Shown: positions 1 through 64,000 of the stretch, piece by piece | Position numbering within the stretch: the stretch's first letter is position 1 | Layout of the letters: each line of letters starts with the position of its first letter | Source: Burkholderia catarinensis | GTDB lineage: Bacteria > Pseudomonadota > Gammaproteobacteria > Burkholderiales > Burkholderiaceae | Length of the DNA stretch: 64,000 bases | Direction: 5' to 3' | Assembly: GCF_001883705.2 (NCBI RefSeq) | Contig: NZ_MDEQ02000012.1 | Coordinates: forward strand, 186,001 to 250,000 | Notes under the pieces: generated by a model | What the model saw: the letters and a program-made list of their open reading frames with translations, nothing else | Told to the model about the DNA's origin: nothing | The model's database searches: none | Position numbers and translations under genes: made by a program

Positions 1-510
1 CGCATTGATGCCGCTCGTCACGGACAGTTCGACCGGCAGCGTGACGGTGAGCTCGGGATCGTAGATCACCGTTTTCGGCAACACGCGTGCATCGGTGCCG
101 GTGCGCTTGAGGCCGCCGTCGGTCAAGCCGTAGATCGGCGTCATTTCGCTGCCGGCGTACGTCGTCGGTATCGCGAGGATCGGCAGGCTGCTTTCGAGCG
201 CGATCGCCTTGCCGAGGCCGATCGTCGAGCCGCCGCCGATCGCGATCGCGCAATCCGCGTCGCATGACCGGGCGACCGCCCGCGCATCGCGGGCGATTTC
301 GATCGGCACGTGCATCGTCGCGCGATCGTACAACCCGGCGGCATGCGCACCGAGCCGCTCGACGATGCGTTGCGCCAGGTCGCGCTGTTCCGGCGTGCAG
401 AGCACGAGCGCACGTTGTGCGCCAAGTTCCAGCACTTCGCGTTCGAGATGCTGCAGGCTGCCTGCACCGAAGACGACGCGTGCCGGACGCGCCTGGTAAA
501 TGAAGTTCAT
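1..510 (-). CDS. Maleylacetate reductase, N-terminal 170 residues (gene cut by window edge)
   Basis: Iron-containing-alcohol-dehydrogenase-like enzyme that reduces maleylacetate to 3-oxoadipate with NAD(P)H, the step after ring cleavage of hydroxyquinol or chlorocatechols. The start MNFIYQARPARVVFGAGS, the nucleotide-binding stretch AIGGGSTIGLGKAIA and the following PTTYAGSEMTPIYG are typical of this family. The reading frame is still open at base 1, so the metal-binding C-terminal half lies outside the window. It sits 7 nt after the stop of the Dabb gene and follows the dioxygenase gene in the same direction, so the three form one leftward operon. Family assignment is secure; the substrate is inferred from the neighbouring hydroxyquinol dioxygenase. 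Confidence 0.9.
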   Translation of the reverse strand, partial: MNFIYQARPARVVFGAGSLQHLEREVLELGAQRALVLCTPEQRDLAQRIVERLGAHAAGLYDRATMHVPIEIARDARAVARSCDADCAIAIGGGSTIGLGKAIALESSLPILAIPTTYAGSEMTPIYGLTDGGLKRTGTDARVLPKTVIYDPELTVTLPVELSVTSGINA

Positions 511-517
511 GTCGTCG

Positions 518-820
518 TCACTCCGTTGCGTAATCGACCTGATGGCGCGCGATGCGCAGGCCCGTCAGCGCGTCTCTTACGCGTTCGTGTTCCGGATGCG
601 CCGCATAGGCGTCGAGTGCCGCGCGCGACTCGAATTCGGCGACGAGAATCAGGTCGCACGCGTGATCGGCCGCGCTGAAATCCGTGCCGACCTCGAGGTG
701 CGTCATGCCGGGAATCCGGCCGCGCAGGCCTTCGAATGCGTTCTTCACGGTGGTGCGTGCCGCGGTGCGTTCGGGTTCGGTCGAGCCGGCGACGTTCCAC
801 ATCACGACGTGCCGGATCAT
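518..820 (-). CDS. Dabb (stress-responsive alpha/beta-barrel) domain protein
   Basis: A 100-residue single-domain protein beginning MIRHVVMWNVAG and containing the typical Dabb core (LRGRIPGMTHLEVGTDFS, CDLILVAEFES, AYAAHPEHERV). Dabb proteins form dimeric ferredoxin-like barrels; some are small enzymes or act on reactive aromatic intermediates, but no catalytic role can be read from this sequence. The start overlaps the stop of the dioxygenase gene in an ATGA arrangement (817-820), which indicates translational coupling and a shared role in hydroxyquinol catabolism. The function within that pathway is inferred from position only. Confidence 0.85.
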   Translation of the reverse strand: MIRHVVMWNVAGSTEPERTAARTTVKNAFEGLRGRIPGMTHLEVGTDFSAADHACDLILVAEFESRAALDAYAAHPEHERVRDALTGLRIARHQVDYATE

Positions 821-1698
821 GCGGCACGCTCCGCGCGATTCAGCACGAAGTCGTAATCGAGCGTGTAGAACGGCGTGTCCATGCGCGATCCGTCGGGCGC
901 GGCGCCGGGCGCGTGCCGGACCCAGTCGGCGACGAGGGTCGAACGCACGCCGAATACCGCATCGGAGTCGAGATAGCGGTCGCCGTTGCGGAACACGTGC
1001 GTGATCAGCGTTTCGTAGCCGTGCGCGTCGATCATGAAGTGCAGGTGCGCGGGGCGCCACGGGTGACGGCCGAGCGCATCGAGCATCGCGCCGACGGGGC
1101 CGTCGTGCGGAATCGGATACGGCTCGGCGAGGATCGAGCGGAACGCGTAGCGGCCGTCGGCGCCGGTGTGCAGCCGGCCGCGCGCGCGGTGCGTGATCGA
1201 CCCGTCTTCGGCCGGAAGCTGCACGTCGTAGTGCCCGTCCTCGTCGGCCTGCCAGACTTCCAGCGAGGCATGCGCGACCGGCGTACCGTCGATGTCGCGC
1301 ACGTGGCCCGATACGAAGCACGGTTCGCCGCATGCGCCGTTCGCGATGTCGTCGAACATCCCGAACTCGCGGCTGCCTTCGACGTAGAACGGCCCGAACA
1401 CGGTCGCTTCCGTGCAGCCGGCCGGCTTTGCATGATTCTGCGCGGTGACGAGCGTCGACAGCCCGAGCACGTCGGACAGCAGGATGAACTCCTGACGCTT
1501 GTCGTCGGTGATGTGGCCGACGGCCGTCAGGAAGCCGATCGCGGTTTGCCATTCGGCTTCGGTGAGTTTCGTTTCCCGCGCAAACGAATGCAGGTGCTGG
1601 ACCAGGCTGGTCATGACCGTGCGCAGCCGCTCGTCGCGACAGCCGCCCAGCGACGCGATCACGGCTTGCGTGATGGTGTCTTCGTCGAGATTGCGCAT
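817..1698 (-). CDS. Hydroxyquinol 1,2-dioxygenase (intradiol)
   Basis: Non-haem Fe(III) intradiol dioxygenase of 293 residues that cleaves 1,2,4-benzenetriol to maleylacetate. The N-terminal dimerisation helices (about 1-95) precede the beta-sandwich catalytic domain with FGPFYVEGS (101-109). Likely iron ligands are Y157 (GHYDVQ), Y194 (EPYPIP), H218 and H220 (RPAHLHFMI), with the spacing expected of the family. Preference for hydroxyquinol over catechol is inferred from the sequence style and from the linked maleylacetate reductase. A GGAGAC ribosome site lies just upstream of the chosen ATG. It is the first gene of the operon and is divergent from the LysR gene at 1817, the usual layout for inducer control. 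Confidence 0.93.
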   Translation of the reverse strand: MRNLDEDTITQAVIASLGGCRDERLRTVMTSLVQHLHSFARETKLTEAEWQTAIGFLTAVGHITDDKRQEFILLSDVLGLSTLVTAQNHAKPAGCTEATVFGPFYVEGSREFGMFDDIANGACGEPCFVSGHVRDIDGTPVAHASLEVWQADEDGHYDVQLPAEDGSITHRARGRLHTGADGRYAFRSILAEPYPIPHDGPVGAMLDALGRHPWRPAHLHFMIDAHGYETLITHVFRNGDRYLDSDAVFGVRSTLVADWVRHAPGAAPDGSRMDTPFYTLDYDFVLNRAERAA

Positions 1699-1816
1699 TG
1701 GGGTTGTCTCCTGATGTCGTTCGATGGCGCGTTGACGTAACATTAATTCTTCCTTGAATCGTAAAAAAGAGGGTTTGGAGGAGTTTTGTTCTCCGCCAGG
1801 TGGAAGAATCGAACGC

Positions 1817-2740
1817 ATGGACAAGTGGACGCAGATCGAATTTTTCGTGCAGGTGGCCGAGTTGGGCAGCCTGTCGAAGGCAGCCGAGCGGCTCGGCATG
1901 TCGAGCGCGGCGGCGAGCCGCTGCCTGAACGCGCTTGAAGAACGGCTGGCCGCGCGGCTCGTCGAGCGGACCACGCGCCGCCTGTGGCTGACCGACGCGG
2001 GGCACGAGTACCACCGGCGCTGCGTCGCGATCCTGATGGAACTGTCGGAGGCCGATGCGGCGGTCAACGAGGCGAGCGTCAATCCGGCCGGCACGCTGCG
2101 CGTGACCGCGTCGGTGTCGTTCGCGTCGATCTATATCGCGCCGGCGTTGCCCGAGTTTCACCGGCGCTATCCGAACCTGAACGTGCAGATCGTCGCGGCG
2201 AACCGCTACCCGGATTTCATCGAGGCCGGCATCGACGTGGCGATCCGCACGCGCGAGCACGAGGCCGATTCGGGCATCACCGTGCGCAAGCTCGCCGAGA
2301 CGCGGCGCGTGCTGGCTGCGTCGCCCGGGTATCTGGCGAAGCACGGCGCGCCGGCGACGCCCGATGCGCTGGGCGAGCACCGGCTGCTGGTCTACAACCT
2401 CGCGAACGATCCGTACGTGCTGCATTTCCGCCGCGGCGCGAAGCAGCAGTCGGTCACGATCAAGAGCGTGCTCGACGCGAACGAAGGGCAGGTGATCCGC
2501 GCCGCGGCACTCGCCGGGCTCGGCATCCTGATCCAGCCGCTCTACATCATCCACGACGATATCGTTGCCGGGAAGCTGGTGCCGGTGCTCACCGACTAGC
2601 AACTGCCGGCGCTCACCGTCAACATCGCGTACCAGAGCCGCCGTCACCAGCCGGCGAAGATCCGCGTATTCACCGAGTTCCTGATCGAACGCTTCGAGCG
2701 CCTCGGACTCGCGCGCAAGTGGAAGGAAGTCGGCCGCTGA
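1817..2740 (+). pseudogene. LysR-family regulator of the hydroxyquinol operon, interrupted by an amber codon
   Basis: Begins MDKWTQIEFFVQVAELGSL with a clear winged helix-turn-helix (residues 1-60) and a LysR effector domain. The frame meets TAG at 2597-2599, giving 260 residues ending KLVPVLTD. The same frame then resumes without a shift for 46 codons (QLPALTVNIAYQSRRHQPAK onwards) to a TGA at 2738-2740; this is the normal C-terminal end of the CrgA-type subgroup. The full protein would be 307 residues, a usual length. A single change, probably TGG to TAG in a DW-QLP context, explains it. The truncated protein would lose the last strand and helices of the effector domain; whether it still works is unknown. 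Confidence 0.88.
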
Positions 2741-3072
2741 GCGCGGCCGGGCGCGCAATGGGGATCGTGGTTCGGCGCGGGGGGTGTCGCGCGTGGTGGG
2801 GTAATGCGACGTGATGCTGGCCGCCGACGCGGCAGGTATCCGCGCGTCGCGCATCGATGTATGTGATGGAATGCTGAATAATTTTGCCGGATGTGGGGCG
2901 GGAGGTTATTCGCCGGATCCCTGTGGACGTGCCGGACGTGCCGGGCTGTCGAATCTGACAAAATGCTGACGAGATGAATTGATATATTGTATCATCTGAC
3001 GTTTTCGTCGCCTGCCATCCGGGCTGCCCGGCATGGTCGCGTGCGACGACACCACACGAAGATCGATACGAC
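2741..3072. other. Intergenic region between the LysR gene and the TonB receptor
   Basis: About 330 bases with no convincing coding frame. The first part is GC-rich; from about 2870 the sequence becomes AT-richer and carries the inverted repeat listed separately. I looked for the conserved cobalamin riboswitch elements because of the BtuFCD-like genes downstream and did not see them. Confidence 0.6.
2980..2994. promoter_or_regulatory. Inverted repeat, candidate operator for the TonB/ABC operon
   Basis: TGATATATTGTATCA has five-base arms (TGATA/TATCA) around an AT-rich core, about 80 bases before the GTG start of the TonB receptor. A second imperfectly nested pair, AGATGA (2972-2977) and TCATCT (2992-2997), overlaps it. 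The position and dyad suit a metalloregulator of Fur/Zur type, but it does not match the classical Fur consensus, unlike the box at 15129. Which protein binds it is unknown. Confidence 0.4.
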
Positions 3073-5289
3073 GTGACGAAAGCCAGAAACAACCCGGCGC
3101 GCGGGGCGGGGCACCATGCCACGCCGCGCCGGAACACCGGCGCCTGGCGTGTACGTGCCGCACGCGGCTGCACGACCCTGCTGGGCTGCGCGATGGCGAC
3201 CTCCGGCGCGTTGGCCGCCGAAGCGGCCGCACCCACGCTGATACCGGACGATCGGCACGCGCTGCCGGCGATCAACGTGACGGCACGATCCGCGCCGGTC
3301 GACCCGCTGACGCAACCGCTCGAAACGGGCTCGCGGCTCGGGCTCGCGAGCCTCGACACGCCCGCGAGCGTCGAGACCGTCACGGCCGGCACGATCGAAG
3401 CGCGCGGCGACCGCACGGTGCTCGATGCGGTGACGCGCACCGCGGGCTTTTCGAGCGCGATGGCACCCGGCAACGGCGGCACCGCGTTGAGCGTGCGCGG
3501 CTTCGGCGGGCAGGAATCGGTGATGACGCTGCTCGACGGCGTGCGGTTGATGCCGGCCGCGGGCACGATCACGTTTCCGTTTGATACGTGGTCGGTCGAG
3601 CGCATCGAGGTGCTGCGCGGCCCGGCGTCGGTGCTGTACGGCGAAGGGGCAATCGGCGGCGTCGTGAACGTGGTGCCGAAGCGGCCGCAGCGTACGCGCG
3701 AGACGACGCTGCAGGTCGGCGTCGGCCCCGACGGCGCGAAGCGCGCCGCGTTCGATACGACGGGCGCGCTCGGCCCGCGGCTGTCATACCGCTTCTACGC
3801 GAGCGATGCGCGTGCCAACGGGCTCGCCGAGCGGGCCGACACGCATGCGACGGCAATCGGCGGCGCACTGAAATTCGACGTGAGCCCGCGACTCACGCTG
3901 ACGCTCGACTACGACTACGGCCGCCAGATGCCGGCGACGTACTACGGCGTGCCGGCGCCGAACGGCGTGCTCGATCCGTCGTTGCGCAAGCTCAACTACA
4001 ACGTCGGCGATGCGACGATTGCCTACTACGACCAGTGGACGCGCCTGTCGGCCCGCTACCGGCCTACGGCCGGCGTGACGATCGACAACCAGTTCTACTA
4101 CCTGACGTCGAACCGCCACTGGCGCAACGCCGAAGCGTATGCGCTCGATGCCGCGACGGGGCGGGTCACGCGCGGGGACTATCTCGACATCGGCCACCAC
4201 CAGCGGCAGATCGGCGACCGGCTGAGCGCGCGCTTCGACGGCACGCTGTTCGGCCGTGCGAACCGTTTCGTCGTCGGCACGGAATTCAACCGGATCACGT
4301 TCGACGGCACCAACAATTCGCCGTACGGCGGCGAATCGACGGTGGCCGCGCACGGCTTCGACCCGGGCGTGTTCACGAGTCCCGACCCGACGGTGCCGCA
4401 GTTTGGCACGCAGGCGCGGCAGGTCGCGGTATTCGCCGAGAACCGGCTCGACGTGTTGCCGCGGCTCGCGTGGGTGAGCGGCCTGCGCTACGACCACATC
4501 GCGTTCAGCCGCGAGCAGGCGGCGACCGGCGCGGGCTTCGACAAGCGTTTCGCGAACGTCGGCTGGCGCACGGGTTTCGTATTCGAAGTCGCGCCGACGC
4601 TCAGCGCGTATGTGCAGTACACGACGGGTGCGGAAGGCCTCGGCTCGCTCGTGACGCTGTCCGCGTCGCAGGCGGACTACCGGCTCGCGACCGGCGAACA
4701 GTGGGAGGCCGGCCTCAAGCAGACGCTGCTCGACGGCCGCGCGTACTGGACGTTCGCCGTGTACGACATCACGAAGCGCAACCTGCTCAGCGCCGACCCG
4801 TTCAATCCCGCGCTGCGCCGGCAGGTCGGCCGGCAATCGTCGCGCGGCATCGAGTTGACGGGCGGCGCGCGGCTGCCGCACGGCTGGACGATCGACGCGA
4901 ACGTCGCGCTGCTGCGTGCGCGCTACGACGAGTTCAACCAGACGGCCGGCGGCGCGACGGTGTCGCGGGCCGGCAACGTGCCGTCCAACGTGCCGCAGCA
5001 GACGGCGAACCTGTGGCTCGGCTGGGCGTTCGCCGAGCGCTGGCAGGCGAATGCGGGCGTGCGCTACGTCGGCGCGACCTACGGCGACGACGCGAATCGC
5101 GTGCAGGTGCCGTCGTACACGGTGTTCGATGCATCGCTGCGCTGGCAGCCGACGTCGCGCACCGAGCTGGCGCTATACCTGCGCAATCTCGCGAACCGCA
5201 CGTACGCGGTGACGACGTCGAACGGCGGCGAGCAATGGCTGCTCGGTTCGTCGCGCTCGGCGGAGCTCGTCGCGACGATGCGCTTCTAG
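3073..5289 (+). CDS. TonB-dependent outer-membrane receptor
   Basis: A 738-residue outer-membrane gated barrel that imports a scarce ligand with TonB energy. Residues 1-49 resemble a long signal sequence ending SGALAAEA; a TonB-box-like stretch (LPAINVTARS) is followed by the plug with SVRGFGGQESVMTLLDGVRL and RIEVLRGPASVLYGEGAIGG, and the protein ends in an aromatic residue (VATMRF). There is no N-terminal STN signalling domain, so it does not signal to a sigma factor. GTG is chosen because no better start precedes the signal peptide. It heads an operon with a BtuCDF/FecCDE-type ABC importer, so ligand and substrate are shared; a metal chelate or corrinoid is possible, but the sequence does not settle which. 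Confidence 0.92.
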   Translation: MTKARNNPARGAGHHATPRRNTGAWRVRAARGCTTLLGCAMATSGALAAEAAAPTLIPDDRHALPAINVTARSAPVDPLTQPLETGSRLGLASLDTPASVETVTAGTIEARGDRTVLDAVTRTAGFSSAMAPGNGGTALSVRGFGGQESVMTLLDGVRLMPAAGTITFPFDTWSVERIEVLRGPASVLYGEGAIGGVVNVVPKRPQRTRETTLQVGVGPDGAKRAAFDTTGALGPRLSYRFYASDARANGLAERADTHATAIGGALKFDVSPRLTLTLDYDYGRQMPATYYGVPAPNGVLDPSLRKLNYNVGDATIAYYDQWTRLSARYRPTAGVTIDNQFYYLTSNRHWRNAEAYALDAATGRVTRGDYLDIGHHQRQIGDRLSARFDGTLFGRANRFVVGTEFNRITFDGTNNSPYGGESTVAAHGFDPGVFTSPDPTVPQFGTQARQVAVFAENRLDVLPRLAWVSGLRYDHIAFSREQAATGAGFDKRFANVGWRTGFVFEVAPTLSAYVQYTTGAEGLGSLVTLSASQADYRLATGEQWEAGLKQTLLDGRAYWTFAVYDITKRNLLSADPFNPALRRQVGRQSSRGIELTGGARLPHGWTIDANVALLRARYDEFNQTAGGATVSRAGNVPSNVPQQTANLWLGWAFAERWQANAGVRYVGATYGDDANRVQVPSYTVFDASLRWQPTSRTELALYLRNLANRTYAVTTSNGGEQWLLGSSRSAELVATMRF

Positions 5290-5318
5290 TGCGGCGCGAC
5301 GTGCCTCCCGTCACACAC

Positions 5319-6086
5319 ATGCTCGACATCGAACGCGTGAGCTGGTCTCCAGGCGGCGCGATCGCCGTGCTCGATTCGGTGACGCTGACGGTTGCCGAAG
5401 GCGAGTTCGTCGGGCTGGTCGGCCCGAACGGCAGCGGCAAGACGAGCCTGCTGCGCTGCGTGTTCCGTTACGCGCGGCCCGATGCGGGCCGTGTCGCGCT
5501 CGATGCGCAGGACGTGTGGCGCATGCGGCCGCGCGCGGTCGCGCAGCGCGTCGCGGTGCTGCAGCAGGAGACGCCGGACGATTTCGGGCTGACGGTCGAC
5601 GAACTCGTCGGCATGGGCCGCACGCCGCACCAGCGGCCGTTCGATGCGGAGTCGGCGGACGATCGCCGGATCGTCGAATCCGCGCTGCACGACGTCGGCC
5701 TCGTCGAGCGCCGCGCGCAGCGCTTCGCGTCGCTGTCGGGCGGCGAGAAGCAGCGCGCGCTGCTGGCCCGCGCGCTCGCGCAACGGCCCGAACTGCTGCT
5801 GCTCGACGAACCGACCAACCATCTCGACCTGCGTCACCAGCTCGAACTGCTCGCGCGCGTGCGCCGCCTCGGCATCGCGACGCTCGCGACGATTCATGAC
5901 CTCAATCTCGCGGCCGCGTATTGCGACCGGCTCCACGTGCTTGCGCACGGCCGGGTCGTCGCATCCGGCGCGCCGGACGACGTGCTGACCGAAGCGCTGC
6001 TGCGCGACGTGTTCGGCGTCGCCGCGCTCGTCGATCGCCATCCCGTCACGGGCCGGCCGCGCATCACGCCGCTTCATCCGGAATGA
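5319..6086 (+). CDS. ABC importer ATPase (FecE/BtuD family)
   Basis: Cytoplasmic ATPase of a type II importer, 255 residues from ATG. Walker A is GPNGSGKTSLL, the signature motif is LSGGEKQRALLARAL, Walker B is LLLLDEPTNHLD and the switch histidine is in TIHDLN. The ATG at 5319 starts LDIERVSW, the normal family start; an in-frame GTG at 5301 would add six residues. Its stop overlaps the start of the binding-protein gene (ATGA at 6083-6086). It works with the permease at 7096 and the binding protein at 6083. Confidence 0.95.
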   Translation: MLDIERVSWSPGGAIAVLDSVTLTVAEGEFVGLVGPNGSGKTSLLRCVFRYARPDAGRVALDAQDVWRMRPRAVAQRVAVLQQETPDDFGLTVDELVGMGRTPHQRPFDAESADDRRIVESALHDVGLVERRAQRFASLSGGEKQRALLARALAQRPELLLLDEPTNHLDLRHQLELLARVRRLGIATLATIHDLNLAAAYCDRLHVLAHGRVVASGAPDDVLTEALLRDVFGVAALVDRHPVTGRPRITPLHPE

Positions 6087-7099
6087 CCGCCATGCCGTTT
6101 CCTGTCTTGTCCTCCGCTGTGTCCTCCGCAGTGTCCTCGATAGCCCGCCGGCTGGTTGCCGCTGCCGTGCTCGGCTGCGCCGCCGTTCACGCGGGCGCCT
6201 ACCCCGTCACCGTGCGCAGCTGCGATCGCGACGTGACGTTCGAGCGCGCGCCGACGCGCGCGGTGAGCAACGACGTGAACCTGACCGAGATGATGCTCGT
6301 GCTCGGCCTGAAGGACCGGCTCGTCGGCTATACGGGCATCGGCGGCTGGAAGACCGGCACCGCGCGCGTGCGCGACGCATTGCGCGGCGTGCCGGAACTG
6401 GCGAGCCAGTATCCGTCGCTCGAGGTGCTGGCCGCCGCGCGCGCCGACTTCTATCTCGCGGGCTGGAACTACGGGATGCATGTCGGCGGCCCGGTGACGC
6501 CCGCGACGCTCGCGCCGTTCGGCATCCGCGCGTATGAGCTGACCGAATCGTGCTCGCACGTGATGAAGCAATCGGCCGCCTCGTTCGACGACGTGTTCCG
6601 CGACTTGAACAATCTCGGCCGGATCTTCGGCGTCGATGCGCGCGCCGCGCAGGTCGTCGCCGCGATGCGTGCGCGTCTCGCGGCGGTGTCGCGCGCGATC
6701 GGGCGCCCGGCGCCGCTGCGCGTGTTCGTCTACGACAGCGGCGCCGACAAGCCGATGACGGCCGGCGGGCTCGCGATGCCGACCGCGCTGCTGGCGGCGG
6801 CAGGGGCGCGCAACGTGATGGACGACGTGCCGCGCAGCTGGACCCAGGTGAGCTGGGAGAGCGTGGTCGCGCGCGATCCGGAGGCGATCGTGATCGTCGA
6901 CTATTCGGCGGTGACGGCCGCGCAGAAGCAGCAGTTCCTGCTGAGCCAGCCGGCGCTCGCACACGTGGCTGCGATTCGCGACCGGCGCTTCGTCGTGATT
7001 CCGTACGATGCGGCGACGCCGGGCCCCGAGAACGTCGCGGCCGTCGAGACGCTCGCGCGCGCGCTGTACCCGGCCGCGTTCGCCGGGCCGGCGCGATGA
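6083..7099 (+). CDS. Periplasmic substrate-binding protein of the ABC importer (BtuF/FepB-like)
   Basis: A 338-residue type III binding protein. A signal peptide (hydrophobic stretch RRLVAAAVLGCAAVHAGA) precedes the fold, with RAVSNDVNLTEMMLVLGL in the position where the family has its conserved metal-chelate or cobalamin lobe. Residues such as FYLAGWNYGMHVGG and ELTESCSHVMKQ are probably at the cleft. Both ends use ATGA overlaps with the ATPase and permease genes, so the three are tightly co-translated. The ligand is not identifiable from the sequence; the TonB receptor upstream implies something too large or scarce for porins. Confidence 0.92.
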   Translation: MTAMPFPVLSSAVSSAVSSIARRLVAAAVLGCAAVHAGAYPVTVRSCDRDVTFERAPTRAVSNDVNLTEMMLVLGLKDRLVGYTGIGGWKTGTARVRDALRGVPELASQYPSLEVLAAARADFYLAGWNYGMHVGGPVTPATLAPFGIRAYELTESCSHVMKQSAASFDDVFRDLNNLGRIFGVDARAAQVVAAMRARLAAVSRAIGRPAPLRVFVYDSGADKPMTAGGLAMPTALLAAAGARNVMDDVPRSWTQVSWESVVARDPEAIVIVDYSAVTAAQKQQFLLSQPALAHVAAIRDRRFVVIPYDAATPGPENVAAVETLARALYPAAFAGPAR

Positions 7100-8139
7100 G
7101 CGCGCACGGGCAGGCGACGTCACGGCCCGCCATGCGCGTGGTGCTGCCGGCGCTGGCCATGCTGCTGCTCGTGTCGATCGTCGTGTCGGCCGCGTTCGGC
7201 CCGGCGCCGATCGCGATGCCGGTCGCGGTGCGGATCGTCGCCACGCACGTCGCGTCGGCGTTCGGCGAGGCCGGCGCGTTCGCGGCGGGTGCGGGCGACG
7301 ACAGCATCGTGTGGCTGATCCGGATGCCGCGCGCGCTGCTGGCCGCGATCGTCGGCGCGACGCTGGCGGCGGTCGGCGTCGCATTGCAGGCAGCGACCGC
7401 GAACCGCCTCGCCGATCCGCACCTGCTCGGCGTGAGCGCGGGCGCGATGCTCGGCGCCGTCGCGGTCACGGTGGTGGTCGGCGCGGCGTTCGGCCCGTTC
7501 ACGCTGTCGGCCGCCGCCTTCGCGGGTGCGCTCGCGGCAACCGCGTGCGTCATCGCGCTCGCTTACCGGCGCGGCCGGCTCGAATCGGATCGCTTGCTGC
7601 TCGCGGGCGTGTCGGTGTCGTTCATGATGGCCGCGTTCGGCAACCTGCTGCTGTATCTCGGCGACCAGCGCGCCGCGTCGTCGGTGCTGTTCTGGATGCT
7701 CGGCGGCGTCGGGCTTGCGCGCTGGGATCTACTGCCGGTGCCGGCCGTGTGCGCGGCGCTCGCGGGCGGTGCGCTATACGCGCGCCGGCGCGAACTGAAT
7801 GCGCTGATGTCGGGCGATGTCGCCGCGGCCGCGCTCGGCGTGCCGAGCGCGCGGATGCGGCGCGAGGTGTTCGTCGTCGCGTCGTTCGCGACGGGCGCGA
7901 TGGTCGCGGTGAGCGGCGCGATCGGCTTCGTCGGGCTCGTGACGCCGCATCTGTGCCGTCGTGTCGTCGGCGCCGAACACGGCAGGCTGCTTCCGGTTGC
8001 CGCGCTGACGGGGGCGATCCTGCTCGTCTGGGCCGACGTCGCGGCCCGCACGCTCGCGGCGCCGGAGGATCTGCCGATCGGCATCGTGACCGCGATGTTC
8101 GGCAGCCTGTTCTTCGTCGCGCTGCTGCGGCGCCGCTGA
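7096..8139 (+). CDS. ABC importer permease (FecCD/BtuC family)
   Basis: Integral membrane protein of 347 residues with about ten hydrophobic segments, typical for FecCD permeases. Conserved signatures include IRMPRALLAAIVGATLAAVG, NRLADPHLLGVSAGAMLG, the coupling region GAIGFVGLVTPHLCRRVVG and the end DLPIGIVTAMFGSLFFVALL. It is the last gene of the operon, overlapping the binding-protein stop by four bases. It probably forms a homodimer because only one permease gene is present. Confidence 0.95.
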   Translation: MSAHGQATSRPAMRVVLPALAMLLLVSIVVSAAFGPAPIAMPVAVRIVATHVASAFGEAGAFAAGAGDDSIVWLIRMPRALLAAIVGATLAAVGVALQAATANRLADPHLLGVSAGAMLGAVAVTVVVGAAFGPFTLSAAAFAGALAATACVIALAYRRGRLESDRLLLAGVSVSFMMAAFGNLLLYLGDQRAASSVLFWMLGGVGLARWDLLPVPAVCAALAGGALYARRRELNALMSGDVAAAALGVPSARMRREVFVVASFATGAMVAVSGAIGFVGLVTPHLCRRVVGAEHGRLLPVAALTGAILLVWADVAARTLAAPEDLPIGIVTAMFGSLFFVALLRRR

Positions 8140-8186
8140 GTGTCGTCGCCGTCAGGCGAGGGCGGGACGGGCACCCGCCGCATGCT

Positions 8187-9569
8187 TCATCGGAGCGGCA
8201 TGACCGTACGCGTGTTGCTGGCGAGCGCGTCGGCGTGCGTGTCCGCGAGATTTTCCGGCCCGTCGTAGAGACTGTCCGGCAGCGCCCGCACGGGCAGCGT
8301 GATCACGAAGCGTGCGCCGCCGAGCGGCGAATCCTCGAGCCGTACGTCGCCGCCGTGCACCTGCGCGACGCGCCGCACGATCGCGAGCCCGAGCCCGAAG
8401 CCGCCGGTCTGCCGGTCGCGGCTGGAGTCGAGCCGCTGGAACGGCTCGAACACGCGGGCGCGCTCGGCGGCCGGAATGCCGGGGCCGTCGTCGTCGACGC
8501 TCAGCACGAGCGCGCCGGACCTGTCGCCGACAGCGGTCAGCAGGACCTTGCGCGATGCGTAGCGCGCGCCGTTGCGGATCAGGTTCAGCAACGCGCGGGC
8601 GACGAGCTTCGGATCGCACACGTGGGTCGCGGGCGCACCGAGCATCGACACCTCGAGCGTGATCCCGCGATCGGTGATGTCGTTCGCGACGTTGCCGGCG
8701 ACGCTGTCGATCAGCGCATCGACGACGACTTCCATCGGCGCGAGCTGGCTCGCGCCCTGTTCGAGGCGGCCGATCGTCAGCAGCTCGGTGACGAGCTCGT
8801 CGAGTTCGCGCACGTCGCGCCGCAGCGCGTCGCGGCGTTCGCGCATCCGCTCCGTTTCGTCGGGTTCGGCGAGCAGCGCGAGCCCGAATTCGAGCCGCGC
8901 GAGCGGCGTTTTCAATTCATGCGAGATGCCGTGCATCATTTCGCGCTGCTGCTTGATCGACGCCTCGATGCGCCCGGCCATGTCGTTGAACTGCTGCGAC
9001 AGTTCGTAGATGTTCGACTTGCCCGACAGCTTCACGCGCGTCGACAGCATGCCGGCGCCGAATGCGCGTGCGGCGTCGTGCAGCTTGCGCAGGTCGCGCC
9101 AGTGATAGTGAATCCACAGCGCCACCGCGAACAGCGTCGCGATCGCGAGCAGCAGGTACGCATAGATCCTGATGTCGAGGTCCGGCGCCTCGGTCGGTCG
9201 CGCGTGTAGCACCGAGCCGTCCGCGAGCGGCATGTAGTAATCCTTGCCGTTGTAGCTGATCGCGATCCTGCCGGCATCGAGATCGCGCAGCGGCGCGCCG
9301 CTCAGTTGCGCGCGCGCGTCGGCCGTCGACATGAAGCCGAATCCTTCGCGGCCGTGCAGCGCGAGCTCGCGCAGTGCGAGCTCGCGCTGCCCGCCCGGAT
9401 GGCGTTCGAGGTAATCGTTCAGCACGAATGCGTAGGTCGTCAACGAGTCGCGCTGCGCCTGCGCGACGCGCTCGTAGAAGATCCGGTCGAACGACAGCTG
9501 GATGAAGACGATCGACACGGCAACGAACAGGATCACGACGAGGTACAGCCTGATCAATGGGCGGAGCAT
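8187..9569 (-). CDS. Sensor histidine kinase (RstB-like)
   Basis: A 460-residue membrane kinase. TM1 (about 7-25), a periplasmic domain of about 110 residues, TM2 (about 134-155), a HAMP segment and the phosphoacceptor H217 in GISHELKTPLARLEF are followed by the ATPase with a G box DDDGPGIP and FGLGLAIVRR. The start is immediately after the TAA of the response-regulator gene (TAAATG), so the two are co-translated. The signal sensed is unknown. The divergent mipA gene is the obvious candidate target of the pair. Confidence 0.95.
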   Translation of the reverse strand: MLRPLIRLYLVVILFVAVSIVFIQLSFDRIFYERVAQAQRDSLTTYAFVLNDYLERHPGGQRELALRELALHGREGFGFMSTADARAQLSGAPLRDLDAGRIAISYNGKDYYMPLADGSVLHARPTEAPDLDIRIYAYLLLAIATLFAVALWIHYHWRDLRKLHDAARAFGAGMLSTRVKLSGKSNIYELSQQFNDMAGRIEASIKQQREMMHGISHELKTPLARLEFGLALLAEPDETERMRERRDALRRDVRELDELVTELLTIGRLEQGASQLAPMEVVVDALIDSVAGNVANDITDRGITLEVSMLGAPATHVCDPKLVARALLNLIRNGARYASRKVLLTAVGDRSGALVLSVDDDGPGIPAAERARVFEPFQRLDSSRDRQTGGFGLGLAIVRRVAQVHGGDVRLEDSPLGGARFVITLPVRALPDSLYDGPENLADTHADALASNTRTVMPLR

Positions 9570-10295
9570 TTATTCGTCCCACGCGGAAGGGCTGAACAGG
9601 TAGCCGCGGCCCCAGATCGTCTTGATCTTGTGCGGCTCCGACGACGCATCCTCGAAGCGGCGGCGCAGCTTCGAGATGCCGGAATCGACCGAGCGGTCGA
9701 GCCCGTCGAATTCGATCCCGCGCAATTGCTTCAGGATGTCGTCGCGGCTCAGCACGGTGCCGGCCGCGCGCGCGAGGATCAGCAGCAGGTTGAATTCGGC
9801 GGTCTTCAGGTCGACCGGCTCGCCTTGCCAGGTGACGGTTCGGTTCGGCGGCGAGATCGTCAGTTCGCCGAACACGAGCGCGTCGGGCACGGCAACGGGC
9901 GCTACCACCGCGGCCGGTTGCGCGCGGCGCAACAGCGCGCGGGCGCGCGCGACGAGCACGCGCGGCTCGATCGGCTTCGTCACGTAGTCGTCGGCGCCCG
10001 TCTCGAGGCCCGCGACCTGGTCGTACACGTCAGCGCGCGCGGTCATGATCAGCACGGGGATATTGGTGAACCCGCGGATGCGCCGGCAGACTTCCATCCC
10101 GTCGAGATTCGGCAGCATCAGGTCGAGTATCACGAGGGCCGGCTGGTGCTCGCGCACCGCCGCGACGGCGAGGTCGCCGCGCCGCACGACCGTCACCGCG
10201 AATTCATAGCCGTCGAGGTATTCGCGGACGAGCTGCGCGAGGCGATCGTCGTCCTCGATCAGCAGCACACGGTATTTGAGCGGATCTTCGTTCAT
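9570..10295 (-). CDS. OmpR/RstA-type response regulator
   Basis: A 241-residue transcription factor. The receiver domain has acidic residues D15-D17, phosphoacceptor D58 in LVILDLMLPNLDG and the KP pair in DDYVTKPIEP; the C-terminal winged helix includes LKTAEFNLLLILARAAG and ends WGRGYLF. I chose the inner ATG because AGGAG stands at the right distance before it; an upstream in-frame ATG would add ten residues without a ribosome site. It is the first gene of the leftward pair with its kinase and is divergent from mipA. Confidence 0.95.
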   Translation of the reverse strand: MNEDPLKYRVLLIEDDDRLAQLVREYLDGYEFAVTVVRRGDLAVAAVREHQPALVILDLMLPNLDGMEVCRRIRGFTNIPVLIMTARADVYDQVAGLETGADDYVTKPIEPRVLVARARALLRRAQPAAVVAPVAVPDALVFGELTISPPNRTVTWQGEPVDLKTAEFNLLLILARAAGTVLSRDDILKQLRGIEFDGLDRSVDSGISKLRRRFEDASSEPHKIKTIWGRGYLFSPSAWDE

Positions 10296-10400
10296 GAGCT
10301 CCTCGAAATGCGCGCGCCATCTCACCCCCCCCGGCAGGCCGGAGTGCGGCGCGGCACGCGAATTCTATCCGGCGTACCGAAGGCCGGGGGACCGGTACGA

Positions 10401-10460
10401 CAATCTCGAACAATCGAACACAATTGAGCACAGATTCTGCGCAGATTCGGGACAGTCTCG
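10401..10460 (+). promoter_or_regulatory. 10-bp-periodic repeat tract, candidate response-regulator binding region for mipA
   Basis: Three CAAT elements begin at 10401, 10411 and 10421, exactly ten bases apart, followed by the related pieces CAGATTC (10431) and CAGATTC (10442) and then GACAGTC (10451). OmpR-family regulators bind tandem half-sites spaced by one helical turn. The tract is 50-110 bases upstream of mipA and about 105-165 bases from the response-regulator start, so it could serve both genes. Binding is inferred. Confidence 0.4.
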
Positions 10461-10510
10461 GCGCAAGGCGGCACCTAGACTGCGGGCTCCGTCACTCTTA
10501 TCTCAATATT

Positions 10511-11290
10511 GTGCGCCCAATACTCCGCCGCTATCGCTATTGCATGCCGCTCGCCGGCCTGACCCTCGCCGCTGCCGCCCACGCGGAAAACCAGTATTCG
10601 CTGTCGCTCGGCGGCGGTTTTGCCCCGCGCTACCAGGGCAGCAACCAGTATCGCGCCGTCGTCGCGCCGTCGTTTTCGGCGACGTTCGGCAACGGCTTCT
10701 TCATCGACGGCACGCAGGGTGCGGGCTACAAGCTGAACCTGCCGCACGGTGCGTTCGTGTCGGCGGCCGTGAGCTACGACGCGGGCCGCGCGGACGAGAA
10801 CCGTTTCGACCTGCCGGGCTCCGACTACCTGAAGGGGATGGGCCGGATTCCGGGCTCGGTGCTCGTCGGCGTGCGTGCGGGCGTGCAGTTGCTCGATGGC
10901 GGCGAACTGAGCGTCGCCATCGATGCGCCGGTCACGCATACGTCGCGCGGCTTGTCCGGCCATGTCGATCTCGCGGTGCCGGTATTCAAGGCCGGCCACC
11001 ACGATATTGTCGTGACCGGCAGCGTGCATGCCGGCACGGGACGCTACATGCAGACGTTCTACGGCGTGACCGATGCGCAGTCGGCGGCGAGCGGATTCAG
11101 GCCGTATTCGACGAGCGGCGGGGTCGACAGCGCAACGCTGTCGCTCGCGTGGAACTGGGGCGTGTCGAGGCACTGGTCGGTGCATGCGAACAGCGGCTTC
11201 ACGCGGCTGCTCGGACGCTACGGCGACAGCCCGATCGTCCAGACGCGCAGCAACTACTACGCAATGGCCGGCGTGACCTACAAGTTCTGA
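10511..11290 (+). CDS. mipA: MipA/OmpV family outer-membrane protein
   Basis: An outer-membrane beta-barrel of about 259 residues. Family features are the mature start ENQYSLSLGGGFAPRYQGS, alternating strands throughout and the end NYYAMAGVTYKF. I chose GTG at 10511 because it gives a compact signal peptide (RRYRYC, a short hydrophobic core and AHAE); a TTG at 10424 would add 29 residues unlike a leader. E. coli MipA scaffolds a murein synthase and hydrolase, while other family members respond to metals or antibiotics. The divergent two-component pair probably controls it. Confidence 0.85.
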   Translation: MRPILRRYRYCMPLAGLTLAAAAHAENQYSLSLGGGFAPRYQGSNQYRAVVAPSFSATFGNGFFIDGTQGAGYKLNLPHGAFVSAAVSYDAGRADENRFDLPGSDYLKGMGRIPGSVLVGVRAGVQLLDGGELSVAIDAPVTHTSRGLSGHVDLAVPVFKAGHHDIVVTGSVHAGTGRYMQTFYGVTDAQSAASGFRPYSTSGGVDSATLSLAWNWGVSRHWSVHANSGFTRLLGRYGDSPIVQTRSNYYAMAGVTYKF

Positions 11291-11568
11291 ACGGATCGCC
11301 GATGTGGGCCGGGGCGCGCACGATGCGTCGGCGTCGGCGTCGCGCCGTCGCTGCGAACCGCGTGCGGTAACATGCGGGCGGGTTCGGCATCAGGCCGGGC
11401 CTGCGACACCGTGCGCCGAGGCGGCTCGGTCGGGTCGCGAAAGGCCGCGATTCGCTGGCCGGCTTCATCAGGAAACGGCCGGCGGTGTGCGGAACCGATC
11501 ACGCATGCGACGCCCGGTCGTGCACGAATGCCGCACATGGAGCGCCGGGCCGCGACAGGGAGAAACCG

Positions 11569-11904
11569 ATGAAGAACACGATCGCGATGCTCGTTGCACT
11601 CGTTGCGAGCGCAACATTTGCAGGATGTGTCGACATGAACACGAAGCACCCCAACGCCACCGCGGGCGGCGCGACGACGATCCCCGCGCAGCCGGGCGCC
11701 GTGCAGGCGTGCAAGGCGGACGCCGCGCCGGACGACGCGCTGATCGGCAATACCGAGGCCGATGCGGCCGCGCTGCTCGACGGCTGCCTGTGGCGCGTGC
11801 TCGAGCGCGACGGCAAGTCGTTGCCGGGCACGATGGACTATCGCCAGGAGCGCCGCGACCTCGGCATTCGCGACGGCAAGGTGATCTGGGTGCGGCGCGG
11901 GTGA
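11569..11904 (+). CDS. Lipoprotein resembling the I78 peptidase-inhibitor family
   Basis: A 111-residue exported protein. MKNTIAMLVALVASATFAGC gives a lipobox-like cleavage site with the cysteine at 20. After a low-complexity linker the domain CKADAAPDDALIGNTEADAA, then TMDYRQERRDLGIRDGKVIW, matches the small I78 inhibitor fold, whose members block serine proteases. The family usually ends in a Cys-Gly pair that closes a disulfide; here the last residues are RRG, so that bond is missing. An AGGGAGA ribosome site precedes the ATG. Inhibitory function is inferred from the fold. Confidence 0.7.
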   Translation: MKNTIAMLVALVASATFAGCVDMNTKHPNATAGGATTIPAQPGAVQACKADAAPDDALIGNTEADAAALLDGCLWRVLERDGKSLPGTMDYRQERRDLGIRDGKVIWVRRG

Positions 11905-11934
11905 GGGCGTGTGCCGGTGTGACGCGCCGGCGCG

Positions 11935-13134
11935 TTACTTCGAGATGTACCACAGCGCGTCGGTGCTGACGCGCGAAGGCCGGGCGGCCGCAGCCGGCGC
12001 TTGAGCCGGCGCGGGCGGCGGCGTGTTCGACGTGACGGCCGTCGGCAGCGTGGCGGGAATATTCGCCGTCGATGGCGAGGCCGCCGCCGTTCCCGACGTC
12101 GACGGCGTATTCAGGTACCACAGCGCATCGGCCGATGCCGTGTTTTTTGCCGTTGTATTGGTTGCCGCATTGGCCGACTTCTTTGATGCCGCAGCCGCAG
12201 CCGTCGCGGTGCCCGCCGTACCGGCCTGCGCGGTCATGCCCGCGCTGCCGGCCGCGCCGCGCTGCGCGCGCGCCTCGAACGGCCCGAGCTGGAAGATTAA
12301 CGTTTGCGCGGGACGCGTCAGCACGGCATACGGAAACTGCAGCTCCCACGACATCAGCACGCGCCCGGCCGACGTCTCGGTGAAGATCGCCGGCATGTGC
12401 TTCATGTCGCTGAACTGCACGTAAATCCGCGCACCGTCGTCGAACACCTGGGTCGGCTTCGCCTGGTCGGCACCCGTGACCGTCCATCCGAAGTTGTACG
12501 TGCCGGCCGGGCCGGCAGGGCCGCCCTGCGGTGGTGGCGGGGGCGGGGCCGGCGATACCGTGCGCGGGCGCGTGACCGGCGGCGCCGAGACGCTCAGGCT
12601 CGAGAACGGGTTGTACGTCTGTGCCTGTTGCGGCGGCGTAAAGGAGGGTGGAAGGATAGGCATGGGAGTATCCGGCGAATCCGGCATGGTCCGGATTGCA
12701 TCATAGACCTTGCGCGCATACGCGAGGCGCTTGTCGGGCGACGCGGAGTTGTACGCGCCGATCGCGTTCCAGTTGGCGCCGAGCTGGCGGATGTTCTGCG
12801 ACAGGATCCACGCGCCGACATACGCGTTCGTGCACGGGTCGAACAGGCTTTCCCGCGTGATGCCCTCGCGCGCGAGCGTCGGCAGCCACGTGCTGTTGAT
12901 CTGCATCAGGCCGATGTCGACCGTGCCGTTGGTATTCGTGTTGATCGCGTTCGGATTCATCCCCGATTCGACTTGCGCGATGCCGCGCATCAGGCTGACG
13001 CTCACATGCTGGAACGTGGCCGCGTCGTCGAGGCAATCGGCCTGCGCGACGCCGTGCAGCACGCACGACAGCGCCATCGTCGAGGCGATTTTCAGCGTTT
13101 CGCGGCTGATCGAACGGGTTGTATGACGCGGCAT
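11935..13134 (-). CDS. Orphan lytic transglycosylase fused to a VirB9/TrbG-like domain
   Basis: A 399-residue exported protein with two modules. After a signal peptide (1-32), residues 33-150 are an SLT domain with catalytic E56 in IAQVESGMNPNAIN, plus VDIGLMQINSTWL and IGAYNSA, like the VirB1, TrbN and BfpH group. A proline-rich linker (about 155-210) leads to residues 211-290, where FDDGARIYVQF and PAIFTET resemble the beta-sandwich start of VirB9/TrbG proteins. The Ala/Thr/Pro-rich tail holds two copies of DALWY (336-340 and 392-396). No type IV secretion or pilus gene is nearby. It probably cuts peptidoglycan for an envelope machine encoded elsewhere; that is inference. Confidence 0.8.
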   Translation of the reverse strand: MPRHTTRSISRETLKIASTMALSCVLHGVAQADCLDDAATFQHVSVSLMRGIAQVESGMNPNAINTNTNGTVDIGLMQINSTWLPTLAREGITRESLFDPCTNAYVGAWILSQNIRQLGANWNAIGAYNSASPDKRLAYARKVYDAIRTMPDSPDTPMPILPPSFTPPQQAQTYNPFSSLSVSAPPVTRPRTVSPAPPPPPPQGGPAGPAGTYNFGWTVTGADQAKPTQVFDDGARIYVQFSDMKHMPAIFTETSAGRVLMSWELQFPYAVLTRPAQTLIFQLGPFEARAQRGAAGSAGMTAQAGTAGTATAAAAASKKSANAATNTTAKNTASADALWYLNTPSTSGTAAASPSTANIPATLPTAVTSNTPPPAPAQAPAAAARPSRVSTDALWYISK

Positions 13135-13532
13135 GGCAGGATGGGGCGGAATCCGGCCGCCCGGTGCAAGGAAATGACGAGAGACGCGAAGTGTGCCATA
13201 GCAAGCAGACAAATGGCTCGCGTCAAACTTTCCTTTGCATTTGCCCATGCGTTCGCCACGCATTTTTATCGCGTCGGTTCCCGGCTCGCAACGATGCCTG
13301 ATCGGTAAAAATGGCCGGCATTTTGGGTGAATGCCAATAGGAGGGCGGCGGCCTGAACCTGACGTATTACGTCAGTCGCGCGGTGAAATCGGCGATCAAT
13401 GAAGCGAAACGGACATCGCCAGGCGGCCATTGGCCGGGCGAAAGCGAGCGACAAAAAGCAACGGCGGCCGAAGCCGCCGTGTGCGCCATGCGGATTCGAC
13501 CGGCCGCGTGCCGCGCAGCCGGCCGTATCGCA
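13135..13532. other. Intergenic region upstream of the transglycosylase gene
   Basis: Holds the leftward promoter region of the transglycosylase gene and, nearer the porin, the porin terminator listed separately. No coding frame with protein-like composition was found in the remaining sequence. Confidence 0.6.
13452..13480 (-). terminator. Rho-independent terminator of the porin gene
   Basis: Read leftward, ACGGCGGC, a TTCG tetraloop and GCCGCCGT form a perfect eight-base-pair stem followed at once by a T-rich run (TGCTTTTTGT). It lies about 50 bases after the porin stop codon. The UUCG loop is among the most stable tetraloops, so this is a strong terminator. Confidence 0.88.
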
Positions 13533-14693
13533 TCAGAAGCGGTGACGCAGGCCGAGGTTGACCATCGTCTGCGAGCTCGTGCCCGCATAGCCGTACGAAC
13601 CGATCGACGCCTGCGCGGCCATCGAGCCGCCGTTGCCGTCGCCGGTCTGGCCGCTCGCGTGCTGGTACGCGGCGGTCAGGTAGACGTCGGTGCGCTTCGA
13701 CAGGTTGTAGTCGGCGCCGGCCGATACCTGGTGATAGGTCGCCGACGTGTCGCCGCCCGAGCGCGTGTAGCTGTAGCCGACGCCGACCAGCAGCCCATTC
13801 GTCGCCTGGTAGTTCACGAAGCCTTGCCCCGTGTTGTAGTGCTCGTTCGAACCGAACGCCGAGCTTGCGTCGCGGCGGTACTGCGCGTTGCTGTAGCCGA
13901 GGCCGAACGTGAACGGGCCGGCCACATACTGGCCCGCGATGCGTGCGATGCCGATCGAGTGCGCGCTCGCATAGCCGTTGTTGATCGGGCCGTCGAACGT
14001 GCCGTCCGATGAGCTGGTCCAGCCGCTGCGCAGGCCGTTCGACGCGGGGCTGTTGGTCGCGTGGAAGTAGCCGCCCGCGACGCTGAACGGCCCGTTGTTG
14101 TACGACACGGCGGCCGAGTACGACTGCGCGGCGCCGGTGCTGCCGGCAATGCCGCCGAACGAATACATCGTCGAGAACTGCAGGCCCGAATAGACGGCCG
14201 ACGTGTACTTCACCGCGTTGTCGACGCGGAAGCTGTTGTCGTAGTTGTCGACGTCGCCCGGCGTCGCGAATGCGCTGCCAAGATAGTTGTCGGCCGTGAT
14301 GCCCTGGACGAGATCGACGAGCGGATCGTACTGGCGGCCGAACGTGAGCGTGCCGTAGCGGTCGCTCGTCAGGCCGACGAAGGCCTGCCGGCCGAACATG
14401 CGGCCGCCCTGGCCCTGGCGGCCGTTGCTCGGGTCGAAGCCGTTCTCGAGCTGGAACAACGCCTTCAGCCCGCCACCGAGATCCTCGGTGCCTTTCACGC
14501 CCCAGCGGCTGCCGGCCAGGTTGCCCGCGCTGCTGTTGCCGAGCATCCACGCGTTGTCCTTGCCCTGCGCATGGTTCACGTAAGTGATCGACGTGTCGAT
14601 CACGCCGTACAGCGTGACGCTCGACTGCGCATGCGCGGCGGGTATCGCCGCGATCGACGCGACGGAAATCAGCGAGAGGGTCGTGCGTTTCAT
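13533..14693 (-). CDS. General porin (Burkholderia OmpC-type)
   Basis: A 386-residue trimeric outer-membrane porin. The signal peptide ends PAAHAQ, the mature protein starts SSVTLYGVIDTSITYV, and RWGVKGTEDLGGGLKALFQL and FGRQAFVGLTSDRYGTLTFG are hallmark strands. It ends VNLGLRHRF with the terminal aromatic residue needed for outer-membrane assembly. Two ATGs are six bases apart; the inner one is chosen because AGGAG then sits six bases away, whereas it would touch the outer one. It is a single-gene unit with its own terminator. Confidence 0.95.
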   Translation of the reverse strand: MKRTTLSLISVASIAAIPAAHAQSSVTLYGVIDTSITYVNHAQGKDNAWMLGNSSAGNLAGSRWGVKGTEDLGGGLKALFQLENGFDPSNGRQGQGGRMFGRQAFVGLTSDRYGTLTFGRQYDPLVDLVQGITADNYLGSAFATPGDVDNYDNSFRVDNAVKYTSAVYSGLQFSTMYSFGGIAGSTGAAQSYSAAVSYNNGPFSVAGGYFHATNSPASNGLRSGWTSSSDGTFDGPINNGYASAHSIGIARIAGQYVAGPFTFGLGYSNAQYRRDASSAFGSNEHYNTGQGFVNYQATNGLLVGVGYSYTRSGGDTSATYHQVSAGADYNLSKRTDVYLTAAYQHASGQTGDGNGGSMAAQASIGSYGYAGTSSQTMVNLGLRHRF

Positions 14694-15187
14694 TTTCATC
14701 TCCTGCGCGTGGGCTGGTGTTCGTGATCCGGAATGGCAGGAGACTACACAGCCGGAATAAAACGGCAAAAACGAAATTCTCCTTTGTGGCCTGACGCAGA
14801 CAGGGATGTCCTTCGAAATTCATCTTTGAGGGATTTGAATTATTGTGAATTGCGTATCAATGGGTTGTCGTTTCGCGATTTCGCCATTACGTTTTACATA
14901 TCCCGTGACAATTTCGGGTGATTTTCGGGGGAATGACGGTCATCCGGATATTGTTATTGATTCGTCAATTAATTATTGAATGAATTGAATTGGCCGGGCT
15001 GCAATGAATGTGTTAACGACGCGCTGCTCGCATTCGGCGCAGGCATGGAGGCTTGCGCCATCCGTCTCCGTCTCGCTGCCGCCGCGTGCGACGCCGCACC
15101 GAAACCCCGGCCGGTCGCCCGCTTTTGTATATAATAATCATTCTCATTTACAAAATTGCCGACGCGCGCGCACCCCGGAACCCGGCC
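14694..15187. other. AT-rich intergenic region between the porin and the sigma-factor gene
   Basis: About 490 bases between divergent genes. The stretch 14820-15000 is much richer in A and T than the surroundings, which suits porin promoter and upstream-element sequences. The Fur box listed separately lies near the right end. No convincing small gene was seen. Confidence 0.6.
15129..15150 (+). promoter_or_regulatory. Fur box upstream of the FecI-like sigma gene
   Basis: The stretch ATAATAATCATTCTCATTT (15131-15149) fits the proteobacterial Fur consensus GATAATGATAATCATTATC at most positions. It is about 40 bases before the sigma-factor ATG, overlapping the likely promoter. Under iron sufficiency Fur should repress the sigma gene and hence the receptor downstream. 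Confidence 0.85.
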
Positions 15188-15697
15188 ATGTCCGCTGACA
15201 AGCTGTCTCTCCATCGAGAAATCGACGCCCTCTATGCCGGCCACCATGCGTGGCTGCGCGGCTGGCTGAGCCGGAAGCTCGGTTGCGCGCACCGCGCGGC
15301 CGACCTCACGCACGACACGTTCATGCGCCTGCTCGCGCGCGACGAGCCGATCGGCGCCGATGAGCCGCGCGCGTTCCTGACGACGGTCGCGCAGCGCGTG
15401 CTGAGCAACCACTGGCGGCGCGAGCAGATCGAGCGCGCGTATCTCGACGTGCTGGCACAGCGCCCCGAAGCGTATGCGCCGTCGCCGGAGGAGCGGGCCG
15501 CCGTGCTCGAGACGCTGCTCGAAATCGACCGGCTGCTCGACGGCCTGCCGCTCGCGGCGAAGCGTGCGTTCCTGCTCGCGCAGCTCGACGGGCTCACGCA
15601 GGCCGAGATCGCGCGCGAACTCGGCGTGTCGCTCGCGACGGTGAAGCGCTATCTCGTGAAGGCCGGCACGCAGTGCTTCTTCGCGATGGCGGCCTGA
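15188..15697 (+). CDS. FecI-like ECF sigma factor (iron starvation type)
   Basis: A 169-residue ECF sigma factor. Region 2 includes AADLTHDTFMRLLARDE and AFLTTVAQRVLSNHWRRE; region 4 includes LDGLTQAEIARELGVSLATV. This is the FecI subgroup, activated by a transducing TonB receptor through a FecR partner, both of which follow directly. The start is the ATG behind the Fur box; an upstream extension is not protein-like. It should direct transcription of the receptor gene at 16742. The stop is three bases before the FecR ATG. Confidence 0.95.
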   Translation: MSADKLSLHREIDALYAGHHAWLRGWLSRKLGCAHRAADLTHDTFMRLLARDEPIGADEPRAFLTTVAQRVLSNHWRREQIERAYLDVLAQRPEAYAPSPEERAAVLETLLEIDRLLDGLPLAAKRAFLLAQLDGLTQAEIARELGVSLATVKRYLVKAGTQCFFAMAA

Positions 15698-15700
15698 CCG

Positions 15701-16687
15701 ATGGCCGCCCCGGGAGCACCGGCAGTGCCGCCGCACGTCGCACGTCGCGCGGTCGAATGGTGGGTCGACCGGCAGTCCGGCCGCACGGACGACGCGTTCG
15801 CCGCCGCGCTCGCGCGCTGGCGTGCGGAGGATCCGGCGCACGACGCCGCGTGGCGTCATATCGAAATGGTGCAGGGCCGGTTCGGCCGGCTGGCGGCCGG
15901 GCTCGACACGCAGGCCGCGCACGCGGCGCTGTTGCCGGCGCGGGCGGGCCGCCGCCGCGCGGCCGTGAAGACGCTGGCCGTGCTGCTGTTCGCGGGCGGC
16001 GCCGCATGGATGGCCGAACCCGCGCGGCGCGCGGCGATCTGGCCGGCCGACCTGCGAACGGCGGTCGGCGAGCGGCGCACGGTGATGCTCGCGGATCGCA
16101 CGGTCGTCGTGCTCGATACCGATACCGCGCTCGACGTGCGCTTCGACGGTACGGCGCGCCGCCTGCGCCTGCTGCGCGGCACGATCATGGTGACGAGCGG
16201 CCATGACGATCGCGTGCCCGTGCGGCCGCTCGTCGTCGCGACCGCGCAAGGCGAACTGCAGCCGCTCGGTACGCGCTTCGCGGTACGGCAGCGCGACGGC
16301 GCGACGCGCGTCGAGGTGTTCGCCGGCGCGGTGCGCGTGCAGCCGGTCGACGCGACGGCAGGCACGCGCGTGATCGCGGCCGGAGAGGGCGCGGATTTCA
16401 CACGCGACGCGCTCGGCGCGCCGGCCCCGCTCGATGCGTATGCGGCCGCGTGGACGGGCGGCATGCTCGTCGCGTCGCGCATGCGGCTGGCCGACCTCGT
16501 CGCCGAGCTCGACCGTTATCGCCGCGGCAACCTGCGCTGCGATGCGGCCGTGGCCGACCTGCGCGTGTCGGGCACCTATCCGCTCGACGATCCCGCGCGC
16601 GTGCTCGATACGCTGAAGGCGACGCTGCCGATCGACGTCGACTACCTGACGCGCTACTGGGCGACGGTCGTGCCGGCCCGTTTGTGA
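15701..16687 (+). CDS. FecR-like anti-sigma/sigma regulator
   Basis: A 328-residue inner-membrane regulator that relays the receptor signal to the sigma factor. The N-terminal cytoplasmic part has the expected WWVDRQSGRTDDAFAAALARW motif, a single hydrophobic segment lies near residue 90 (TLAVLLFAGGAAWMA), and the periplasmic FecR domain includes GERRTVMLADRTVVVLDT and LGTRFAVRQRDGATRVEVF. The C-terminal STN-contacting part contains VAELDRYRRGNLRCDA. It is the second gene of a fecI-fecR-fecA style cassette, separated from the sigma gene by three bases. Confidence 0.95.
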   Translation: MAAPGAPAVPPHVARRAVEWWVDRQSGRTDDAFAAALARWRAEDPAHDAAWRHIEMVQGRFGRLAAGLDTQAAHAALLPARAGRRRAAVKTLAVLLFAGGAAWMAEPARRAAIWPADLRTAVGERRTVMLADRTVVVLDTDTALDVRFDGTARRLRLLRGTIMVTSGHDDRVPVRPLVVATAQGELQPLGTRFAVRQRDGATRVEVFAGAVRVQPVDATAGTRVIAAGEGADFTRDALGAPAPLDAYAAAWTGGMLVASRMRLADLVAELDRYRRGNLRCDAAVADLRVSGTYPLDDPARVLDTLKATLPIDVDYLTRYWATVVPARL

Positions 16688-16741
16688 GCATGTCGAAAAA
16701 ATTTTCCGCCGACCTGAGCTGTTTCTCGAGGTTCGCGTGAC

Positions 16742-19327
16742 ATGGGTAATGAAAGCAGCACTGGCCCATCGTCCACCGACTTCCCGCTCATGGCTTCCAT
16801 CCGTCTCACGTATCGGCGCCGTCCGGCGCCCGCCCGTCATCTGCTGCGTGCGTCGCGCCCGGCCGTGCCCGTCACGCCCGGCGCGACGGGCCGCCTCGCG
16901 CGCCGGCTGGCCGGTGCCGTCCTGCTGTCGGCACTGCTGCCGCTGCCCGCGCTGGCCGACACCGACGCCGATGCGGCGCCCGCCGCGCAGCGCGCGTCGC
17001 GCCGCGCGTTCGACATTCCGGCCGGCCCGCTCGAAACGGCGCTGAACCGGTTCGGGCGCGACGCGGGCATTCTGCTCGCGTTTCCGGCCGAGCTGGCGGC
17101 CGGCCTGACGAGCGGCGGCGTGCACGGCCGGTTCGACGTCGACGGCGCGTTCGACCGCCTGCTGGCCGGCACGGGGCTCGTCGCGCTGCGCCAGCCGGGC
17201 GGCGGCTACACGCTGATGCGCGCCGACGGTTCGGCCGCGCGACCCGCGGAGGCCGGCGCCGCGCCGGCCGCCGAGCTTCCGGCGATCAACGTGCGGTCCA
17301 GCGCGTTGCGCGCCGAAAGCTATCGCGCACCGAAGGAAGCGGGCGTGCTGCGCTCCGACATTCCGCTGCTCGACACCGCACAGGCCGTCAACATCATGCC
17401 CGCGCAGGTGCTGCGCGACCAGCGCCCGCGCAATCTCGACGACGCGCTCGGCAACGTGAGCGGCATCACGCAGGGCAACACACTCGCGGGCACGCAGGAC
17501 ACGATCATGAAGCGCGGCTTCGGCGGCAACCGCGACGGCTCGGTCATGCAGAACGGCATGCCGCTCGTGCAGGGCCGTGCGTTCAACGCGGCGGTCGACA
17601 GCGTCGAGGTGCTGAAGGGGCCGACGTCGCTGCTGTACGGGCTGATGGATCCGGGCGGCGTCGTCAACGTCGTCAGCAAGCAGCCGCAACTCACGCGCTA
17701 CAACGCGATTTCGCTCGGCGCGTCGACGTTCGGGCACGGCAAGAACGGCGGCAGCGCGACCTTCGATTCGACCGGGCCGGTCGGCGATTCGCGGCTCGCG
17801 TACCGGCTGATCGTCGACCAGTCGAACGAGCAGTACTGGCGCAACTTCGGCGAGTACCGGCAGACCTTCGTCGCGCCGTCGCTTGCGTGGTACGGCCGCG
17901 ATACGCAGGTTGCGGTGTCCTACCAGTACCGCAAGTTCCATTCGCCGTTCGATCGCGGCACCGCACTCGACCCGCGCACCAACGCGCCGCTCGACATTCC
18001 CGCGCGGCGGCGGATCGACGAGCCGTTCAACAACATGGACGGTGAATCGCATCTCGCGCAACTGAGCGTCGATCACCAGTTCGACGCGGACTGGAGCGCG
18101 CATTTCGGCTACAGCTACAACCGCGAGACCTACGACGCGAACCAGTTGCGCACGACCGGCGTCGATCCGGTGACGGGCACGATGACGCGCAGCAACGATG
18201 CGACGCACGGTGCGCTCAGCACCGACAGCTACGGGATCGGCTATGTAACCGGCAAGCTGACGCTCGCGGGGATGCGGCACGACGTGCAGGTCGGCTTCGA
18301 TACCGAATACCGCCGCATCTATCGCAAGGACATGCTGCGCCAGGCCGTGAAGACGCCGTTCAGCTATGTCGATCCGGTGTACGGGCTGCTGCCGCCGTCG
18401 AGCACGGTGTCCGCGAGCGACAGCGACCAGACCGACACGCTGCACGATGCGTCCGCGTTCTTCCAGGACACGATCCACCTGACCGACCGGTGGATCGTGT
18501 CGGGCGGGGTGCGCTACATCACGTACAACCAGGTGGCCGGGCGCGGCCGGCCGTTCAAGGCGAACACCGATCTCAGCGGCTCGAAGTGGCTGCCGCGCGC
18601 GGGCGTCGTCTACAAGTGGACCGACACGTTCTCGCTGTACGGCAGCTATTCGCAGTCGCTGAAGCCGTCGTCGTCGATCGCGCCGATGACGGGCTATGTG
18701 ATCGACGGCGCGACGCCGCCCGAGGAAGCGACCGCGTGGGAAGTGGGCGGCAAGCTCGACCTGCCGGGCGGGATGACGGGCACGCTGGCGCTCTTCAACA
18801 TCGACAAGAAGAACGTGCTCGTGTCGCAGTACAACGACGCGACGAAGCTGACCGACTGGCGCACGTCGGGCAAGGCGCGCTCGCGCGGCGTCGAGCTCGA
18901 CGTGTCGGGCAGGATCGGCGAACGCGTGAACGTGATCGCGAGCTACGCGTACATCGACGCGAAGACGACCGAGGATCCGCTGTACACGGGCAACCAGCTG
19001 TGGAACGTCGCGCGCCACACGGCGTCGCTCGCGGCCGTCTACGACTTCGGCACGGTGGCGGGCGGCGACGACCTGCGCATCGGCGCGACCGTGCGCTACG
19101 TCGGCGCGCGGCCCGGCGATTCGGCGAACAGCTTCACGCTGCCGTCGTACGTGCTGGCCGACGCGTTCGCGACCTACGACACGCGGATCGGCAAGCAGAA
19201 GCTGTCGTTCCAGTTGAACGTGAAGAACCTCTTCAACCGTACGTATTACCCGTCGAGCGCGAACCGCTACTTCGTCGCGATCGGCGACGCGCGACAGGTA
19301 TCGCTGCTGACCACGCTGCAGTTCTGA
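16742..19327 (+). CDS. TonB-dependent transducer receptor (FecA/FpvA type)
   Basis: An 861-residue siderophore receptor. After a long leader ending LPALAD, an STN signalling domain (about 88-160, starting RAFDIPAGPLETALNRFGRD) contacts the FecR-like protein. The plug follows with MKRGFGGNRDGSVMQNGMPL and VEVLKGPTSLLYGLMDPGG, then the 22-strand barrel ending VSLLTTLQF. GAGG stands about ten bases before the ATG at 16742; a second ATG at 16790 lacks a ribosome site. Architecture and barrel motifs fit a hydroxamate or similar siderophore receptor, but the ligand cannot be named. Confidence 0.93.
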   Translation: MGNESSTGPSSTDFPLMASIRLTYRRRPAPARHLLRASRPAVPVTPGATGRLARRLAGAVLLSALLPLPALADTDADAAPAAQRASRRAFDIPAGPLETALNRFGRDAGILLAFPAELAAGLTSGGVHGRFDVDGAFDRLLAGTGLVALRQPGGGYTLMRADGSAARPAEAGAAPAAELPAINVRSSALRAESYRAPKEAGVLRSDIPLLDTAQAVNIMPAQVLRDQRPRNLDDALGNVSGITQGNTLAGTQDTIMKRGFGGNRDGSVMQNGMPLVQGRAFNAAVDSVEVLKGPTSLLYGLMDPGGVVNVVSKQPQLTRYNAISLGASTFGHGKNGGSATFDSTGPVGDSRLAYRLIVDQSNEQYWRNFGEYRQTFVAPSLAWYGRDTQVAVSYQYRKFHSPFDRGTALDPRTNAPLDIPARRRIDEPFNNMDGESHLAQLSVDHQFDADWSAHFGYSYNRETYDANQLRTTGVDPVTGTMTRSNDATHGALSTDSYGIGYVTGKLTLAGMRHDVQVGFDTEYRRIYRKDMLRQAVKTPFSYVDPVYGLLPPSSTVSASDSDQTDTLHDASAFFQDTIHLTDRWIVSGGVRYITYNQVAGRGRPFKANTDLSGSKWLPRAGVVYKWTDTFSLYGSYSQSLKPSSSIAPMTGYVIDGATPPEEATAWEVGGKLDLPGGMTGTLALFNIDKKNVLVSQYNDATKLTDWRTSGKARSRGVELDVSGRIGERVNVIASYAYIDAKTTEDPLYTGNQLWNVARHTASLAAVYDFGTVAGGDDLRIGATVRYVGARPGDSANSFTLPSYVLADAFATYDTRIGKQKLSFQLNVKNLFNRTYYPSSANRYFVAIGDARQVSLLTTLQF

Positions 19328-19382
19328 CCACGCAATCGCCGCGCGGCCGCTACGCCGGCGCGCGGCTTCGGAGAAGATCCAG

Positions 19383-20156
19383 ATGAACCGGAAGATGAAG
19401 ACCGGCGCCGTGCGCGCCGTTGCCGCCGGCGCGCGGCGTCGCGCATTGCGCGCGATCGCGGGCTCGGTGCTCGCGCTGGGCGCGGGTTGGGGTGCAGGCG
19501 CACCTTCGCTCGCGTTTGCGGCCGATGCACCGCAGGCCGTCACGCGCGTCGCGATGCTCGTGCAGTTGCGCGGCCCGAACCTGAAGGTCGACGAACGCAT
19601 CGGCCAGCATCTCGGCGAACGCGGCTACGCGGTGCGCCTGATCGACGAGTCGGCCACGCCCGATGCGGCGCGCGACGCCGACCTGGTCGTGATCTCGTCG
19701 ACGGTGTCGTCGAAGAACGTGCGGCCCGGCTGGCGCACGCTCGACAAGCCGCTCGTGACGTGGGAAAACGACCTGCTCGACGATCTCGCGATGACGGGCA
19801 AGCGGCACGACGTCGACTTCGGCGAAACGGGCAAGGAGCGCTACCTGTGGCTCGTCAACGCGCCGCATCCGGTCGCCGCCGGCTTGCCGGCCGGCGCGAC
19901 GAACGTGTACGGCAAGCAGGCGCCGATGAGCTGGGGCAAGCCGGGGCTCGGCGCGATCACGATCGCGACCGTGTACGGTCAACCCGACAAGGCCGCGATC
20001 TTCGCGTACGAGAAGGGCGCGACGATGGACTACGAAGCGCTCGCGCCGGCGCGCCGCGTGATGTTCTTCCTCGACAACGACACGTTCGTGAACCTGTCGC
20101 CGGCCGGTGTCGCGCTGTTCGACGCGGCTATCGACTGGGCGGCCGGGCGGCGCTGA
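19383..20156 (+). CDS. Exported protein with a ThuA/GATase1-like domain
   Basis: A 257-residue protein with an N-terminal export signal ending SLAFAADA. The rest forms one alpha/beta domain: VAMLVQLRGPNLKVDERIG, LVVISSTVSSKNVRPGW, KPLVTWENDLLDDLAMTG, KQAPMSWGKPGLGAITIAT, AAIFAYEKGATM and RRVMFFLDNDTFVNLSP. The pattern (a strand-initial LV, an SSTVSS turn and a closing FFLD) is seen in ThuA-like glutamine-amidotransferase-fold domains attached to secreted glycan-active proteins. No catalytic Cys-His pair is evident. It lies 55 bases after the receptor stop, on the same strand, and is probably co-transcribed under iron control. The function is unknown. Confidence 0.75.
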   Translation: MNRKMKTGAVRAVAAGARRRALRAIAGSVLALGAGWGAGAPSLAFAADAPQAVTRVAMLVQLRGPNLKVDERIGQHLGERGYAVRLIDESATPDAARDADLVVISSTVSSKNVRPGWRTLDKPLVTWENDLLDDLAMTGKRHDVDFGETGKERYLWLVNAPHPVAAGLPAGATNVYGKQAPMSWGKPGLGAITIATVYGQPDKAAIFAYEKGATMDYEALAPARRVMFFLDNDTFVNLSPAGVALFDAAIDWAAGRR

Positions 20157-20171
20157 TCCGCGACACGCGAA

Positions 20172-21062
20172 TCAGGCGGCCTGCGGCGGCGAGCGACGCC
20201 GCGACGCCGCTTCAATCAGTTGCGCCAGCATCTGCGCCGGCTCCGACATCGTGCGCCGCGCGCGATGCACGAGCCCGATGTCGCGATGGAACGTGTGATG
20301 CCCGAGGTCGAGCGCGCGCACGCCGGCCGGCCAGCGGCGATACGCGGCGGTTTGCGGCACGATCGCGACGCCGACGCCGTTCTCGACGAGCTTGACGATC
20401 GCGTCGAGCTCGTCGAGTTCGCAGGTGTCGCGCACCGTGATGTGCATCTTGCGCAGAAAGCGATCGACCTGGCGGCCACCGAACGACGCGCGGTCGTAGC
20501 GGACGAACGGTTCGCTCGCGAGCAGCCCGGCCCAATCCTGGCCCTTCACGCCGCGCGGCACGATCAGCCGGAACGGTTCCTGCACGAGCGTCGTCCAGTG
20601 CAGGTCGCTCTGCAGCGCAAACGGCGGCCGGATGATCGCGGCCATGTCGATCTCGCCCGCGTCGACCAGGTTGACCAGCTCGATCGACAGCCCCGGTATC
20701 ACGCGTGTCCGGCACGAGGGATGCCGGCGATGGAAATCGGCCAGCGCGGCCGGCAGCAGCGCGCTCTGCACCGATGCGATCGCGCCGATCGTCACGCGCA
20801 CGGCGGCCGGCGAGCCGGGCGCCGTCGAGCTCAGGTTCTCGTACAGGCCGATCAGCGCCTGCGCCTGGTCGAGCACGTGACGGCCCATCTCGTTGAGCCG
20901 GGCCGACCGGCCTTGCCGGTCGAACAGCGCGAAGCCGAGCTCGGCTTCGAGACGCTGCATCTGCGCGCTGACGGCAGCCTGCGTCAGCCCGATACGGTTG
21001 CCGGCGGCGGCGAACGTGCCTTCCCGGGCGACGGCGACGAGGGTCTTCAGCTCGCGGATCAT
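20172..21062 (-). CDS. LysR-family transcriptional regulator
   Basis: A 296-residue regulator. The helix-turn-helix is MIRELKTLVAVAREGTFAAA through GLTQAAVSAQMQRLE; the effector domain includes RVTIGAIASVQSALLPAALA and VENGVGVAIVPQ. It is convergent with the ThuA-like gene (15 bases apart) and divergent from the VOC gene at 21175, with a 112-base AT-rich intergenic region that suits LysR binding. The VOC gene is therefore the likely target; the inducer is unknown. Confidence 0.93.
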   Translation of the reverse strand: MIRELKTLVAVAREGTFAAAGNRIGLTQAAVSAQMQRLEAELGFALFDRQGRSARLNEMGRHVLDQAQALIGLYENLSSTAPGSPAAVRVTIGAIASVQSALLPAALADFHRRHPSCRTRVIPGLSIELVNLVDAGEIDMAAIIRPPFALQSDLHWTTLVQEPFRLIVPRGVKGQDWAGLLASEPFVRYDRASFGGRQVDRFLRKMHITVRDTCELDELDAIVKLVENGVGVAIVPQTAAYRRWPAGVRALDLGHHTFHRDIGLVHRARRTMSEPAQMLAQLIEAASRRRSPPQAA

Positions 21063-21174
21063 TCATCAATTCCGTTTGTGAATCGCGAAATTATATATTG
21101 ATTTAATTTTTGCTTGACGTTGTCTACCATGGGGCCATCCTCGCGCCACGCGAGCGTTCCTTCACGAGGCAACC

Positions 21175-21600
21175 ATGAGTCTTTCCCCGTTTCACCTGGC
21201 GATTCCGGTCTACGACCTGCCGGCCGCGCGCGATTTCTACGGCCGCGTGTTCGGGCTGGCAGAAGGGCGCTCGAGCGCGCAATGGGTCGACTTCGACTTC
21301 TACGGGCACCAGCTCGTGATCCACGCGCATCCGAAGACCGCGTCGCAGGAAGGCGCGCATACGAATGCCGTCGACGGTCACGACGTGCCGGTGCCGCATT
21401 TCGGGATCGTGCTCGACTGGGCGAGCTGGGAAGCGCTGGCCGAGCGGCTGAGATCGTTCGGCGTGACGTTCGTGATCGAGCCGTATGTGCGGTTCCAGGG
21501 GCAGGTCGGCGAACAGGCGACGATGTTCCTGTTCGATCCGTGCGGCAATGCGCTCGAATTCAAGGCGTTCCGCGACATCGGCCAGCTGTTCGCGAAGTGA
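21175..21600 (+). CDS. VOC (glyoxalase/extradiol) family protein
   Basis: A 141-residue vicinal-oxygen-chelate protein with two beta-alpha-beta-beta-beta modules: [20 protein letters not shown] and [18 protein letters not shown]. The candidate metal ligands H8 (FHLAIP), H90s region (VPHFGIV) and E in [10 protein letters not shown] are in the expected positions. The family includes lyases, isomerases and resistance enzymes, so no reaction can be assigned. It is divergent from the LysR gene, which probably regulates it. Confidence 0.88.
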
Positions 21601-21742
21601 CGGAGCGGGCCGTCTGCGCCGATTGAAATTGAGTGCGAGAATGCGGCCTCCGGCCCGGTCGCACGCACGCGCGCACGCGCGCGCCGGCCGACGCCGTGCC
21701 GCACGGCATCCGTCCGTGCGCGCCGTTCTCCAAGGAACCCGT

Positions 21743-22327
21743 ATGGACAGTCACATCGCGCCGGTGGCGCTGAACAAAGCGTACCGTCTCCTCAATCACG
21801 GCCCGACCGTGCTCGTGTCGGCCCGCCACGACGGCGTCGACAACGTGATGGCCGCCGCATGGGCGTGCGCGCTCGACTTCCTGCCGCCGAAGCTGACGGT
21901 CGTGCTCGACAAATCCGCGAAGACGCGCGAGCTCGTCGAGCGCAGCGGCACGTTCGTGATCCAGGTGCCGACGGCCGCGCAGCTGCAGCTCACGCATGCG
22001 GTCGGCAGCCACAGTCTCGCGGAGCGGCCCGACAAGCTGCGCGAAGCGGGCGTCACGCTGTTCGACGTCGACTGCCACGACCTGCCGTTCGTCGCCGGCT
22101 GCTCGGGCTGGCTCGCCTGCAAGCTGATTCCGGAGCCGCACAACCAGCAGACCTATGACCTGTTCATCGGCGAGGTGGTCGGCGCGTGGTCCGACACGCG
22201 CGTGTTCCGCGACGGCCACTGGTATTTCGAATCGGCCGATCCCGCGCTGCGCAGCCTGCACTACATCGCGGGCGGCAATTTCTATGCGATCGGCGAATCG
22301 CTGCACGTCGATCCGGACGCACGGTAA
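21743..22327 (+). CDS. Flavin reductase-like (FMN-binding split-barrel) protein
   Basis: A 194-residue protein of the flavoredoxin/flavin reductase group. The FMN-binding barrel has GPTVLVSARHDGVDNVMAAA, PPKLTVVLDKSAKTRELVE and GTFVIQVPTAAQ; the end has LHYIAGGNFYAIGE. Such proteins carry FMN and either reduce it with NAD(P)H or act as electron carriers. AAGGAA precedes the ATG at 21743. It is 142 bases after the VOC gene in the same direction and convergent with the next LysR gene, so it may be a single unit. Confidence 0.9.
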   Translation: MDSHIAPVALNKAYRLLNHGPTVLVSARHDGVDNVMAAAWACALDFLPPKLTVVLDKSAKTRELVERSGTFVIQVPTAAQLQLTHAVGSHSLAERPDKLREAGVTLFDVDCHDLPFVAGCSGWLACKLIPEPHNQQTYDLFIGEVVGAWSDTRVFRDGHWYFESADPALRSLHYIAGGNFYAIGESLHVDPDAR

Positions 22328-22366
22328 GCGCCGGGGAAGCATCCGTTCCCGATCCGGGCGCGCGGC

Positions 22367-23263
22367 TCACGCGCGCTGTTTCAATGCCGCCAGCATCGCT
22401 GCGGCGAACGCCTGCGCGACGCGCGGCAACGTACGCCCGCGCTTCGCGACGAGCGCGATCGGCCGCACGAATGCGGGGTCGTCGATCGGTTTCGCGACGA
22501 GGTCGGGCTCGGCACGCACCTCGCGCGCGCTTGCCGGCAGGATCGTCACGCCGAGGCCGCCGCGCACCATCGCGACGGCCGTCATCATGTAGGTCGGCTC
22601 GCACGCGATGTCGGGCGTGCAGCCGGCCGCGTCCAGCGCGGCATCGACGACGCTGCGCACGCTCGTGCCCCGCGCGGTGAGCACGAGCGGCACGCTTGCG
22701 ACGTCGGCGGTGCTCACGCGCCGCTTGCGCGCGAGCGGATGATCCTTCGGGCATACGGCGACGAGCCGGTCGGCGCCCGCATACAGCACTTCCAGCGACG
22801 CATCGAACGTGTCGCCGCCGGTCAGCCCGAGATCGGCTTCCTCGTTGCGCACGAGCGCGGTGACGAGGCTCGCGACGCCGTCGCGGATCTCGAAGCCCGC
22901 GCGCGGCACGTCGCGCCGGAACGACTGGATCAGCTCCGGCAGCACGCTGGACGCGAAGGTCGGCAGGCACGCGAGCCGCACCGTGCCGCTCGCGCCTTCG
23001 CCGAGCGCGCGCGCATCGCGCAGCACGCGCTCCATGTCGTCGAGCGAGCGCTGCAAGAGCGGCAGCAGCTCGCGCCCGGTCTGCGTGAGCGCGACGCTGC
23101 GGCTGTTGCGGTCGAACAGGCGCGCGCCGACGATTTCCTCGAGCCGGCGGATCTGCACGGTCAGCGCCGGCTGCGACAGGTGCAGGTGCGCGGCCGCGCG
23201 CGTGAAGTTGCCGGCGTGCGCGACGGTGACGAACGCGCGGATGTCGCGAAGATTCAGATCCAT
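22367..23263 (-). CDS. LysR-family transcriptional regulator of the CitMHS/AtuA-like operon
   Basis: A 298-residue LysR protein: MDLNLRDIRAFVTVAHAGNF and LSQPALTVQIRRLEEIVGA form the DNA-binding domain, and the effector domain includes LACLPTFASSVLPELI and VAMVRGGLGVTILP. It is divergent from the citrate-type transporter at 23361 across 97 bases, where an AT-rich stretch beginning at the gene start (ATTCGTGATTGCTGCGAT) could hold a T-N11-A LysR site. It probably activates that operon in response to the transported acid or a product of it. Confidence 0.93.
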   Translation of the reverse strand: MDLNLRDIRAFVTVAHAGNFTRAAAHLHLSQPALTVQIRRLEEIVGARLFDRNSRSVALTQTGRELLPLLQRSLDDMERVLRDARALGEGASGTVRLACLPTFASSVLPELIQSFRRDVPRAGFEIRDGVASLVTALVRNEEADLGLTGGDTFDASLEVLYAGADRLVAVCPKDHPLARKRRVSTADVASVPLVLTARGTSVRSVVDAALDAAGCTPDIACEPTYMMTAVAMVRGGLGVTILPASAREVRAEPDLVAKPIDDPAFVRPIALVAKRGRTLPRVAQAFAAAMLAALKQRA

Positions 23264-23360
23264 AACGATTCGTGATTGCTGCGATCAAATCATTTCAATT
23301 GTGCTATCGCTGCGCCGACCTTACGCTCGTCTCCAATAAAAGACAAGGTAGGAGACACGG

Positions 23361-24659
23361 ATGCTGCCGTTACTCGGGCTTGGCACGATCGTCGTGCTGC
23401 TGGCCGCGATTCTGTCGAAGCGGATGTCGCCGCTCGTCGCGCTGATCATCGTGCCGATCGCCGCGTCGCTGATCGGCGGCTTCGGGCTGCATACCAGCAA
23501 GTTCGTCGTCGACGGGCTGAAGGGCCTCGCGCCCGTCGTCGGGATGTTCGTGTTCGCGATCCTGTATTTCGGGACGATCACCGATGCCGGCACGCTCGAC
23601 CCGATCATCGACCGCATCCTGCGCGCGGTCGGCACGCGGCCGACGCGCATCGTGATGGGCACGACGCTGCTCGCACTGCTGATCCACCTCGATGGCTCGG
23701 GCGCCGTCTGCTTTCTCGTGACGATTCCGGCCGTGCTGCCGCTGTACGACCGGCTGAAGATGGACCGGCGCGTGCTGGCCGCTGCCGTGTCGATGGCCGC
23801 GGGCATCAACTTCCTGCCGTGGACGGGGCCGATGATCCGCGCGTCCGCGTCGCTGCACCTGCCGGTGTCGGCGCTGTTCAATCCGCTGATCCCGGTCCAG
23901 GCGATCGGGCTCGTGTTCGTGTTCGGCGTCGCGTACTGGCTCGGGCGGCGCGAGGAGAAGCGGCTCGGCCTGTCGCGCGACGATGCGTCCATTCCGCTGC
24001 CGAAGCGCGAGCTGACGCCCGACGAGCAGGCGCTGCGCCGGCCGCACCTGTTCTGGTTCAACCTCGCGCTGACCCTCGTCGTGCTCGGCACCATGGTCGT
24101 GATGGGCGAGAAGATCCCGCCCGCGATCATGTTCATGGTCGGGCTGTGCATCGCGCTGATGGTGAATTACCCGGACGTCGACATGCAGCGGAAGCGGATC
24201 GACGCGCATGCGCGCGCCGCGCTGATGATGGCCGGCATCCTGCTCGCGGCCGGCGTGTTCACCGGGATCATGCAGGGCAGCGGGATGCTGAAGGCGATGG
24301 CGCAGGCGGCGGTCGGCTTCGTGCCGCCGTCGATGGCCGGCCACATTCCGGTAGTGCTCGGCCTCGCGTCGATGCCGCTCAGCATGCTGTTCGATCCCGA
24401 TTCGTTCTACTTCGGCGTGCTGCCCGTGATCGCGGAGGTGGCCGGCCAGCTCGGCGTGCCGGCCGTGCAGGTCGGGCAGGCCGCGTTGCTCGGCCAGATG
24501 ACGACGGGGTTCCCGGTCAGCCCGCTGACGCCCGCGACGTTCCTCGTCGTCGGCCTGTGCGGCATCGAGCTGGCCGAGCACCAGAAATTCACGTTCCCGC
24601 TGCTGTTCGGCGCCTCGATCGTGATGACGATCGCGTGCGTCGTGCTGGGCATTTTTTGA
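23361..24659 (+). CDS. CitMHS-family metal-citrate type transporter
   Basis: A 432-residue secondary transporter with about twelve membrane segments. CitMHS members import citrate or similar tricarboxylates complexed with Mg2+ or Ca2+ using protons. Family features include LIHLDGSGAVCFLVTIPAVL, AAGINFLPWTGPMIRASASL, LLAAGVFTGIMQGSGMLKAM and the C-terminal MTTGFPVSPLTPATFLVVGL. A GGTAGGAGA ribosome site precedes the ATG. It is the first gene of an operon with the AtuA-like pair, which suggests uptake and breakdown of the same carboxylic acid. Confidence 0.93.
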   Translation: MLPLLGLGTIVVLLAAILSKRMSPLVALIIVPIAASLIGGFGLHTSKFVVDGLKGLAPVVGMFVFAILYFGTITDAGTLDPIIDRILRAVGTRPTRIVMGTTLLALLIHLDGSGAVCFLVTIPAVLPLYDRLKMDRRVLAAAVSMAAGINFLPWTGPMIRASASLHLPVSALFNPLIPVQAIGLVFVFGVAYWLGRREEKRLGLSRDDASIPLPKRELTPDEQALRRPHLFWFNLALTLVVLGTMVVMGEKIPPAIMFMVGLCIALMVNYPDVDMQRKRIDAHARAALMMAGILLAAGVFTGIMQGSGMLKAMAQAAVGFVPPSMAGHIPVVLGLASMPLSMLFDPDSFYFGVLPVIAEVAGQLGVPAVQVGQAALLGQMTTGFPVSPLTPATFLVVGLCGIELAEHQKFTFPLLFGASIVMTIACVVLGIF

Positions 24660-24697
24660 TCTTTCCCGGCGGCGTGCCGCCGGACGACGGTACGGAC

Positions 24698-26056
24698 ATG
24701 ACAGCAAAGCAACCTGAACGGCGCGTGCGCATCGGCGCGGGCGCCGGCTACTCGGGCGACCGGATCGAGCCCGCGGTCGAATTGGCCGAACACGGGCAGC
24801 TCGACTATCTCGTCTTCGAATGCCTGGCCGAGCGCACGATCGCGATCGCGCAGCAGGCGCGGCGCAAGGACCCGGCGCTCGGCTACGATCCGCTGCTCGA
24901 CGCGCGCATGCACGCGGTGCTGCCGGTCGCCGCGCTGAAGGGCGTGCGTATCGTGTCGAACATGGGCGCGGCGAATCCGCGCGCGGCCGCGCGGCGCACC
25001 GCGCAGATCGCGCAATCGCTCGGCATCGCGGCGCTGAAGGTCGCGGCGGTCGAAGGCGACGACGTGTTCGACGTCGTGCTGCGCGGCGCGTTCCGGTTCG
25101 AGGAGTCGGGCGACGACGTCGCCGCGTATCGCGACCGCATCGTGTCCGCGAACGCGTATCTCGGCGCCGCGCCGATCGTCGACGCGCTCGCGGCCGGCGC
25201 GGATGTCGTGCTGACCGGGCGCGTGGCCGATCCGTCGCTGTTCGCCGCACCGCTGATCCACGCGTTCGGCTGGCGGATGGACGACTGGGACACGCTTGGG
25301 GCTGCGACGGTCGTCGGCCACCTGCTCGAATGCGCGGGGCAGGTGACGGGCGGCTATTTCGCCGATCCCGGCTACAAGGACGTGCCGAATCTCGCGCGGC
25401 TCGGGTTCCCGATCGGCGAAGTCGCGGCCGACGGCTCGGTCGTGATCACCAAGGTGCCGCACGCGGGCGGCCGCGTGAGCGAGGCGACCTGCAAGGAGCA
25501 GTTGCTCTACGAGATTCACGATCCGGCGCGGTATCTGCAGCCCGATGTCGTCGCCGATTTCACGCGCGTTGCGGTCGCGGAGGAGGCGACCGATCGCGTG
25601 CGCGTGACGGGCGGGCGCGGCACCGCGCGGCCCGATACGCTGAAGGTGTCGGTGGCTTATGTCGACGGCTGGATCGGCGAAGGCCAGATCTCGTACGGCG
25701 GCCCGGGCGCGCGCGAGCGCGCGCGTCTCGCGCTCGACATCGTGCGCGAGCGGCTGGCGCTGACCGGCGTCGCCGCGACCGAGTGGCGCTTCGACCTGAT
25801 CGGCGTCGATTCGCTGTATGGCGACGCGACGCCGGCCGTGCGCGGGGAGCCGGCCGAGGTGCGCGTGCGGGTGGCCGGCCGCGCGGCGAGCGCCGCCGAA
25901 GCGGCGCGGATCGGCAATGAAGTCGAGACGCTCTATACGAACGGGCCGGCCGGCGGCGGCGGCGCGTTCAAGTCGACGCGCGAGGTGATCGCCGTGCAGT
26001 CGGTGCTGCTGCCGCGCGCGGCCGTGACGCCGTCGTTTTCATTCGTGGAGGCATGA
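24698..26056 (+). CDS. AtuA-like (DUF1446) acyclic-terpene-utilisation family protein, large component
   Basis: A 452-residue protein matching the N-terminal region of AtuA: RRVRIGAGAGYSGDRIEPAV, DYLVFECLAERTIAIA, VSNMGAANPRAAARRTA, DVVLTGRVADPSLFAAPLI and LYEIHDPARYLQPDV. AtuA is needed for citronellol and geraniol catabolism, but its chemistry is not settled, and many homologues occur next to organic-acid genes. Here the partner is a CitMHS transporter, so a carboxylic acid substrate is more likely than a terpene. The stop overlaps the start of the small component. Confidence 0.88.
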   Translation: MTAKQPERRVRIGAGAGYSGDRIEPAVELAEHGQLDYLVFECLAERTIAIAQQARRKDPALGYDPLLDARMHAVLPVAALKGVRIVSNMGAANPRAAARRTAQIAQSLGIAALKVAAVEGDDVFDVVLRGAFRFEESGDDVAAYRDRIVSANAYLGAAPIVDALAAGADVVLTGRVADPSLFAAPLIHAFGWRMDDWDTLGAATVVGHLLECAGQVTGGYFADPGYKDVPNLARLGFPIGEVAADGSVVITKVPHAGGRVSEATCKEQLLYEIHDPARYLQPDVVADFTRVAVAEEATDRVRVTGGRGTARPDTLKVSVAYVDGWIGEGQISYGGPGARERARLALDIVRERLALTGVAATEWRFDLIGVDSLYGDATPAVRGEPAEVRVRVAGRAASAAEAARIGNEVETLYTNGPAGGGGAFKSTREVIAVQSVLLPRAAVTPSFSFVEA

Positions 26057-26367
26057 TGCAACTGCGTGAACTCGCGCATGCGCGCACCGGCGACAAGGGC
26101 AATACGCTGAACGTATCGGTCATCTGCCGCGATCCGCGTCATTACGACCATCTGCGCACGCATCTGGATGCGGAAGCGGTGAAGGCCTGGCTCGCGGGCA
26201 TCGTGCACGGCGACGTCGTGCGTTACGAATTGCCGGCGCTCGGTGCGTTCAATTTCGTGCTGCGCGATGCGCTCGGCGGCGGCGTGACGCGTTCGCTCGC
26301 GCTCGACGCGCATGGCAAGTCGGTCAGCTCGGCGCTGCTGGCGATCGACGTGCCCGACCCGGCGTGA
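26053..26367 (+). CDS. AtuA-like small component (C-terminal ferredoxin-fold domain)
   Basis: A 104-residue protein: MQLRELAHARTGDKGNTLNV, HLDAEAVKAWLAG and YELPALGAFNFVLRDALGGG. These are features of the short domain that is usually the C-terminal end of AtuA-type proteins. In this genome it is a separate gene whose ATGATG start overlaps the large-component stop, so the two chains are probably made in equal amounts and assemble. No catalytic role is known. Confidence 0.88.
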   Translation: MMQLRELAHARTGDKGNTLNVSVICRDPRHYDHLRTHLDAEAVKAWLAGIVHGDVVRYELPALGAFNFVLRDALGGGVTRSLALDAHGKSVSSALLAIDVPDPA

Positions 26368-26401
26368 CGGGAGGCGCCGCCGCCGCGGTGCGGGCAGGCG
26401 C

Positions 26402-27223
26402 TCACGGAATCAGCAGCTCGCGACGCCCGTCCGCGTGCTCGATGCGTTCGCCGGCAATGTGCAGGCGCTGATCCTTGCGATAGTCGTAGACCGCGCGCGA
26501 CGCGGCGAGCTGGCCGAAATCGAGTTCGACCGCGTGACGCGATTCGGTGTTGCCGGCTTCGAAGATCATGTTGCCGAACGGATCGACCGCGAGGCTGCCG
26601 CCCGCGTACACGACGTCGTGCGAGCTGCCGCCGACGCGGTTGGCCACCACCGCGAACACCTGGTTCTCCATCGCGCGCGCCGATGCCGACGTGCGGTGCA
26701 CGTAGCGGTACGGCTCCATGTTGCCGTCGGTGATGAGGATCAGTTGCGCGCCGAGCGCGGCGAGCGCGCGGCCGGTTTCCGGGAATTCGTTGTCGTAGCA
26801 GATCAGGAGGCCGATCCGCACGCCGCGCCATTCGACCGTCGCGTAGCGGTCGCCGGGCAGCACGACGCCGTGCTCGCTGACCCACAGGTGCGTCTTCCGA
26901 TAGCGCAGCGCGATGCCGTCCGGCGTGACGAACACGGTCGTGTTGTAGAAGCGTCCGCCATCGTTCTCGATCAGCCCGACCACGACGGCGACGTCGCGTG
27001 CGCGGGCGGCCGCGATGACCGCGCGGATGCTCGGGCCGTCGAGCGGCTCGGCGACGTCGGCGAGATTCGACCGATCGAGGAAGCCGGTAAGCTGCGCTTC
27101 CGGAAACATCACGATGTCGGTGCCGGGTGCGCAGGTCTCGATCGCTTCGAGCGTGCGCTGCAGGTTGTACTTCGTGTCGCCGTCGCGGCCGGCGAGCTGG
27201 ACGATGTCGAGCTTCAGTTTCAT
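26402..27223 (-). CDS. Carbon-nitrogen hydrolase (nitrilase superfamily)
   Basis: A 273-residue amidase with the family triad E42 (MFPEAQLTGF), K111 (RYRKTHLWVSE) and C143 (LLICYDNEFPE). Members hydrolyse amides, carbamoyl groups or nitriles; this length and the YDNEFPE context are common in the aliphatic amidase/N-carbamoyl branches, but the substrate cannot be chosen. The ATG at 27221-27223 starts MKLKLDIVQLAG, the normal first strand. It is convergent with the AtuA-like operon and divergent from the chemoreceptor gene. Confidence 0.92.
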   Translation of the reverse strand: MKLKLDIVQLAGRDGDTKYNLQRTLEAIETCAPGTDIVMFPEAQLTGFLDRSNLADVAEPLDGPSIRAVIAAARARDVAVVVGLIENDGGRFYNTTVFVTPDGIALRYRKTHLWVSEHGVVLPGDRYATVEWRGVRIGLLICYDNEFPETGRALAALGAQLILITDGNMEPYRYVHRTSASARAMENQVFAVVANRVGGSSHDVVYAGGSLAVDPFGNMIFEAGNTESRHAVELDFGQLAASRAVYDYRKDQRLHIAGERIEHADGRRELLIP

Positions 27224-27385
27224 GGGCGATTTCGGTGGCAGGGGCCCGTCGCCGGTGGCGCCGGAAGGGTGGTGAAGAGGCCCCAGTATGCGCTGATCCG
27301 GCGGGTTGCCCATCCCGCCGACGCGTTAACCCTTCGGGGGTATTGATCTGCGCGGCCGCTGTCGGGACGTCCCGGTTTTTTTGAG

Positions 27386-27396
27386 TGGTCTGACCA
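27386..27396. promoter_or_regulatory. Short palindrome, possible GntR-type operator
   Basis: TGGTCTGACCA is a perfect dyad with a one-base centre in the 269-base region between the divergent amidase and chemoreceptor genes. TGGTC-N-GACCA-like boxes are bound by several GntR-family regulators, but no GntR gene is nearby. The assignment is weak. Confidence 0.25.
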
Positions 27397-27492
27397 GTCG
27401 AACCTCAAGTTGCATCGCGGCAGGTCGTTAAAACCGGTTGCGTACTCGTTTGACCATTCAATAACAACGCGCAACCGGAGATCGCCGTCATC

Positions 27493-29322
27493 ATGCTGTC
27501 ATCAATTCGCGCTCGGATCCTGGCGACTTGCGTCGCCATCGTCGTCACGGCGCTGGCTGTAACCGGCGGCCTCGTATACGAGGTCGTCAAGCGACACAAC
27601 GACGAAACCATCGATCAGAACCTGCAGTCGGTTCTGGCCGGCCACGCGCTGGCGCTCGACGAGTGGGTCGCGAGCCGCGCCCAGCAGACCCAGGCGCTCG
27701 CGGATACGCTGCCGGTCGGCGAAGGCGATCCGCTGCCGGCGCTGACGCTGCTCGGCAAGTCGGGCGGCTTCCAGGTGCTGACGCTCGGCCTGCCGGATCG
27801 CACGGCGTTCTCGAATGTCCCGCTCGCGCCCGGCTACGACCCGACCGCGCGCCCGTGGTACAAGCAGGCGGTCGAGGCCGGCCGGCTCGTCGTCACTGCG
27901 TTGTACCGGGATGCCACGACCGGCAAGCCCGCCTTCGCCTTCGCCGCGCCGATCGTCCGCGGCGGCACGCTGAAGGGCGTGCTGGCGGCGAGCCTCTACA
28001 TGGAGCGCGCGAGCGCGATCGTCGCGTCGATGCACCCGAGCCCGGCGAGTTTCGCGTTTCTGGTCGACCGGAGCGGGCGCCTCATCGCGGGCGCGAAGAC
28101 CGACCTGATCATGAAGCCGGCCGCGGAGCTGTCGCCCGAACTGACGCCCGACCGTCTCGCCGGCCTGCAGACCGCGACCGAGCCGGTGGCGATCGCGGTG
28201 GACGGCGTGACCAAGCTGCTTCGTGCGCGCGCGATTGCCGGGACGGACTGGTCGCTCGTGATGGCGCTCGACCAGTCGGACGTGACGTCCGGCATGCGGG
28301 CCGTCGCGACGACGACGCTCGCGGCCATCGTCATCGTGGCCTGTATCGCGGCCGCGCTCGTCGGCGCGCTGACGAACGCGGCGTTCAGGCGTGTGCTGCT
28401 GGTGCGCGACGCGCTGACCGACGTCGCGAGCGGCAGCGGCGACCTGACGAAGCGGTTGCAGGCGGACGGCAACGACGAGGCCGCGCAGATCGCGCGCGCG
28501 TTCAACGTGTTTGCGGAGAAGATCAGCGCGATCCTGCTGGAGATCCGCGGGTTCAGCGAATCCGTGAGCGTGGCGAGCGCGGAGATCGCGCAGGGCAACC
28601 AGGATCTGTCGAGCCGCACCGAGCATGCGGCATCGAGCCTGCAGGAGACCGCGGCAGCGCTCGAGGAGATCGCCGGCACGGCACGCAACTCGGCCGATGC
28701 GGCGACGCAGGTGAACCGGCTCGCGGAATCGGCGTCGGGCGTCGCCATGCGCGGCGGCGAGGTGGTGAGCCAGGTGGTCGCGACGATGGGCGAGATCACG
28801 GCGGCCTCGACCGAAATCTCGAACATCATCGGCGTGATCGACGGCATTGCGTTCCAGACCAACATCCTCGCGTTGAACGCGGCCGTCGAGGCGGCGCGCG
28901 CGAACGAGCACGGGCGCGGCTTCGCGGTCGTCGCGGGCGAGGTGCGCACGCTCGCGCAACGCAGCGCGCAGGCCGCCAAGGAAATCAAGCAGCTGATCCA
29001 GGCGTCCGTCGACAAGATCGAGGGCGGTTCGGGGCTCGTGCACACGGCCGGCGCGACGATGGACGAGATCGTCGAGGGCGTGCGCGGCATCACGAGCGTG
29101 ATCGCGGAAATGACGGTCGCGGCGAACGAGCAGAGCACCGGGCTGGCGCAGGTGAACCAGGCGGTGTCGCAGCTGGATCACTCGACGCAGCAGAACGCGG
29201 CGCTCGTCGAGGAGTCCGCCGCGGCCGCGGCGCAGCTGCGCGAGCAGGCGGCGCGGCTCGCGCGAACGGTCGGCGAATTCAAGCTCGCGCGTCCGCACGC
29301 GGCCGATACGATGCCGGCGTGA
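27493..29322 (+). CDS. Methyl-accepting chemotaxis protein with a periplasmic Cache-type sensor
   Basis: A 609-residue chemoreceptor. TM1 is near residues 9-32, a periplasmic double-Cache-like sensor (about 35-275, with [20 protein letters not shown]) follows, TM2 is near 278-300, then a HAMP segment and the signalling hairpin. The hairpin tip [20 protein letters not shown] and [20 protein letters not shown] is the highly conserved kinase-contacting region. Cache sensors of this form often bind amino acids or organic acids. The ligand is not known; the neighbouring amidase hints at an amide or carboxylate. Confidence 0.95.
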
Positions 29323-29379
29323 TGCGGCTCGCGCCGGGCCGCGACGGCGCGGGAGCGGCGCGGTGGCGCGGACCGCGCG

Positions 29380-30171
29380 TTATCGGCCGGTCTGTGCGTT
29401 CAGGAACAGCGAGAACAGCTCCGACTGCGAATTGATGTCGAGCTTCGCGTAGATGTTGCGCCGGTGCACCTTGACCGTTTCGGCCGAAATCGCCAGCTTG
29501 TTCGCGACTTCCTTGTTCGAGCGGCCGCTCAGGATCAGCCGGATCACATCGAGTTCGCGCGCGGTCAGCGGCGTGCCGAGCCGCTCCATCGCCTGCTCGA
29601 AGCCGTCCGCGCCGCCGGACCGGCGCGGCGGCGCATGCTCCGCCGGCGTGGGCTCGAACGCGAGCCGCTGGCGCATCAGCCCGGCCACCCACGGCCGGAT
29701 CAGGTCGAGCAGCGCGACCTGTTCGGGGCTGAAGCGCCGCTTGCTGCCGAGCGACAGGCACAGCGTGCGCGCGTCGTCGAGCACGACGTTGAATTGCACC
29801 TCGTCCTCGACGACGTTGTGCGTGAAATAGAGCGTGTAGTACTCGGTGTCGCGAAAGCATTCCGGTGCGACGTCGGACAGCCGGAACAGGCCGCTCCTCG
29901 GCGCGTCGCGGTTCGCGATGTAGAACGGGTCGAGCTGGTACAGGCCCTGCACGTAGTCGCGGAACAGCGGATCGGGGCCGTCGCCTTCGTACGGGCATTC
30001 GGCGAACACCTGCGGACGGCCGTCGCCGAACGTCAGCGCGACCCAGCTGTCGACCGCGACGTATTCCTCGATCAGCCGGATCAGCGCCAGCCAGAAGCCC
30101 GGCTGGTCGAGCGACTCGATGAGCCGCCCGACCGACCGGTGCCATGCGACATCCTGCAAGGTCAGGTTCAT
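29380..30171 (-). CDS. LuxR-family transcriptional regulator
   Basis: A 263-residue protein with a C-terminal LuxR helix-turn-helix (LTARELDVIRLILSGRSNKE, NKLAISAETVKVHRRNIYAK). The N-terminal 180 residues resemble a GAF/PAS-like sensor but lack the recognisable acyl-homoserine-lactone signature residues, so quorum-sensing binding should not be assumed. The regulator is convergent with the chemoreceptor gene. The target genes are unknown. Confidence 0.9.
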   Translation of the reverse strand: MNLTLQDVAWHRSVGRLIESLDQPGFWLALIRLIEEYVAVDSWVALTFGDGRPQVFAECPYEGDGPDPLFRDYVQGLYQLDPFYIANRDAPRSGLFRLSDVAPECFRDTEYYTLYFTHNVVEDEVQFNVVLDDARTLCLSLGSKRRFSPEQVALLDLIRPWVAGLMRQRLAFEPTPAEHAPPRRSGGADGFEQAMERLGTPLTARELDVIRLILSGRSNKEVANKLAISAETVKVHRRNIYAKLDINSQSELFSLFLNAQTGR

Positions 30172-30535
30172 GCGAGTATCCGTGTCTCCGTGTCGGGCCG
30201 GGCGATGCGCGCTTGCGATGCCGTGCCGTGCGTGTGTACGCTACGGGCTCGCGCGTGCGGCACGGGTCGCGCGCATCGACCGGACTCTGGAATGAAGAAC
30301 GAGATCGTAACGCCGGGCGGCGCGCATGGCGAGGCCGGGTGCCGTCGGCGGCTCCCGGCGATCGCCGTGCGTGCCGCGCTGGCCGGGCTGTGCTGCGCGG
30401 GCGCGGTGGCGCCGAAGGGTGGGTGCCCACCGCGCGGCTGAAGCCGGACGGCACCGGCATTGCGCCACGGCAACCGTGATCGCGCGCGCTCGCAATCATC
30501 CGTTACACGCTTTTTCACTCCGACCGAACCTCGTC
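30172..30535. other. Intergenic region with a possible broken small gene
   Basis: An ATG at 30292 opens a 49-codon frame (MKNEIVTPGGAHGEAG, then a hydrophobic stretch LPAIAVRAALAGLCCAGA). The adjacent frame continues with GWVPTARLKPDGTGIAPRQP to a stop at 30477-30479. One base gained or lost near 30415 would join them into a protein of about 62 residues with an export-like start. I could not match it to any family, so it may be chance. The rest of the region shows no clear feature. Confidence 0.25.
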
Positions 30536-31351
30536 ATGACTGTCTCGCACCGGAAAAAACGTCTCAAGCCGTGCGCGGCTTCGCTCGCCTCGCTCGCGGT
30601 GCTCACGGCGCTCTCTGCGTTGTCGCCCGTCCACGCCGCCGATCCGGTTCAACCCGACCGTCAGCTGAAGACGTTCATCCACGACAGTTACGGCGATTGG
30701 CGTGCGGACCGCAAGGGCTGGCAGGCGGACGGGGACGACGTCATCTATGCGCCATGCAGCGCGCTGCGCGTCGCGACCGCGGACGGCCCGCGCATGCTGC
30801 TCGCGATGTGCGGCGAGACCGAAGCGGCCGTGCAGAACGGGATGCCGGGCATGGATTCCGATGCGACGCCGGGCACGATCGACTTGTACGTGCTGCAGCC
30901 TGCGCCGGACGGAAAGACGCTCGAACCGGTGCTGAAGAAGACGGGTATTACATCGGGCCAGCGTGGCGAGCCGGGCACGGTGAGCATCCAGCGGCTCGGG
31001 CCGCACCTGTTCGGTTTCGTGATCGGCGAGCGCGATTCGCGGCAAGGCTATACGCAAAGCCTCCGCTCGATCTGGCTGCCGTACGGCAATGCGCTGGTGC
31101 TGGCGGCGGCGCGCATCGACGAGGCGCTCGACAATGCGGAGTCGGCCGAATGTGCGAACGCGCAGGCACGCTGCGAGGAACGTCGCTTCGAGATCGCGCC
31201 GGACATGACCGGCGCCGGCGACGTCTATCCGCTGACTGTCACGGAAACGGGCACGCGCGGCGACAAGCGCATTCACGTGCGCCATACGGTGAAATTCGAC
31301 GCGGCGCGCGGCCGCTACATCGTGCCGAAGGCGCTGCGCGAAGGGTACTGA
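30536..31351 (+). CDS. Exported protein of unknown function
   Basis: A 271-residue protein with an N-terminal signal (KKRLKPCAASLASLAVLTAL, ending SPVHAADP). The mature part begins LKTFIHDSYGDWRADRKGWQ and contains GPHLFGFVIGERDSRQGYTQ and four cysteines (two in CANAQARCEE) that could form disulfides in the periplasm. I do not recognise the family. The upstream extension of the frame is not leader-like, so the ATG at 30536 is used. It is convergent with the lipid-cluster cytidylyltransferase and seems to be transcribed alone. Confidence 0.8.
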   Translation: MTVSHRKKRLKPCAASLASLAVLTALSALSPVHAADPVQPDRQLKTFIHDSYGDWRADRKGWQADGDDVIYAPCSALRVATADGPRMLLAMCGETEAAVQNGMPGMDSDATPGTIDLYVLQPAPDGKTLEPVLKKTGITSGQRGEPGTVSIQRLGPHLFGFVIGERDSRQGYTQSLRSIWLPYGNALVLAAARIDEALDNAESAECANAQARCEERRFEIAPDMTGAGDVYPLTVTETGTRGDKRIHVRHTVKFDAARGRYIVPKALREGY

Positions 31352-31393
31352 TCCTTCGCGCGCAGGAACGGGCGGCGATGCGCCGCCCGCGCA

Positions 31394-32323
31394 TCACACG
31401 TACAGGTAGCGCACGAGGTGGAAGAACACCGGCGCGGCGAAGCAGATCGAGTCGACGCGATCGAGCATCCCGCCGTGGCCCGCGATCATCGAGCCCCAGT
31501 CCTTGGTGCCGAGCGAGCGCTTGACGGCCGACAGCACGAGGCCGCCGACGAAGCCCGCGATCACGATCGCGAGCGAGATCCCGAACGCCGCGCCGAAGCT
31601 GAACGGCGTCACGCGATACAGCGACGCGCCGCACAGCGTCGCGAGCAGGCCGCCGCCGATGAAGCCCTCGATCGTCTTCGACGGCGACAGCTGCGGGGCG
31701 ATCTTGCGGCGCCCGAACAGCTTGCCGACGACGTACTGCAGCACGTCGCTGATCTGCACGACGAACAGGAAGAAGAACAGCAGCAGCGCGTTTTGCCCCG
31801 CGTAGCGCGGAATGTCGAGGATCAGCACGGCCGGTGCATGGCTCAGCCCGTACACGCACACCATCAGCGCCCAGTTGATCTTCGCGTTGCGGCTCAGGAA
31901 TTCGCGCGTGTCCTGCGTGAGCGCCGACACGAGCGACATCGCGAAGAACAGGTGCACCGGCACGAAGATCGAATACATCCCGTACCAGTTGATCCCGAGC
32001 AGCAGGTACTGCACGGGGATCGCGATGAAGAACGCGATGAACAGCGTCGTATGGTCGCTCGCGGTGGTCGGCGTGAGCGTGATGAATTCGCGCAGCGTCA
32101 GGTACGACAGCAGCGCGAACACCAGGTACGTGACGTTGTTGCCGAGGCCGATCGCGATGGCCATGATCGCGATCATCGCCCACCACGCGCGGATGCGCTG
32201 GTTCAGGTTGACGATGGTCGAGCTCTGGCCGCCGCTGCGTGCGCCGAGGATCGCGCCGATCACGGTGGCGACGACGAGCACGCCCGTGACGCCCGCGACC
32301 AGTTCCCAGAAGAGAGTTCGCAT
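31394..32323 (-). CDS. CDP-diglyceride synthase-like (phosphatidate cytidylyltransferase), YnbB-type
   Basis: A 309-residue membrane enzyme with about eight hydrophobic segments that should condense phosphatidic acid and CTP to CDP-diacylglycerol. The catalytic signature is complete: SPSKTIEGFIGG and, near the C-terminus, SAVKRSLGTKDWGSMIAG followed by GHGGMLDRVDSI. It belongs to the accessory YnbB branch rather than the housekeeping CdsA. It follows the acyltransferase gene leftward with a 37-base gap, so the pair forms the left arm of the ynb-like lipid cluster. Confidence 0.92.
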   Translation of the reverse strand: MRTLFWELVAGVTGVLVVATVIGAILGARSGGQSSTIVNLNQRIRAWWAMIAIMAIAIGLGNNVTYLVFALLSYLTLREFITLTPTTASDHTTLFIAFFIAIPVQYLLLGINWYGMYSIFVPVHLFFAMSLVSALTQDTREFLSRNAKINWALMVCVYGLSHAPAVLILDIPRYAGQNALLLFFFLFVVQISDVLQYVVGKLFGRRKIAPQLSPSKTIEGFIGGGLLATLCGASLYRVTPFSFGAAFGISLAIVIAGFVGGLVLSAVKRSLGTKDWGSMIAGHGGMLDRVDSICFAAPVFFHLVRYLYV

Positions 32324-32360
32324 GGGGATATCCGGAAAAAGGGAGAAGAGGGCGCCGCGT

Positions 32361-32993
32361 TCAGCCTGCCGGCCGCTGTGGCGGCGCGAGCGCGACGACC
32401 GCGTCGCGCATGCGGGCGAGGAAGGTCGGCTTCTCTTCCTGGCCGCCGAGCGCGTCGTTCGAGCCGAAGTGCACCTTGCAGATCAGCGGCACGGGCCAGA
32501 TCGCGCCCTTCGGCATGATGCGCTGCAGGTTCTCGAGGTAGACGGGCGCGAGCGCGACGTTCGGGAATTCGGTCGCGAGATGGAACAGCCCGCTCTTGAA
32601 CGGTTGCGGCAGCACCTCGGCGCCGCGCGTGCCTTCCGGGAAGATGATGATCGAATGGCCTTGCCGCAGCGCGTCGCGCACGGGGTCCAGAGGATCGCCA
32701 CCGGATTCGCGGTGGCGGTCGATCAGCACGACGTTCAGCAGCTTCTGCGCGATGTGGCGCTTCATGTTGCTGCTGTCCCAGTAGTCGCGCGCGGCGACCG
32801 GCCGCACGACCGCGCGCACGTTGCGCGGCAGCGCGGCGAGGATCGCGAGCGTGTCGATGTGGCTCGTATGGTTCGAGAAATAGATCTTCTGCGTCGGGGA
32901 CGGCGGCGCCTGATGCCAGACCGGATACGCGCCGGCGACGAGCCGCACGATGGACAGCAGGAAATCGCGCTGCCAGACGTTGAGGATGTTCAT
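32361..32993 (-). CDS. 1-acyl-glycerol-3-phosphate acyltransferase-like (PlsC family)
   Basis: A 210-residue acyltransferase. Motif I is NHTSHIDT, motif III is IIFPEGTRG, and PVYLEN is in the position of motif IV. It should acylate lysophosphatidate, producing the phosphatidic acid used by the cytidylyltransferase that follows it. I chose the ATG at 32991-32993 (MNILNVWQRDFLLSIV) because AGGAGG lies about ten bases before it; longer in-frame starts add a non-conserved extension. First gene of the leftward arm of the lipid cluster. Confidence 0.92.
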   Translation of the reverse strand: MNILNVWQRDFLLSIVRLVAGAYPVWHQAPPSPTQKIYFSNHTSHIDTLAILAALPRNVRAVVRPVAARDYWDSSNMKRHIAQKLLNVVLIDRHRESGGDPLDPVRDALRQGHSIIIFPEGTRGAEVLPQPFKSGLFHLATEFPNVALAPVYLENLQRIMPKGAIWPVPLICKVHFGSNDALGGQEEKPTFLARMRDAVVALAPPQRPAG

Positions 32994-33449
32994 CGGTGCG
33001 GCGCCTCCTGCCTGCATGCCCGGCCGGCCGCGCAAGCGCGGCCGGCGGGACCCCGGAATGCCGGCGCGACAGGACGCGCGCCGGACGGCTCTTGTTTAAA
33101 TTTTTTCAAATTCGTGGCTGCCTGTCGCAGGTCCGCGAGAATCGGACGATTCGCCGTCACGCGCTGTTGCGTCGCGGCGAATGCGCCGGTCGGCGGCGTG
33201 ATAAACGGCTGTTGCACGAGTGCCCGTTTGCAGTTCGAATAGATCTTGCTGCGATCGGGCCAGCGGATTATCGCGAGTTTCCGTCAAAAACACCAGATTG
33301 GCGCCGCGCGGCGGGCCGGGCCGCATGCTTGACGCATCGGGGCCGCTCGGCGACGATGAGGGCCGTCCATTGAAAGCCTGCAAAGGTCGTTTCGCCGCCC
33401 GGGGCATGGCGGCAGGAAACGTGTCCGATTGTGCCGCGCAAATAAAACG
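32994..33449. other. Divergent promoter region of the ynb-like lipid cluster
   Basis: About 456 bases between the two arms of the lipid cluster. It carries the hairpin listed separately and an AT-rich tract around 33094-33112, suited to promoter sequences. No small coding frame looks real. Confidence 0.6.
33023..33046 (-). repeat. Perfect 11-bp inverted repeat in the acyltransferase leader
   Basis: GCCGGCCGCGC and its exact complement are separated by only AA, 30 bases before the acyltransferase ATG and just upstream of its AGGAGG. In mRNA this would form a very stable hairpin beside the ribosome site. There is no T run, so it is not an ordinary terminator. Confidence 0.6.
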
Positions 33450-34055
33450 ATGAGCCTCTACGCACTCAAACCCAAATTCCAGAACCGTCTGCGGCCATTC
33501 GCGGACTCGCTCGCCGCACGCGGCGTCACCGCCAACCAGGTCACGCTGTTCGCGGCCGGCGGCTCGATCGTCGTCGGCGCGCTGGCCGGGCTCGGCGTGT
33601 TCGCCCGCGCGCTGTTCCTGCTGATCCCGCTGTGGCTGTTCGCGCGGATGGCGCTCAACGCGATCGACGGGATGCTCGCGCGAGAGCACGGCCAGAAGAG
33701 CACGCTCGGCGCATACCTGAACGAACTCGGCGACGTCGTGTCCGACATCGCGCTGGTGCTGCCGTTTCTCGCGATTCCGGCGTTCGCGCCGGCAGACGTC
33801 TGGCTGTTCGCGCTGACGGCGGTGATCGTCGAATGCGCGGGGCTGATCGGCCCGCTGGTCGGCGTGAGCCGCCGCTACGACGGCCCGTTCGGCAAGAGCG
33901 ACCGCGCGCTGGCGCTCGGCGCGTTCGCGCTGTGGATCGGCTTCGGCCTGCCGGTCGGCAGCGTCGCCGCGTGGCTGTGGCGGCTGCTGATCGTGCTGTC
34001 GATCGTGACCGTCGTGCGGCGCGTGCAGGCCGGCATCGCGGAAAAGGGCGGTTAA
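33450..34055 (+). CDS. CDP-alcohol phosphatidyltransferase, YnbA-type
   Basis: A 201-residue membrane enzyme with about five to six hydrophobic segments that transfers the phosphatidyl group of CDP-diacylglycerol to an alcohol. The metal-binding motif reads DGMLAREHGQKSTLGAYLNE followed by LGDVVSD; compared with the classical DG-x2-AR-x8-G-x3-D-x3-D there is a four-residue longer spacing to the last Asp pair, as in this accessory subfamily. The acceptor alcohol is unknown. The ATG 33450 gives the conserved start MSLYALKPKFQNRLRPFA. First gene of the rightward arm of the lipid cluster. Confidence 0.92.
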   Translation: MSLYALKPKFQNRLRPFADSLAARGVTANQVTLFAAGGSIVVGALAGLGVFARALFLLIPLWLFARMALNAIDGMLAREHGQKSTLGAYLNELGDVVSDIALVLPFLAIPAFAPADVWLFALTAVIVECAGLIGPLVGVSRRYDGPFGKSDRALALGAFALWIGFGLPVGSVAAWLWRLLIVLSIVTVVRRVQAGIAEKGG

Positions 34056-34148
34056 GTAGGCGGTTAAGCGGGCGGTTGCCGGAGGTTGCAGTACCGGGCG
34101 CCGGAGGGCGGCGCCGAATGATTCGAATAACGAAACGAGAGAGATCAC

Positions 34149-35918
34149 ATGAGCACACGCATGGCCCGCGAGGCTGACTTCATCACGCACGACGGCGAAA
34201 CGCTGTTCTATCGTCACTGGCCCGCGACGGGCCCACGCTGCCGCGGCGCGATCGTGCTGCTGCATCGCGGCCACGAACATTCGGCGCGCGTCGCCCACCT
34301 CGTCGACGAGCTCGACCTGCCCGATTTCGCGTTTTTCGCATGGGACGCGCGCGGCCACGGCCGTTCGCCCGGCGCGCGCGGCTATAGCCCGAGCGCGGCC
34401 GCGTCGGTGCGCGACCTGCAGACCTTCGTCGAACATATCCGCGACACGCACGGCGTCGCGATCGAGGACATGGCCGTGGTCGGCCAGAGCGTCGGCGCGG
34501 TGCTCGCGGCCACCTGGGCGCACGATTACGCGCCGCCGATCCGCTGCCTCGTCGTCGCGTCGCCGGCGTTCCACATCAAGCTCTACGTACCGTTCGCGCG
34601 GCCGGGGCTGCGGCTGATGCACAAGCTGCGCGGGCTGTTCTACGTGAACAGCTACGTGAAGCCGAAATTCCTCACGCACGATCCCGAACGGATCGCGAGC
34701 TACGCGTCCGATCCGTTGATCACGCGGCCGATCGCGGTGAACATGCTGCTCGACCTGCACGACACCGCGCAGCGGATCGTCGCCGACGCGGCCGCGATCA
34801 CCGTGCCGACCCAACTGCTGATCTCGGGCGCCGACTGGGTCGTGCATCGCGGCCCGCAGGACCGCTTCTTCGAACGGCTCGGCTCCGCGCGCAAGGAGCG
34901 CATCGTGCTGCCGGGCTTCTATCACGACACGCTCGGCGAACGCGACCGCGCGCAGGCGCTCGCGCCGCTGCGCACGTTCGTGCTGCGCGAATTCGATGCG
35001 CCGAGCCCGCGCGTGTCGCTCGCCGATGCCGACCGGCGCGGTGCGTTCCACGACGAATACGCGGCGCTCGGCCGTCCGCCCGCGAATGCGTTCGCGCGTG
35101 CGTACTGGGCGCTCACGCGGGCCGGCCTGAAAGCCGGCGGCGCGCTGTCGGACGGCATCGCGCTCGGGCTGCGGCTCGGCTTCGATTCGGGCTCGACGCT
35201 CGACTACGTGTACCGCAACCGTGCGCAGGGGCGGCTCGGCGTCGGTGCGCTGATCGATCGCACCTATCTCGATTCGCCGGGCTGGATCGGCATCCGCCAG
35301 CGCAAGGTGCACCTGCAGGAACTGATCGGCACGGCGATCGGCCGCCTGCGCGGCCACGGCACGCCGGTGCGGATCGTCGACATCGCGGCCGGGCACGGGC
35401 GCTACGTGCTCGACGCGATCGCGACGGCCGCCGAGCGCGACGGCGCGGCACCCGACGACATCACGCTGCGCGACTACAGCCCGCCGAACGTCGAGGCCGG
35501 GCGCGTGCTGATCGCGCAGCGCGGCCTCGAGCCGATCGCGCGCTTCGAGCGCGGCGACGCGTTCGACGAGGCATCGCTCTCGACACTCGAGCCGCGTCCG
35601 ACGCTTGCGATCGTGTCGGGCCTCTACGAGCTGTTCGGCGAGAACGCGCTGATCGAACGTTCGCTGCGCGGGCTCGCGCACGCCGTGCCGCCGGGCGGCT
35701 ATCTCGTCTATACGGGGCAGCCGTGGCACCCGCAGCTCGAATTCATCGCGCGCGCGCTGAACAATCACCGCGGCGAGGCGACCTGGGTGATGCGCCGCCG
35801 CTCGCAGGCCGAGATGGACGAACTCGTCGCGCGCGCGGGCTTCCGCAAGCTCGACCAGCGGATCGACGAAATGGGCATCTTCACGGTCAGTCTCGCGCAG
35901 CGGGTCGACGCGTCATGA
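34149..35918 (+). CDS. Alpha/beta hydrolase fused to a class I SAM methyltransferase, YnbC-type
   Basis: A 589-residue two-domain protein. Residues 1-290 form a monoacylglycerol-lipase-like hydrolase with HRGHEHS (39-45), nucleophile S114 in VGQSVGAVLA and later GADWVVHRGPQD and YHDTLGE. Residues about 340-589 form a methyltransferase with the SAM motif RIVDIAAGHGRYVLDAI and LRDYSPPNVEAGR. The two activities suggest deacylation and methylation of one lipid-linked substrate. The stop overlaps the next gene (ATGA). The gene order matches E. coli ynbC; the exact reaction is not known. Confidence 0.9.
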   Translation: MSTRMAREADFITHDGETLFYRHWPATGPRCRGAIVLLHRGHEHSARVAHLVDELDLPDFAFFAWDARGHGRSPGARGYSPSAAASVRDLQTFVEHIRDTHGVAIEDMAVVGQSVGAVLAATWAHDYAPPIRCLVVASPAFHIKLYVPFARPGLRLMHKLRGLFYVNSYVKPKFLTHDPERIASYASDPLITRPIAVNMLLDLHDTAQRIVADAAAITVPTQLLISGADWVVHRGPQDRFFERLGSARKERIVLPGFYHDTLGERDRAQALAPLRTFVLREFDAPSPRVSLADADRRGAFHDEYAALGRPPANAFARAYWALTRAGLKAGGALSDGIALGLRLGFDSGSTLDYVYRNRAQGRLGVGALIDRTYLDSPGWIGIRQRKVHLQELIGTAIGRLRGHGTPVRIVDIAAGHGRYVLDAIATAAERDGAAPDDITLRDYSPPNVEAGRVLIAQRGLEPIARFERGDAFDEASLSTLEPRPTLAIVSGLYELFGENALIERSLRGLAHAVPPGGYLVYTGQPWHPQLEFIARALNNHRGEATWVMRRRSQAEMDELVARAGFRKLDQRIDEMGIFTVSLAQRVDAS

Positions 35919-37315
35919 GCGCGCTCGGCGGCGGCGCGAGCGGCCTCGCCGAGCCGGCGGCCGGCGCGCGCGACGCGTCGTTCGCGCTGCGCTTCGGCTG
36001 GCTCGCGGCGATGGGCGCCGTGTTCTTCTCGACGTACGGCTTCGCGAACTGGCTCGCCGCGCGCCGCGCGGCGGTGCCGACGTTCGCGTTCGGCTGGGAG
36101 CATGCGATCCCGTTCGTGCCGTGGACGATCGTGCCGTACTGGTCGATCGACCTGCTGTATGCGCTGTCGTTCTTCTTCTGGACGCGCCGCGCGGATCTGC
36201 TCGATCACGTGAAGCGGCTGTTGACCGTGCAACTGGTGTCGGTCGCGTGCTTCCTCGCGTGGCCGCTGCGCTTCGGTTTCGAGCGGCCCGACGCGGGCGG
36301 CGCGGCCGGCGCGCTGTTCACGCTGCTGATGGGGTTCGACAAGCCGTTCAACCAGGCGCCGTCGCTGCACATCGGATTGCTCGTGGTCCTGTGGGCCGTC
36401 TATGCGAAGCACCTGCGCGGCACGCTCGCGCGCGTCGTGCTGCACCTGTGGTTCGCGGCGATCGGCGTGTCGGTGCTGACGACCTACCAGCATCACGTGA
36501 TCGACGTGCCGACCGGCGCGGCCGTCGGCTGTCTCGCGCTGTTCCTGTTTCCGCTGCGCGATGCCGCGGGCCGGCTGCCGGGGGCCGGCGTGTCGCCGGG
36601 CGCGGCCGGCCGCGCGCTCGCGCGCCGCTATGCGCTCGGCGCGGCGCTGGTCGCACTCGCGGCGCTCTGGTGCGTGCCGCGCGCGCCGGGCTGGGCGCTG
36701 GCGGCGGGGTGGGTCGCGCTGGCGCTCGCGTGCGTCGCGTGGATCTACCGGCGCGGCGCACCCGGTGCGTTCCAGAAGGACGCGCACGGGCGTTTCCCGG
36801 TCTTCATCCGCTGGCTGCTCGCGCCGACGATCGCCGGCGCGTTCGTCAATTCGCGGCTGTGGACGTTCCGGCAGCCGGCGCCCGTGCGGATCGACGAACG
36901 GGTGTCGATCGGCCGCACGCCGACGACGCGCGACGTGCGGCGTCACGGTTTCACGGCGCTGGTCGACCTGACGGCCGAAATGCCGCGCTGGACCGCGGCC
37001 GACGCGTCGCTCGCGTATGCGGCCGTGCCGCAGCTCGACCTGATCGCGCCGACGGCCGCGCAGCTCGCGCAGGCTGTCGCGGCGCTCGAACGCCTGCACG
37101 GCGAAGGGCGCGACGTGCTGGTCTGCTGCGCGCTCGGCTACGGGCGCAGCGTACTGTGCGCGGCCGCGTGGCTGGCGGCACGGCGCGGGTTCGGCGATGC
37201 GCGCGACGCGCTGGCCGCGGTGCGCGCGGTGCGGCCGCACGCGGTGTGGTCGGACGACGGCGTGGCCGTGCTGCAGCACTGGATCGATCGCCATCGCGGC
37301 GCGGGAGGCCGGTGA
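35915..37315 (+). CDS. PAP2 phosphatase fused to a dual-specificity/tyrosine phosphatase, YnbD-type
   Basis: A 466-residue membrane protein. The N-terminal two thirds is a PAP2-type lipid phosphatase with KPFNQAPSLHIGLL (SLH at 150-152) and YQHHVIDVPTGAAVG (H194, D197), across about seven membrane segments. The C-terminal part (about 320-466) is a cysteine phosphatase with C405-x5-R411 (VCCALGYGRSVLC). Two phosphatases of different mechanism in one chain suggest stepwise dephosphorylation of a lipid phosphate such as a phosphatidyl-polyol phosphate. It is translationally coupled to both neighbours. Confidence 0.9.
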   Translation: MSALGGGASGLAEPAAGARDASFALRFGWLAAMGAVFFSTYGFANWLAARRAAVPTFAFGWEHAIPFVPWTIVPYWSIDLLYALSFFFWTRRADLLDHVKRLLTVQLVSVACFLAWPLRFGFERPDAGGAAGALFTLLMGFDKPFNQAPSLHIGLLVVLWAVYAKHLRGTLARVVLHLWFAAIGVSVLTTYQHHVIDVPTGAAVGCLALFLFPLRDAAGRLPGAGVSPGAAGRALARRYALGAALVALAALWCVPRAPGWALAAGWVALALACVAWIYRRGAPGAFQKDAHGRFPVFIRWLLAPTIAGAFVNSRLWTFRQPAPVRIDERVSIGRTPTTRDVRRHGFTALVDLTAEMPRWTAADASLAYAAVPQLDLIAPTAAQLAQAVAALERLHGEGRDVLVCCALGYGRSVLCAAAWLAARRGFGDARDALAAVRAVRPHAVWSDDGVAVLQHWIDRHRGAGGR

Positions 37316-37767
37316 TGCGCGATCCGTCCGCTCCATTCCGGATTGCCGCCGCGCGCGGCGCGCTCGATGCGGGGGCGTGGGCGATCGCGGCCGCGCTGGC
37401 CGCGGCCGGCGCGGGCTGGTGGATCGCGTCGGGCTGGGCGCCGGCGACGCTCGCCCGCGTGCTGCTGGCCGTCGTCAGCACGGGGTCGGGGGTCGCGGCG
37501 CTGTGGTACGCGGTGCGTATCGAGATCGACCGCCGGCTGTTCGCCGCGCTGGCGCGAGCGGCCTCCGGCGATGCGTCGATCGACGACGGGCTCGCGGCGC
37601 TCGATCGTGCGCTCGCCGATCTCGGCTGGATCGACGCGGGGAAGGCGGGACGCGCGCTCGACGCGCGCGTGCGCGGCGCGGTCGGGCTGTGCCGGGCCGG
37701 CGTGCTCGTCGCGATCGTGCAGTGGGTCGTGGTCGGGATCGCGATCGCGGTGCCGCAGATCGGCTAG
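37315..37767 (+). CDS. Small membrane protein of the ynb-like lipid cluster
   Basis: A 150-residue protein with three to four hydrophobic segments (AWAIAAALAAAGAGWWIASG, ARVLLAVVSTGSGVAALWYA, AGVLVAIVQWVVVGIAIAVP) and a short soluble middle (residues about 75-125). The start shares one base with the phosphatase stop (TGATG), so it belongs to the same operon. I do not recognise a named family; it may scaffold the membrane enzymes. It is convergent with the diguanylate cyclase gene. Confidence 0.85.
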   Translation: MRDPSAPFRIAAARGALDAGAWAIAAALAAAGAGWWIASGWAPATLARVLLAVVSTGSGVAALWYAVRIEIDRRLFAALARAASGDASIDDGLAALDRALADLGWIDAGKAGRALDARVRGAVGLCRAGVLVAIVQWVVVGIAIAVPQIG

Positions 37768-37783
37768 CGGCCCATTTCAGGCG

Positions 37784-38806
37784 TTACGCGTGCATCGAAC
37801 GATGCGGTCGCGTCCGCTTCGCTTCATACATCGCCTGATCCGCATGCTCGATCAGCGCGGTCATGTCGGTGCCGTCGTCCGGCAGCAGTGCGACGCCGAC
37901 GCTGACGCCGAGCTGCAGCGGGCGCCCCTCGAATTCGAACGGTTCGCTGACCTGCCGCGCGAGTCGCACGCGTTGCGCGTCCACGTCGTCGCGGCTGCCG
38001 ACATTCGGCAGGATCACGGCGAATTCGTCGCCGCCGACGCGCGCGACGGTGTCCGAGCGCCGCACCGCACCCTGCATCCGCGTGGCGATCTCGCGTAGCG
38101 CGGCGTCGCCCGCGCGGTGGCCGAAACCGTCGTTGATCGGCTTCAGCCCGTCCATGTCGATGTTGAGGATGCCGAGCCGGCCGTTCGCGCGCAGCGCCGT
38201 GTGCATCGACTGCCGCAGGCGGTCGTAGAACAGCGCGCGGTTGGGCAGGCCGGTGAGCGCGTCGTGCGTCGCGCGCAGGTATAACTCGTTCGCCTCGTTG
38301 CGCGCCGCGTGGAACATCGCGGCGGCGATCAGTTCGGCCGTCAGCCGCAGCGTGCCGGCGTCGGCCTGCGAGAAGCCGTCGACGTCCGGTGACATCACCT
38401 TCAGCACGCCGACCGTCGTGTCGGCATGCGTGAGCGGCATCACGAGCATCGAGCGCAGGCCGACCCGGCGGCATGCGTCGCGATCGACGCGCGGGTCGGT
38501 TTCCGAATCGACGCAGTGCAGCAACTCGCGTTGCTGCACGCACAGGCCCGACAGGCTGCCCGAGCGGCGCAGCCGCAGCCCGAGCATCCCGGCGGCCGTG
38601 CCCGATGCGGCGCGGTACACCATGTCGTCACCTTCGGCGAATTCGACCGCGGCGGCGCTCGCGCCGGTGAGCAGCGGCACCTGCTCGGCCACGTAAGCCA
38701 TCACGCTGCCGAGGTCGAGACCGAGTTTCGCGATTTCGGTCTGCGCCGCGATGATGCGCAGCAGCGTGGCGGGCGAAGGCGTGGCGGTGTCGACGATTTG
38801 ATCCAA
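37784..38806 (-). CDS. GAF-GGDEF diguanylate cyclase
   Basis: A 340-residue cytoplasmic protein: a GAF sensor (about 20-165) followed by a GGDEF domain with an intact active site (VGGDEFAVIL) and NIDMDGLKPINDGFGHRAGD. It should make cyclic di-GMP from GTP. No conserved RxxD inhibitory site is obvious just before GGDEF (the sequence is AVRRSDTVARV, with RRSD as a possible match). No ATG is available; TTG at 38804-38806 is the most family-like start, and an upstream TTG at 38887 is the alternative. It is divergent from the bcs operon, whose BcsA and BcsE bind c-di-GMP. Confidence 0.88.
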   Translation of the reverse strand: MDQIVDTATPSPATLLRIIAAQTEIAKLGLDLGSVMAYVAEQVPLLTGASAAAVEFAEGDDMVYRAASGTAAGMLGLRLRRSGSLSGLCVQQRELLHCVDSETDPRVDRDACRRVGLRSMLVMPLTHADTTVGVLKVMSPDVDGFSQADAGTLRLTAELIAAAMFHAARNEANELYLRATHDALTGLPNRALFYDRLRQSMHTALRANGRLGILNIDMDGLKPINDGFGHRAGDAALREIATRMQGAVRRSDTVARVGGDEFAVILPNVGSRDDVDAQRVRLARQVSEPFEFEGRPLQLGVSVGVALLPDDGTDMTALIEHADQAMYEAKRTRPHRSMHA

Positions 38807-39270
38807 GTCAGTTTTCCAGGAAAGAAAGCGCGTCCGGTGTCGCGGGTTTGCGGTAGCATACGGCGCCGCTCCGCGGGCGGTCTGCAACGGACCGCCCCGG
38901 CCAGCCGCAGCGCCGGTAGTATGCCGTCCGGCCCTTTCGACGACAACGGCGCAATTCTTGCCACTCGTTCATCTCGCGCAGCATTTCCGACCGGATTGAG
39001 GTTTTTTCGCTTCACCGTTGCGAATCGGGGTGAGTTTTGTTCTGTTTTTGAGATAGTGTGACGAATGGGCGCGTGCCTGTGCCAGGCGCGCGCGTGCCAT
39101 ACGATGTCGGACGATTAAAGAAAGTGCCACATCGTTTCGATAAATGAATCAGGTAAGTCAGTTAATTGAGGGGAAGCTGTGGGGATGTTCACTCACGGGC
39201 ATGGCTGCTTTGCGCGCGTCGGGTTCGACGCGCTTGATGACCGGGCGATCGTGACGACGCGGAGTCGCGC
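38807..39270. other. Divergent region between the diguanylate cyclase and the bcs operon
   Basis: About 460 bases without a convincing gene. The region turns AT-rich from 39000 to 39175 and contains the likely promoters of both units. I could not identify a riboswitch or a regulator box. Confidence 0.6.
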
Positions 39271-41583
39271 ATGAAGCCGGCCGCGTCGCTGTTCGTCCTG
39301 TCGGTTGCCATGGTCGGCGCTTTCCACGTGGCCGCGCTGTCGGCCGCTCCGGTGCCGGCGGTACCGGTAGCCGGTGCGTCGTCCGCCGCTGGGTCGGCGC
39401 CGGTGCTCGCGGCCGCGCCGACGGCGGCCAGCGCGCCGTCCGGCGGCCTGCCGGCGGCGACGGTGCGCCTGCCGTTCGCGTCGCTCGGCGCGTTCGATCC
39501 GCTGCGCCTGCGCGGCGCCGACGACGCGCGCACGATCAACGCGGGCGTGCGGCTCGACCGCGTGGTCACGGGCGCGCGGCTGCGCCTGACCTATGCGTAT
39601 TCGCCGTCGCTCGTGTTCCCGATGTCGCACCTGAAGGTGTCGGTGAACGGCGAGGTCATCGCGACCGTCCCGTTTGACGCCGCGCACGCGGGTAGCACGG
39701 TCACGCAGGACATCCCGATCGATCCGCGCTACTTCTCCGATTTCAACCAGATCGGCTTGCGCCTGATCGCGCACTACACGCTCGACCATTGCGAGGATCC
39801 GTCGAACTCGGCGCTGTGGGCCGACGTGAGCCCGACGAGCGAGCTGATCCTCGATGAATCGCCGGTGCGCCTGCCGAACGATCTCGCGCTGCTGCCCGCG
39901 CCGTTCTTCGACCGGCGCGACAACGGCCGCGTGCGGCTGCCGTTCGTGCTGCCCGCGTCGCCCGATTCGGCGACGCTGCGCAGCGCGGGCGTGCTCGCGT
40001 CGTGGTTCGGCGCGCTCGCCGATTACCGGCATGCGCGCTTCCCGGTGTCGTCCGGGCTGCCGGCCGACGACCAGGCGGTGGTGGTGGGTACGGCCGCGAC
40101 GCTGCCGGCCGGCCTCGTGCTGCCGTCGGTCAACGGCCCGCTGCTCGCGGTCGCCGACAACCCGGCCGCGCCGGGGCGCAAGCTGCTCGTCGTCACGGGC
40201 CGCACGGCGGCCGAGGTCGACGATGCGGTCGCGACACTCGTGCTCGGCCGCGCGGCGCTGTCGGGGCCGGCGGCGACCGTCGCGCACGTCGATCTCGGCG
40301 CGCCGCGCAAGCCGTACGACGCGCCGCGCTGGCTGCCCGTGAACCGGCCGATCGCATTCCGCGAGCTCGTGGCCGATCCGCGCGAGCTGGAAGTGCGCGG
40401 TACGACGCCCGACGCGATCCGCCTGAGGCTGCGCGTGCCGGCCGATCTCCATTCGTGGAACGGCGCGGGCGTGCCGATCACGCTGCGCTACCGCTATACG
40501 GCGCCGACCGTGCAGGACAACTCGACGCTCGCCGTCGAGATCAACGACCAGCTCGTGAAGTCGTACCGGCTCGGGCCGGCCCATGCCGAGGACGCGCACG
40601 GCCGCATGCAGCTGCCGCTGCTGTCGGTGCCGGAAGGGCGCGTGACGAGCGACGTCGACATTCCGGCATTCCGGGTCGGCAGCGGCAACCAGCTGCAGTT
40701 CCGCTTCACGCTCGACTCGCAGAAGACGGGCCTGTGCTCGAGCACGGCCAGCGAGCCGCAGCGCGCGGCGATCGATCCCGATTCGACGATCGACTTCTCG
40801 CACTTCGTCCATTACGCGCAATTGCCGAACCTCGCATTTTTCGCGAACAGCGGCTTCCCGTTCACGCGCTTCGCCGACCTGTCGCAGACGGCCGTCGTGA
40901 TGCCCGACCGGCCGTCGCCGCAGGAGCTCGAGGCCTACCTGACGATGCTCGGCCACATGGGCGAATGGACCGGTTTCCCGGCACTGCGCGTGCAGGTCGC
41001 GCGGCCCGGCGACGTCGCCGCGCTGTCGGGCAGCAAGGATCTGCTGGTGATCGACGGCTCGCCCGCGTCGCCGCTGCTCGCGCACTGGCGCTCGGCGCTG
41101 CCGCTCGCGATCGGCGAGCAGGGCGGTGCCGGAGGCGGCGGCGCGACGCGTGTCGCGTTCACGGTGAAGGAGCGCTGGCGCAACGGCGTCGGCCTGGCCG
41201 ACGGCGGGGCGCATATCGAGCAGACAGGCCCGCTCGCGGCGCTCGCCGGGTTCGAGCTGCCGGGCAGCCGGGGGCGCAGCGTCGTCGCGCTGACGGCGAC
41301 CGACCAGCCGCGCCTCGGCGATCTGCTCAACGTGTTCGAGAATCCCGGCCTCGTGTCGCAGCTGCAAGGCGATCTCGCGCTGGTGCGGCCGGGGCAGGTC
41401 GACAGCCTGCGCGTCGGCGAGCCGTACGTGGTGGGCTTCGTGCCGTGGTATGCGCGCGTGTGGACGCATGCGGCGCAGCATCCGGTCGTGCTCGGCGCGG
41501 TCGGCGTCGTCGCGGGGCTGCTGCTCGCGCTCGGCGTGTTCAGCGTGCTGCAGAAAATCGCCGCGCGTCGACGGGGGATGTAA
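39271..41583 (+). CDS. bcsB: Cellulose synthase periplasmic subunit BcsB
   Basis: A 770-residue periplasmic protein with an N-terminal signal and one C-terminal membrane anchor (about 738-760, AVGVVAGLLLALGVFSVLQK). It carries the repeated carbohydrate-binding and flavodoxin-like modules of BcsB: RLTYAYSPSLVFPMSHLKVS, YTLDHCEDPSNSALWADVSP, RYRYTAPTVQDNSTLAVEIN and the Cys-containing LDSQKTGLCSSTASEPQRAA. BcsB guides the glucan from BcsA across the periplasm. In the usual E. coli order it directly follows bcsA; here it heads the operon and bcsA is five genes downstream. Confidence 0.96.
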   Translation: MKPAASLFVLSVAMVGAFHVAALSAAPVPAVPVAGASSAAGSAPVLAAAPTAASAPSGGLPAATVRLPFASLGAFDPLRLRGADDARTINAGVRLDRVVTGARLRLTYAYSPSLVFPMSHLKVSVNGEVIATVPFDAAHAGSTVTQDIPIDPRYFSDFNQIGLRLIAHYTLDHCEDPSNSALWADVSPTSELILDESPVRLPNDLALLPAPFFDRRDNGRVRLPFVLPASPDSATLRSAGVLASWFGALADYRHARFPVSSGLPADDQAVVVGTAATLPAGLVLPSVNGPLLAVADNPAAPGRKLLVVTGRTAAEVDDAVATLVLGRAALSGPAATVAHVDLGAPRKPYDAPRWLPVNRPIAFRELVADPRELEVRGTTPDAIRLRLRVPADLHSWNGAGVPITLRYRYTAPTVQDNSTLAVEINDQLVKSYRLGPAHAEDAHGRMQLPLLSVPEGRVTSDVDIPAFRVGSGNQLQFRFTLDSQKTGLCSSTASEPQRAAIDPDSTIDFSHFVHYAQLPNLAFFANSGFPFTRFADLSQTAVVMPDRPSPQELEAYLTMLGHMGEWTGFPALRVQVARPGDVAALSGSKDLLVIDGSPASPLLAHWRSALPLAIGEQGGAGGGGATRVAFTVKERWRNGVGLADGGAHIEQTGPLAALAGFELPGSRGRSVVALTATDQPRLGDLLNVFENPGLVSQLQGDLALVRPGQVDSLRVGEPYVVGFVPWYARVWTHAAQHPVVLGAVGVVAGLLLALGVFSVLQKIAARRRGM

Positions 41584-41586
41584 CGG

Positions 41587-42807
41587 ATGGCGCGGTCAAT
41601 GGCGAAGCGACGGACAGCGCGGCCGGCGCGGCGCGTCGGCGCGGCATTCGCGCTGACGGTCGCGCTGGCGTGCGCGGCGGCCGGCATGGCCGCTCGCGCG
41701 CAGGCCGCGGGGGCCGACGCGGCGGGCGCGGGATGCAGCGCGGCGTGGCCGCGCTGGGACGCGTTCAAGCGCGATTTCATCTCGGCCGACGGCCGCGTGA
41801 TCGACGTCGGCTCGGCCGATTCGCGCACGGTGTCGGAGGGGCAGGCGTATGGGCTTTTCTTTGCGCTGGTCGCGAACGACCGGCGCATGTTCGACACGAT
41901 CCTCGCATGGACCGAGAACAACCTCGCGCAGGGCGACCTGAGCGCGCATCTGCCGGCGTGGCTGTGGGGCCGTGCGCCCGACGGCGCGTGGCGCGTGCTC
42001 GACGCGAACGCGGCGTCGGATGCCGACCTGTGGATCGCGTATGCGCTCGTCGAAGCCGGGCGGCTGTGGCACGAGCGCAGCTACACGGCGCGCGGCGCGC
42101 TGCTCGCGAAGCGCGTGCTCGACGACGAGACGGCGACCGTGCCGGGCCTCGGTCTCACGTTGTTGCCGGGGCCGACGGGGTTCAAGCTGGCCAACGGCCA
42201 GTGGCGCGTGAATCCGAGCTATTCGCCGCCGCAGGTGATCCGCGCGCTCGGCGCGCGCCTGCCCGACGACCGGCGCTGGGCCGCGCTGGCATCCAGCACC
42301 GGGCGCGTGCTGCTCGACACGGCGCCGAAGGGCTTCTCGCCCGACTGGGCGCTGTATCGCGCGGGCACGGGTTTCGGGCCCGATTCGGAGACCCGTGCGG
42401 AGAGCGCGTACAACGCGATTCGCGTGTACCTGTGGGCCGGCATGCTCGACCGCGCCGATCCGCTCGCCGCCCCGTTGCTCGCGCGGTTCGCGCCGTTTGC
42501 CGACACTATCGCCGCGCATGGCGCGCCGCCGGAGAAGGTCGATACGACGACGGGCGTCGCGGGGCCGAACGACGGCAACGGCGGATTCTCGGCGGCGGCC
42601 GTGCCGTTCCTCGACGCGCGCGGCCAGCGCGAACTCGCGGACGCGCAGGCGGCCCGCGTCGAGTCGCTCGCGCGCCAGTCGGCGCCCGGCTACTACACGA
42701 GCGTGCTGACGCTGTTCGGCCTCGGCTGGCGCGACGGACGCTACCGGTTCGGCGCGGACGGCACGCTCGACGCACGCTGGGGAGGCCGTTCGTGCGCCGC
42801 CCGCTGA
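41587..42807 (+). CDS. bcsZ: Endo-beta-1,4-glucanase BcsZ (GH8)
   Basis: A 406-residue periplasmic cellulase with a long leader ending MAARAQAAGAD. GH8 features are WDAFKRDFISADGRVIDVGS, TVSEGQAYGLFFALVANDRR (the Glu is the likely general acid), LDANAASDADLWIAYALVEA and RAESAYNAIRVYLWAGM. BcsZ trims tangled glucan during export and is needed for normal cellulose assembly in many species. It is three bases after bcsB and overlaps the GTG start of bcsC. Confidence 0.95.
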   Translation: MARSMAKRRTARPARRVGAAFALTVALACAAAGMAARAQAAGADAAGAGCSAAWPRWDAFKRDFISADGRVIDVGSADSRTVSEGQAYGLFFALVANDRRMFDTILAWTENNLAQGDLSAHLPAWLWGRAPDGAWRVLDANAASDADLWIAYALVEAGRLWHERSYTARGALLAKRVLDDETATVPGLGLTLLPGPTGFKLANGQWRVNPSYSPPQVIRALGARLPDDRRWAALASSTGRVLLDTAPKGFSPDWALYRAGTGFGPDSETRAESAYNAIRVYLWAGMLDRADPLAAPLLARFAPFADTIAAHGAPPEKVDTTTGVAGPNDGNGGFSAAAVPFLDARGQRELADAQAARVESLARQSAPGYYTSVLTLFGLGWRDGRYRFGADGTLDARWGGRSCAAR

Positions 42808-45800
42808 AGCGCGCCGTGCCGCACGTCGCGGGATTCGCGTGGCTCGCGTCGTCGGTGTGCGCGGCAGCGCCGGGCGCCGCATCCGGCGCGACGATGCCGA
42901 ATACCGCGACGCCGGCGGCATCCGCTTCCGCCGATGCGCAGCGCCAGCTCGAGACCGCGCGGTTGTGGGGCGTCAAGCATCGCGATGACCTCGCGCGCGA
43001 TGCGCTGCGCAAGGGGCTGCTGATCGCGCCGGGCGACGCCGAACTGCTGGCCGAACAGGTCCGCGTGCTGCTGCGGCTCGGCGACGCGAAAGGCGCACAG
43101 GCCGCGCTCGCGCGCCTGCAGGCGCAGTCGCCGAATGCGCCCGCCACGCGGCGGGTGGCCGACGAATACCGCGTCGCGACGAGCGGGCGCGGCGAGATGG
43201 CGCAGATCCGCCTGCTCGCGCGCAGCGGCCGCGCCGACGAGGCGGCCCGGCGGATCGTCGCGCTGTTTCCGAACGGCGCGCCGTCGGGCGCGCTCGGCGC
43301 CGAGTATTACCAGATCGTGTCGAATGCGCCGGGCGGGCGCGAGCCGGCGATCGCCGCGCTGCGCCGCGCGGTCGCGGCCGATCCGCAGGACACGAGCGCG
43401 TCGATCGCGCTGGCGCGGCTGCTGAACCAGCGCGCCGACACGCGGCCGGAGGCGAGCCGGATCGCAGGGGCGCTCGCGAAGCGCGCCGATGCCGACCATA
43501 CGGAGGCGATGGCGCTGTGGCGGCGCGTGCTGCAGTCGGCCGGCAACGATCCCGCGTATCTCGATGCGCTGCATGCGTATCTCGCGCTCGTGCCGGACGA
43601 CACCGAATTCCTCGACCGCGTCGCGGCACTGGACCGTCAGCGCGACGCGCAGCGCCGGCTCGAACGCGATCCCGACTACATCGCGCAGCAGCGCGGCCTG
43701 CGTGCGCTCGCGCGCGGCGACCTGGCCGGCGCCGATCCGCTGCTCGCGCGCGCCGCGCGTGCGCGTGCGGACGACGCCGACGCGATCGGCGGGCTTGGCC
43801 TGCTGCGCCTGCGCGAAGGGCGGCACGACGAAGCGCGCGCGCTGTTCGCGCGGGCCGCGACGCTCGCGACCGACCAGCGCGGCAAATGGCAGGGCCTCGC
43901 GCGCACCGCGCAGTTCTGGGGGCTGCTCGCGCAAGGCCGCACGGCGGCTGCCGCGGGACGCCCGCAGGACGCCGAGCGCGCGGCGCGTGCGGCGCTCGCG
44001 ATGCAGCCGGACAGCCCGGACGCGAAGCTGCAACTCGCCGATGCGTTGCTCGCGCAGCGCGACTGGGCGCGCGCGGAGCCGTTGCTGCGCGAGTTGCTGG
44101 CCGCGCGTTCGCCGAACCTGTCGGCCGTGCGCGGCACGGCCACGCTGTATGAAAACACCGCCCGCGCGGACCGGATCGGCCCGCTGCTCGACGCGCTGCA
44201 AGAGCGCGTGACGGGCCGCGACGATCGCCGCGCGCTCGACGGCCTGCGTGCCGACCTGCTCGCGAACCAGGCGCGCGCGCTCGCGGACAAGGGCGAACGC
44301 GGGCCCGCCGCGCAACGCTACGAGGCGGCCGTGCGCGCGGCGCCCGATGCGCCGTGGACGCGCTTCGCGCTCGCGCGCCTCTATCGCGACATGGGGCTGC
44401 CGCAGCTCGGCCGCACGGTGATGGACGACGGGCTCGCGCAGAGCGATACGCCCGAGATGCGCTACGCGACCGCGCTGTACCGCAATTCGCTCGACGATGT
44501 CGCGGGCGCGCGGGACGCGCTCGCGAGCGTCGACGATGCGCACCGTTCGGACGGGATGCGCGCGCTCGCGCGCAAGCTCGACGCCGAAGGCGCGCTGGCC
44601 GACGCACGCGGCTCGCTCGGGCGCGGCGACCACGCGGCATTCGACGCATCGCTCGCGCATGCGCAGGCGAGCGCGCCGGACGATCCCGACATGCTCGCCG
44701 CGATCGGCGCGCAGTGGATCGACGCGGGCGAACCCGATCGCGGTCTCGCGCCGTTGCACGACTGGATCGCCGCGCATCCGGGCGAAGCCGATGCGGATGT
44801 GCGGCTGCGCTACGGCGACCTGCTCGGCAGCGCGGGGCGCGACGACGCGCTCGCCGCGTGGCTCGACGCGCTGCGCCGCGAACCGTCGCTGACGCCCGCG
44901 CAGACGGCGAGGATCGAGGACCAGTCGCTGCGGCTCGTGCTGCGGCAGACGGACGATGCGATCGCGCGGCAGGACTATGCGCAGGCGCGCACGCTGCTCG
45001 ATCGCGTGAGCCCGGCCGGCCGCGCGGACAAGCGCCATGCGCTCGAACTGGCCGATCTCGAGCGCGCGCAAGGCCATTACGGCGCGGCGCGCGACGCACT
45101 TGCGCCGGTCGTCGCGCGCACGCCTGATGATGCGGATACGCAGCTCGCGCTCGCGCGGATCGACGAGGACAGCGGCAACCGGGCCGCCGCGCTCGCGCGG
45201 GTGCAGGCCGTACTCGCGCGCACGCCGGACGACGACGTCGACACGCAACTGTCGGCCGTGCGCCGCCTGAACGCGCTGCGCCGCCCGGACGAGGCCGCGC
45301 AGGTGACCGACCGGCTGCACGCCGCGTACCCGGCGCGTCCGGACGTGACGGTCGCGGCCGGGCGCGTGGCCGAGGCACAGGGCCGCTATGGCGATGCGGC
45401 GTCGTTGTACCGGCTGTCGCAGTCGCAGGAACGCACGACAGGCGTGAGCCCGGGCCGCGACGGCCTGACGCCCGCGCAGGCCGCGTTCGCGGATCTCCAG
45501 CAGCGGCGTAATCCCGAGATCGAGACCGGCTGGACGCCTGCCTACAAGTCGGGCGACGAAGGCATCTCGTCGTATCGCGCGCAGCAGGTGCCGGTCTACA
45601 TGCAGATGCCGATCCGCTACGACGGGCACGTGTTCGCGCAGATCGACACCGTGCATCTCGACCCGGGCACGCTCGACACGAGCGACCCGAACGCGTATTC
45701 GCTCAAGACGTTCGGCACCTACGCGGCGCTCAGGGCGCAGAACGCGCTGACGCCTGCATCGATCGCGAATCCGCCGGGTTCGCTGCACCAGACGGCCACG

Positions 45801-46673
45801 GGCGTCGCGCTCGGCGCCGGCTATCTGTCGGACGCCTGGCGCTTCGATTTCGGCACGTCGCCGCTCGGTTTTCCGGTGCATTACCTCGTCGGCGGCGTGC
45901 GCTATCGCTTCGACGCGGGGCCGGCCAGTTTCTCGGTGAACGCGTCGCGGCGGCCGGAAACGAGCAGCGTGCTGTCTTACTCGGGGATGCGCGACCCGTG
46001 GACGGGCGCGGTCTGGGGCGGCGTGCGCCGCGACGGCGTGAACCTGCGCGCGTCGGTCGACGTCGGCCGCACGAACCTGTTCGCGGAACTCGGTGCGGGC
46101 GTGCTGTCCGGCCGCAACGTCGAACGCAACGCGGAAGTCACGCTGCGCACGGGCTTCACGGTGCCCGTGTACGAGCGCGCGACGATGAAGGTCAGCACCG
46201 GGCTCGTCGGCAATGCGTGGCACTACGCGCAGAACCTGCGCTACTACACGTACGGGCAGGGCGGTTACTACAGCCCGCAGCGCTACCTGTCGCTCGGCGT
46301 GCCGATCGAATGGGCGGGGCGGCACGATGCGCTGTCGTGGGACCTGACCGTCACGGGCGGGATCTCGAACAGCTACGAGAAGGATTCGCTGTTTTACCCG
46401 ACGTTCTCGGACCAGCGGGCCGCGCAGGTGGCGGCCGGGTTCGTGTACGCGGGCAGCTCGACGCGCGGCGTGTCGTTCTCGTATGGCATCAACGGGATCG
46501 TCGAGTACCGCGTGAACCCGCACCTGAGCGTCGGCGCGCAGCTGCACGTCGACCGGTCGCACGACTACGCGCCGAGTTCGGCGCTCGTGTACCTGCGCTA
46601 TGCGTTCGACGCGCGTGCGCAACGCAGCTGGCTCGTCACGCCGACGCCGGTTCGGCTTTATTCGGATTACTAG
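42792..46673 (+). CDS. bcsC: Cellulose export protein BcsC (TPR plus outer-membrane barrel)
   Basis: A 1293-residue exporter. A signal peptide (RRPLKRAVPHVAGFAWLASS, ending VCAAAPGA) is followed by about 900 residues of TPR helices and a C-terminal 16-strand outer-membrane barrel (from about 920, ending PTPVRLYSDY). The TPR part binds peptidoglycan or periplasmic partners, and the barrel lets cellulose out. GTG at 42792 is chosen because GGGGAGG lies seven bases before it and a signal peptide follows; it overlaps bcsZ by 16 bases. The frame stays open far upstream in bcsB, but that part is a shadow. The TAG stop is part of the CTAG at the edge of the palindromic element. Confidence 0.95.
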   Translation: MRRPLKRAVPHVAGFAWLASSVCAAAPGAASGATMPNTATPAASASADAQRQLETARLWGVKHRDDLARDALRKGLLIAPGDAELLAEQVRVLLRLGDAKGAQAALARLQAQSPNAPATRRVADEYRVATSGRGEMAQIRLLARSGRADEAARRIVALFPNGAPSGALGAEYYQIVSNAPGGREPAIAALRRAVAADPQDTSASIALARLLNQRADTRPEASRIAGALAKRADADHTEAMALWRRVLQSAGNDPAYLDALHAYLALVPDDTEFLDRVAALDRQRDAQRRLERDPDYIAQQRGLRALARGDLAGADPLLARAARARADDADAIGGLGLLRLREGRHDEARALFARAATLATDQRGKWQGLARTAQFWGLLAQGRTAAAAGRPQDAERAARAALAMQPDSPDAKLQLADALLAQRDWARAEPLLRELLAARSPNLSAVRGTATLYENTARADRIGPLLDALQERVTGRDDRRALDGLRADLLANQARALADKGERGPAAQRYEAAVRAAPDAPWTRFALARLYRDMGLPQLGRTVMDDGLAQSDTPEMRYATALYRNSLDDVAGARDALASVDDAHRSDGMRALARKLDAEGALADARGSLGRGDHAAFDASLAHAQASAPDDPDMLAAIGAQWIDAGEPDRGLAPLHDWIAAHPGEADADVRLRYGDLLGSAGRDDALAAWLDALRREPSLTPAQTARIEDQSLRLVLRQTDDAIARQDYAQARTLLDRVSPAGRADKRHALELADLERAQGHYGAARDALAPVVARTPDDADTQLALARIDEDSGNRAAALARVQAVLARTPDDDVDTQLSAVRRLNALRRPDEAAQVTDRLHAAYPARPDVTVAAGRVAEAQGRYGDAASLYRLSQSQERTTGVSPGRDGLTPAQAAFADLQQRRNPEIETGWTPAYKSGDEGISSYRAQQVPVYMQMPIRYDGHVFAQIDTVHLDPGTLDTSDPNAYSLKTFGTYAALRAQNALTPASIANPPGSLHQTATGVALGAGYLSDAWRFDFGTSPLGFPVHYLVGGVRYRFDAGPASFSVNASRRPETSSVLSYSGMRDPWTGAVWGGVRRDGVNLRASVDVGRTNLFAELGAGVLSGRNVERNAEVTLRTGFTVPVYERATMKVSTGLVGNAWHYAQNLRYYTYGQGGYYSPQRYLSLGVPIEWAGRHDALSWDLTVTGGISNSYEKDSLFYPTFSDQRAAQVAAGFVYAGSSTRGVSFSYGINGIVEYRVNPHLSVGAQLHVDRSHDYAPSSALVYLRYAFDARAQRSWLVTPTPVRLYSDY

Positions 46674-46958
46674 GGTCTGTTTCCATATGGAACACACATG
46701 CGAATGCCCGAAATCGCTCGTAGGGCAAGAAGTGAGGAGCGCCGTTTGGCCGCGCCAAACAAGCGACGAGCGACGCCGCCATACGGGCGATTTCGGGCAT
46801 TCCCGTGGAATGAATTTTTTAATTAGGGGTTGCCACGAGAACGGCCGCTCGCCGCGTTGCGCTCCTTGCGAATACGTCAGTATTCGCGGCGTCACGCGCC
46901 TCGCGAGCGGCTGTTCTCGTGGCAACGCATGTGCGTTCCATATGGAAACAGACCCTAG
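46670..46958. mobile_element. MITE-like palindromic element inserted between bcsC and bcsE
   Basis: The ends are 33-base inverted repeats, 46670-46702 and 46926-46958, identical at 32 of 33 positions; they begin CTAGGGTCTGTTTCCATATG. CTAG borders both ends (46670-46673 and 46955-46958), so it is either a 4-base target duplication, as produced by IS5-type transposases, or part of the inverted end. Inside are two large hairpins: 16-base arms at 46702-46717 and 46787-46802, and 23-base arms (22 matching) at 46829-46851 and 46904-46926. Small ones are nested inside (46744-46760; 46868-46887). There is no gene, so a transposase elsewhere would have to move it. The bcsE ribosome site (AGGGGA) overlaps the right CTAG. 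Confidence 0.8.
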
Positions 46959-46967
46959 GGGAACGTC

Positions 46968-48926
46968 GTGAATACGGAAATCGATGCCACCCGTCCCGTG
47001 CTCGGCGCCGCCGGCCTGCTGGGCCGCCTGCGTGCGTTGCTGCGCTCGGGGCCGGCCGGCGGCCGTGTTGGCACGGTGAGCCGGCTCGCGATCGACGGCT
47101 TGCCCGATACCTGGACGCAGCTGCAAGCCGGCGGCCTGTACGCGATCTACGCGGCAGGCGGTACGCCGGCCTGCGATGCGCTCGTGTGGGAGAGCGCGCG
47201 ACAGGCGCGCACGCGCGACGTGACGGTCGTGCTCGCGCGCGACGCGGTGCACGTCGCCGAGCAGATGCAGGCGCGCGGCTTCGCGGGCGGTGCGCAGCCG
47301 GCCGGCTGGCCGCGCAACCTGAACGTGCTGGCGATGCCGGCGGCGGCCGAACCGGCCGGCGGCGACGGCGGCGCGACCGACGACGCATCGCGTCGCGCGG
47401 CGCCGGGCCCGTTCGCACGGCTGACCGGCGGCTTGCGCGCGCTGAAGCGCTACGGTTTTCGCGCACGTTCGCTGTATTTCGTCGAAGGCGCGCAGCGCTG
47501 GCTCAGCTGGGACGACACGACCGCGCTCGCCGATGAGGCACACGCACTCGCCGACTGGTGCCGTACGCACCGGATCGCACTCGTGCTGCTGCTCGACCCC
47601 GAAGCGGCCCGTGCGGGCGCCGACCCGCGCACCGACGATGCGCCGCTCGTGCGCGATGCGAATCGCGCGCCGCGCAGCGGTTTCCACGGCGTCTGCTCGG
47701 GCGTCGCGCAGTTGCAGCGCACGCACGGCGAGCTGCTGTGGGTCGTCGATTTCTGGCGCGCGGGCGATACGCTCGCGGCCGGCGAGGTGCGGCCGCTGCG
47801 TTTTGCGCCGGGCGGCCGTCTGTCGGCGAGCGTCGATGACGGCGCGACCGAGCCCGCGCGGCGGATGAAGCTCGCGAGCGACGAGGATCGCGTCGTCGTC
47901 AGCCGCGCGGTGCTCGACGGCGCGAACCGCGTGCCCGGCGACTGGGAAATCGTCGACGACAACGCGGCCGTCGTCGCGGCCTGCGCGCGTGCCCAGGCCG
48001 CGACCGCGGTGCTGGTGTTCCGCTCGCATGCGCAGCTCGAAGCGTTGTGCGCGGATGTGCACGCGCTGCGCCGGCAATGCGGCGGCGCGCTGAAGATCGC
48101 GGTCGTCGAGCGCGGCGAAGTGCTGCGCCAGCAGTTCGAGATGCTCGTGCTGAGCGTCGGCGCGAACCGCGTCGTCGCGCGCGACCTGCCGGTGTCGCGG
48201 ATGCAGGCCGCCGTGCACGCGCTGCGCGGCCAGCTCTATGCGCGGCCCGTCGCGGCCGACTATCGCGCGGCGCTCGCGGCCGCGCTCGGCGATTCGGTGC
48301 TCGGCTATCTGCCGGTCGGCGCATTCTGCCTGCGGATTCGCGCGGTGCTCGATCGCGGCGCCGTGCTCGCGCTGCCGCACACGCTCGCGAAGATCGCGCT
48401 GCTGCCGGGCGTGTCGCACGTCGACGCGCTGCGGCATTGCCGGCCGCGCCGCGCGGGCGACGTCGTGACGGCCGATGCCGGGCACCTGTACGTGTTCCTG
48501 TTCGCGTGCGAACCGGTCGACGCGGAGGACGCGCTCGCGCGCATCTTCGACGTGCCGGTCGACACGCTGTCCGACCGTGTCGTGTGCCTCGGACACGGCA
48601 GCATCGACACCGAGCTCGATGCGCTGAAGGCCGAGAACCGGCGCGCGCCGATCGCCGACTACAGCGATTTGTTTGCGGCCACGCAGCCGGCGGGCGCCAT
48701 GCGCACACCGCCCGCGCGCGCCGGTCTCGGCGAGGCGTTGCCCGACGCGAGCGAAGTGAGCGGGGCGATCGATGCGATCGATACGATCGTCGCGCTCGAT
48801 GCGATCGGTGCGGCGCCGTCGGCCGAGGCCGTCGACGCATCGGCGCCGGAACCCGTCGTTCCTGCCGCGCGCAAGCGCGGCGCCGTCCGCAGCGCGATGC
48901 CGCTGCGCAAGGAGGGGGTCACATGA
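46968..48926 (+). CDS. bcsE: Cellulose biosynthesis c-di-GMP sensor BcsE
   Basis: A 652-residue cytoplasmic protein of the E. coli-type cellulose system. The C-terminal GIL domain keeps the c-di-GMP I-site RxGD as R495-A-G-D498 (HCRPRRAGDVVTA), with ALPHTLAKIALLPGVSHVDA before it and HLYVFLFACEPVDAEDALAR after, matching E. coli BcsE closely. BcsE binds c-di-GMP and BcsF and boosts cellulose production. The start is a GTG with AGGGGA eight bases before it, directly at the end of the palindromic element. The stop overlaps the bcsF ATG (ACATGA). Confidence 0.92.
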   Translation: MNTEIDATRPVLGAAGLLGRLRALLRSGPAGGRVGTVSRLAIDGLPDTWTQLQAGGLYAIYAAGGTPACDALVWESARQARTRDVTVVLARDAVHVAEQMQARGFAGGAQPAGWPRNLNVLAMPAAAEPAGGDGGATDDASRRAAPGPFARLTGGLRALKRYGFRARSLYFVEGAQRWLSWDDTTALADEAHALADWCRTHRIALVLLLDPEAARAGADPRTDDAPLVRDANRAPRSGFHGVCSGVAQLQRTHGELLWVVDFWRAGDTLAAGEVRPLRFAPGGRLSASVDDGATEPARRMKLASDEDRVVVSRAVLDGANRVPGDWEIVDDNAAVVAACARAQAATAVLVFRSHAQLEALCADVHALRRQCGGALKIAVVERGEVLRQQFEMLVLSVGANRVVARDLPVSRMQAAVHALRGQLYARPVAADYRAALAAALGDSVLGYLPVGAFCLRIRAVLDRGAVLALPHTLAKIALLPGVSHVDALRHCRPRRAGDVVTADAGHLYVFLFACEPVDAEDALARIFDVPVDTLSDRVVCLGHGSIDTELDALKAENRRAPIADYSDLFAATQPAGAMRTPPARAGLGEALPDASEVSGAIDAIDTIVALDAIGAAPSAEAVDASAPEPVVPAARKRGAVRSAMPLRKEGVT

Positions 48927-49141
48927 TCGCCGAACTCGTCATCGGTTTCATCGTCGGCATCGCGATCGCGGTGCCCGTGTGGATCGTCGCGCAGCACCTC
49001 GGCATCGGCCGCGGTTTTCATGCGCCGCGCGGGATCGACCGGCGCGACGCGGTGCCGTGCGAGCTCGTGCCGGTCGCGCTGCGCGGCCGGCTGCTGCCCG
49101 ATGCGGAGCGCAGCGAGCGTGGTGGCGAGGCGACCCGATGA
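48923..49141 (+). CDS. bcsF: Small membrane protein BcsF
   Basis: A 72-residue protein with one hydrophobic segment at the N-terminus (MIAELVIGFIVGIAIAVPVW) and a basic cytoplasmic tail. Size, topology and position between bcsE and bcsQ identify it as BcsF, which tethers BcsE to the membrane. GGAGGGGG lies just before the ATG, and both ends overlap neighbouring genes by four bases. Confidence 0.85.
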   Translation: MIAELVIGFIVGIAIAVPVWIVAQHLGIGRGFHAPRGIDRRDAVPCELVPVALRGRLLPDAERSERGGEATR

Positions 49142-49917
49142 AGACGATCGCCATTACGTCGACGACCGGCGGCGCGGGCCGCACGACACTCACGGCCGCG
49201 CTCGCGGTGCTGCTCGCGCGCCGCGGCCGGCCGGCCGTCGCCGTCGAATTCGATGCGCAGAACCTGATGGGCGCGACGCTCGGCCTCGACACGCTGGCCG
49301 AACACGGCCTCGCGCAGAGCATGCTCGGCGGCGCCGAGCCGTGGCACGCGCATACGTGGCGCAGTGCCGACGGCGTGCTGTTCGTGCCGTACGGGCAGGT
49401 CGATGCGGCCGGCGCCGCCGCGTGCGATGCGCGGCTCGCGGCCGATCCCGCATGGCTGTCGCGCGCGCTCGACGAGATCGCGCTGCCCGCCGACGGCGTC
49501 GTGCTGGTCGACACCGCGCGCTATCCGTCGCCGCAGGCCGAGCAGGCGATTCGCCGCGCGGACCTGACGCTCGTCGTCGTCCCGCCCGAGCCGACCGCGT
49601 GCGCGACGACGGCCGCGCGGCTCGACGCGCTCCGGGCCGGCGGCGGCGAACTGCAGATCGTCGTGAACCGGCTGAATCCGGCGCGCGACATGCAGCGCGA
49701 CGCGCTCGCGATGCTGCGCGCGGTCGCGGGGCCGGCGTCGATGCTCGAACAACGGATCCACGTCGACGCGGCCGTGCCCGAAGCGCTCGCGCGCGGCAGC
49801 TGGATCTTCGACGACGCGCCGTATTCGCAGGCGTCGCACGACCTGAACGGCGTCGCGAACTGGGTCGATGCGTGGCTGGCGGCGGCCGCGGCCGGCCGCA
49901 CCGGAGCCACGCGATGA
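49138..49917 (+). CDS. bcsQ: Cellulose system MinD/ParA-like ATPase BcsQ
   Basis: A 259-residue MinD-type protein: MKTIAITSTTGGAGRTTLTA, VEFDAQNLMGATLGLDTLAE, GVVLVDTARYPSPQAEQAIR and LTLVVVPPEPTACATTAARL. The deviant P-loop reads TGGAGRT, so both lysines of KGGxGKT are replaced (by T and R); E. coli BcsQ also departs from that consensus, so this is consistent with the family. BcsQ helps place the synthase at the pole and stabilises BcsA. It is coupled by four-base overlaps to bcsF and bcsA. Confidence 0.9.
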   Translation: MKTIAITSTTGGAGRTTLTAALAVLLARRGRPAVAVEFDAQNLMGATLGLDTLAEHGLAQSMLGGAEPWHAHTWRSADGVLFVPYGQVDAAGAAACDARLAADPAWLSRALDEIALPADGVVLVDTARYPSPQAEQAIRRADLTLVVVPPEPTACATTAARLDALRAGGGELQIVVNRLNPARDMQRDALAMLRAVAGPASMLEQRIHVDAAVPEALARGSWIFDDAPYSQASHDLNGVANWVDAWLAAAAAGRTGATR

Positions 49918-52451
49918 AGGCGGCCCTCGCGCCGCGACTGTGCGCACTCGGCCGCCGCGCGGCCGACTGGTTCGCGCGCGGCATCGGGCTGCCGGCGCAA
50001 CGCACGCGGGTCGACTGGTTCGTGCGGCTGTTCTTCCACGTGCCGCCGCCGGGCCGGCCCGATCACGTGCGCCGCTGGGTGCGCGTCGTGTTCCTGCGGC
50101 TCGCGCACGAGTGGGGCGTGCTGCAGCCGCTCAGCCCGCGCGAATGGCTGTGGCGCTCGATCGTGCGCGCGCCGCGCGCGGCCGACGGCCGGCCCGCGCG
50201 CGATCCGCTCGCGTGGTTCGACACGTTCGTCGTGCCCGTCTACGTGGCCGGGCGCGCGGTCGGACGGCGCATCGACGCGCTGCTCGAGCGCCTGCCGTGG
50301 GTGCGCTGGGGCGGCTGGCTCGATGCGCGCGCGAACGGCGTCGGCCGGCGCCGCTGGCTCGCGCCGCTGCTGCTCGTGGTCGGCGCGCTGCTGTGGGCCG
50401 CGGCCGGGATGTCGCCGCTGATGCCCGGCGCGCAGTTCGCGTTCTTCGCGATCGTCGCGGTGCTGGCGCTCGCGCTGCGCCGCCTGCCGGGCCACCTGCC
50501 GACGCTCGCGCTCGCGTCGCTCGCGCTGCTCGCGACGGTGCGCTACGTGTGGTGGCGCACGACGCAGACGCTCGACTTCCGCGGCCCGGTCGAGGCGGCC
50601 GCCGGCTACCTGCTGTACGGCGCGGAAGCCTATACGTGGATGATCCTGCTGCTCGGCTTCGTGCAGACCGCGTGGCCGCTCGACCGGCCGATCGTGCCGC
50701 TGCCCGACGATCCCGACACCTGGCCGACGGTCGACATCTACATCCCGACCTACAACGAACCGCTGTCGGTCGTGAAGCCGACGGTATTCGCCGCGCAGAG
50801 CATCGACTGGCCGACGGCAAAGCTGCGCGTCTACCTGCTCGACGACGGCCGGCGCCCCGAGTTCGCGGCGTTCGCGGCCGAGGCCGGCATCGACTACCTG
50901 ACGCGCGACGACAACCGCCACGCGAAGGCCGGCAACATCAACCGTGCGCTGCCGAAAACGCACGGCGAATACATCGCGATCTTCGACTGCGATCACGTGC
51001 CGACGCGCTCGTTCCTGCAGACGACGATGGGCGTGTTCCTGCGCGACCCGAAGTGCGCGCTCGTGCAGACGCCGCACCATTTCTTCTCGCCCGATCCGTT
51101 CGAGCGCAACCTCGGCACGTTCCGCGAGATCCCGAACGAGGGCAACCTGTTCTACGGCCTCGTGCAGTCGGGCAACGACCTGTGGAACGCGACGTTCTTC
51201 TGCGGCTCGTGCGCGGTGCTCAAGCGCAGCGCGCTGGAGGAGGTGGGCGGCGTCGCGGTCGAGACCGTGACCGAGGACGCGCACACGGCGCTCAAGCTGC
51301 ACCGGCGCGGCTATACGTCGGCGTACCTGCCGACCGTGCAGGCGGCCGGCCTCGCGACCGAGAGCCTCGCGGGCCACGTGAAGCAGCGCACGCGCTGGGC
51401 GCGCGGGATGGCGCAGATCTTCCGCATCGACAACCCGTTCCTCGGGCGCGGGCTCGGCTTCATCCAGCGGATCTGCTACGGCAACGCGATGCTGCACTTC
51501 TTCTACGGGATTCCGCGGCTGGTGTTCCTGACGATTCCGCTCGCGTACCTGTTCTTCCACCTGTACTTCATCAACGCGTCGGCGCTCGCGCTCGCGAGCT
51601 ACGTGATCCCGTATCTCGTGCTCGCGAACGTCGCGAACTCGCGGATGCAGGGGCGCTACCGCCATTCGTTCTGGGCCGAGGTCTATGAATCGGTGCTCGC
51701 GTGGTACATCGCGCTGCCGACCACCGTCGCGTTCTTCAGCCCGAAGCATGGCAAGTTCAACGTGACCGACAAGGGCGGCAAGATCGACGAAGGCTACGTC
51801 GACTGGTCGACGTCGAAGCCGTATCTCGTGCTGTTCGCGCTGAACGTGCTCGCGATCGCCGCCGGGCTGTGGCGGCTCGTGGCCGATCAGGGCGACGAGG
51901 CGTCGACGATCCTGATCACGCTCGGCTGGACCGTGTACAACCTCGCGATGCTCGGCGCGGCGCTGGCCGTTGCGCGCGAGACCAAGCAGGTGCGGGTCAC
52001 GCACCGGATCGCGATGCGCGTGCCGGCCATGCTGCTGCTCGCCGACGGGTCGACGGCCGCGTGCTTCACCAGCGACTACTCGACCGGCGGCCTCGGCCTC
52101 GAAGCGGTGCCGGGGCTGCCGCTCGCCGTCGGCGACACGCTCACTGTGTGCGTGACGCGCGGCGACCGGCCGTTCCCGTTCCCGGTGCGCGTGAGCCGCG
52201 TGACGCCGACCCATGTCGGCGTGAGCTTCGAGGAACTGACGCTCGAACAGGAGCGCCAGCTCGTGCAATGCACGTTCGGCCGCGCGGATGCGTGGCTCGA
52301 CTGGCACGAAGGCGTGCGCGTCGACACGCCGCTCGGCGGGCTGAAGGAAGTGCTGCGCATCGGCGTGAACGGCTATGTACGGATGTGGAAGGGTGCGGCG
52401 CGCGGCTTGCAGACGATGCTGGCGCCGAAACTCGATCGGGCGCGCGACTGA
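49914..52451 (+). CDS. bcsA: Cellulose synthase catalytic subunit BcsA
   Basis: An 845-residue membrane GT2 enzyme that polymerises UDP-glucose. Catalytic motifs are intact: VYLLDDGRRPEF (near 305), the FDCDHVPTRSF metal site (near 357), TVTEDAHTAL (near 453) and KQRTRWARG (near 489). The C-terminal PilZ domain has KQVRVTHRIAMRVPA and SDYSTGGLGLE, the c-di-GMP-binding Arg and Asp/Ser pair, so activity should depend on c-di-GMP. The ATG overlaps the bcsQ stop. It is far from bcsB in this operon, although the two proteins act as one complex. Confidence 0.97.
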   Translation: MKAALAPRLCALGRRAADWFARGIGLPAQRTRVDWFVRLFFHVPPPGRPDHVRRWVRVVFLRLAHEWGVLQPLSPREWLWRSIVRAPRAADGRPARDPLAWFDTFVVPVYVAGRAVGRRIDALLERLPWVRWGGWLDARANGVGRRRWLAPLLLVVGALLWAAAGMSPLMPGAQFAFFAIVAVLALALRRLPGHLPTLALASLALLATVRYVWWRTTQTLDFRGPVEAAAGYLLYGAEAYTWMILLLGFVQTAWPLDRPIVPLPDDPDTWPTVDIYIPTYNEPLSVVKPTVFAAQSIDWPTAKLRVYLLDDGRRPEFAAFAAEAGIDYLTRDDNRHAKAGNINRALPKTHGEYIAIFDCDHVPTRSFLQTTMGVFLRDPKCALVQTPHHFFSPDPFERNLGTFREIPNEGNLFYGLVQSGNDLWNATFFCGSCAVLKRSALEEVGGVAVETVTEDAHTALKLHRRGYTSAYLPTVQAAGLATESLAGHVKQRTRWARGMAQIFRIDNPFLGRGLGFIQRICYGNAMLHFFYGIPRLVFLTIPLAYLFFHLYFINASALALASYVIPYLVLANVANSRMQGRYRHSFWAEVYESVLAWYIALPTTVAFFSPKHGKFNVTDKGGKIDEGYVDWSTSKPYLVLFALNVLAIAAGLWRLVADQGDEASTILITLGWTVYNLAMLGAALAVARETKQVRVTHRIAMRVPAMLLLADGSTAACFTSDYSTGGLGLEAVPGLPLAVGDTLTVCVTRGDRPFPFPVRVSRVTPTHVGVSFEELTLEQERQLVQCTFGRADAWLDWHEGVRVDTPLGGLKEVLRIGVNGYVRMWKGAARGLQTMLAPKLDRARD

Positions 52452-52478
52452 CGCGGCGCTCATCATGGAGTGGATTAG

Positions 52479-54038
52479 ATGACGTTCTGGAATCTGTATT
52501 TCATCCTAAAGTTCGCGCTGTTCGCGACCGGGCACCTGCAGCCGATGTGGCTGGCGAACCTCGCGTTCGCGGTGGCGCTCGCGGCGAGCGCGCCGATCCG
52601 GCGGCGCACCTGGCGCATCGTCCGGCAGGTCGCGGCGATCGCGATCGCGGTGCCGCTGCTCGCACACGAGATGCATGCGCCGCCGCTCGCCCGTCTCGTC
52701 GAGGCCGCGCGCGAAGTGAGCACGTTCCGTCTCGACTACTGGATGGAACTGCTGCCGCGCCTGCTGCCGCCCGTGCTGGTGCTGACGGTGGCCGGCGCGC
52801 TGATCGTCTATTTCATCGTCAACCGCTGGCTGCGCGTCGCGACGTTCGTGCTGGCCGCGCTGGTCGTGATGCCGCTGTGGCAGGCCGGCAGCGGCCTGAT
52901 GGCGCGCGTCGTCGCGCCGGCCGCGCAGCAGCAGGCGAACACGACGGGCGCCGCGCGCGCCGACCAGCCCGAGGACCACAACGCCGCGCTCGCGACGTTC
53001 CGCGCGCAGGAGTCGCAGCGGCAGGTCGCGTTCGGCCATCTCGGCAACGATCCGGCCGCGCAGTTCGACGTGATCGTGCTGCACATCTGCTCGCTGTCGT
53101 GGGACGATCTCGATGCCGCGAAGGTGCGCAACCATCCGATGCTGAACCACTTCGACTACCTGTTCACGAACTTCAGCACGGCTGCGAGCTACAGCGGCCC
53201 GGCGGCGATCCGCGTGCTGCGCGCGAGCTGCGGGCAGGAAGCGCACGCCGACCTGTACAAGCCCGCGCCGCAGCAGTGCTACCTGTTCTCGCAACTGGCG
53301 AGCGCGGGCTACTCGGTGCAGTCGCTGCTGAACCACGACGGCCACTTCGACAACTTCCTGCAGGTGATTCACGACAACATCGGCGTGGCCGACGCGCCGA
53401 TGATCTCGAACGCGGCCGCGCCGGTGGCGATGCATGCATTCGACGGCTCGGGGATCAAGGACGACTACGCGACGCTCTCGAACTGGTACGCGCAGCGCGC
53501 GTCGGTGCCGGGCCCCGTCGCGCTGTACTACAACACGATCAGCCTGCATGACGGCAACCGCGTCGTCGGCAGTTCGCTGACGAGCATCGACTCGTATCCG
53601 CAGCGCGCGACGAAGCTGATGAGCGATTTCGACCGTCTCGCCGACCTGATCGCGCAATCGGGCCGCCGCGCTGTGATCGTGTTCGTGCCCGAGCACGGTG
53701 CCGCGCTGCGCGGCGACAAGAACCAGGTCGCGGGGCTGCGCGAGATTCCGGCGCCGCGCATCGTGCACGGGCCGGTCGGCGTGCGGCTCGTCGGCTTTGC
53801 CGGCAACCATGGCGCGGCGACCGTGATCGAGCAGCCGGCCAGCTTCCTCGCGCTCGCGCAGTTGTTGTCGAACCTCGTGTCGAACAGCCCGTTCAAGCCG
53901 GGCGCGACGCTCGCGCAATACGCGGCCGACCTGCCGCGCACGCGGATGGTCGGCGAGAACGAGGGCACGGTGACGATGCAGACGGCCGCGGGCTACGCAG
54001 TGAAAACTCCGGATGGCGTATGGATCGACGAACAGTAA
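52479..54038 (+). CDS. bcsG: Cellulose phosphoethanolamine transferase BcsG
   Basis: A 519-residue enzyme that transfers phosphoethanolamine from phosphatidylethanolamine to cellulose. Four to five membrane segments (to about 142) are followed by a periplasmic alkaline-phosphatase-fold domain. Conserved features are C204 in LHICSLSW, the likely nucleophile S239 in TAASYSGPAA, SLLNHDGHFDNFLQ and FVPEHGAALRGD. The reaction leaves diacylglycerol, which must be recycled. Its last 19 bases overlap the start of bcsR. pEtN-cellulose was first shown in enterobacteria; its presence here is inferred from the gene. Confidence 0.95.
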   Translation: MTFWNLYFILKFALFATGHLQPMWLANLAFAVALAASAPIRRRTWRIVRQVAAIAIAVPLLAHEMHAPPLARLVEAAREVSTFRLDYWMELLPRLLPPVLVLTVAGALIVYFIVNRWLRVATFVLAALVVMPLWQAGSGLMARVVAPAAQQQANTTGAARADQPEDHNAALATFRAQESQRQVAFGHLGNDPAAQFDVIVLHICSLSWDDLDAAKVRNHPMLNHFDYLFTNFSTAASYSGPAAIRVLRASCGQEAHADLYKPAPQQCYLFSQLASAGYSVQSLLNHDGHFDNFLQVIHDNIGVADAPMISNAAAPVAMHAFDGSGIKDDYATLSNWYAQRASVPGPVALYYNTISLHDGNRVVGSSLTSIDSYPQRATKLMSDFDRLADLIAQSGRRAVIVFVPEHGAALRGDKNQVAGLREIPAPRIVHGPVGVRLVGFAGNHGAATVIEQPASFLALAQLLSNLVSNSPFKPGATLAQYAADLPRTRMVGENEGTVTMQTAAGYAVKTPDGVWIDEQ

Positions 54039-54217
54039 TCCTTCCCGGCGAAGGCGATGACGATCGCCTGTCGCAGCCGAACGACGTGCTCGGCCTCGCG
54101 CGGCACCTGCCCGCGCTCGATCCCGAACGTTACGTCGACGAACAGGCGCGCCGCGCGTTCATCGAGTCGCTCGATCGCTGGCCGACGCTTGCGAAGCTGA
54201 TGGGATTGAAGCGGTAA
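54020..54217 (+). CDS. bcsR: BcsR-like small regulatory protein
   Basis: A 65-residue protein with the BcsR pattern: NDVLGLARHLPALDPERYVD and ending LDRWPTLAKLMGLKR, comparable to the RWPLLAEF end of E. coli BcsR. BcsR binds BcsQ and promotes synthase assembly. In E. coli it is the first gene of bcsRQABZC; here it is the last. The gene overlaps bcsG by 19 bases in another frame, and no strong ribosome site is visible, so translation probably depends on bcsG. Confidence 0.8.
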   Translation: MDRRTVILPGEGDDDRLSQPNDVLGLARHLPALDPERYVDEQARRAFIESLDRWPTLAKLMGLKR

Positions 54218-54224
54218 ACGAACC

Positions 54225-54248
54225 ACGGCCGGCGCGGGCGCCGGCCGT
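54225..54248. terminator. Strong hairpin between convergent bcsR and pirin genes
   Basis: ACGGCCGGCGC and its exact complement are separated by GG, forming a near-continuous 11-base-pair stem eight bases past the bcsR stop. There is no T run on either side, so intrinsic termination would be weak; the position suggests a bidirectional transcript end or an mRNA-stabilising hairpin. Confidence 0.5.
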
Positions 54249-54272
54249 CGTCGGTGTGCCGGGCGAACTCGC

Positions 54273-55157
54273 TTAGTGCGCCTTGCGTTCCGGCTGGCGC
54301 GTCCAAGTCTCCTCTTCGCCCGGCACCTTGCCGAAAGTTTGATCGGCCCACGCCGCGCGGGCCGCGTCGATCTTCGCGCGTTCGCTCGATACGAAATTCC
54401 ATTCGATGAAACGCTCGCCCGGCAGGTGTGCACCGCCGAGCAGCATCACGCGAGCGCCGTTCGCACTCGCGAGCGCCACGGTCGCGCCGGGTTCGAGCAC
54501 GGCCATCGTCGCGGGGGCGAGCGGCGTGCCGTCGATGGCGAGATCGCCGTCGACGAGATACACGCCGCGTTCGTCGTGCTCCGCATCGAGCGCGAGCTGC
54601 CCGCCCGGCGCGAATTCCGCATAGGCATAAAGCGTCGGCGAGAACACGGCGACCGGCGACGCGAGCCCGAACGCGGTGCCCGCGATCACGCGCACGCTCG
54701 CGCCGTTGCGCGTGAACGACGGCAGCGTGTCGGCCGGATGGTGAACGAACTCGGGCTCGGCATCTTCATGCTCGACCGGCAGTGCGACCCAGGTCTGGAT
54801 TCCGTGGACCGGCTGCTCGCGCGGCCGGTCCTCGTCGGGCGAGCGCTCCGAATGCACGATGCCGCGCCCGGCCGTCATCCAGTTCACGTCGCCCGGCACG
54901 ATCTTCTGCCGGAAGCCGAGGCTGTCGTGATGCATCAGCGAGCCGTCGAACAGGTAGGTGACGGTCGCGAGCCCGATGTGCGGGTGCGGCAGCACGTCGA
55001 TGCCGCGGCCGGCCGGCAACACGGCGGGCCCCATCTCGTCGAAGAAGATGAACGGGCCGACGAGGCGCGCGGCGCGCGCGGGCAGCACGCGGCGCACGAC
55101 GAGGTTGCCGATGTCGCTTTCGCGCGGCGTGAGCAGGGTCTTGATCGAGGCGGACAT
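54273..55157 (-). CDS. Pirin family protein
   Basis: A 294-residue bicupin. The metal-binding motif HPHIGLATVTYLFDGSLMHH (H57, H59 and the later H101 and E103 of IVHSERS) is intact, and the second cupin contains EFAPGGQLALDAEHDERGVY. Pirins can act as quercetin dioxygenases or redox-linked regulators; no specific substrate can be chosen. It is the last gene of a leftward run with the OsmC, antiporter and XapX genes (31-base gap to OsmC). Confidence 0.93.
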   Translation of the reverse strand: MSASIKTLLTPRESDIGNLVVRRVLPARAARLVGPFIFFDEMGPAVLPAGRGIDVLPHPHIGLATVTYLFDGSLMHHDSLGFRQKIVPGDVNWMTAGRGIVHSERSPDEDRPREQPVHGIQTWVALPVEHEDAEPEFVHHPADTLPSFTRNGASVRVIAGTAFGLASPVAVFSPTLYAYAEFAPGGQLALDAEHDERGVYLVDGDLAIDGTPLAPATMAVLEPGATVALASANGARVMLLGGAHLPGERFIEWNFVSSERAKIDAARAAWADQTFGKVPGEEETWTRQPERKAH

Positions 55158-55188
55158 GGTGGGGATCTCGTGGTCGGGGGCGTGCGTA

Positions 55189-55581
55189 TCAGGCGATCGC
55201 CGTGTCGATCGTGATCGGATGCGTGAGGATCTTGTGCACCGGGCATGCGTTCGCGATCTGCAGCAACCGCTCGCGCTGCTCGCCGGACAGGTCGCCTTCG
55301 AGCGTGATGCGGCGCACGATCGTGCTGCCCGCATTGCCCGATTCGTGCGCGAGCTTCACGTGCACTTCGGCGAGCGGCCAGCCCTTGCGCTGCGCATACA
55401 TCTTCAGCGTGATCGCGGTGCACGCGCCGAGGCTCGAAAGCAGCAGCGCGACGGGCGTCGGCGCAGCATCGCCGCCGCCGAGCGACGCCGGTTCGTCGGC
55501 GCGCCACTGGTGGACGCCATCGCTGAAGTGGACGAGATAATCGACGGAGCCGATGCTCGCTTCGACAGACAGTTCGCTCAT
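55189..55581 (-). CDS. OsmC/Ohr family protein
   Basis: A 130-residue OsmC-fold protein. The redox cysteines are in [20 protein letters not shown] (C54) and [13 protein letters not shown] (C113), the two positions that form the peroxidatic and resolving pair. It probably reduces organic hydroperoxides; the YhfA-like branch is also possible. The start [20 protein letters not shown] is the family N-terminus. Position between the pirin and antiporter genes suggests a general stress operon. Confidence 0.92.
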
Positions 55582-55628
55582 TGCAGTTCCAGGTGGGGAA
55601 GGGGGCGGGCCGGCGGCCGGGCCGGACG

Positions 55629-57209
55629 TTACGGTTCGAGCAGGCGCTGCAGCCGCAGCTCTTCGAAGTCGAGTTCGGATTCTATGCGGTGCAGCACCGC
55701 GTCGTCGACCTTGCCGTCGCGATGCAGGTCGAGCAGCGTGCTGCGCGATATGCCGACGAGTTCGAGTTCGACGCGCAGCATGCGTGCGCGTACGTTGGCC
55801 GGTTCGGCGCCGTGGCGATGCGCACTTTCGTTGAAAGCGACACGGTTCCGGTATTCGGCGAGCAGGCGATCGAGCGACGGGCGCTCGAGGCTCGACCCGC
55901 GCTGCTCGAGCGCGTCGAGTTCGGCGAGCGCCGCGCCGAACGTCCGCGCGCGCACCGCATGTTCGGACATCGTGTGCCGCGCGGCCGGCCGCAGCTTCAG
56001 CACGCGGATCAGCGGCGCGAGCGTGCCGCCCTGCACGACCAGTGTCGCGATGATCAGCAGGAACGTGCTGAACAGGATCAGGTCGCGGCCCGGGAAGTCG
56101 CTCGGCAGCGCGATCGCCGCCGCGAGGCTCACGACGCCGCGCATGCCCGACCACCCGAGCACGACGGCCTCGCGCCACGACCACGGCGCGTGGCCCGCGC
56201 GTGGCGCGCGCAGGCGGCCCGGCAGCCACATCGCGACGAACACCCATACGACGCGCGCGGCGATCGCGGCGGCGGTGGCGGGCAGCGCGACCCGCAGGCC
56301 GGCCATCAGCACCGCGCCTTCGTGGTTCACGCGCGCGAGGATCGCGTGCAGCGCGAGACCGATCAGGATGAACACGAGCGCGTCGAGCACGAATACGATC
56401 GCTTCCCACGTCGCCTTCGCCTTGATCCGCAGGTCGGCGTCGAACACGCGGTGCTGGCGCACGCCGAGCACGAGGCCGCAGGTCACGACCGACAGCACGC
56501 CCGAGCCGCCGACGGCTTCCGCGATTCCGTAGCTGCCCCACGCCATCGCGAAGGTCACGACGATGCCGAGCATCGGATCGCGCAGGCGCGGCAGCACCCA
56601 GCACATCGCATGGCCGCACGCGAGGCCGACCGCGATGCCGATCAGCGTGAGCGAGAAGAACAGGCCGGTGGCGCCCGTCGCCGTGATCGACACGGCGAGC
56701 GCGGCCGATACGGCCATCTGGTACAGCAGCAGGCCCGACGCATCGTTGACGAGGCTTTCGCCTTCGAGCACCGCGACGAGCCGCGCGGGCAGCGGGTGGC
56801 GCTGCAGGATCGCCTTCGCGGCGACCGCGTCGGGCGGCGACACGATCGCGCCGAGCGTGAAGCACGCGGCCCACGGCAGCGCCGGGTTCGCCGCATGCAC
56901 GGCGACGGCGACCGCGACGGTCGTGAACGCCACCGCGCCGAGCGCGAGCGACGCGATCGACGCGAGTTCCTGCCGGAATTGCTTCCACGCGGTGTAGAAC
57001 CCGCTCGACATCAGCAGCGGCGGCAGCACGGCCGCGAGCAGCAGCGCCGGGTCCATGTCGGGCACGCGCTTGCCGGCGACCGCGACCACGCAGCCGCCGA
57101 GCAGCAGCACGACGGCCGGCGGAATCGAGATCCGTTCGGCGAGCCACGTCAGCGCGCCCGCGCCGCAGATCAACAGCAGCAGGTAATGGAACAGCTCGAC
57201 GTTGGTCAT
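55629..57209 (-). CDS. Na+/H+ antiporter (CPA1 family)
   Basis: A 526-residue antiporter with about twelve membrane segments and a cytoplasmic C-terminal tail (from about 410). The ion-binding motif is [19 protein letters not shown], with the adjacent [15 protein letters not shown] and the later [18 protein letters not shown]. Members extrude Na+ or K+ in exchange for protons and protect against salt and high pH. It begins 25 bases after the XapX stop and is followed 47 bases on by the OsmC gene, so the four genes are probably one operon. Confidence 0.95.
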
Positions 57210-57234
57210 GCGCGGCCGGTGGTGACGTGTTGCA

Positions 57235-57495
57235 TCACGACGGCTTGCGGTCGTTTGCCGCACCGCCCGGCAGCGCGCCGAACATGTGCTGGCTGCACTG
57301 CGCGTCGCGCCATGCCGTGTTCAGCCGATGGCCCGACAGCATCCGGCGCGCGACGGGCAGGATCTGTTCGCCGGCCAGCATGCCGAGCAGGCCGGTGAGC
57401 GCGATGATCGGCGGCGCCGGCGAATTCACGCCGAGCGTGCCGTAGATGACGCCGGCAAGGATGCCGGCGAGCAGCGACAGGAGATACGGTTTCAT
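57235..57495 (-). CDS. XapX domain protein (first copy)
   Basis: An 86-residue membrane protein with two hydrophobic segments: MKPYLLSLLAGILAGVIYGT and the signature VNSPAPPIIALTGLLGMLAG. XapX domains have no known function. The extra C-terminal 35 residues (LNTAWRDAQCSQHMFGALPG) are absent from the second copy at 59542. It heads the leftward antiporter operon and is divergent from the isochorismatase gene. Confidence 0.9.
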   Translation of the reverse strand: MKPYLLSLLAGILAGVIYGTLGVNSPAPPIIALTGLLGMLAGEQILPVARRMLSGHRLNTAWRDAQCSQHMFGALPGGAANDRKPS

Positions 57496-57610
57496 GGTGA
57501 GGTCCCGTGATGGCTGACGAGCGGCGCGGGGCGCGCCGTCAAGGTCTTGAGAGCGTATCGGGTTTACATGAAGAAAAAAAGAGCGGGCAGCCCGGAACAG
57601 GCGCCGATTC

Positions 57611-57692
57611 CGGAATCGGATCGATTCCGTTTCTTGGGTGTTCGCGCCGCGCGTTTGCGGTTTAAATATTTCGAGCCGGATGACGATCCGGC
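57611..57692. promoter_or_regulatory. Two inverted repeats in the XapX/isochorismatase divergent region
   Basis: CGGAATC-N5-GATTCCG (57611-57629) and GCCGGAT-GACG-ATCCGGC (57675-57692) are both perfect. The first overlaps a 12-base palindrome, GATTCCGGAATC (57606-57617). They lie in the 275-base gap between two divergent starts and are candidates for operators of a dimeric regulator. The second could instead be a leader hairpin of the isochorismatase mRNA. Confidence 0.35.
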
Positions 57693-57770
57693 GTCGATGC
57701 ACCCGAGGCTCCTCCCGTTTTCACGGTCGAGGCAGGCACCCCTTTTTTCGTTCACAGGACCCCTTGCGCC

Positions 57771-58457
57771 ATGAGCAATCCGAAACTTGAAGTACTGACG
57801 CCGCAGAACAGCCAGCTGATCTTCATCGACCAGCAGCCGCAGATGGCTTTCGGCGTGCAGTCGATCGATCGCCAGACGCTGAAGAACAACGTCGTCGGGC
57901 TCGCGAAGGCCGCGAAGGCGTTCAACGTGCCCACCACGATCACGACGGTCGAGACCGAAAGCTTTTCCGGCCACACGTTCCCCGAACTGCTCGACGTGTT
58001 CCCGAACCAGCCGCTGCTCGAACGCACGTCGATGAATTCGTGGGACGACCAGAAGGTGCGCGACGCGCTCGCCGCGAACGGTCGCAAGAAGGTGGTCGTC
58101 GCGGGCCTGTGGACCGAGGTCTGCAACACGACGTTCGCGTTGTGCGCGATGCTCGAAGGCGACTACGAGATCTACATGGTGGCCGACGCATCGGGCGGCA
58201 CGTCGAAGGACGCGCACGACTTCGCGATGCAGCGGATGGTGCAGGCCGGCGTGGTGCCCGTCACGTGGCAGCAGGTCGTGCTCGAGTGGCAGCGCGACTG
58301 GGCGCGCCGCGATACGTACGACGCGGTGATGGCGATCGCGAAGGAGCACTCGGGCGCGTACGGGATGGGTGTCGACTACGCGTACACGATGGTCCACAAG
58401 GCCGCGCAGCGTACCGCGACGCCGCACGAATCGCTCGCGCCGGTGCCGGCGAAGTAA
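57771..58457 (+). CDS. Isochorismatase-family cysteine hydrolase (YcaC-like)
   Basis: A 228-residue hydrolase. Asp D20 (LIFIDQQPQM) and nucleophile C118 (GLWTEVCNTTF) of the family triad are visible; the usual catalytic lysine is not obvious in RTSMNSWDDQKV. YcaC-type proteins are octameric hydrolases of undetermined substrate, not true isochorismatases. Downstream it meets the LysR gene convergently (63 bases). The family is often induced together with other stress genes by reactive compounds; here the link is by position only. Confidence 0.9.
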   Translation: MSNPKLEVLTPQNSQLIFIDQQPQMAFGVQSIDRQTLKNNVVGLAKAAKAFNVPTTITTVETESFSGHTFPELLDVFPNQPLLERTSMNSWDDQKVRDALAANGRKKVVVAGLWTEVCNTTFALCAMLEGDYEIYMVADASGGTSKDAHDFAMQRMVQAGVVPVTWQQVVLEWQRDWARRDTYDAVMAIAKEHSGAYGMGVDYAYTMVHKAAQRTATPHESLAPVPAK

Positions 58458-58520
58458 CGGGCCGCCGGCCGCGATCGTCGCGATGGATGCGGCGATCGCC
58501 TGCCATCGGCCGTGTCGGTT

Positions 58521-59444
58521 TCAGGCTGCGGGCAATGCCCACGGCGCGTGCGCGAAGTGCTCCGCGAGGAAGTCGAGCAGCACCGTCACGCGCGCTGCGC
58601 GCAGCATGCCGGGCGGCGTGACGAGGTTCACGTTGACGTCCGCGATCTTCCAGTCGCTCATCACTTCCTCGAGCTCGCCGCGCTGCAGCGCGTCCCACAC
58701 GAGGAACTCGGGCTGCAGCGCAAGACCGTGACCGGCGACGAGCGCGGGGAGGATCACGTCCGCGTTGTTGGTGCGGATGCGCCCGTGTACGGATACGCCG
58801 ACTTCTTCGCCCGAGGCCGTGTGGCGGAAGCGCCAGTGCTCGGGCGTCGGCAGGTTCGTGTAGGTGAGGCACACGTGCTGCTCGATGTCGCGCGGATGCG
58901 TGGGGCGGCCGCGCCGGTCGAGGTATGCGGGCGCCGCGACGAGCGGCCGGCGCACCGCGCACAGCCGGCGCGAGCGCAGCGACGAATCGCTCAGCTCGGC
59001 GATGCGGATCGCGACGTCGAAGCCGCCGGACACGATGTCGACAATGTGATCCGTGAGCACGAGGTCGATATCGACGCGCGGATAGCGCTCGAGAAACGTG
59101 GGCAGCACCGGCGACAGATGGTGCAGCCCGAACGACATCGGCGCATTCACGCGCACGAGACCGTGCGGTTCGAGCGCTTGCGCGGATGCTTCGCTCTCGA
59201 TCAGTTCGGCGTCGGCGAGCAGGCGGATCGCGCGGTCGCGCAGCAGTTCGCCGGTCGGCGTGAGCGACAGCTTGCGCGACGTGCGGTACAGCAGCATCGC
59301 GCCGAGGCGCTTTTCGAGGCGCGCGATCGCTTTCGACACGGTCGGCTGCGACACGCCGAGCAGGTCGGCGGCTTTCGCGAACGAACCGGTCTCCGCGACG
59401 CGCGCAAAGATGGCCCAGGCTTCGAGATCAGGAAGGTGTTGCAT
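58521..59444 (-). CDS. LysR-family regulator of the XapX/amidohydrolase operon
   Basis: A 307-residue LysR protein of the CrgA-like group: [40 protein letters not shown], then an effector domain with [20 protein letters not shown] and [20 protein letters not shown]. It is divergent from the XapX gene at 59542 across 97 bases and so is the likely controller of the rightward operon. The inducer is unknown. The ATG at 59442-59444 gives the usual short N-terminus. Confidence 0.92.
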
Positions 59445-59541
59445 GGTCGGAAGGAATGGCAGGGAAGTGAAGCGGATACGACGCACCGCGAAGGCGGGCG
59501 CGATGCAGTTGATTCTAATCCGGCCGGAGAGAAAAATCGTT

Positions 59542-59709
59542 ATGGAATCTTACTTAATTTCGTTGGGCGCCGGCGTGTTGATCGGCGTCGTGTACAGCGT
59601 GATCAAGGTGCGCTCGCCTGCACCGCCGCTGATCGCGCTGGTTGGCCTGGCCGGCATGCTGATCGGCGCACAGGCCATCGCGCCGGTCCGTCACTGGCTC
59701 GGCTTCTGA
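59542..59709 (+). CDS. XapX domain protein (second copy)
   Basis: A 55-residue membrane protein: [20 protein letters not shown], then [20 protein letters not shown] and a short C-terminus. It shares the SPAPPxIALxGLxGMLxG signature with the copy at 57235 but lacks the C-terminal extension. AGAGAAAA precedes the ATG. First gene of the operon with the amidohydrolase, DoxX, VOC and DUF1275 genes. Confidence 0.88.
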
Positions 59710-59727
59710 CCACATCGAGGACACTTC

Positions 59728-61620
59728 ATGAGCGCAACCGATACTCAACCCGATCTCATCCTGCACAACGGGCGCATCACGACGCTCGATCGTGCGAACC
59801 CCGTCGCGACGGCCGTCGCGATCAAGGACGGCCGCTTCGTGGCGGTCGGCGCCAATGCGGACATCGTGCCGCTCGCGGGCCGCGCGACGAAGGTCGTCGA
59901 TCTCGACGGCCGCACCGTGCTGCCGGGCCTGATCGACAACCATACGCACGTGATTCGCGGCGGCCTGAACTACAACATGGAGCTGCGCTGGGACGGCGTG
60001 CGTTCGCTCGCCGTCGCGATGGAGATGCTCAGGCAGCAGGTCGCGATCACGCCCGCGCCGCAGTGGGTGCGCGTGGTCGGCGGCTTCACCGAACACCAGT
60101 TCGCCGAGAAGCGCTTGCCGACGATCGACGAGCTCAACGCGGTGGCGCCCGATACGCCCGTGTTCATCCTGCACCTGTACGATCGCGCGTTGCTGAACGC
60201 GGCCGCGCTGCGGGTGGTCGGCTACACGAAGGACACGCCCGAGCCGCCGGGCGGCACCATCCTGCGCGACGCCGCGGGCAACCCGACCGGCCTGCTGCTC
60301 GCGAACCCGAACGCGACGATTCTTTACGCGACGCTCGCGAAGGGCCCGAAGCTGCCGTTCGACTACCAGTACAACTCGACGCGCCACTTCATGCGCGAGC
60401 TGAACCGGCTCGGCGTGACGGGCGTGATCGATGCGGGCGGCGGTTCGCAGAATTATCCCGACGATTACGAAGTGATCCGCAAGCTGCACGACGCGGGCGA
60501 GATGACGATCCGCATCGCGTACAACCTGTTCACGCAGAAGCCGAATGCCGAGAAGGAAGACTTCGTGAACTGGACGAAGAGCGTCAAGTACCACGATGGC
60601 ACCGACTACTTCCGCAACAACGGCGCGGGAGAAATGCTGGTGTTCTCGGCGGCCGATTTCGAGGATTTCCGCGTCGCGCGTCCCGATCTGCCGGCGCAGA
60701 TGGAGGACGATCTCGAAGGCGTCGTGCGCGTGCTCGCGCAGAACCGCTGGCCGTGGCGCATGCACGCGACCTATGACGAAACGATCAGCCGCGCGCTCGA
60801 CGTGTTCGAGAAGGTGAACCAGGACATTCCGCTTGAAGGGCTGAACTGGTTCTTCGACCATGCGGAAACGATTTCCGAGCAATCGATGGACCGCATCGCC
60901 GCACTGGGCGGCGGCATCGCGGTGCAGCACCGGATGGCGTACCAGGGCGAATACTTCGTCGAGCGCTACGGCGCGCAGGCGGCCGAGGCGACGCCGCCGG
61001 TGGCGAAGATGCTCGACAAGGGGCTCAAGGTGTCGGCCGGCACCGACGCGACGCGCGTCGCGTCGTACAACCCGTGGGTGTCGCTCGCGTGGCTCGTGAC
61101 GGGCAAGACGGTCGGCGGCCTGCGGATGTATCCGCAACGCAACCTGCTCGATCGCGAGACCGCGCTGCGCATGTGGACCGAGTACGTGACGTGGTTCTCG
61201 AACGAGGAGGGGAAGAAAGGGCGTATCGCGGTCGGGCAGCTCGCCGACCTGATGGTCCCGGATCGCGATTTCTTCTCCTGCGCGGAGGACGATATCGTCG
61301 ACACGTCCGCGTTGCTGACGGTAGTCGGCGGCCGGATCGTGTGGGGCGCGGGGCCGTTCGCGTCGCACGACGCGCCGATCCCGCCGGCGATGCCGGACTG
61401 GTCGCCCGTGCGGGCATACGGCGGTTACGGCGGCTGGGGCGCGACGCAGCGCGACGGTGCACCGCTGCAGCGTGCAGCAGCGGCCGCCGCCGCGTGCGGC
61501 TGTTCGAACGCGTGCAACATGCACGGCCATGCCCATGCGAGTGCCTGGGGCCGTGCGTTGCCGACGTCGGACGCGAAGGGCTTCTGGGGTGCGTTCGGCT
61601 GTTCGTGCTGGGCGGTCTGA
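59728..61620 (+). CDS. Amidohydrolase family 3 protein (YtcJ-like) with a Cys/His-rich C-terminal tail
   Basis: A 630-residue metal-dependent hydrolase. The metal-site motif is LPGLIDNHTHVIRGG, with further ligand candidates in WRMHATYDETISR, WFFDHAETISE and SAGTDATRVAS. Residues 1-580 are a normal length for the family. The last 45 residues are unusual: C590, C592, C596, H599, H601, H603, C625 and C627 in CGCSNACNMHGHAHA and FGCSCWAV, resembling a metal-binding tail. The substrate is unknown. It is followed after one base by the DoxX gene. Confidence 0.88.
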   Translation: MSATDTQPDLILHNGRITTLDRANPVATAVAIKDGRFVAVGANADIVPLAGRATKVVDLDGRTVLPGLIDNHTHVIRGGLNYNMELRWDGVRSLAVAMEMLRQQVAITPAPQWVRVVGGFTEHQFAEKRLPTIDELNAVAPDTPVFILHLYDRALLNAAALRVVGYTKDTPEPPGGTILRDAAGNPTGLLLANPNATILYATLAKGPKLPFDYQYNSTRHFMRELNRLGVTGVIDAGGGSQNYPDDYEVIRKLHDAGEMTIRIAYNLFTQKPNAEKEDFVNWTKSVKYHDGTDYFRNNGAGEMLVFSAADFEDFRVARPDLPAQMEDDLEGVVRVLAQNRWPWRMHATYDETISRALDVFEKVNQDIPLEGLNWFFDHAETISEQSMDRIAALGGGIAVQHRMAYQGEYFVERYGAQAAEATPPVAKMLDKGLKVSAGTDATRVASYNPWVSLAWLVTGKTVGGLRMYPQRNLLDRETALRMWTEYVTWFSNEEGKKGRIAVGQLADLMVPDRDFFSCAEDDIVDTSALLTVVGGRIVWGAGPFASHDAPIPPAMPDWSPVRAYGGYGGWGATQRDGAPLQRAAAAAAACGCSNACNMHGHAHASAWGRALPTSDAKGFWGAFGCSCWAV

Positions 61621-61621
61621 C

Positions 61622-62077
61622 ATGGCGGCCCCGACCAACTCCGGCGGCGTCGGCAACCCGGCATGGGTCCGCGCGCTGCTGGCGCAGCCGTGGGTCCTGC
61701 CGCTCGTGCGTCTGGCGCTGGTGTCCGCGTACCTGATCGGCGGCGTCGCAAAGGCGCTGGACTTCGATGGCGCGGTCGCGGAGCAGGTGCATTTCGGCCT
61801 GCATCCGGCCGCACTGTGGGCGGCGCTGGCGATCGCGGTCGAGATCGCCGGCTCGCTGTGCGTGGTGTTCAACCGATTCACGTGGCTCGGCGCCGGCAGC
61901 CTCGGTATGCTGACGCTGGTCGCGATGGCGGTGGCCAACGATTTCTGGAACCTCACGGGTGCCGAACATTTCATGGCGCTCAACAGCTTTTTCGAGCATC
62001 TCGGGCTGATCGCGGCACTCGCGCTCGCGACCGTGCTCGCCGATGCGAAGCGCGCGGACGGCGACGGCCGCGCGTGA
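61622..62077 (+). CDS. DoxX family membrane protein
   Basis: A 151-residue protein with four hydrophobic segments: VRLALVSAYLIGGVAKALDF, ALWAALAIAVEIAGSLCVVF, SLGMLTLVAMAVANDFWNLT and LGLIAALALATVLADAKRAD. DoxX proteins are often partners of redox enzymes at the membrane. The ATG is one base past the amidohydrolase stop, and 40 bases separate it from the VOC gene. The exact role is unknown. Confidence 0.9.
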   Translation: MAAPTNSGGVGNPAWVRALLAQPWVLPLVRLALVSAYLIGGVAKALDFDGAVAEQVHFGLHPAALWAALAIAVEIAGSLCVVFNRFTWLGAGSLGMLTLVAMAVANDFWNLTGAEHFMALNSFFEHLGLIAALALATVLADAKRADGDGRA

Positions 62078-62117
62078 CCGGTTACCCCCTTCGATGACAC
62101 AACAAGGACACCTGATC

Positions 62118-63032
62118 ATGAAAACCATTCGTTCCGCACTGCTTGCGCTGACGATCGCGGCCGGCTGCGTCGCGGCGCCCGCGTCGTTCGCGAAACCGCC
62201 GGTCCCGGCGACGCCGGTGCCGGTGCTGGCCGTCGGGCCGCAATACGACACGACGCACGTGTGCGTGGCGCCGGAGGATTTCGACCGCTTCACCGACAGC
62301 TTCGTCGCGACGTTCGGCGGCAAGAAGTCGAAGCAGGGCGTGTTCCAGGTCACGCCGACGCCGAGCCAGACGATGTCGCAACTCGTGCTCACGCCGGTCG
62401 GCACGGTCTCGGTGTTCGGCTTCAAGACGCCGGTTCCGTATCCGTTCTGCACGGAGCGCACCGGCTATCTCGTCACCGACATGGACGCGGCGGTCAAGAC
62501 GGCGCGCGAGCACGGCGCCGACGTGATCGTCGACACGTTCCCCGATCCGATCGGCCGCGACGTGGTGATCGCATGGACGGGCGGCGTGAGGATGCAGCTC
62601 TACTGGCACACCGAGGCGCCGCATTACGACGCGCTGCAGACGGTTCCGGAAAACCGCGTGTACGTGTCGCCGCAAAGCGTGCGCAAGATGGTGCACGACT
62701 TCGTGAAGTTCTCGAACGGCAAGGTGGTGTCTGATGATGCGAAGGCGCCCGGCGTCGAGATCGGCCGGCCGAACGACACCTATCGCCGCATCCGCATCGT
62801 GTCGGGCTTCGGCAAGATGACCGTGTTGGTGACGGATGGCCACTTGCCGTATCCGTACGGGCACGAGATGACGGGCTATGAAGTCGCCGACCTCGCCGCG
62901 ACGCTCGAGAAGGCGAAGGCGGCAGGCGTGAGCGTGCTGGTGCCGCCGTACACGGCGGACGGCCGCGACGCGGCGCTCGTGCAGTTCCCGGGCGGCTACG
63001 TTGCCGAGATCCACGCGAGCGCGGCGCGATGA
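62118..63032 (+). CDS. Exported VOC (glyoxalase-like) protein
   Basis: A 304-residue protein with a Sec signal (MKTIRSALLALTIAAGCVAA, ending ASFAKP) and two VOC-type halves: YDTTHVCVAPEDFDRFTDSF and NDTYRRIRIVSGFGKMTVLV. Candidate metal residues include H47 in TTHVCV and E297-298 of VAEIHAS. Export of a glyoxalase-fold enzyme is uncommon; it probably acts on a periplasmic small molecule. It overlaps the DUF1275 gene by four bases. Confidence 0.85.
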   Translation: MKTIRSALLALTIAAGCVAAPASFAKPPVPATPVPVLAVGPQYDTTHVCVAPEDFDRFTDSFVATFGGKKSKQGVFQVTPTPSQTMSQLVLTPVGTVSVFGFKTPVPYPFCTERTGYLVTDMDAAVKTAREHGADVIVDTFPDPIGRDVVIAWTGGVRMQLYWHTEAPHYDALQTVPENRVYVSPQSVRKMVHDFVKFSNGKVVSDDAKAPGVEIGRPNDTYRRIRIVSGFGKMTVLVTDGHLPYPYGHEMTGYEVADLAATLEKAKAAGVSVLVPPYTADGRDAALVQFPGGYVAEIHASAAR

Positions 63033-63724
63033 AGCACGAGGACACGATCCTTGCCGCGGTGGCCGGCTTCGTCGACACGCTGAGCTTCGTCGCGCTGTTC
63101 GGGTTGTTCACCGCGCACGTGACGGGCAACTTCGTGCTGATCGGCGCGGGCATCGCGGGCTTCGGCCAGGGTGTCGTGCTGAAGCTCAGCGTGTTTCCGG
63201 CGTTCGTATGCGGCGTGATCGTGAGCAGCCTGATCGCGCGGTCGATGTCCGCGCGGCCCGCATGGCAGGGCACGCGCGCGCTGCATGCGGTGCAGGCCGT
63301 GCTGCTGCTCGGCTTTTGCGCGGCCGGCGTGTGGGCGACGCCCGTCACGCAGCCCGACAGCCTGCCGGCGCTCGTGGCCGGCATCGTCGGCACGTTCGCG
63401 ATGGGCGTGCAGAACGCGCATCCGCGCGTGATCCCGCGCGCCGGCGTGCCGAACACGGTGATGACCGGCAACGTCACGCAGGCGATCCTCGATGTCGTCG
63501 ACATGCTGTCCGCCGGCACGGCCGAAAGCGCGCGTACGGCGGCGCGGGCCCGCTTCGGCAAGATGCTGCCGGCGATCGTCGCGTTCGCGCTCGGTGCGGC
63601 GTGCGGTGCGCTCGGGTTCCGTTACGTCGGATTCCTGGCGCTGCTCGTGCCGGTTGGCGCGCTCGCCACGCTTGCGCTGTGTGCGGCGCAACCGGCCGGC
63701 ACCACCACGCAGGAGCATGCATGA
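63029..63724 (+). CDS. DUF1275 (YoaK) family membrane protein
   Basis: A 231-residue protein with about six hydrophobic segments. Family signatures include AGFVDTLSFVALFGLFTAHV followed by TGNFVLIGAGIA, and MGVQNAHPRVIPRAGVPNTV followed by MTGNVTQAI. The function is unknown, but YoaK-like proteins are frequent beside small redox operons. It is translationally coupled to the VOC gene by an ATGA overlap. Confidence 0.92.
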   Translation: MKHEDTILAAVAGFVDTLSFVALFGLFTAHVTGNFVLIGAGIAGFGQGVVLKLSVFPAFVCGVIVSSLIARSMSARPAWQGTRALHAVQAVLLLGFCAAGVWATPVTQPDSLPALVAGIVGTFAMGVQNAHPRVIPRAGVPNTVMTGNVTQAILDVVDMLSAGTAESARTAARARFGKMLPAIVAFALGAACGALGFRYVGFLALLVPVGALATLALCAAQPAGTTTQEHA

Positions 63725-63807
63725 TCGTGCGGGAAGGCAGGGTGGGTCGCGGCTGCGCGGGACGCGCGGGCCGCGTTGACGAACGCAGCCGTGAATGGAT
63801 GGCTGCC

Positions 63808-64000
63808 ATGAGAAAACGGGGTATCGCAGCCATGCGGGGCTACCGGCTCGACCGCGCGGCCCGTGCGTCGGTCGTCGCGGGGCTGCTGTTCGCGGGCGCC
63901 GATGCGGCGTTCGCGGAAGCGGCGACCACGACCACGGCACCCGCACCGGCTGCGGACGGCACTGCATCGACGTGCACGGCCAAGCGGCCGACCGTGCTGT
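63808..64000 (+). CDS. Exported protein, N-terminal fragment (runs off the window)
   Basis: The frame starts MRKRGIAAMRGYRLDRAARA and has a signal-peptide core VVAGLLFAGADAAFAEAATT, then TTTAPAPAADGTASTCTAKR up to the last base. Only about 64 codons are visible, so no family can be named. An in-frame ATG at 63799 is an alternative start. It lies 83 bases after the DUF1275 gene and may be the next gene of the same operon. Confidence 0.6.
   Translation, partial: MRKRGIAAMRGYRLDRAARASVVAGLLFAGADAAFAEAATTTTAPAPAADGTASTCTAKRPTVL

Follow-up and report, generated by a model that had tools for sequence, protein, structure and literature searches.

Between bcsC and bcsE in this Burkholderia cellulose operon, there is a near-perfect palindrome containing two nested stem-loops. 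This raises the question of whether the operon carries a mobile passenger or a structure that acts on its mRNA. We analyzed the palindrome in the window, i.e. the whole 64-kb stretch of DNA, and compared it with other copies of its family, here called family A (Table 1).

The bcsC-bcsE gap holds a palindromic element

The terminal arms are identical at 32 of 33 positions (97%). Inside them lie two further stems, one of 30 nt (46697-46726/46778-46807, 87% matching with a perfect 16-base core) and one of 24 nt (46829-46852/46903-46926, 96%). When searched with up to three mismatches, the 33-mer end occurred within the 64-kb window only at these two arms and never in 100 shuffles. The + strand from 46664 to 46964 has a folding energy of -198.3 kcal/mol (z = -17.8), and none of 100 shuffled sequences was as low. 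These results confirm the palindrome with 33-base inverted ends and nested stems that had been described from the letters alone. The same description had placed no gene inside the element; among ORFs of at least 150 amino acids, every overlapping one extends from the neighboring genes. With its terminal inverted repeats and with no transposase gene among the ORFs listed at this cut-off, the 283-bp sequence has two properties of a bacterial MITE.

Table 1. Features at the bcsC-bcsE junction, in window coordinates
Feature	Positions	Strand	Basis or remark
Element proper, family A, 283 bp	46673..46955	+ (bcs transcription direction)	Borders from empty-site comparison and 98 copies
Left terminal inverted repeat, including target bases	46670..46702	+	33 nt
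Right terminal inverted repeat	46926..46958	-	33 nt
Left TA of target duplication	46671..46672	.	Empty site G030; with the next G forms the bcsC stop TAG (46671-46673), where the bcsC frame ends
Lobe 1, nested stem-loop	46702..46802	+	Consensus structure, 98 copies
AT-rich spacer with T run	46803..46828	+	Sequence
Lobe 2, nested stem-loop	46829..46926	+	Stem search and consensus structure
Right TA of target duplication	46956..46957	.	Empty sites and copy borders
bcsE, first downstream gene	46968..48926	+	PF10995 CBP_BcsE, E = 1.9e-134; GTG start at 46968

The identity of bcsB was confirmed by PF03170. The purine-rich site of bcsE, AGGGG (46957-46961), begins inside the right TA and is also present in empty sites. 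A known RNA family was dropped as the identity of the element, as the best Rfam matches to 46400-47200 scored far below the gathering level.

Copies, empty sites, and a TA target

The source genome contains 43 matches to the element, of which ten, with 283-316 bases and 85-100% identity, are close to full length. Matches were found in 59 of 65 genomes of the genus Burkholderia, in 42 of the 249 genomes of the family sample (6 of 25 genera), and in seven plasmid records, from Burkholderia, Paraburkholderia, and Caballeronia, giving the multiple dispersed copies of a bacterial MITE. No match was found among the phage records, and a phage link was dropped. The copy sets used below are samples, of at least 98 and then at least 136 copies of family A, and of at least 89 copies of a second family, B. 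Copies that did not cover the query from bases 1-8 to 281-289, or whose E value was above 1e-30, were excluded; the second family A batch accepted partial copies longer than 180 bases, and both it and the family B set excluded copies less than 40 bases from a contig end. Some copies (L077, L080, L081, and others) are 316-343 bases long, with about 27 or 54 extra internal bases, and another length variant, L010, has a palindromic insert of the CCAAGGGGACTTCCTTCGGGGCG type. In the open-licence PMC papers searched, no description of the element was found.

The nearest empty site, in G030, where the end of bcsC is 98% identical, reads TTACTAGGGGAACG. The CTAG at each border had been read as a 4-base duplication, which is wrong; only two bases, TA, are duplicated. 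Over 64 sites, CTAG/CTAG borders occurred at only 24, alongside TTAG...CTAA at 9, TTAG...CTAG at 6, and CTAG...CTAA at 4, and such mixed types do not fit a 4-base duplication, which we ruled out. The CTAG appearance at the bcs site results from a C-TA-G target combined with the element's own ends, G and C. TA flanked both borders at no fewer than 47 of the 64 sites, and this both-border pattern was absent from at least 10. In several copies with non-TA borders (L022, L057, L048, and others), the palindrome continues outward (TGAG...CTCA, TCAG...CTGA), as though correction between the arms had extended into the flanks. A copy in Paraburkholderia sprentiae likewise begins inside the stop codon of the gene that precedes it.

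The bcsC-bcsE junction could be compared in the 53 of the 65 genus genomes whose bcsC end was usable. The full element is present at the same base in seven of these and a remnant in one (G002), and 45 have neither, so that empty sites as well as a target duplication accompany the element, as in bacterial MITEs. Among the carriers are B. cepacia LK29 and B. arboris LMG 24066, and B. puraquae CAMPA 1040 is empty (these records overlap the 65-genome set). All seven copies share one orientation and have rare end variants in common, and their carriers are spread over the flank tree. We rejected a single ancient insertion: the carriers require seven changes on this tree, at least five of them forced (shuffled mean 6.8), and a tree with the carriers in one clade gave a p-AU of 1e-49, although the flank tree is a quick tree in which 23 of 50 inner branches are open. 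The bcs-site copies may owe their distribution to insertion on several occasions, to exchange between species, or to precise loss.

The remnant in G002 (L162) is 26 bases long and retains one element end, CTAGGGTCTGCTTGCATATGGAACGC, immediately before the bcsE start. At three other junctions (L064, L065, and L082, in G043, G010, and G006), short tandem duplications adjoin the same TA (CTAGGTTACTAGGGG, CTAGGGACTAGGGG), indicating that this spot changes often even without the element.

IS5-family insertion sequences share the outer ends

IS5-family insertion sequences with the ends GGGTCTGTTTACATTC have the outer 14 end bases and the TA border in common with family A. One of them, L154, on a Burkholderia aenigmatica plasmid (NZ_CP091649.1), carries GGGTCTGTTTACAT at both ends with TA outside and agrees with the outer ends of family A at 14 of 14 bases on both sides, which supplies the autonomous relative of a bacterial MITE. 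Its transposase matches NF033580 with 190.4 bits (cut-off 110) and also DUF4096. L154 differs from family A in its length of 824 bp, in carrying a DUF4096/DDE transposase, and in an interior and inner ends unrelated to those of family A. The commonest family A form matches the IS5-family ends at all 14 outer bases, and the left end of the bcs copy at 13 (C for A at the 12th base after TA). When 16 loci with IS5-type transposases were scanned, eight had an end matching the first 16 bases of family A at 13 or more positions. These shared ends support the earlier proposal that the element was mobilized by an IS5-type transposase.

The source assembly, which consists of 85 contigs and from which one may be missing, yielded no intact IS5-family element with these ends, only fragments or distant relatives (the best with 69% identity over 72 residues and a stop). 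The 22-base end occurs in this genome only as paired MITE ends; the 16-base end occurs at 18 places, 16 of them within family A copies, one within a family B copy, and one beside a broken IS5 fragment. A broken IS5-type transposase fragment (L135, G000:C1:639677-639921) has an end, TAGGGCCTGTTTACGT, near the family B ends and is possibly what remains of a mover.

Together, sequence comparison gives good support to the classification of the element as a MITE, as the sequence-only reading had proposed: other copies, empty sites, the TA duplication, and the IS5-family ends all exist, including the two kinds of evidence, empty sites and further copies, whose absence would have spoken against it.

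The two ends change together

Counting one copy per site (64 sites), departures from the consensus in the ends were double in 78 cases and single in 22, compared with means of 9.1 and 157.4 in shuffled copies; this count omits the column pair 27/263, which is A.C in 39 of 98 copies. The 64 copies have 33 distinct left 24-mers, and yet the two arms are identical in 49 of the 64. At one site present in three genomes (L201, L228, and L232), L228 and L232 each have private changes in both arms. End variants track the site, with the nearest neighbor at the same site in 23.4 of 49 cases (shuffled 1.6); interiors do so less than the ends (10.5 of 49) and partly track the genome (16.8 of 85, shuffled 2.9). 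We read this pattern as copying from arm to arm together with exchange between copies. Paired changes of this kind are a known product of template switching (PMC8794818).

Across the consensus stems of 98 copies, 9268 cells are Watson-Crick, 427 G-U, 26 A-C, and 79 other. The ends contain 10 GT and 11 AC mismatches, i.e. no wobble preference, which fits a cause at the DNA level. In the lobes, GT mismatches on the + strand exceed AC mismatches in both family A (50 to 25) and family B (61 to 38), so some RNA-level selection is possible there. Constitutive G-U pairs were abandoned as proof of an RNA function, because, although the first count looked one-sided, a strand-neutral recount of the fixed non-pair columns found A-C as well (GT 5, AC 4).

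Family A is mostly oriented with transcription, and family B is not

Gene contexts were taken from a simple codon-based caller trained on the 64-kb window, not from annotation. By this measure, 56 of the 98 family A copies are flanked by co-directional genes and point the same way, 7 are so flanked but point the other way, 26 lie between divergent and 6 between convergent genes, and 3 are undecided. For flank-defined sites between co-directional genes, the ratio is 35 same to 4 opposite (p = 3e-7). The second batch gave 11 to 2 at new-only sites and 46 to 6 overall. After sites were merged by 400-base flanks, 42 of 47 were same-strand (42 to 5, p = 2.5e-8), with 19 to 1 at tight junctions (19/20) and 23 to 4 at loose ones; mixed-orientation groups (two in family A, three in B) were counted by majority and a tie by its first row.

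Family B is a second palindromic family with the ends GGGCCTGTTCACGCTAATAACGGG, the same two-lobe layout as family A with other stem sequences, and the same TA borders. One copy lies about 4.5 kb past the right end of the window (G000:C4:254535-254851), others are L012, L014, L024, and L025, and matches occur in 56 of the 65 genus genomes. Its orientation is balanced at 24 to 25, or 21 to 22 (21/43) with wider site merging and 3 to 4 at tight junctions, and the difference between the two families is significant (p = 3e-5). Since family B is unbiased, the gene caller itself is not the cause of the family A bias. Folding stability slightly favors the + strand in 86 of 98 family A copies but in only 45 of 89 family B copies. 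The sequence-only reading had suggested that the folded element could act on the transcript, by termination, processing, or shielding of the bcsE start. The orientation bias is indirect evidence that the RNA strand matters.

Both neighboring genes were submitted to Pfam for 8 of the 35 sites in the same orientation, and a single gene for 2 further sites. The family A host pairs are FAD-binding and Fe-S/CCG proteins (like GlcE/GlcF, at a site seen in six copies), a sensor kinase and response regulator, two ABC permeases, two FtsX/MacB permeases, a luciferase-like protein and TonB receptor, a FlgK/flagellin-type pair, two FlgE/F/G-type rod genes, and an ABC ATPase with MlaD. Neighbor pairs of these kinds are usually co-expressed; thus, the element must let transcription pass.

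The bcs copy has a terminator-like hairpin, CATTCC-CGT-GGAATG-AATTTTTT, on the + strand (46798-46812 plus tail), completed by the spacer. It is one of three terminator-like sites in 801 bases, compared with 0.6 in shuffles. Hairpins below -6 kcal/mol before a T run occur in 25 of 98 family A copies on the + strand and in none on the - strand, and in family B in 2 of 89 on the + strand and 19 of 89 on the - strand. Their presence on the favored strand speaks against a plain terminator filter. The C over G ratio of family A is raised on the - strand (1.57 versus 1.23) and is equal in family B (1.48 and 1.45), a weak hint that the C richness of the family A - strand would fit Rho-dependent polarity. 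An outward sigma-70 promoter was rejected as the cause of the bias: one scan gave 0 sites, the promoter scan of both strands of the element showed none, and the best scores of the two strands were weak, 5.6 and 6.3 on a scale on which the consensus scores 19.8 and the 95% tile value is 7.6.

Discussion

Family A is a multi-copy family with a TA target, empty sites, IS5-family ends, concerted change of its two ends, and a strand preference between co-directional genes. New among these facts are the joint change of the ends and the orientation bias, for which family B is a built-in control. We consider it probable that the bcs element is a non-autonomous IS5-type MITE that sits in the TA of the bcsC stop codon as a passenger. 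A family A element would have inserted at this TA, mobilized in trans by an IS5-family transposase whose gene lies elsewhere. It would then be transcribed with the operon and fold out into one closed hairpin with several branches, which RNA polymerase passes and RNase III or RNase E perhaps trims. The opposite orientation would be polar and be purged from operons, and the ends would be kept matched mainly by replication template switching that copies arm onto arm, not by RNA pairing.

The orientation bias is the point at which other explanations have to be weighed. It could arise at insertion, if the transposition complex of family A read the direction of transcription or replication and that of family B did not. 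The common orientation of the seven bcs-site copies and the persistence of the bias at loose junctions would follow from such a rule; still, we think it rather improbable, because families A and B are alike in layout, TA borders, and IS5-like outer ends, which makes separate rules an extra assumption, and because pneumococcal repeats, in the excerpt of PMC3049150 used here, merely mirror coding bias at about 61-63%. Doubtful, but worth retaining, is the proposal that family A has a strand-specific RNA activity, e.g. anti-polarity or controlled processing, and is kept in one orientation by selection, with family B having no such activity and not being kept. It is very improbable that the element serves as a transcription terminator or attenuator to reduce bcsEFQAG. 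The + strand hairpin with its T run argues for it, but a comparable hairpin is found in only about a quarter of the copies (25/98), neither strand showed a promoter for restart, and strong termination would fit poorly with the position of copies between genes that usually need co-expression.

It also seems unlikely that the element is a domesticated punctuation mark, in which RNase III or RNase E would cut the folded + strand RNA, the bcsBZC and bcsEFQAG messages would acquire separate lifetimes, and selection would keep the orientation. The orientation bias, the greater + strand stability in family A and not in B, the GT excess in the lobes, and the AU-rich spacer between two large hairpins are consistent with it, as are, in the portions of PMC2229807, PMC3049150, and PMC10969869 drawn on, the precedents of NEMIS/Correia (RNase III) and ERIC (RNase E, orientation-dependent). 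On the other side, no single spacer motif is conserved, and the element occupies the bcs site in only 7 of 53 genomes scattered on the tree and is therefore dispensable there.

Comparison with known repeats, for which we drew on excerpts of PMC3049150, PMC2229807, PMC10969869, and PMC3189936, places the passenger MITE that we favor near several families. Correia/NEMIS elements, the MITEs of Neisseria, resemble family A in having TA at the ends, long inverted ends, and no transposase. As described in these excerpts, they are transcribed with their neighbors and cut by RNase III; co-transcription of family A would be a likeness. They are about 107 or 155 bp long with 24-bp ends (PMC2229807, in the part used), whereas family A has 283 bp, two inner lobes, and a different end sequence. 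For ERIC/IRU of enterobacteria, the excerpts state that orientation matters for the co-transcribed RNA and that copies often lie at the 3' ends of genes. These elements differ in length (127 bp) and sequence, and ERIC orientation decides destabilization of the upstream message, whereas the family A fact is a placement bias. The Chunjie MITE of Geobacter (178-235 bp, versus 283 bp for family A) is reported within an operon that it does not disturb, and the excerpt of PMC10969869 contained no orientation statistics for it. CIR of Caulobacter/Brucella, with two long arms and a linker, resembles the lobes and spacer of family A but is said there to be without 5'-3' end pairing; the ends of family A pair as a 33-base stem.

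The ends of family A show clearly, in bacteria, how both arms at a fixed site can be substituted together, and they carry a warning that covariation alone is no proof of a functional RNA. In families A and B, the same genomes hold two kinds of MITE that share a layout but differ in orientation bias, which is strong in A and absent in B. This natural paired experiment makes the tolerance of operons for long palindromes directly testable. If family A does have a strand-specific activity, that activity would be what allows essential operons to accommodate a 290-nt palindrome.
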